From a virus: a stretch of DNA of 21,369 nt. Below the pieces are notes generated by a model that was not told where the DNA came from, did no database searches, and saw nothing but the letters and a program-made list of their open reading frames with translations. Each line of letters starts with the position of its first letter. Positions within the stretch are counted from its first letter, which is position 1. A program made the translations under genes and the position numbers. The DNA lies in the IMG/VR virus record IMGVR_UViG_3300028557_000220, positions 1 to 21,369 of that record; one strand, 5' to 3'. Of this stretch, positions 1 to 21,369 are shown one piece after another.

Positions 1-140
1 GCGGCGTGAAACCTGCCCGATGACCTGCGATGACTTGCAATGTGAAACCGGCGGCGCTACCCTAGGGGGTAGTTCAGCCGTCGTGACCCTTGGGTCCGGC
101 GGCTGTTGCCGTTCCGGGGGTCGGTGAAAGGCGTGTGCCC
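1..140. other. Non-coding left edge with short repeats and a palindrome
   Basis: No convincing gene is seen here. Visible structure: GATGACCTGC at 19-28 is followed directly by the near copy GATGACTTGC at 29-38; GTGAAACC occurs at 6-13 and again at 42-49; CTACCC (57-62) and GGGTAG (67-72) form a perfect 6-bp stem around TAGG; GACCC and GGGTC (85-96) can also pair. In many actinophages the left genome end or cos site lies just before an HNH gene and the terminase genes, so this may be close to a packaging site, but nothing in the sequence proves it. Confidence 0.35.
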
Positions 141-425
141 GTGACCGGGCGCAAAGCGCACTACGCCGGGAGCTACCAGACTCGAGCCGCGGCCGTTCGG
201 GACCGGGCCAACCGTGACCCGTTCACACGCTGTTGGCGATGCGGGCTCACGCTCTCGGAACATGAGCCACACAAGAACGGCAAGCGCCCGGTATGGACGG
301 CTGGCCACGTTCGGGATACTGACCCCGGCTCGCCGCTACTGCCCGAGGCGAGCACGTGCAACTACGTAGCCGGCGCTACCTACGGGCAACGCACACGGCG
401 ACAGGGCACTACGCGGCACTGGTGA
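141..425 (+). CDS. HNH endonuclease
   Basis: Small HNH-type nuclease of about 94 residues. Visible family features are a zinc-type CWRC pair (C31, C34), AGHV with the likely catalytic His56, and the closing STCN (C73, N74) followed by a basic tail. The wording 'WTAGHV..DPGSPLLPEASTCN' is typical of HNH proteins coded at the left end of actinophage genomes. HNH proteins in this position are known in HK97-like systems to work with the large terminase in cutting DNA at packaging sites, and the location about 140 bp before the small terminase fits that role. The GTG at 141 was chosen because GAAAGG at 126-131 lies 9 nt upstream; a GTG at 135 is in the same frame, and the frame is open further upstream from a TTG at 90. 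Confidence 0.8.
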   Translation: MTGRKAHYAGSYQTRAAAVRDRANRDPFTRCWRCGLTLSEHEPHKNGKRPVWTAGHVRDTDPGSPLLPEASTCNYVAGATYGQRTRRQGTTRHW

Positions 426-561
426 ACGGCTCAACGCTCATCGGGATATCCATATCCGCGGATTCGTTCGTTTCTTAGGAACTAGGGAACGGCTCTAGCC
501 TCTCTGCCCTGCTTTCGGTTCCCCTCCCCGGTACGACCGGGGGCTAGCTAGGCGGTCTGAC
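426..561. other. Gap before the terminase genes, with a GC hairpin
   Basis: No gene is seen in these 136 nt. CCCCGGT (526-532) and ACCGGGG (536-542) form a perfect 7-bp stem around ACG, without a following T-run. It sits about 20 nt before the GTG start of the small terminase and may be a weak terminator, a processing site or a translation-control hairpin. The stretch also holds overlapping ATATCC and CTAG-containing short palindromes. A cos or pac role is possible from the position between the HNH gene and the terminase genes but cannot be shown here. Confidence 0.35.
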
Positions 562-783
562 GTGCTCGAAGACATTAAGTCTGGCGACCATCGTAAAGCG
601 CTAACGGCGTTGCGTGACGTGCTTGCCGATCATCTTGCGATTGCCGAACCGAGCGTGTCCGCACAGATCGCGGGCCGATTGCAAGCGGTACTCAATGACC
701 TAGCCGCATTGCCGGCCGAGGCGTCAGCGCTCTCAACGGCTGACCAGTTGCGAGCCCGTCGCGACAAGCGCCGCAGCGCATGA
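562..783 (+). CDS. Terminase small subunit (putative)
   Basis: A 73-residue mostly helical protein beginning at GTG 562. It opens with LEDIKSGDHRKALTALRDVLADHL and ends in a basic tail (RARRDKRRSA). This pattern (short, helical, 'ALRDxLA...QIAGRLQAVLNDLAAL') resembles short actinophage proteins coded directly before TerL and annotated as small terminase, the subunit that recognises viral DNA and loads the motor. Its stop overlaps the large-terminase start (ATGA at 780-783), so the two are translationally coupled. No separate helix-turn-helix is obvious and the protein is shorter than classical TerS, so the call rests mainly on position and general resemblance. Confidence 0.65.
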   Translation: MLEDIKSGDHRKALTALRDVLADHLAIAEPSVSAQIAGRLQAVLNDLAALPAEASALSTADQLRARRDKRRSA

Positions 784-2231
784 GGACCGGCGCGCAGGTT
801 CCGCGCCTCTCGTTCGTTCCCGAGTACGTGAGCAACCACGCCGCTGACGACGTAATCGAAATGGCGCGCGTTGCCGGAATGCCACTTGACCCGTGGCAGG
901 AATGGGTGGCGCGCAATTCGCTAGGCGAGCTTGACGATGAACGTTGGGCGGCGTTCGAGGCTGCGCTCATCGTCCCGCGCCAGTGCGGCAAATCGGCACT
1001 GATTCAAGCGCTCATCATGGCGGCGCTCATCGTGTGGCGCGAACAGACCGTGATCTACTCGGCGCACTTGTTCGCCACGGCGCAGGAAACGTTTATGCGC
1101 TTGCGTGCGCTGTTCGAGAACAGCGAATTTGCCGACGAGGTTGCGAAGGTCTACACGGCGAACGGCAAAGAGTCCATCATCCTCAAGAACGGTTGTCGCG
1201 TAAAGTTCATGGCGCGCAGCCGTGGCGGTGGTCGCGGTTTCTCGGGTGACCGCATCATCTTTGATGAGGCTTACGACCTGTCGCCGCAGAGCATCGGCGC
1301 AATGGTGCCCACGCTCGCGGCGCGCTCGATGCGCGGCGAGAGCAATCCGCAAATTTGGTATGCGTCATCCGCGCCACACGTGGATTCCGTCGTGTTGCAC
1401 GCAATCCGCAAGCGGGCACAGACCGAGACTCCCGGCCGGCTGTTCTTTGCGGAATGGTCCGCGCCGGCCGACGTTGACCCCGACGACGTAGACGCGTGGT
1501 ACCAGGCAAACCCGGCGCTCGGGATTCGCATTGCCGAGGATTTCGTACGCGACGAACGCGCCGCGCTCATGCATTCGCCGCATGAGTTCCTACGCGAACG
1601 GCTCGGCGTGCCCGATGAACCGCCGAGCGTTGACGGGCCCGAGCCGAAACTAGACCCGGCGCTCTGGCAAGCGACCGTGACCGCGGACCGGCTTGAGCCC
1701 GAGCCGGGCGCTTGCGTGTTCGCTTTCGACATTCACCGCGATTGGTGCTCCGTCGCTATCGGCATGGGCACGCTCGGCGCGCCCTACGTTGAGATAACGG
1801 ACTACCGGACGGGCGACGGTTGGCTACCCAATCGCATCGTTGAGCTAGTGATGAAATACCGGCCCGCGGCTATCGGGCTTGACGGCGCGAGCGGCGCAGC
1901 GGTTGCCGTGCTCGGCGTCATCCGCGAACGGCTCGAAGACAACGGCCTAGACCCTGACATGGTTAGGCCGCTCACGACCACGGCCTACCGAGCTGCGTGT
2001 GGCGGTTTCGCTCGGTCGGTCGCTGACGGCTCGCTACGTCGGCCGCTGGTCAACCCTGACCAGCTCAAGCTAGCCGGGCTCAAGGCAAGTGAGCGCATCG
2101 TTGGCGACTCATGGCTATGGGATAGGCGCGCCGCAACCGTGACGCTCTCGCCGTTGATCGCGGCGACCGTGGCGCGGTCGCTACTGAGTGACAAACAGCA
2201 AGCTGAGCCCGAACCGTTCTACGTGTACTGA
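780..2231 (+). CDS. Terminase large subunit (packaging ATPase and nuclease)
   Basis: A 483-residue motor protein that pumps DNA into the prohead and cuts it. N-terminal ATPase: an adenine-binding region at DPWQEW (about 37-42), Walker A VPRQCGKS (65-72), Walker B RIIFDEAYD (158-166, with the Asp-Glu pair at 162-163) and the coupling motif ASSAP (195-199). The C-terminal RNase H-like nuclease shows Asp317 in VFAFDIH, Asp368 in IGLDGA, and a late acidic GDSW (442-445). Length is normal for the HK97-associated family. The start ATG at 780 overlaps the small-subunit stop by 4 nt. No truncation or missing key residue is seen. Confidence 0.93.
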   Translation: MRTGAQVPRLSFVPEYVSNHAADDVIEMARVAGMPLDPWQEWVARNSLGELDDERWAAFEAALIVPRQCGKSALIQALIMAALIVWREQTVIYSAHLFATAQETFMRLRALFENSEFADEVAKVYTANGKESIILKNGCRVKFMARSRGGGRGFSGDRIIFDEAYDLSPQSIGAMVPTLAARSMRGESNPQIWYASSAPHVDSVVLHAIRKRAQTETPGRLFFAEWSAPADVDPDDVDAWYQANPALGIRIAEDFVRDERAALMHSPHEFLRERLGVPDEPPSVDGPEPKLDPALWQATVTADRLEPEPGACVFAFDIHRDWCSVAIGMGTLGAPYVEITDYRTGDGWLPNRIVELVMKYRPAAIGLDGASGAAVAVLGVIRERLEDNGLDPDMVRPLTTTAYRAACGGFARSVADGSLRRPLVNPDQLKLAGLKASERIVGDSWLWDRRAATVTLSPLIAATVARSLLSDKQQAEPEPFYVY

Positions 2232-2245
2232 TTGGAGGGCCGACG

Positions 2246-2398
2246 ATGAACAACCGTGCGCGCTCTGCCATCACCACGGCGCTTGATCTTTCGGGCGCTG
2301 CGCTCATCGTGGCGGCGTTCTCGTCGGTCGCTACGGCGCTCGGCATGTTCGCCGCGGGCGTGCTTGCGCTGGTCGGCTCATGGCGGCTCACGCGGTGA
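2246..2398 (+). CDS. Small single-pass membrane protein between TerL and portal
   Basis: A 50-residue protein with a strong ribosome-binding site (GGAGGG at 2234-2239, 6 nt before the ATG). A basic N terminus (NNRARS) precedes a long hydrophobic stretch from about residue 15 to 45 (SGAALIVAAFSSVATALGMF and onward), ending in WRLTR. It can form one long or two short membrane segments. It overlaps the portal start by 19 nt in another frame. Small hydrophobic genes at this site occur in many actinophages with no proven role; possible roles are prohead anchoring at the membrane or an effect on the host membrane. The reading is supported by the ribosome-binding site, the fit in the gap and the composition. 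Confidence 0.6.
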   Translation: MNNRARSAITTALDLSGAALIVAAFSSVATALGMFAAGVLALVGSWRLTR

Positions 2399-3609
2399 GC
2401 CTGTTCTTTCGGGCCGAGCGGCGCAGTGATTCGGCCGACCTAATCGCACGCGACCCGCGCAGCCGCGGGCGCAGCACAAGCGCCGGCGTGTTCGTTGACG
2501 AGGCCGCATCGTTGCGGCATTCGGCCGTGTGGGCATCGTTGAGCGCTATTGCCGAGGCCGTGCAGCAGTTGCCGCTAGATGAGGTACGCGCCAACGCTGA
2601 CGGAACCACGGTTCGCCGGCGACCCCCGGCCGTGTTCTACCAGCCGACACCTGACCTGCCGTGGGAGACATGGATTTGGCAACAGGCGTGGGCGCTCGCT
2701 GCGTCGGGCCGTTGTTACGCGCTGGTCACGTCGGTTGACGCCGGCGGTTGGCCGCGCACGCTGGTGCCCGTGGGCTCGAGCGACGTGGTTTGGAAGATGA
2801 ACCGGCTTACCGGCGCGTGGGATATCACGGTAGGCGGCTCGGCCGAACAGCTTTGGCCGCTCGGCCGGCTCTGGCATTGCCCGTTGTACGTCACTGATTC
2901 CGCGCCGTGGGGAATGTCGCCCATTGCGCACCACGCCGAAAGCATCGGCGTCGGGCTCGCGGCGCAGCGGTTCGGCGCACAGTTCTTTGGTGATGGCGGT
3001 CACCCGACCATGACCGTGACGACCGAGCGCGACCCCGGCGACGCCGGCGCTAAGGCGCTCAAGGCAAAGATCATGGGCGTTCTTGCGGGCAACCGTGAAC
3101 CGCTCATCGTCCCGGCCGGCGTCAAGCTCGACCGCTGGCAAGTAGCGCCCGACGAATCACAGTTCCTAGACACAATGCGTTATTCCGGTGAGGACGTTGC
3201 CCGTATTCTCGGCGTCCCGCCGGGCAAGATCGGGCTAGCCGTCAGCGGGCAGAACGTCACGTACACGAACGCTGACACGGCCAATGCCGATTGGCGCGTT
3301 AGCGGGCTCTCCCGGTACATCGTCCCGCTTGAGGCGAATCTTTCGCGGCTGGTGCCCGAAGGCGCTACGCGCACGCTGCGTTTCAATTTCGACGGGTTCC
3401 TACGTTCGGACCTTGCCGCGCGTTCGGCGTTCTATAAGACCGCGGCCGACATTGGCGACGTTGCCGGAACGCCGTTGCTGACGGTTAACGAAATGCGTAA
3501 CGCCGAGGGCTTGCCGCCCATTGACGGCGGCGACACGTTCGCACGGCGCGGAATGCCGCAGCCCGTGCAATCACGCGAAAGGTCTACCGATGCCAACGTT
3601 TCTTCCTGA
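2380..3609 (+). CDS. Portal protein, HK97 type
   Basis: A 409-residue portal subunit; twelve copies form the ring at one capsid vertex through which DNA enters and leaves. Characteristic features: AVWASLSAIAEAVQQLPL (50-67), the WETWIWQQAWALAASGRCY stretch (95-113), PLIVPAGVKL near 241-250, and the family hallmark RYSGEDVARILGVPPGKIG (267-285), followed by GQNVTYTNAD (290-299). The C terminus is Pro- and Ser-rich and variable. The ATG at 2380 lies inside the end of the small membrane gene, and the 3' end overlaps the protease start by 20 nt. Length and motif order are normal for the HK97 portal family. Confidence 0.92.
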   Translation: MAAHAVSLFFRAERRSDSADLIARDPRSRGRSTSAGVFVDEAASLRHSAVWASLSAIAEAVQQLPLDEVRANADGTTVRRRPPAVFYQPTPDLPWETWIWQQAWALAASGRCYALVTSVDAGGWPRTLVPVGSSDVVWKMNRLTGAWDITVGGSAEQLWPLGRLWHCPLYVTDSAPWGMSPIAHHAESIGVGLAAQRFGAQFFGDGGHPTMTVTTERDPGDAGAKALKAKIMGVLAGNREPLIVPAGVKLDRWQVAPDESQFLDTMRYSGEDVARILGVPPGKIGLAVSGQNVTYTNADTANADWRVSGLSRYIVPLEANLSRLVPEGATRTLRFNFDGFLRSDLAARSAFYKTAADIGDVAGTPLLTVNEMRNAEGLPPIDGGDTFARRGMPQPVQSRERSTDANVSS

Positions 3610-4261
3610 CGAGGTTCGGGCCCGGCTCGGGCTTGACGATGACGGGCTTATCGCTGCGCAGATTGCCGACCGGCGCGCCCGGCTCGGCATGGTCGATACC
3701 CGAGCGCAGCGGCTTGAGGTCCGCGCCGACGATGACGGCACGCGCAGCCTGACCGGCTACGCAACGACGTGGGACACGTTCTATGACGTGGCCGGCGGCG
3801 CGCCGTATGGTTGGTCGGAAACCATCGTGCGCGGCGCAGCCACAAAGAGCCTTGCCGAACGTGACGATGTGCGATTCCTCATCAATCACGACGGCTTGCC
3901 GCAAGCTCGAGCACGTGGGCTCGCCGTTGACACGATGACCCTGACGCCCGATGAGCTTGGGCTACGTGTCGATATCCCGAGCCTTGATGAGCGCAACTCG
4001 CGCGTGGTTGAGCTACTGAGCGCCATTGACCGCGGCGACGTTGACCAAATGTCATTCGCGTTCTACGTGGTGCGCCAGGAATGGAACGCCGAATACACAG
4101 AGCGCCGCGTTCTCGAATTGCGGCTCGTTGACGTGAGCGCCGTTACCTACCCGGCCAATAGCGCCACGATCATTGCCGCTCGAGCGGCACACGTTCCGCA
4201 GGGCACGGCCCGTAGCGGTTTCCCGCTCTCGCTCGCGCTCGCGCAGGCGTCGTCTCTCTAG
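3590..4261 (+). CDS. Prohead maturation protease, HK97 (U35/S78) type
   Basis: A 223-residue serine protease that sits inside the prohead, cleaves the N-terminal delta domain of the capsid protein and then digests itself. Signatures are GYATTWDTFYD (56-66), the catalytic His100 in FLINHD, Ser155 in QMSFAF, and LVDVSAVTYPAN (179-190). The frame is open upstream inside the portal gene, but the ATG at 3590 is chosen because GAAAGG (3577-3582) lies 7 nt before it; the upstream extension would be a Cys/His/Arg-rich piece unlike the family. The gene overlaps the portal end by 20 nt. No separate scaffold gene follows, which agrees with the capsid carrying its own coiled-coil delta domain. Confidence 0.88.
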   Translation: MPTFLPDEVRARLGLDDDGLIAAQIADRRARLGMVDTRAQRLEVRADDDGTRSLTGYATTWDTFYDVAGGAPYGWSETIVRGAATKSLAERDDVRFLINHDGLPQARARGLAVDTMTLTPDELGLRVDIPSLDERNSRVVELLSAIDRGDVDQMSFAFYVVRQEWNAEYTERRVLELRLVDVSAVTYPANSATIIAARAAHVPQGTARSGFPLSLALAQASSL

Positions 4262-4421
4262 CCGTCGCTCCCGGCCGCACACGCGGCCACAACCGGCAAC
4301 ACGCCGGGCAACACGCCGCGCCACGCGCCGACCGCCCACGCGGTCACCCGTCGCGCACCTGTTGCCCACCTGAACGCCGATCCCAACAGATCACCCGTTC
4401 TCAACAGGAGTGCTACCCATC
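4262..4421. repeat. Protease-capsid gap with tandem 12-bp repeats
   Basis: A 160-nt gap without a convincing gene; an open frame through it would encode only Arg/Thr-rich low-complexity residues. GGCAACACGCCG is present twice back to back (4295-4306 and 4307-4318), followed by a degenerate third copy (4319-4330, 9 of 12 bases). A perfect 6-bp hairpin, GGCCGC-ACAC-GCGGCC, is at 4273-4288. AGGAG at 4406-4410 is the capsid ribosome-binding site. The region could be a leader that raises capsid translation or protects the mRNA end; I see no clear sigma-type promoter. Confidence 0.5.
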
Positions 4422-5804
4422 ATGGATTTTCTTACCCAGTTGCGCGCCCGGCTTGCCGAGCGCATCAATGACCGCGCGGCCGCTAAGGCTGAGCTTGACG
4501 CCGTGCTCATCGCGCCGACCAATGAGGCTCGCGACCTGAGCGACGCCGAGAGCGCCGCATTCGCTGAGGCTCGCGGCAAGGTCACCGCGGCTGATGCCGA
4601 GATTGACACGCTGACCGCTCGCGTTGCCGAGCTCGAGAAGATCGAGGCTCGCCGGCATGAGGTCGCCGCGGCTCTGCCGGCCGGCGTCAGTGCCCGCGTG
4701 GGCTCCGAGCCGCGCACGTACTCGCGTCACGCAGAGCGCATGGAGGGCCGTTCGTTCATCGCTGACGTGATTGCCCGCAAGGGCGGCGATTTCGACGCAG
4801 CGCAGCGGCTCGCCCGGCACATGCAGGAGGAGCGCGCCGAGCGTGGCGCGCTGCTCGAGGCTCGCGCCGTGGGAACCGCGGCATTCGCCGGGCTCGTGGT
4901 CCCGCAGTACCTGACCGATTTGGTTGCGCCGCTTGCCCGCGCCGGCCGTCCGCTTGCGGACATTTGCGCCATCAAGGAGCTTCCCGCTACCGGGATGGAC
5001 GTGAACATTTCGCGTATCACCACGGGCACCAGTGCAGCCGTGCAGGCCACGCAGAACAGCGCGGCCAGCGAAACCGACATGGATGACACGTTGCTCACGG
5101 TCCCGATTGTCACGATTTCGGGCCAGCAGGTGATTTCGCGCCAGGCCATCGAGCGTGGCACGGGCGTCGATACGCAGGTTGTGGGCGATCTTGTCCGCGC
5201 CTATCACACGTCGCTCGATAACCAGCTTCTCAACGGCTCGGGCGCGAGCGGTCAGCATCAGGGTTTGACCACCCTGGCCGGCGCGGTTGCCGTCACGTTC
5301 ACCAACGCAAGCCCGACCGTGGCGCTTGCGTGGCCAACCCTGTTCAACCTTGTGCAGCAGGTTCAGAGCGGCGTGTTCGCCGGCGTCACCCACTGGGTCA
5401 TGCACCCGCGGCGCTTTTGGTGGTTCGCCTCCAACGTCGGCACGAACTTTCCGTTTGTGCAGCTTGCGGGATCGGCCCCGCAGGTCGGCGGCTCGGTCAG
5501 CGGCACCCAGTACGGGCAGGGCGTCAGCGGCATTCTTGCCGGTATCCCCGTCATCGTTGACGCCAACGTGACCACCACGGCGAGCACTAACCAGGACGTG
5601 ATTTACGGCGTGACCGCGCCCGAGCTTCACCTTTGGGAGGACGCCAACGCGCCGCTCTACATCCGCGCCGACGACGGCCCGGCGCTTGCGTCGCTCGGCG
5701 TCAATGTCGTGGTCTACGGCTACTCGGCATTCACGGCCGGCCGCTACCCCGCCGCTCACGGCCGCATCAGCGGAAGCGGCTTGGCAACGCCGGCGTTCGT
5801 CTGA
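4422..5804 (+). CDS. Major capsid protein, HK97 fold
   Basis: A 460-residue capsid subunit. Residues 1 to about 85 are a charged, Ala-rich coiled coil (LRARLAERINDRAAAKAELD ... TARVAELEKIEARR), the delta domain that serves as internal scaffold and is removed by the protease. The HK97-fold part starts after ALLEARAVGTAAFAGLVVPQ (about 143-162) and includes MDVNISRITTGTSA, GSGASGQHQGL, WVMHPRRFWWF and GILAGIPVIVDANV, all typical of the family. The ATG at 4422 fits AGGAG at 4406-4410 (11 nt); a GTG at 4410 in the same frame is less likely because it overlaps that site. A 17-bp hairpin follows the stop, as often seen after highly expressed capsid genes. Confidence 0.93.
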   Translation: MDFLTQLRARLAERINDRAAAKAELDAVLIAPTNEARDLSDAESAAFAEARGKVTAADAEIDTLTARVAELEKIEARRHEVAAALPAGVSARVGSEPRTYSRHAERMEGRSFIADVIARKGGDFDAAQRLARHMQEERAERGALLEARAVGTAAFAGLVVPQYLTDLVAPLARAGRPLADICAIKELPATGMDVNISRITTGTSAAVQATQNSAASETDMDDTLLTVPIVTISGQQVISRQAIERGTGVDTQVVGDLVRAYHTSLDNQLLNGSGASGQHQGLTTLAGAVAVTFTNASPTVALAWPTLFNLVQQVQSGVFAGVTHWVMHPRRFWWFASNVGTNFPFVQLAGSAPQVGGSVSGTQYGQGVSGILAGIPVIVDANVTTTASTNQDVIYGVTAPELHLWEDANAPLYIRADDGPALASLGVNVVVYGYSAFTAGRYPAAHGRISGSGLATPAFV

Positions 5805-5824
5805 CCGAACGCGGTCAGTAGTTC

Positions 5825-5867
5825 GAGCAACGCCACCGCGGCCGGGTTCCCCGCGGTGGCGTTGCTC
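5825..5867 (+). terminator. Perfect 17-bp hairpin after the capsid gene
   Basis: GAGCAACGCCACCGCGG at 5825-5841 is exactly complementary to 5851-5867, with a 9-nt loop (5842-5850). It is followed by CCCTACCC rather than a T-run, so it is not a textbook intrinsic terminator. It may partly stop transcription after the capsid, or protect the 3' end of the capsid mRNA and so set the capsid-to-tail expression ratio. Confidence 0.65.
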
Positions 5868-5887
5868 CCCTACCCGAGAGGGCATCA

Positions 5888-6085
5888 ATGCACCCCGACC
5901 CGCACTACGTGGAAGCGCTCAAGCGCGAGCGCGCCATGCACCTTTCGGCCGGGCACGCAGACCGCGCGGCCGAGGTCGCTAGCGAGCTTGCCCGCGCCAC
6001 TGGCAAGGCAACCGAAACAACGGCGCTCGAGCCGACCGAAAACGCAACACGGCCGCGGCCGGCAAGAAAGAGAGTTCAGCCATGA
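5888..6085 (+). CDS. Small charged helical protein of the head module (unknown)
   Basis: A 65-residue protein starting at ATG 5888 behind GAGAGGG (5876-5882). It reads HPDPHYVEALKRERAMHL then AGHADRAAEVASELARATGK and a Pro/Arg/Lys-rich end. This 'P-HYVE-LK-E...A...R-EV-ELAR' helix pattern resembles short proteins coded just after the capsid in many actinophages, for which no function is established. Its stop overlaps the next start (ATGA at 6082-6085). A head-associated or assembly role is inferred from position only. Confidence 0.65.
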   Translation: MHPDPHYVEALKRERAMHLSAGHADRAAEVASELARATGKATETTALEPTENATRPRPARKRVQP

Positions 6086-7473
6086 GCGACGGCGGCGCGT
6101 GGGGTTCAGCATTGCTCGGTGGTGCAGCGGCTGAGTCCGCATCGCACGCCATCACGGTCGATTCAGTGCAGAAGAAATGGCGTGACTCGTTCACGGGCGA
6201 TCTTGGGCGCTGGGAGGTCACCAGCGCGCTTGGCTCAACGGCTGCGCTCTCGGCCGGCGTGCTCACGCTCTCGAGCGGCACCACGGCCGGCGGCTATGTC
6301 GAACTGCTCTCGCGAGAGACGTTCACGATTCCGCTCCGCGCCATGTTCGCCGTTCAGAACACGCGCAACGCGAACAACCATCACGTGATGGAAATTGTGA
6401 GCGTTGATCCGGTGAACCAGATTCCTGACGGCCGGCATTCGGTCGCCGTTGACGTGGGCGGCGCTGCGTCGGTCACGGCTACGCAGATGCTCTACTACGT
6501 GCAGAACGGCGGGCAAATCCCGCTCGCGTCGGCTGCGTCAACCATCACGACCACGGCGACGTATTCGATTCTCGAGCTCGAGCCGTTCGCGGATGAAGTG
6601 TATTTCCATTCGCGGGCGCTCGATTCCACTATGGGCCGAACGAGTAGCTACGTGCGCCAGCAGCAGATTCCCGACCCGGCCGGGCTCTACAAGGTCCGCA
6701 TCCGTAGCCAGAACCACGGCGCGTGGAAAGCGGTTACCGGCGCGATTGCGGGCACGGGCAACGCCATTCGGCTCACCATCACGGCGCACGCCTACACGGG
6801 CACCGTGTGGGTTGATTCGCTCAACGGCGTAACGAACGCCGGCGCAGAGGTCCGCGGCAACTACGCCATTTCGGTCGTTGACGCCAACACGATCGAACTG
6901 ACCGGCACCACGTTTGCCGGTACCTACGTCACGGGCTCGGGCCGGGCCGCTATGGCGCTCGCGCCGACCGCGGTAACGGCGTCATTTCAGTTTGCGAACG
7001 TGCAGGACTACGCCGAACTGACCGCAGAAATCACCGCGGGCCGCGGGCAGATCGTAGAGGGCCAGGCAATCGCCACCCGGCTGGTCGCCGGAACGGCCAT
7101 CGTTGGCGACGTTGGCGTGACCTACCGCACCACGGCTACCGGCGGCGCTACCCGTTCGCACCTAGTCGCCGCGGGCACCACTAACCCGACCGTTGTCAAG
7201 GCCGCGGCTGGCCGGCTCATCGGGTGGAACGTGGCGAACACTACGGCGACGTGGCGCTATCTCAAGCTCCACAACCAGGCGACCGCGCCGACCGCTGGCG
7301 TTGGCGTGGTGCAGACCATCGCCGTAGCTCCGAACCGCGTGAACACTCAAACGCTCGAGGCCGGCATCGGCTACGGCGCGGGCATTGCCTACACCACGGT
7401 CACGGGCTCTGCCGACGCTGACGCCACGGCCGTGACCGCGGGCGATCTTGTTATCGAACTGTTCTACGCGTAA
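6082..7473 (+). CDS. Large beta-rich virion protein, putative head fibre or decoration
   Basis: A 463-residue protein between capsid and head-tail connector. Three parts are visible. Residues about 27-215 look like a lectin/concanavalin-like sandwich (KKWRDSF, VLTLSSGTTAGGYVELLSRE, HHVMEIVSVDP). Residues about 227-290 resemble the phage 'E1-FCCH-like' repeat (ITAHAYTGTVWVDSLNGVTN, then YAISVVDANTIELTGTTFAG and TYVTGSG). Residues about 355-463 resemble a C-terminal domain common in phage appendages (VVKAAAGRLIGWNVANTTAT, RYLKLHNQATAPTAG). The composition (Ala, Thr, Gly, Val) suits an exposed structural protein. Its place in the head module rather than after the tape measure favours a capsid-bound fibre or decoration over a tail fibre; carbohydrate binding is inference. 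Confidence 0.6.
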   Translation: MSDGGAWGSALLGGAAAESASHAITVDSVQKKWRDSFTGDLGRWEVTSALGSTAALSAGVLTLSSGTTAGGYVELLSRETFTIPLRAMFAVQNTRNANNHHVMEIVSVDPVNQIPDGRHSVAVDVGGAASVTATQMLYYVQNGGQIPLASAASTITTTATYSILELEPFADEVYFHSRALDSTMGRTSSYVRQQQIPDPAGLYKVRIRSQNHGAWKAVTGAIAGTGNAIRLTITAHAYTGTVWVDSLNGVTNAGAEVRGNYAISVVDANTIELTGTTFAGTYVTGSGRAAMALAPTAVTASFQFANVQDYAELTAEITAGRGQIVEGQAIATRLVAGTAIVGDVGVTYRTTATGGATRSHLVAAGTTNPTVVKAAAGRLIGWNVANTTATWRYLKLHNQATAPTAGVGVVQTIAVAPNRVNTQTLEAGIGYGAGIAYTTVTGSADADATAVTAGDLVIELFYA

Positions 7474-7485
7474 CGAGAGGCACCA

Positions 7486-8328
7486 ATGACCACGCTTGGT
7501 ATGGAGCGCGTGCTAGCGGGCTCGGTCAACCCGGTTCTCTCGGTCACGCTCGCTGACCAGTACGGCGACGCAGCCGACGCAGCCGGAGCCGTTACGTGCT
7601 CACTGAGCCGTGCTGACGGCTCGAGCATCGCCACGGGCCGGGCGACCGCCAACCCGGCCGGTACGGGCACGTACACGGTTGCACTGACCACGGCCGAGGC
7701 GCTGACCCTTGACGTGATCCGCGCCGTGTGGCTTGACGGCGCAACGGCTCGAGCGACCACGTACCACCGCGTTGTGGGCGGCTTCATGTTCACCACGGCC
7801 GAACTGACCGCGCTAGGCGGGCTCAACGGCTACAGCACGGTCGAACTGCGCACGGCACGCGACCAAATAACGGACCTGTTCGAGCTTCACACGGGCGCGG
7901 CATGGTGCCCGACGTATGACCTTGAGGAATTCACGGGCAACGGCACGCCGTATCACACGGGCGATTACCGGCCGCTGCGTTCGGTTCGGTCATGCACCAT
8001 TGACGGCGACGCCGAGCCGCTTACCGATTTCGAGCTAGACCGCGCATCGGGCATCGTCTACGCCGGGACCGCGTTCTACGGCGTTTGCACGCTCGGGCTC
8101 GACCACGGTTTCGACGCGCCGACCGCTGACCTACGCGACGCCGCGCTACTGGCGGCGAAAGATCGGCTCTTGCGCCGGCGCTCGGCTCTGAGCGACCGTG
8201 CCCGTTCGGTCACCGATGACATGGGTACGCGCACGTTCGCCTACGCCGGCGCTGGTCACCCGACCGGCATTGATGAGGTTGACGCCGTGCTCGCTGCGCA
8301 TGACTACCGCGTGCCCGGTATCGGCTAA
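7486..8328 (+). CDS. Head-to-tail adaptor, with N-terminal Ig-like extension
   Basis: A 280-residue protein behind GAGAGG (7475-7480). Residues 1 to about 95 form a beta-rich, Ig-like piece (NPVLSVTLADQYGDAADAAG, GTYTVALTTAEALTLDVIR). From about residue 100 the sequence becomes adaptor-like: FTTAELTALGGLNGYSTVELRTARDQI, later LRDAALLAAKDRLLRRRSALSDRA and a C-terminal DEVDAVLAAHDYRVPGIG. The helical ending and its place between capsid and tail terminator match connector proteins that sit under the portal ring. Adaptors are usually shorter, so the N-terminal domain is an addition; it resembles the first part of the protein at 15782-16744 in style. It overlaps the next gene by one base (TAATG). 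Confidence 0.65.
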   Translation: MTTLGMERVLAGSVNPVLSVTLADQYGDAADAAGAVTCSLSRADGSSIATGRATANPAGTGTYTVALTTAEALTLDVIRAVWLDGATARATTYHRVVGGFMFTTAELTALGGLNGYSTVELRTARDQITDLFELHTGAAWCPTYDLEEFTGNGTPYHTGDYRPLRSVRSCTIDGDAEPLTDFELDRASGIVYAGTAFYGVCTLGLDHGFDAPTADLRDAALLAAKDRLLRRRSALSDRARSVTDDMGTRTFAYAGAGHPTGIDEVDAVLAAHDYRVPGIG

Positions 8329-8810
8329 TGGCGGGCAATCCGGTTGCCACGGTAAAGGCGAATCTTGCTGACGCTTTGCGGCCGCTCATGCCGCTCCAGA
8401 CCGGCGCAGCCGACCCTGTGCCCGTGTTCTACACGTACCCCGGCGATGACAACGCCGGGCGCGAGCTTGTGTGGCTACACGGCGCAGACACGGAATACGA
8501 AGTGCATTCACTGCGCGCTGGTCGCCGGCGTCGGTTGCTGACCGTTCGCTTTGACGTGGTGGCGCAAGTGCTGCTAGAGGGCGGCACGCTCGAGGCCGGG
8601 ACCGATGCGCCGCAGCAAGTGGCCGACGCCCGAGCCGACGAGCTTGCCGGCGTGGTGGACACGTTCATAGCCGACGAGGAACACGCAGCAACGCCGGCGC
8701 TCGTTGACGTGGCGTGGGTCGAAAGCTCCCGGTTCGAGTACGGCGTTCACGACCACGGCGCATGGTCCCGCGTGATTCTGCGCGTGGCATTCCGTACACG
8801 CATTCTCTAG
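8328..8810 (+). CDS. Tail terminator (putative)
   Basis: A 160-residue protein starting in the TAATG overlap with the adaptor gene. The layout is that of tail terminator/completion proteins: an N-terminal helix (VATVKANLADALRPL), then PVFYTYPGDD with ELVWL, a beta-strand with RRRRLLTVRFDVVAQV, a central helix (ADARADELAGVVDTFIADEE) and a final pair of strands (VAWVESSRFEYGV ... WSRVILRVAFRTRIL). These proteins cap the tail tube when it reaches full length and join it to the head. Position just before the tail tube gene agrees. A head-tail stopper is the main alternative. Confidence 0.65.
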   Translation: MAGNPVATVKANLADALRPLMPLQTGAADPVPVFYTYPGDDNAGRELVWLHGADTEYEVHSLRAGRRRRLLTVRFDVVAQVLLEGGTLEAGTDAPQQVADARADELAGVVDTFIADEEHAATPALVDVAWVESSRFEYGVHDHGAWSRVILRVAFRTRIL

Positions 8811-8822
8811 GAAAGGCTGACC

Positions 8823-9113
8823 ATGCAGGTTCGCTATATCGGCCCGTTTGATGCCGTAGAAATCGACGGCGTGCCCGGCAACGTCAAGCGTGGCGACACG
8901 TTCGACGTGCCCGCCGAGGTCGCCGGCCGAGCCGCTGACCCGCGGCTCATGGTCGCCCACGCAGAGCACGCCGCGGCCGTCGCCGCTATCGACCACGTGA
9001 ACGCGGCCCGGCTGCGTGACGAGATTCTGACGCTTGACGCCGGTTCCGGCTTGCTCGCCCAATCCGCAAATTTCGAGGCCGTCAAGGCCGCAAAGAAAGG
9101 TGACCCGTCGTGA
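8823..9113 (+). CDS. Small conserved tail-module protein (unknown)
   Basis: A 96-residue protein with a good ribosome-binding site (GGAAAGG, 8810-8816) before ATG 8823. The first 40 residues form a small beta unit (MQVRYIGPFDAVEIDGV, VKRGDTFDVP) of a type often seen in short phage proteins near the connector. The rest is helical and Ala-rich and ends with NFEAVKAAKKGDPS. The stop overlaps the tail tube GTG start (GTGA at 9110-9113). A structural or assembly role is inferred from position; I recognise no enzyme motif. Confidence 0.6.
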   Translation: MQVRYIGPFDAVEIDGVPGNVKRGDTFDVPAEVAGRAADPRLMVAHAEHAAAVAAIDHVNAARLRDEILTLDAGSGLLAQSANFEAVKAAKKGDPS

Positions 9114-10090
9114 CAACGATGAACACGCAGCTTGGCGTGGTGGACGAATCCACCTACGGCACGCCGGTAACCGTTACCCGGTTCTTTGAGTTCAACGGCG
9201 AGAGCGTGAAGCTCGAGCAGGGCCGCGTGGAAAGCGCCGGCTTGCGCTCCGGTACGCGCACGATGCGCGCCGACCGTTTCGAGCCGTACCGCATCGGCGC
9301 GGCTGGTGACGTGGTGATGGACGTGCCGACAAAGGGCTTTGGTTTCTTCTTGAAGCACATGCTTGGCACGGTCGCCACGGGCACCGTGGTTGACGGCAAC
9401 TACACGCACACGGGCACTGAGGGGTCGCTACTGGGCGACGTGTTCACCATGCAGATCAACCGGCCGTTTAACCCGGCCGGCACAAACCAGGCTTTCACCT
9501 ATCACGGTTGCAAGATCACCGGATGGGAGCTTGCCGCGGACACTGACGGTGTGCTCGTGGCGACGCTCTCGGTTGACGCTGAGGACGCGGACACGTCAAC
9601 GCCGCTCGCGACCGCGAGCTACCCGACCGATTACCGCGTGTTCTCGTTCACTGGCGCATCGCTGACCATCGGCGGCGCGGCCGTAGAGGTCAAGAATTTC
9701 AGCGTGTCATGCGATAACGCGCTGAACGTAGAGCGCCGCTATCTGCGCTCTACGTCGCTCAAGAAAGAGCCCGTGGAAGATGGCATGAGAACCTACGAAT
9801 GGTCATGCACCGCGGATTTCTCGGCGCTCACACAGTACGACCGTTTCCGTGATGCGGCTCGGGCTACGAACCTTGCGGCCATCGTGGCGACGTTCGAAGG
9901 CCCGGTAGCGCACGCCGGGACCACGCTCCCCCGGCTGACCGTCACCATTCCCGCGGCGCGGTTCGATGCCGTGGATTTCAACATCAGTGGGCCCGAGGCG
10001 CTCATGCAGGAAATGAGCGGCATCGCCACGTTCGACGGCACCAACAGCCCGGTAACGCTCGCATACCGGACCACTGACGCGCTCCCCTGA
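9110..10090 (+). CDS. Major tail tube protein
   Basis: A 326-residue protein that polymerises into the tail tube. It begins TQLGVVDESTYGTPVTVTRF and has FEFNGESVKL, TKGFGFFLKHMLG, ITGWELAAD and late AVDFNISGPEALMQ; this organisation matches phage tail tube family 2 proteins, which open with 'E-TYGTPVTVTRFFE' and build a beta-sandwich. The GTG at 9110 overlaps the previous stop and lies 9 nt after AAGAAAGG (9093-9100); an in-frame ATG at 9119 would only remove three residues. The genes beside it (tail terminator, gp10-like, chaperone, tape measure) support the call. Confidence 0.85.
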   Translation: MTTMNTQLGVVDESTYGTPVTVTRFFEFNGESVKLEQGRVESAGLRSGTRTMRADRFEPYRIGAAGDVVMDVPTKGFGFFLKHMLGTVATGTVVDGNYTHTGTEGSLLGDVFTMQINRPFNPAGTNQAFTYHGCKITGWELAADTDGVLVATLSVDAEDADTSTPLATASYPTDYRVFSFTGASLTIGGAAVEVKNFSVSCDNALNVERRYLRSTSLKKEPVEDGMRTYEWSCTADFSALTQYDRFRDAARATNLAAIVATFEGPVAHAGTTLPRLTVTIPAARFDAVDFNISGPEALMQEMSGIATFDGTNSPVTLAYRTTDALP

Positions 10091-10091
10091 C

Positions 10092-10562
10092 ATGGCACGG
10101 CTTGACGCCGGCACGGTCAAGGTTGCCGGGCTGAGCGAGCTACGCAAAGAGCTAAAGCGGCTCGATGAAGCAACCCTAATTGACGAACTCAAAGACGCCA
10201 ATTACGAGGTTGCCGAACTGGTGCGCAAAGAGGCCGTAGGGCGCGCCAGCACGAAAATGGAACAGCGCGCCGCGGATTCGCTCAAGAGCGCACGTCAAGC
10301 GGCGCGGGCGCAGCTATCCGGCGGTGGCGCAAAGGTTCCGTATTTCGGCGGCGCAGAATTCGGCGCGATGCGCAACCAAACGCGGACCGGGCCGAGCGGC
10401 CGCACCTATCAGGGATACAACCAATTTCAGGAATGGCGCGGCAACGGTTCCGATGCCGGCTATTTCCTCTATCCCGCCATTCGCGACCTAAGCGAGCCCA
10501 TCGTCAATATCTATGGCGACTACCTCGAGCAGATCACGAAGAAAGCATTTCCGGACGAGTAG
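10092..10562 (+). CDS. HK97 gp10-like tail-module protein
   Basis: A 156-residue protein that starts one base after the tail tube stop. The N-terminal part is helical (VAGLSELRKELKRLDEATL, VAELVRKEAVGRASTKMEQRA). The second half holds the typical VPYFGGAEFG, NQFQEWRGNGSDAGYFLYPAIRD and a final helix ending TKKAFPDE. This is the pattern of a widespread actinophage protein related to HK97 gp10 and other neck/tail-completion proteins. In lambdoid phages such proteins are coded before the tail tube; here it lies after it. No ribosome-binding site is clear, so coupling to the upstream gene is likely. Confidence 0.65.
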   Translation: MARLDAGTVKVAGLSELRKELKRLDEATLIDELKDANYEVAELVRKEAVGRASTKMEQRAADSLKSARQAARAQLSGGGAKVPYFGGAEFGAMRNQTRTGPSGRTYQGYNQFQEWRGNGSDAGYFLYPAIRDLSEPIVNIYGDYLEQITKKAFPDE

Positions 10563-10574
10563 GGAGCTAGGGAC

Positions 10575-10892
10575 ATGGCAAGTAGGGGACGAGAGCGCAG
10601 CGGCGTAACGCCGGCCGATCTGCCGGTAGCGGTCATCCGCGTGGCCGGGCAAGAGGTCACCATTGACCAACGAACGATGACGATGCGCGAACGGCAAGCG
10701 ATGCGGGCCGCTCTGGCGACCGTGGCCGAGCCCGACGACCTAGATGCGCTCTGCGCGACCATTTGGGTAGTCATGCGCCGCGATGACCCGTCGCTCACAT
10801 TCGAGAGCGTTTGTGATTCCATCACGCTTGCGGACCTTGCCGACGCCACGACCGTAGAGCCCGGCGACCGCGACCAATCCGACCCAAACTGA
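10575..10892 (+). CDS. Tail assembly chaperone, short (G-like) product
   Basis: A 105-residue protein, by position and size the equivalent of lambda gpG. It starts at ATG 10575 after AGGGAG (10561-10566) and TAGGGAC. It has an early beta segment (PVAVIRVAGQEVTIDQRTMT), a helical centre (MRERQAMRAALATVA, LDALCATIWVVMRRDDP), and an acidic end (EPGDRDQSDPN). These chaperones coat the tape measure and bring tail tube subunits. The last two sense codons (CCA AAC) are part of the slippery heptamer, and the TGA at 10890 follows at once, so a fraction of ribosomes should slip to make the longer product. Confidence 0.8.
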   Translation: MASRGRERSGVTPADLPVAVIRVAGQEVTIDQRTMTMRERQAMRAALATVAEPDDLDALCATIWVVMRRDDPSLTFESVCDSITLADLADATTVEPGDRDQSDPN

Positions 10893-10924
10893 TTCGGCGG
10901 GCACTGCTCAAACAGTGGCCCGCC
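10883..10924 (+). promoter_or_regulatory. Programmed -1 frameshift signal
   Basis: CCCAAAC at 10883-10889 fits the X-XXY-YYZ slippery rule in the correct phase (C CCA AAC in the chaperone frame). The zero-frame stop TGA is at 10890-10892. After a 6-nt spacer, 10896-10906 pairs with 10913-10924 to give an 11-bp stem with one bulged G and a CTCAAA loop. Slippery site, spacer length and hairpin all fit known -1 frameshift signals, and the -1 frame stays open to 11065. Slippage itself is inferred. Confidence 0.85.
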
Positions 10925-11065
10925 ATCACCCGGTTCTACGGGCTTTTCCCGTGGGATATCGACCGGCTCACGGTTGACGAGCTAGCCGAATACACGCGGC
11001 AAATGGCCGAGTACCAACGTGAAATGAAGCGGCAAGAATCACGCGCCAAGCGCTGGAGAGGCTAG
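10889..11065 (+). CDS. Tail assembly chaperone, frameshift (GT-like) extension
   Basis: A -1 frame extension with no useful start of its own, read after slippage at CCCAAAC. It adds about 58 residues to the 105 of the short form, giving a product of about 163 residues that spans 10575-11065. The extension has a helix (LIRRALLKQWPAITRFYG), then LFPWDIDRLTVDELAEYTRQM and a basic C-terminal helix ending RAKRWRG. 'Short helix, FYG-FPWDID-LT-DEL' is typical of the second chaperone frame in actinophages and matches the T part of lambda gpGT, which contacts tail tube subunits. It ends 5 nt before the tape measure gene. Confidence 0.82.
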   Translation: MIRRALLKQWPAITRFYGLFPWDIDRLTVDELAEYTRQMAEYQREMKRQESRAKRWRG

Positions 11066-11070
11066 GGACG

Positions 11071-12846
11071 ATGGCCGGCGTTCGTAAGCTCTCTATCGAA
11101 ATCTTGGGCGACGCTAAGGGCGTTTCTAAAGCGTTTGGCGACGCCGAAAGGGACGCTGACGGTTTCGGCGCAAAGATGGGCAGCGTTGGCAAAGCGGCCG
11201 GCGTTGCGTTTCTCGGCATCGGCGCGGCCGCGGTCGGCGCGGGCGTGGTGCTCTCCGATTGGGCTAGCGATGCCGCGGCAGATTCGGCCGAGCAATCGCT
11301 CATGGAAAAGCAATTGAAGCTCGCCGGCGGCACGCAGGCCGTTATAGACGGCTTCAACGCGCAGATTGACGCCGGCATGAAACTCAAGGGCTTTACCGAT
11401 ACGGAACTGCGCTCGAGCTACGCGCAAGCGTTCTCACAGTCAAAGGACATGGCGACGGCGAACGCTGACGTTGCGCTCGCTATGGACATTGCGCGCAAGG
11501 CCGGCGTTCCTCTCGAGAGGGCCCTAGACGCCGTGACGAAAGCGCACAACGGGCAGACCACGGCGCTCGGCAAGATGCTCCCCGAGTACGGCGGGCTCAT
11601 CAAAGAGGCCGGCTCGAGCGCCGAGGCGCTTGACCTCGTGCGCAACGCGACCGCGGGAATGTCCGACGAGTTTGCCAACACGACGCAAGGCCGTATGGAG
11701 CGCGCAAAGAATCAGTTTGGGGAGCTTAAGGAAACGGTCGGCGCGGCGTTCATCCCCGTGATGGAATCGCTGATTCCGGTTATCACGAACGTAATGACAT
11801 GGATTGGCGAAAAGCTCCCCGGCGCTATGGCCGCGGTCAAGGCGTGGGTTGATACGAATTGGCCCGCCATTCGCGATGCCATCATGGTTGCCGTTGACGC
11901 CGTGCGCGAGGGCATCGCCGGTTTCGTCACGTTCGTTCAAGAAAAGTGGGCGGCGTGGGGCGATGAAATCATGGCCGTGGTTGACCGCGTGTGGTCCGCC
12001 ATTCAGGCCACGGTAGAGAACGTCATCAACGCCGTTCGTGGCATCATTGAGACTGTCGTCAACCTCATTCACGGCGATTGGTCGGGCGCGTGGGACGGCA
12101 TCAAGGCGACGCTTTCGGCCGTTTGGGAGCAGATCAAGAACGTGGTTTCTCTCGCGCTTGACGGGCTAAAGGCGCTCATCAAGGGCGCGTGGGACGGCAT
12201 CAAGTCTGTTGCGTCATCCGTATGGGACGGCATCAAGTCAACCATTTCGGGCGCGTGGGACGGCATCAAGTCGGCCGTCAGCGGCGCAGTAGACGCCGTG
12301 GTGGAATACGTCAAGGGCATTCCCGGCAAGCTCATCCGGCTTGTCTCGTCGTTCGCCACGGCCGGCGGCAACATTGCTAGCGCCATCGTCGGCGGTATCA
12401 CTGACGGCTTCACGTCGCTACTGAGCAAGGCGACCGACGCCGCTAAGGGTTTCGCCAACGCCATCATTCGGTTTATCAACGAAAAGGTCATCGGCAAGAT
12501 AAACGATTTGCTCGAATTCGAGATTTCGTTTTTTGGCAAGACTGTCAGAATTGACCCGCCAGACTTGCCGAGCATCCCGACGTTTCACACGGGCGGCGTG
12601 GTCGGCGGTATGTCGTTCGGCGGCATGGCTCCCGATGACGTTGCCGCGGTGCTGCGCAAGGGTGAAACCGTGCTGACGCCGGCGCAGCTTGCCGCGGTCG
12701 GCGCGGGTGGCTCTGGCGGCTCGAGCCGTACCTACGCGATCACGGTCAACGTCCCGCCGACCGCGAACCTTGCCGACGTGGGCCGGCAGACCGTGCTAGC
12801 CGTGCAGGAATTCGAGCGCAGCAACGGCGCGGGCTGGCGCAACTAA
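11071..12846 (+). CDS. Tail tape measure protein
   Basis: A 591-residue protein that sets tail length and is ejected with the DNA. It begins with a short charged part, then a hydrophobic segment (about 42-61, AAGVAFLGIGAAAVGAGVVL). A helical N-terminal domain follows (TTALGKMLPEYGGLIKEAGS). Residues about 340-405 hold six 11-residue repeats around [GS]xWDGIKS. The C terminus has FHTGGVVGG and LRKGETVLTPAQ, a common tape-measure ending. The start follows GGAGAGG (11055-11061) by 9 nt. At the general rule of about 0.15 nm per residue, 591 residues suggest a tail near 90 nm; this is an estimate. No peptidase domain is recognised. Confidence 0.92.
   Translation: MAGVRKLSIEILGDAKGVSKAFGDAERDADGFGAKMGSVGKAAGVAFLGIGAAAVGAGVVLSDWASDAAADSAEQSLMEKQLKLAGGTQAVIDGFNAQIDAGMKLKGFTDTELRSSYAQAFSQSKDMATANADVALAMDIARKAGVPLERALDAVTKAHNGQTTALGKMLPEYGGLIKEAGSSAEALDLVRNATAGMSDEFANTTQGRMERAKNQFGELKETVGAAFIPVMESLIPVITNVMTWIGEKLPGAMAAVKAWVDTNWPAIRDAIMVAVDAVREGIAGFVTFVQEKWAAWGDEIMAVVDRVWSAIQATVENVINAVRGIIETVVNLIHGDWSGAWDGIKATLSAVWEQIKNVVSLALDGLKALIKGAWDGIKSVASSVWDGIKSTISGAWDGIKSAVSGAVDAVVEYVKGIPGKLIRLVSSFATAGGNIASAIVGGITDGFTSLLSKATDAAKGFANAIIRFINEKVIGKINDLLEFEISFFGKTVRIDPPDLPSIPTFHTGGVVGGMSFGGMAPDDVAAVLRKGETVLTPAQLAAVGAGGSGGSSRTYAITVNVPPTANLADVGRQTVLAVQEFERSNGAGWRN
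12088..12285 (+). repeat. Six 33-bp repeats in the tape measure gene
   Basis: The core TGGGACGGCATCAAG is exact at 12091, 12190, 12223 and 12256, and recognisable copies lie in phase at 12124 (TGGGAGCAGATCAAG) and 12157 (CTTGACGGGCTAAAG). Every interval is a multiple of 33 bp. The unit encodes 11 residues (a hendecad), which gives a regular helical rod. The last three copies are nearly identical at the DNA level, so unit loss or gain by slippage or recombination could change tail length. Confidence 0.88.
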
Positions 12847-14072
12847 TGCCGTTGCCGAACGTGACCGTTACGGCGGCGTTCACTCTGTTGAATTCCGATA
12901 ACGGCATCATTCTCGATGACCCGGTTCGCGGCGTCATGGATTCGACCTACGTGCTCGGCGGCGATCTGCCGACCAATATCAGCGATTTCGTAGAGGCCGT
13001 GAACGTGCGCCGCGGTCGCTCTGGCGTGCTCGAAACCATCTCGGCGGGCACGGCAACGCTGACGCTCGAGGACCAATCGCGCACGTTCGACAGCCTGAAC
13101 ACGGCGAGCCCGTACGCGGGCAACATTGCGCCGGGCAAGCGCGTCACGGTCGCCGTTGATGGCGTCACGATCTTTGACGGCAAAGCATCAACGTGGCAGA
13201 ACGATTACCGGGCCAACGCCGGCGCATCGGTCGCGTTGGCGCTCGAGGACGCGCTAGCGGCTCTCGGCCGGCGCACGCTCAACAGCCACACGGCTACGGC
13301 ACAGTTGCCGGGCGCGCGCATCAATGCCGTTCTAGACCGTGCCGAGATTGCGTTTGGCGCGAACCGGGCCATCGACCCCGGCGCAAGCTCGCTACAGGCC
13401 GACGCCGTGAACGCTGACGCCAACGCGCTCGGCTATCTGCAATTGGTCGCCGGTAGTGATAACGGCCGATTGTTCGCCGCGCGTGATGGCGTGCTGACGT
13501 TTAAGGACCGGGCAAGCGTTGCCAGTACGGCCGCGGTGGTCACGTTCACCGATGACGGCTCGGGCGTCGATTTCGAGAGCGTGCGCCGTTCCGATGCTGC
13601 GCGGTCGCTCTACAACCGGGTAACCGTGCAGCGCGCCGGCGGCGTGGCGCAAACCGTCAGCGCCGCCGCAAGCATCGACACGTTCGACGTGCGCACGCTC
13701 TCGGTTTCGGGCGTTCTGCTCTCGAGCGACGGCGACGCGCTCGCGATGGCTAACTATCTGCTCGGGCTGTTCTCGGCTCCCGAACAGCGAATAGAGGCCG
13801 TCACGGTCAACGTGACCACGTTGCCCACGGCCGAACTACGAACGGCCGTGGTCGGTTTGGATATGGCGCAAATTGTCCGGTTCGTTTGGACGCCGCTCGG
13901 CATGGGCGCACCGATTGACCGCTACTGCATCGTTGAGAGCATCGAACACGCCATCGGCCCGTTTGGGCACGCGATGACGGTTGGGCTCTCTGAGGTCACA
14001 TCACGAACGCCGTTCACTCTCGATGACGCCGTGCTCGGCGTGCTCGATGGTCCCGGCGTGCTCATCTACTGA
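12846..14072 (+). CDS. Minor tail protein (putative distal tail or hub)
   Basis: A 408-residue protein starting in the TAATG overlap with the tape measure gene. The N-terminal part (LLNSDNGIILDDPVRGVMDS, TYVLGGDLPTNISD, AVNVRRGRSGVLETISAGTA, TLTLEDQSRTFD) is a pattern seen in actinophage minor tail proteins. The C terminus repeats the theme (FTLDDAVLGVLDGPGVLIY). The centre is a mixed Ala-rich region with LDRAEIAFGANRAIDPGA, and later PIDRYCIVESIEHAIGPFGH. The gene directly after the tape measure usually codes the distal tail or baseplate hub protein at the tail tip, which is the best inference. No hydrolase motif is seen. Confidence 0.7.
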   Translation: MPLPNVTVTAAFTLLNSDNGIILDDPVRGVMDSTYVLGGDLPTNISDFVEAVNVRRGRSGVLETISAGTATLTLEDQSRTFDSLNTASPYAGNIAPGKRVTVAVDGVTIFDGKASTWQNDYRANAGASVALALEDALAALGRRTLNSHTATAQLPGARINAVLDRAEIAFGANRAIDPGASSLQADAVNADANALGYLQLVAGSDNGRLFAARDGVLTFKDRASVASTAAVVTFTDDGSGVDFESVRRSDAARSLYNRVTVQRAGGVAQTVSAAASIDTFDVRTLSVSGVLLSSDGDALAMANYLLGLFSAPEQRIEAVTVNVTTLPTAELRTAVVGLDMAQIVRFVWTPLGMGAPIDRYCIVESIEHAIGPFGHAMTVGLSEVTSRTPFTLDDAVLGVLDGPGVLIY

Positions 14073-14084
14073 GGACGGTTCAAC

Positions 14085-14558
14085 ATGCCCGATAAAACCT
14101 ACGTAGCCGGCGACCGCATTTACGCAGCCGACGCGAACCTCTACCTCACGCATACCGGCGGCGCGTGGAACAGCTACACGCCGGCATTCGTCGGGCTGAC
14201 GGTCGGCAACGGCGCGCTCACGGGCAAGTGGTACCGGTCGGGACGGCTCATCACGTTCAAGGTTCGGCTTGCGTTCGGCACGTCTACGACGATTACCGCC
14301 GCGGTTAGCGCGTCGCTCCCGACCGCGTACGCGGACGGAACCGAGGTGGAGTCATTCAGCGGGCTCATGTTCGACTCAAGCGTAAACCTTCGCTTTCAGG
14401 CGATGACTTTTGCTCTGACGACAACGACGTTCGGAATTCGGGCGCTTGCCCTATCCGGCGGTCACCTTGCCCAAGTAGACCTATCGGCAACAGTCCCGTT
14501 CACATGGGCCACGGGTGACGCGCTCACGGTTTCGGGCACCTATGAGGCCGCGAGCTAG
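14085..14558 (+). CDS. Minor tail / tail fibre protein (putative)
   Basis: A 157-residue protein with GAGGACGG (14071-14078) before ATG 14085. It starts YVAGDRIYAADANLYL, a common opening of small tail-tip proteins, then contains WNSYTPAFVGLTVGNGALTG, KWYRSGRLITFKVRLAFGTS and a beta-rich end (TWATGDALTVSGTYEAAS). The 'SYTP-F-GLTVGNG-LTGKW-R-GRLI-F' pattern is a widely shared beta domain in phage tail fibres and spikes. Attachment or tail-tip structure is inferred. The stop overlaps the GTG of the endolysin (TAGTG). Confidence 0.65.
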   Translation: MPDKTYVAGDRIYAADANLYLTHTGGAWNSYTPAFVGLTVGNGALTGKWYRSGRLITFKVRLAFGTSTTITAAVSASLPTAYADGTEVESFSGLMFDSSVNLRFQAMTFALTTTTFGIRALALSGGHLAQVDLSATVPFTWATGDALTVSGTYEAAS

Positions 14559-15307
14559 TGACGTTCACGCACGCTCGGGCCACGTGGCTTGCTCCCGCGC
14601 CGCCCATCACCGGCCCGGCGTTGCTGTGGCACACGGTCGATACCGTCGTCATTCACTACACGGCGGCGTACAACCTCATTGACGGCGACCCCGGCGAACA
14701 TGCCGACCGGCTCGATGACTACCTACGCGCGATGCAATCGGCCTCCGTGCGCGAGCGTGGCTATTCGGTCGTCTACAACGCCGCGATTGATTGGCTCGGC
14801 GGCTCATGGGAGCTACGCGGGCTTGATATTCAGTGCGCCGCCAATAAGGGCCACAACGGGCACACGTGGGCCGTGCTGGTGCTGGTGGACGGCAACGACG
14901 GCGCTACGGCGCACGCAGCGGCCGAGATTCGCCGGCTCATCGCCGCGGCCGAACGGCTCGCCGGGCGAAAGCTCAAGATCACCGGGCACGGGCAGTTGCC
15001 CGGCGCGGCGACCGCGTGCCCCGGCATCGGGCTACGCGCGCAGATCACGGCCGGCGTGTTCACGCCGGGCGCACAACCACAACCGGGAGACGATGACATG
15101 ACGGGCACACTCTGGCGACACCCGGCCTATTGGAATGTGTTTCTCATCGGCTCCGGCCCGGCCATCAACGTCAGCCCGGCCGTGTACCAGTCGCTCAAGG
15201 CGCGTGGCGTGCCCGAGATTGTCGAGGCGCATGACCAAATGCTCAAAACGTGCATGGCTCAAGCATCGCTGACGTTTGACGGCGGCGACATGGTGCCATC
15301 GGCATGA
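14558..15307 (+). CDS. Endolysin, N-acetylmuramoyl-L-alanine amidase
   Basis: A 249-residue peptidoglycan hydrolase of the zinc amidase type (Amidase_2/PGRP fold), which cuts the bond between muramic acid and the stem peptide. Likely zinc ligands are His33 in VVIHYTAA, His144 in ITGHGQLPG and Cys154 in ACPG; the middle has YSVVYNAAIDW and the WELRGLDIQCAANKGHNGHT region. Residues about 170-182 are a Pro/Gly/Asp linker, and the last 65 residues (LWRHPAYWNVFLIGSG, SPAVYQSLKARGVPEIVEAH) form a separate domain that may bind the cell wall. GTG 14558 overlaps the previous stop. No signal peptide is seen, so a holin should be needed. It overlaps the next gene by ATGA. Confidence 0.87.
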   Translation: MTFTHARATWLAPAPPITGPALLWHTVDTVVIHYTAAYNLIDGDPGEHADRLDDYLRAMQSASVRERGYSVVYNAAIDWLGGSWELRGLDIQCAANKGHNGHTWAVLVLVDGNDGATAHAAAEIRRLIAAAERLAGRKLKITGHGQLPGAATACPGIGLRAQITAGVFTPGAQPQPGDDDMTGTLWRHPAYWNVFLIGSGPAINVSPAVYQSLKARGVPEIVEAHDQMLKTCMAQASLTFDGGDMVPSA

Positions 15308-15612
15308 GCGCCGTGTTCACGCAAGCTGACGCAACCGTTATCGGCTCGCTGTTCGCGCTGGTCGCCACGCTTACCGGGCTCTACGTGCAGAACCGCCGAG
15401 CGCACCAGCAGAACCACGCCGAACACGCGGCGACGTTTCATCTTGTGCGCAAGGTCGCCGCGGACGTGAAAGAGGTTCGCGCCGACCAGCGCAAACAGGG
15501 TTCCGAACTGCGCAGTCACGGCGACCGCTTGCGCCGGCTCGAGCTTGACGCCGAGCCCGTCAAGCCGTCGCCCATCAAGGCCGCGCCCAAACCCCGAAAG
15601 AGGTCCGCATGA
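15304..15612 (+). CDS. Membrane protein with coiled coil, holin-like
   Basis: A 102-residue protein in the lysis cassette, coupled to the endolysin (ATGA at 15304-15307). It has one hydrophobic segment (about 10-28, ATVIGSLFALVATLTGLYV), then a long charged helix (HLVRKVAADVKEVRADQRKQ, GSELRSHGDRLRRLELD) and a Pro/Lys-rich cytoplasm-type tail. One membrane segment followed by a coiled coil is a known type of actinophage holin or holin partner. It might alternatively be a spanin-like or regulatory lysis protein; the sequence does not decide. It overlaps the next gene by 4 nt. Confidence 0.6.
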   Translation: MSAVFTQADATVIGSLFALVATLTGLYVQNRRAHQQNHAEHAATFHLVRKVAADVKEVRADQRKQGSELRSHGDRLRRLELDAEPVKPSPIKAAPKPRKRSA

Positions 15613-15782
15613 GCGCATACGCAAAGCTCATCGCCGCCGGTTCTGCCGCGCTTGCCATTGCCGTGACCGTGACCGCTGACGGCTCTGTGTCGCTCAACGA
15701 TGCCGTGGTCATCGCATCGGCGTTCGTCGGCGCGCTTGCCGTGTACTACGTGCCGAACACGCCGAACGGCTCGGGCGACTGA
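15609..15782 (+). CDS. Small holin-like membrane protein
   Basis: A 57-residue protein, ATG 15609 overlapping the previous stop. It has two hydrophobic parts (LIAAGSAALAIAVTVTA at about 7-23, and DAVVIASAFVGALAVYYV at about 31-48) separated by DGSVSLN, and ends PNTPNGSGD. This 'AKLIAAGSAALA...A-DG-VS--D-V--A-AF-GALAVYYVPN' layout is common among small actinophage proteins next to endolysin genes and annotated as holins. Two membrane passes with both ends on the same side is the class II holin layout. It probably triggers release of the amidase; whether it or its neighbour is the true holin is unresolved. Confidence 0.7.
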   Translation: MSAYAKLIAAGSAALAIAVTVTADGSVSLNDAVVIASAFVGALAVYYVPNTPNGSGD

Positions 15783-16744
15783 TGACGACCGTTAGCCAAC
15801 TACCGGCGCAGCTTGACGCCGAATGCGTGGCCGGCGACCCGTTCACGCTATCGGTCACCTCCACCGGTGCGACGATCACCGCGCCGGCCGTCACGCTGCG
15901 CGACGCGCAAGGCTCCCCCATCACGGGCACGGTCCCGACCGTCACGCAAGTGGGCGCGGTCACCACGGTTGCATTCTCGGCCGCGACTACCGCTGCGCTC
16001 AACGGCGACCCGACCCGGCCGCGTGTGCTCACGTGGTCCCTTGCCGCGACCGTTGACGGCTCCGGCCCGTTTCAATTGATCGCACGGCGCATCACGGTTT
16101 ACCCGGTTGGCACCGCGGGCGTTAGCACTAGCTCGAGCGCCACGCTTGCCGTTACGGTCGGCTCTCAAGCGGTCACGCTCGCCGTGGCGCTCGGCGGTGG
16201 CGCGACCGTGGTGGTGCCGCCAATCAACCGGGCGACGGCAGGCGTCTATGCCAACTTCCCGACGTCGGTCGGTGGCTCGACGGCGGCGACGCTTCAGGCG
16301 AACGGGAACCTGTGGTTCACGCCCGTGATGCTCGCTGTCGGCCGTACAGCGGACCGCATCGGTATCGAGGTCACGACGGGCGGCACGGCCTCCGTCTCGG
16401 TGCATCGGCTCGGGATCTGGGAAGACGGCGGCGGCGTGCCGGGCACACTCCTGCTCGACGCGGGGACCGTCGCGACCGCCACCACTGGCATCAAGGAAGT
16501 CACCATTTCCCAGGCACTGGCAGCGAACACGGTGTACTGGTTTGGGGTTGCCCAGCAGGGCGCACCCGCAGTGCTGGCGGCCATCCGCACGGTGGCAACG
16601 ATGGGGCCGGTCATGCTCAGCACCAACCCGGCATTCACCCCGGCGGGTTTCGAGGCACGGTCAGTGACCGGCGCGCTCGCCTCGACGCCTTCGCTCTTCA
16701 TCAACGGTTTCAGCGTCCCCCGCATCTTCCTGAGGTTCACCTGA
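15782..16744 (+). CDS. Minor tail / putative receptor-binding protein
   Basis: A 320-residue beta-rich protein. Residues 1 to about 110 are an Ig-like N-terminal domain (DPFTLSVTSTGATITAPAVT, ATTAALNGDPTRPRVLTWSL, FQLIARRITVYPVG) of the type used to anchor in baseplates. After a Ser/Thr/Val-rich linker, residues about 150-320 form another domain (TADRIGIEVTTGGTASVSVH, RLGIWEDGGGVPGTLLLDAG, ANTVYWFGVAQQG) of a kind found at the C terminus of many phage tail proteins. Codon style changes near 16230, at the linker-domain border, so the distal domain was probably acquired separately. It lies after the lysis cassette, apart from the other tail genes. Receptor binding is inference. Confidence 0.65.
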   Translation: MTTVSQLPAQLDAECVAGDPFTLSVTSTGATITAPAVTLRDAQGSPITGTVPTVTQVGAVTTVAFSAATTAALNGDPTRPRVLTWSLAATVDGSGPFQLIARRITVYPVGTAGVSTSSSATLAVTVGSQAVTLAVALGGGATVVVPPINRATAGVYANFPTSVGGSTAATLQANGNLWFTPVMLAVGRTADRIGIEVTTGGTASVSVHRLGIWEDGGGVPGTLLLDAGTVATATTGIKEVTISQALAANTVYWFGVAQQGAPAVLAAIRTVATMGPVMLSTNPAFTPAGFEARSVTGALASTPSLFINGFSVPRIFLRFT

Positions 16745-16941
16745 TGCCCACCACCACCGTCACCACCTACGGCCCCGGTGGCTACGACCCGGCCAAGCCG
16801 AACGGCAACGTGATCGGCGTCGAACACTTCGACGCACCCGCCGAGCCGACGCCGACCGCCGAAGAGCGCCTCGCTGCGCTCGAGGGCGAGCTGCGCGACG
16901 TGAAGGGCCGACTCGCCGCCGCCGAGCGACGCAAGCCGTAG
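16744..16941 (+). CDS. Small coiled-coil protein (unknown)
   Basis: A 65-residue protein starting in the ATGA overlap with the tail protein gene. The N-terminal half (MPTTTVTTYGPGGYDPAKPN) is Thr/Gly/Pro-rich. After a Pro-rich hinge the C-terminal half is a charged coiled coil (TAEERLAALEGELRDVKGRL). Tight coupling to the putative receptor-binding gene suggests a chaperone or accessory for that protein. No enzyme motif is seen. Confidence 0.6.
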   Translation: MPTTTVTTYGPGGYDPAKPNGNVIGVEHFDAPAEPTPTAEERLAALEGELRDVKGRLAAAERRKP

Positions 16942-16970
16942 CAACCGAAGCCGACGACAGGGGACATGTT

Positions 16971-17216
16971 GTGGATATCGACGAACTGCTCAACGCCAAC
17001 GCGAGGAAGAAGTCGGGCACGAAGTGCATGACCGGCCTCGCCCTCGCCAAGCTCGACAAAGCCACCCGTGCCAAGGTCGAAGCGGCGCTCGCCGACCGTG
17101 AGCGGTACACCGCCGACGGCATCGCCTCGGTGTTCACGGCGCTCGGCTACGAGATGAGCCGTGCCCCAGTGGAGCGGCACCGGCGCGGCCAGTGCCAGTG
17201 TCCGGCGGCATCGTGA
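16971..17216 (+). CDS. Small Cys-containing protein, putative HTH DNA-binding
   Basis: An 81-residue protein, GTG 16971 behind AGGGGA (16959-16964). It contains KCMTGLALAKLDKATRAKVE, DRERYTADGIASVFTALGYE and MSRAPVERHRRGQCQCP. The two short helices around 'YTADGIASVFTALGYEMSRAPVERHRRG' fit a helix-turn-helix, with the second helix carrying the basic RHRR; Cys19 and the CQC end could bind a metal. Similar short proteins with a final RHR-G-C-C are frequent in actinophages and their role is unproven. It overlaps the metallophosphoesterase start (GTGA at 17213). A regulator or DNA-binding cofactor is inference. Confidence 0.5.
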   Translation: MDIDELLNANARKKSGTKCMTGLALAKLDKATRAKVEAALADRERYTADGIASVFTALGYEMSRAPVERHRRGQCQCPAAS

Positions 17217-18367
17217 GCGACGTCGACGGGCTGCTGTCGGCGGCGGTGAAGCAACCGTCCACCGCATCGACGCTCGGCAAGCTGGCCGACCTGCTCGAGC
17301 GCAACGGCATCGACCTCGCCGACGTCGGCCGGGTCACCAAGGTCAAGGCGTGGCAGGGCTTCATGAAGGGCGACGACGGCGAACCCGTCACCGTCGACAT
17401 GCACGGCATCGAGTTCGTGCCGACGTTCGCCGACGGCCCGCAGTGGCCGGTCATCCAGCCGGGCCCGGCAGTCAAGCTGCCGGCGGCGAGGGTGAAGGCT
17501 GCACCGACGAACGGCTGGCAGACCTGCGTGATCGTGCCCGACATCCAGGTCGGCTACTTCCGCACCGCCACGAACGAGATCGAGCCGATCCACGACGAGG
17601 CGGCGCTGGCCGTGACGCTGGCGATCATCACCGCAGAGAACCCCAACCTCGTCGTCCTCGTCGGTGACAACTTCGACGGCTGCGAGCTCGGCAAGTACCG
17701 CACGACTCCGGCGTTCCAGCGCACCACGCAGGCCAGCATCGACCGGCTCGCCGTGCTCTGCGCAGAGCTGCGTCGGGCAGCGCCATCGGCTCGGATCGTG
17801 TGGCTCGCCGGCAACCACGAGGAACGCCTGCCGAACTACCTGCTCGACAACGCCGCCGCCGCCTACGGGCTGCGCAAGGGTGGCGTGCCCGAGTCGTGGC
17901 CGGTGATGTCGATCCCGTACCTGTGTCGCTTCGACGAGTACGGCATCGAGTACCTGCCGGGCTACCCGGCGTCGTCGTTCTGGATCAACGAGCGGCTACG
18001 GGTCATCCACGGCGACAAGGTCGCCAGCGGTGGCTCGACGGCGCACAAGTACCTCGGCAGCGAGAAGACGTCGGTGATCTACGGCCACATCCACCGGCGC
18101 GAGTGGGCCGAGCGGACCCGCATGGATCACGACGGGCCGAAGACCATCATGGCCGCCTCGCCTGGCTGTCTCGCCCGCACCGATGGGGCGGTGCCGAGCA
18201 CCAAGGGCGGCACCGACCTCGACGGCCGCCCGCTGCGCATCGCGGAGGACTGGCAACAGGGTTGCGCCGTCGTGCGCTTCGAGCCGGGCGACGGCCGCTT
18301 CGCCTACGAGCAGGTCGCCATCCACGATGGGTGGGCGCTGCACCGTGGCAAGGAGTACCGAGCATGA
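17213..18367 (+). CDS. Calcineurin-like metallophosphoesterase
   Basis: A 384-residue protein. After an N-terminal helical part of about 100 residues (LADLLERNGIDLADVGRVTK, AWQGFMKGDDGEPV) the metal-binding motifs come in order: VPDIQVG (Asp110, Gln112 where His is usual), LVGDNFDG (Asp152, Asn153), AGNHEE (Asn201, His202), VIHGD (His266) and YGHIHRRE (His292, His294). These are the marks of the calcineurin-like superfamily, which hydrolyses phosphomonoesters or phosphodiesters, including DNA ends (SbcD/Mre11-type) and nucleotides; the substrate is unknown here. GTG 17213 overlaps the previous stop; an in-frame start at 17192 would add seven residues. Codon use is strongly C/G-ending, unlike genes before 16.2 kb. 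Confidence 0.85.
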   Translation: MSDVDGLLSAAVKQPSTASTLGKLADLLERNGIDLADVGRVTKVKAWQGFMKGDDGEPVTVDMHGIEFVPTFADGPQWPVIQPGPAVKLPAARVKAAPTNGWQTCVIVPDIQVGYFRTATNEIEPIHDEAALAVTLAIITAENPNLVVLVGDNFDGCELGKYRTTPAFQRTTQASIDRLAVLCAELRRAAPSARIVWLAGNHEERLPNYLLDNAAAAYGLRKGGVPESWPVMSIPYLCRFDEYGIEYLPGYPASSFWINERLRVIHGDKVASGGSTAHKYLGSEKTSVIYGHIHRREWAERTRMDHDGPKTIMAASPGCLARTDGAVPSTKGGTDLDGRPLRIAEDWQQGCAVVRFEPGDGRFAYEQVAIHDGWALHRGKEYRA

Positions 18368-18612
18368 AGCCTCGCCCGATCCTCGTCGAATGGGCCGATC
18401 ACGCTCACTGGAGTCCCGGCACATGGGTCGACCTCGACATCCTCGACGACGGCGAGGCCGAGACGTGTGGCGTCATCTCCGTCGGCTGGCTGTTGCAGGT
18501 GACCGACGATGCCGTCGTCATCTGCCAGTCGATCACGGAGGCTGGCGACGGCACCGGCCTGTTCGTCATCGCCCGTGCAACGATCAAGCGGATGGAGTTC
18601 CTGCGCCCGTGA
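18364..18612 (+). CDS. Small hypothetical phage protein
   Basis: An 82-residue protein starting in the ATGA overlap with the phosphoesterase gene. It is acidic with aromatic residues: PRPILVEWADHAHWSPGTWV, then CGVISVGWLLQVTDDAVVIC and VIARATIKRMEFLRP. The layout 'V-W-D---W ... SVGWL---DD-VVI--S---GTG-FVIA-A-IKR' suggests a small beta-barrel-like fold and is common in actinophage accessory genes of unknown function. Reading it in this frame is supported by the overlaps at both ends (GTGA at 18609). Confidence 0.65.
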   Translation: MKPRPILVEWADHAHWSPGTWVDLDILDDGEAETCGVISVGWLLQVTDDAVVICQSITEAGDGTGLFVIARATIKRMEFLRP

Positions 18613-18776
18613 ACGTCACCTACGAACTCCGGCGGCTCATCGCTGACGCCCGTGCCCACGGCCTGACCTCGCTCGACCTGGCCTCGCTGGAGCGGCTGGT
18701 GTTCCGAGCCGAGGACGCCCGGCGTGACCTCGTCGACCGTCGGCGGGACATGCTCGTCGTCGACCTCGACGACTAA
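18609..18776 (+). CDS. Short helical acidic protein (unknown)
   Basis: A 55-residue protein beginning at GTG 18609 within the previous stop. It reads as two helices: TYELRRLIADARAHGLTSLD and LASLERLVFRAEDARRDLVD, ending RRRDMLVVDLDD. The amphipathic, salt-bridge-rich helices suggest a small coiled-coil or helical-hairpin partner of another protein. It is the last gene before the terminator-like hairpins. Function is unknown. Confidence 0.6.
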   Translation: MNVTYELRRLIADARAHGLTSLDLASLERLVFRAEDARRDLVDRRRDMLVVDLDD

Positions 18777-18782
18777 CCAATC

Positions 18783-18807
18783 TCGGCGCGTTCCCCCTGA
18801 GCGCCGA
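18783..18807 (+). terminator. First hairpin after the phosphoesterase operon
   Basis: TCGGCGC (18783-18789) and GCGCCGA (18801-18807) form a perfect 7-bp stem around an 11-nt loop with a C-run. It lies 7 nt past the stop of the last gene of the operon and only a few bases before a stronger hairpin, so it may help stop transcription or may compete with it. Confidence 0.4.
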
Positions 18808-18813
18808 ACCATG

Positions 18814-18848
18814 CGACCCCCATCGGCTTCGGCCGGTGGGGGTCGTTT
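18814..18848 (+). terminator. Intrinsic terminator with TTCG tetraloop
   Basis: 18814-18827 pairs with 18832-18845 to give a 14-bp stem with one T-G wobble and the very stable C(TTCG)G tetraloop, followed by TTT (18846-18848). The stem contains five consecutive C/G pairs. The short T-run is usual for high-GC phages. It separates the upstream operon from the promoter at 18872. Confidence 0.8.
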
Positions 18849-18871
18849 GCGCGTTGGTGGAAAGTTTCCCC

Positions 18872-18900
18872 TTGACACCTTCGCCGACCCGTGGCATTGT
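18872..18900 (+). promoter_or_regulatory. Sigma-70-type promoter for the right operon
   Basis: A perfect -35 box TTGACA at 18872-18877 is followed, after a 17-bp spacer, by CATTGT at 18895-18900, which matches three of six -10 consensus positions including the A at 2 and the final T. It sits right after the terminator and 24 nt before the GTG start at 18925, so the transcript would begin shortly before the ribosome-binding site AAAGGGGGA (18912-18920). The strong -35 in such a GC-rich genome is unlikely to be chance. Confidence 0.72.
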
Positions 18901-18924
18901 GGCCGACACACAAAGGGGGACACA

Positions 18925-19095
18925 GTGACCACACTGATTCGCACACTCATCTGTAGCGCCGCCGCCATGCTCACCACAGCGTGGGCAGGCAACGGCCTCG
19001 GCCTCGGCATGTCGGTGCTGATCCCGACCGCCGCACTCATCTGCGCCGCATACCTCGGCCTGTGGGCCTGGGTCGAGGGCGAGGTCGCGCAGTGA
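18925..19095 (+). CDS. Small two-segment membrane protein (unknown)
   Basis: A 56-residue protein, first of the right operon. Its GTG start follows a strong ribosome-binding site (AAAGGGGGA, 18912-18920). It has two hydrophobic parts: LIRTLICSAAAMLTTAWAG (about 4-22) and MSVLIPTAALICAAYLGLWA (about 29-48), joined by a Gly-rich turn, and ends WVEGEVAQ. The first could alternatively be a signal sequence. Membrane proteins made first from a dedicated promoter are often early factors acting on the host membrane (for example superinfection exclusion), but this is inference. It overlaps the next gene by 4 nt. Confidence 0.6.
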   Translation: MTTLIRTLICSAAAMLTTAWAGNGLGLGMSVLIPTAALICAAYLGLWAWVEGEVAQ

Positions 19096-19412
19096 CCTCC
19101 GTCCGTTGCCACGCCTGCCTCTACTCATTTCACGGCACAACCGAGAACGTGCGGGATCGCTACCTCGCACATATCCCGGTGTGCCCCGTCATCGCCGCGC
19201 TGCCCGCCCCCACGGTCGCAGCGCAGGCCGCCAGCTTCCTCGCTCACCCTTCGCACGGCGAGCGGGTCGAGGCTGGCGAGATCGCAGTCCCAGGCGCGCC
19301 GACCGGTGACGGCGGCGGCGCATTCTCGGGCGTGTCATCGCCTGGGGCTGCCCCACTGTTCAAGTGGATCGGCAAGCGCAACGCTCGCCCGCTGCGCTGG
19401 GGTCGGCTGTGA
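19092..19412 (+). CDS. Putative zinc-finger protein (unknown)
   Basis: A 106-residue protein from GTG 19092, overlapping the upstream stop. The N-terminal part has RCHACLYSFHGTTENVRDRY followed by LAHIPVCPV, so C6, C9, a His and a later Cys are spaced like a single C2HC-type zinc finger. The rest is Ala/Pro/Gly-rich and probably flexible, with a basic end (FKWIGKRNARPLRWGRL). The finger and basic tail suggest nucleic-acid binding, without proof. It overlaps the following gene by 4 nt (GTGA at 19409). Confidence 0.55.
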   Translation: MTSVRCHACLYSFHGTTENVRDRYLAHIPVCPVIAALPAPTVAAQAASFLAHPSHGERVEAGEIAVPGAPTGDGGGAFSGVSSPGAAPLFKWIGKRNARPLRWGRL

Positions 19413-19591
19413 CCGCCGCCGCCATCGCCACCCTCGTCGCCACGGCGGCCGAGGTCGACGGCGCCCTCAGCGTCGCCGGGATGACGTTCCGGCGCGAGTT
19501 CGGCCGCTGGATGATCACCGCCGACGGCATCACCGCTCGAGTTGCCGAGCCGGCGTGGCTCGCTGCGCTGGATGGGCGGGTGGCGGGGTGA
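19409..19591 (+). CDS. Short hypothetical protein
   Basis: A 60-residue protein from GTG 19409. It has an Ala-rich helix (AAIATLVATAAEVDGALSVA) followed by a short beta part (GMTFRREFGRWMITADGITA) and WLAALDGRVAG. Stop/start overlaps on both sides (19409 and 19588) support the reading in this frame. No motif is recognised. Confidence 0.5.
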   Translation: MTAAAIATLVATAAEVDGALSVAGMTFRREFGRWMITADGITARVAEPAWLAALDGRVAG

Positions 19592-19809
19592 ACAGCGACG
19601 AACTGAAGCGGCGAGCGCCGGTCACGTACCGCTACCTGACCTTCGTGCCGACTCGGAGTCAGTCGGGCGGCATCGACACGTCGGGGATGCGCGCCGAACT
19701 GATCGACCTGCTCGGCCTCGACGCCGAGTGGTACGACGGGACCGGGCCGACCGAGGTCGACGAGTGCCCGTGGTGGTCGTGCGCCTTGGGGCGGGAGGTG
19801 GGGGAGTGA
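19588..19809 (+). CDS. Short acidic hypothetical protein
   Basis: A 73-residue protein from GTG 19588, overlapping both neighbours by 4 nt. It contains LKRRAPVTYRYLTFVPTRSQ, SGMRAELIDLLGLDAEWYDG and ends near CPWWSCALGREVGE. The WYDGTG and CPWWSC segments give it aromatic and paired-cysteine character. Placement immediately before the PP-loop enzyme may mean a partner role; function is unknown. Confidence 0.5.
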   Translation: MNSDELKRRAPVTYRYLTFVPTRSQSGGIDTSGMRAELIDLLGLDAEWYDGTGPTEVDECPWWSCALGREVGE

Positions 19810-20726
19810 CCAAGTCGTTGCGAATCTTGTTGCTTGGCGGCGGTACACAGTCGTGCGCTCTCGCCCTGATGTCGGCAGCAGGCGAGCTGCCGAAACTTGA
19901 TCACATCGTGTTCGCCGACACGCAGGGCGAGCTTCCCGAGACGTACGAGTACATCGACTATTTACGGCCGATCGTCGAGGCGGCAGGCATCCCCCTGCAC
20001 GTTGTGACGGCCGGATCGCTCTACGACGATTTACTCAAGACCGAGCCCACTAGCAACAACCCGACCCCACCCGTGCACGTACTGAACCCCGACGGCACCA
20101 AGGGCCGCATCGGGCAGTACCGGTGCTCCTATGACTACAAGCGCCGCATCATTGAGCGGAAGGTCAAGCAGCTCTGCGGCGGGCGAGGCGAGTGGAAGCG
20201 CGCAACCGTTGAGCAGTGGATCGGGTTCTCCGTTGATGAGGTCGGCCGAATGCGTGATGCCGATGGCTGCCGGTGTGGGGCCAAACGCAGCAAGCACGCA
20301 GTCGGTGGCGCCTGCGGCAAGTACGACCCGTGGCAGACCAACCGGTGGCCGCTGGTCGAGATGCGGATGCAGCGCGACGACACGATCCGGTGGTTTGTCG
20401 CCAACGGCCACCCGACGCCACCGCGCTCGGCCTGCTGGTTCTGCCCCAACTCGTCGAACGACAGGTGGTCGGCGCTGCGGTCGGAGAAGCCCGACCTGTT
20501 TGCCAAGGCGGTGCACCTTGACCTGACCATCCGCAACGGCGGCGGCTTCAATGCTGGCGGCAATACCCCGTTCGCCGGGCAGATGTTCCTACACGCATCG
20601 CTGACGCCGCTGTCTCACGCCGACCTACGCACCGCTCGCGAGGTCGCACGCGATGCCGGGCAGGGCGAGCTGTTCGACGTGGACACTCTCGCGATGGAGT
20701 GCCGCTCGGGGGTGTGCTTTACATGA
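19806..20726 (+). CDS. PP-loop ATPase, PAPS reductase-like
   Basis: A 306-residue enzyme of the adenine nucleotide alpha-hydrolase (PP-loop) superfamily. The loop is LLLGGGTQSC (8-17); it is followed by DHIVFADTQGELPETYEYID (32-51), typical of PAPS reductases, then QYRCSYDYKRRIIERKVKQL (104-123), the usual substrate-side motif. Nine cysteines besides Cys17 and Cys20-region residues lie later: C107, C124, C155, C157, C170, C210, C213 (CWFC), C299, C304; some could hold zinc or an Fe-S cluster, as in DndC or TtcA. Phage members are annotated as PAPS reductases, but roles in DNA or RNA thiolation are also possible. GTG 19806 is chosen because it overlaps the previous stop; the open frame upstream is a shadow. 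Confidence 0.8.
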   Translation: MTKSLRILLLGGGTQSCALALMSAAGELPKLDHIVFADTQGELPETYEYIDYLRPIVEAAGIPLHVVTAGSLYDDLLKTEPTSNNPTPPVHVLNPDGTKGRIGQYRCSYDYKRRIIERKVKQLCGGRGEWKRATVEQWIGFSVDEVGRMRDADGCRCGAKRSKHAVGGACGKYDPWQTNRWPLVEMRMQRDDTIRWFVANGHPTPPRSACWFCPNSSNDRWSALRSEKPDLFAKAVHLDLTIRNGGGFNAGGNTPFAGQMFLHASLTPLSHADLRTAREVARDAGQGELFDVDTLAMECRSGVCFT

Positions 20727-21235
20727 AGCGCAAGGACGTGCAGACCCCGGGCGGCGCGTGGAATACGTGGAGTCCCGTCGTCATCGGCATTGACCCCGGC
20801 CTGTCGGGCGCCATCGCTCGACCGATGCCGGACGGCAGCGTCGATGTCTGGGACTTCCCCACGATCACCGTGCGGGACAAGCGCCGGATCGACGGCTACG
20901 CCGTGGCCGACCTGCTCGTCAGCATCGGCCCGGTCGACATGGTGATCCTCGAGCACGTGCAGGGCGTGCAGGGCTCCGGCGCCACCGGGGCGTTCACGTT
21001 CGGCGAGGGCTTCGGCCTGCTGCAGGGTCTGCTCATCGGCCTCGACCGGCCGCACACGCTGGTCCGGCCGCAGGCGTGGACGAAGGCGCTCGGCGTCGGC
21101 TCCGACAAGGGGGCGCACCGGCAGATGGCGCAGCGGCTCTGGCCGGCGTCGTCGTCGATGTTCGCCAGGGTCAAGGACGACGGCCGTGCCGATGCGGCAC
21201 TGCTGGCGCACTGGTGGGAGCGGGGCGCGCAGTGA
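20723..21235 (+). CDS. RuvC-like Holliday junction resolvase
   Basis: A 170-residue RNase H-fold nuclease. It has VVIGIDPGLSGAIA (Asp24), DMVILEHVQG (Glu77), FTFGEGFGLLQGLLIGL, VRPQAWTKALGVGSDKGAHR, and VKDDGRADAALLAHWW (Asp153 and Asp157), which supply the four acidic residues of the RuvC active site. Such phage enzymes resolve branched DNA from replication and recombination before packaging. Length and motif order are those of phage RuvC-like proteins. ATG 20723 overlaps the PP-loop stop (ATGA); an in-frame start at 20699 is possible but less likely. It overlaps the next gene by 4 nt. Confidence 0.87.
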   Translation: MKRKDVQTPGGAWNTWSPVVIGIDPGLSGAIARPMPDGSVDVWDFPTITVRDKRRIDGYAVADLLVSIGPVDMVILEHVQGVQGSGATGAFTFGEGFGLLQGLLIGLDRPHTLVRPQAWTKALGVGSDKGAHRQMAQRLWPASSSMFARVKDDGRADAALLAHWWERGAQ

Positions 21236-21369
21236 AAATCCCCACCTTCCGACTCCCCGTCGTCGGCCTTACCAAAGAGGACTACGAGCGCCTGGTCGCC
21301 CTGCGCAACGGCCGCCCGCTGACCCTCACCGACCCGATCCACAAACGCAACATCGACGACGGCACGCAG
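21232..21369 (+). CDS. Partial gene cut by the window end (unknown)
   Basis: A GTG at 21232 inside the resolvase stop opens a frame that runs to the last base (46 codons visible). The protein begins MKIPTFRLPVVGLTKEDYER and continues LVALRNGRPLTLTDPIHKRN. The same 4-nt overlap as its upstream neighbours supports it as the next gene of the operon. The visible part shows no recognisable domain. Confidence 0.6.
   Translation, partial: MKIPTFRLPVVGLTKEDYERLVALRNGRPLTLTDPIHKRNIDDGTQ

Follow-up and report, generated by a model that had tools for sequence, protein, structure and literature searches.

A siphovirus-type phage with a predicted −1 ribosomal frameshift signal in its lambda G/GT-type tail assembly chaperone gene

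In the lambda G/GT tail assembly chaperone mechanism (Levin 1993; Xu 2004, as reviewed in PMC5009743), the two products stand at about 30:1; the tape measure protein is bound by gpG and the tail tube protein by the T part (PMC5009743). Frameshifting reached 6% and 7% in two HK97-like chaperone frameshift genes covered by an experimental survey (PMC3711429). In phiC31, gp42 is annotated with “ribosomal slippage” over gp41, and other phiC31-like Streptomyces phages share this gene layout, Vash with a joined chaperone CDS. As to the slippery sites themselves, PRFect lists the heptamer CCCGGAA and proposes G:U re-pairing for it (PMC10885494). This class of frameshift is well known, and the site described here is an ordinary, sound further example of it: almost certainly, a siphovirus-type phage here carries a standard −1 programmed frameshift signal in a tail assembly chaperone gene of the G/GT type, with the slippage itself predicted from the sequence. 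An annotation proceeding frame by frame would miss the putative chaperone product recovered here.

The window, that is, the whole stretch of 21,369 nucleotides that was analysed, carries a major capsid gene upstream of the following features, in which the chaperone reading frames occupy the G/GT-type placement between the major tail protein gene and the tape measure gene:

9110–10090, plus strand: major tail (tube) protein gene (Pfam Phage_tube_2, E 2.5e-29; homologue of phiC31 gp39)
10092–10562, plus strand: small gene placed like gp40 of phiC31, judged from gene order and a weak tail-completion match (phrog_5, E 2.6e-5)
10575–10892, plus strand: predicted G-like tail assembly chaperone in the zero frame, 105 aa from ATG to TGA, flanked by the tail cluster and the tape measure gene like its phiC31 counterpart and kept in 11 relatives
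10883–10889, plus strand: slippery heptamer C CCA AAC (in the −1 frame CCC AAA C); no other in-phase site in the scanned overlap lets both tRNAs re-pair
10889–11065, plus strand: −1-frame T-like part of a predicted 163-aa GT-like fusion, 58 aa after the shift, with a profile match to the C-terminal part of phiC31 gp42
10890–10892, plus strand: zero-frame stop TGA, the codon adjoining the heptamer
10890–10895, plus strand: spacer TGATTC, 6 nt from heptamer to hairpin
10896–10924, plus strand: GC-rich hairpin whose 11-bp stem has a single bulged G; loop CTCAAA
11071–12846, plus strand: next gene downstream, encoding the tape measure protein (best match to PHROG tape measure families at E 1.5e-40)

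A 33-bp imperfect tandem repeat lies inside the tape measure gene, at 12184–12287.

The zero-frame ORF ends in ...GAC CCA AAC TGA, and the −1 frame, open from 10817, runs to a stop at 11063–11065; a slip on the heptamer would join the two into a fusion of 163 aa with the junction ...SDPNLIRR.... The short (105-aa) and the −1-extended (163-aa) forms are both present in the sequence, as reading frames rather than as products. The preliminary description had proposed CCCAAAC in the phase C CCA AAC with TGA as the next codon, a 6-nt spacer, an 11-bp stem with one bulge and a −1 frame open to 11065 encoding a 163-residue fusion; the heptamer and stop are found base for base at 10883–10892, the coordinates of the open frame are exact, and the stem, in which GGCGGGCACTG (10896–10906) pairs with CAGTGGCCCGCC (10913–10924), folds strongly. 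The segment 10890–10930 has a folding energy of −21.8 kcal/mol, whereas its shuffled versions average −10.1 (z = −5.0; none of 200 shuffles as good); of all 36-nt segments in the window, only 0.36% reach the stability of the segment that begins at 10890. The 11-bp hairpin after 6 nt stands within the distance of about 5–9 nt from the heptamer that is expected of a stimulatory structure. Rfam gave no match.

The stretch 10883–10889 has the X XXY YYZ form of −1 frameshift sites, in phase and within the two-frame overlap, and among the 24 in-phase sites of that overlap it is the only canonical XXXYYYZ. Overlaps simulated with this phage’s codon usage contain an in-phase XXXYYYZ with Y = A or T in 0.8% of cases, and their very last site is any XXXYYYZ in 0.4%. 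A second CCCAAAC, at window position 15586, is out of the slippery phase of the ORF 15304–15612. The preliminary description suggested that CCC-AAAC is a less common slippery choice in phages than A- or G-rich sites; no description of CCCAAAC in phages was found in the literature, an absence that means little, since most subscription papers, Xu 2004 included, were beyond reach.

Neither of the two protein halves reaches a significant family in PHROG or Pfam, PDB searches gave no significant match, and a DNA-level search of a phage collection gave none; a protein search with the 58-aa part of one relative (L052) was likewise without a match. By profile comparison, the T part aligns with phiC31 gp42 and the phiC31 group (probability 93.7%, E 2e-7), which agrees with the earlier suggestion that the second frame encodes the second chaperone part, and the G-like part aligns weakly with the same group. 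The AlphaFold model of the G part is of moderate quality (pLDDT 77); fold searches with it in the PDB and BFVD gave no significant match, and the weak BFVD matches include several tail assembly chaperones as well as phiC31 gp42. The chaperone label is a sequence-based prediction that rests on gene position and on the phiC31 match of the T part.

The reading as −1 frameshifting is preferred because gene order, a conserved re-pairable heptamer, a fixed spacer, a hairpin, the lack of a −1-frame start codon and the homology to phiC31 gp42 all agree. Most ribosomes would terminate at the TGA after C CCA AAC and so release a G-like chaperone of 105 aa. In a minority, the hairpin at the mRNA entrance would hold the ribosome while tRNA-Pro occupies CCA and tRNA-Asn occupies AAC; these ribosomes would slip one base back onto CCC AAA and continue with CTG ATT CGG... 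to give the 163-aa GT-like fusion. By analogy with lambda, the G protein would bind the tape measure protein and the T part would recruit the tail tube protein. This slip of two tRNAs from CCA AAC to CCC AAA, together with the hairpin, accounts for all the data; the occurrence of the slip, its efficiency and the protein functions are inferred.

The same arrangement is found in 11 further distinct sites with a T-like part from metagenomic viral contigs, making 12 sites with the window (L059 duplicates L060 at the chaperone site and is not counted separately). In all 11 relatives the T-like part, which shares 41–78% identity with that of the window, is encoded in the −1 frame relative to the ORF before it, and the region from heptamer through hairpin aligns without gaps; a strong hairpin is present in 11 of the 12 sites, the window included. 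The heptamer itself is CCCAAAC in two sites (the window and L054), CCCTTCT in two (L052, L063), CCCCCCG in one (L053) and CCCGGAA in seven (L055, L056, L057, L058, L060, L061, L062). The P site is C CCN throughout and becomes CCC after the slip, while the A-site codons AAC, TCT, CCG and GAA become AAA, TTC, CCC and GGA, with pairing kept if wobble and G-U pairs are allowed. Re-pairing of both tRNAs is possible at 12/12 sites as against 0.6% of in-frame sites in the window’s other genes, a comparison that is indicative rather than blind, the re-pairing rules being the analysis’s own and written after the sites had been seen. The zero-frame stop directly follows the heptamer in three of the 12 sites and comes one codon later in nine, while the distance from heptamer to hairpin is 6 nt throughout, which argues for selection on this distance rather than on the stop; L054 lacks the outermost aligned pair, so that its stem proper begins slightly differently. 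In the comparison of heptamer and stem among related phages that the preliminary description had suggested, the C CCN P site, a re-pairable A site and the 6-nt spacing to the hairpin prove to be conserved, whereas the precise heptamer varies. A search for relatives with a separate start for the second frame and neither heptamer nor stem found none among the 12 sites.

Three further observations bear on the relatives. At the corresponding position a more distant relative (L044) carries C CCA AAA, without an unusual hairpin. In L056 and L039 the gene order differs, with a gp40-like gene after the chaperone pair, and in the T frame a start-stop overlap, ATGA, accompanies CCCGGAA. On a contig from an actinomycete MAG that encodes a related T part, the overlap carries AAACCCT (A AAC CCT; L064:2474–2480) 49 nt ahead of the stop.

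It is about an even chance that, within one homologous chaperone family, the heptamer has been switched among CCCAAAC, CCCTTCT, CCCCCCG and CCCGGAA while the C CCN P site, the spacer and the hairpin were kept; CCCTTCT would then slip by way of a middle-position G-U pair of tRNA-Ser on UUC. No description of CCCTTCT as a slippery site was found in the literature, and as most subscription papers were beyond reach this absence, too, means little. The relatives constitute a small natural experiment on which A-site codons interchange at a conserved frameshift site, and this set of codons bears on the prediction of non-canonical heptamers.

The second part might instead be translated from a start codon of its own, by termination and reinitiation at the overlapping stop. 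A T-frame ATG, GTG or TTG does overlap the stop in five of the 12 sites (TTGA in L052; ATGA in L056; GTGA in L058, L060 and L063), but it is absent from the junction in the other seven, which argues against reinitiation as the shared mechanism. The window is one of these: its codon at the junction is CTG, and a scan of the −1 frame for ATG, GTG and TTG finds none before 11003, already within the conserved domain. Reinitiation, moreover, would need no conservation of the heptamer or of its spacing to the hairpin, and it is a very unlikely explanation.

As the hairpin lies inside a conserved protein motif, RRALL..WPA, it could, with the heptamer, be a mere by-product of coding for that motif in a GC-rich phage, with no role in frameshifting. 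Sites were compared with synonymous recodings, in which the same residues are kept and codons are resampled with the window’s codon usage (1000 recodings for the window). The hairpin is more stable than the recodings in 11 of the 12 sites (z −1.7 to −4.3), and an equally stable one arises in 2.3% of recodings for the window and in 0% for L052, L054 and L061. The sole exception is L053, which keeps the motif with a hairpin no better than its recodings (z 0.1). Covariation points the same way, with a score of 0.176 against a shuffled mean of 0.103 (one of 500 shuffles as high), above all slid controls, and with the alignment pair 24–31 seen as GC, CG, UA, GU and UG; the covariation term of RNAalifold is near zero and only two pairs change on both sides, so covariation by itself is modest support. 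The heptamer, for its part, lies upstream of the motif and changes in type without loss of re-pairing. Heptamer re-pairing, alignment, recoding and covariation thus indicate a signal conserved across the relatives beyond protein coding, and a coding by-product is extremely improbable. Equally improbable is a single gene whose two frames reflect pseudogene decay or an indel from sequencing or assembly: a single-base change would indeed join both frames, but the same frame relation recurs at the same place in 12 contigs whose proteins are divergent. Transcriptional slippage is rejected because there is no long homopolymer run.

By comparison with lambda G/GT, the predicted −1 frameshift signal of the window shares a slip late in the first chaperone gene, the flanking tail tube and tape measure genes, and a short and a C-terminally extended product, here as reading frames only; it differs in lacking a detectable sequence family match and in having the heptamer CCCAAAC with a clear hairpin 6 nt downstream. 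The lambda site is a different heptamer. With phiC31 the window shares the order of major tail protein gene, small gene, chaperone pair (gp41/gp42 in phiC31) and tape measure gene, with the T part in the −1 frame, and with the phiC31 group it shares a homologous major tail protein (28–31% identity) and a homologous T part. That group, in contrast, has no A/T-type XXXYYYZ; a re-pairable GGACCCT is conserved there 22 nt before the stop, with no unusual hairpin close behind. In the phiC31-like phages L049, L050 and L065–L069, GGACCCTACC is kept in 7/7 chaperone overlaps (e.g. L049:2164–2173), and GGACCCT (G GAC CCT to GGA CCC), a non-canonical heptamer, passes the re-pairing rule in both members scored. 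Finally, the commonest heptamer of the relatives is identical to the “threetwotwo” motif CCCGGAA of PRFect (PMC10885494), whereas the window has the canonical CCCAAAC.
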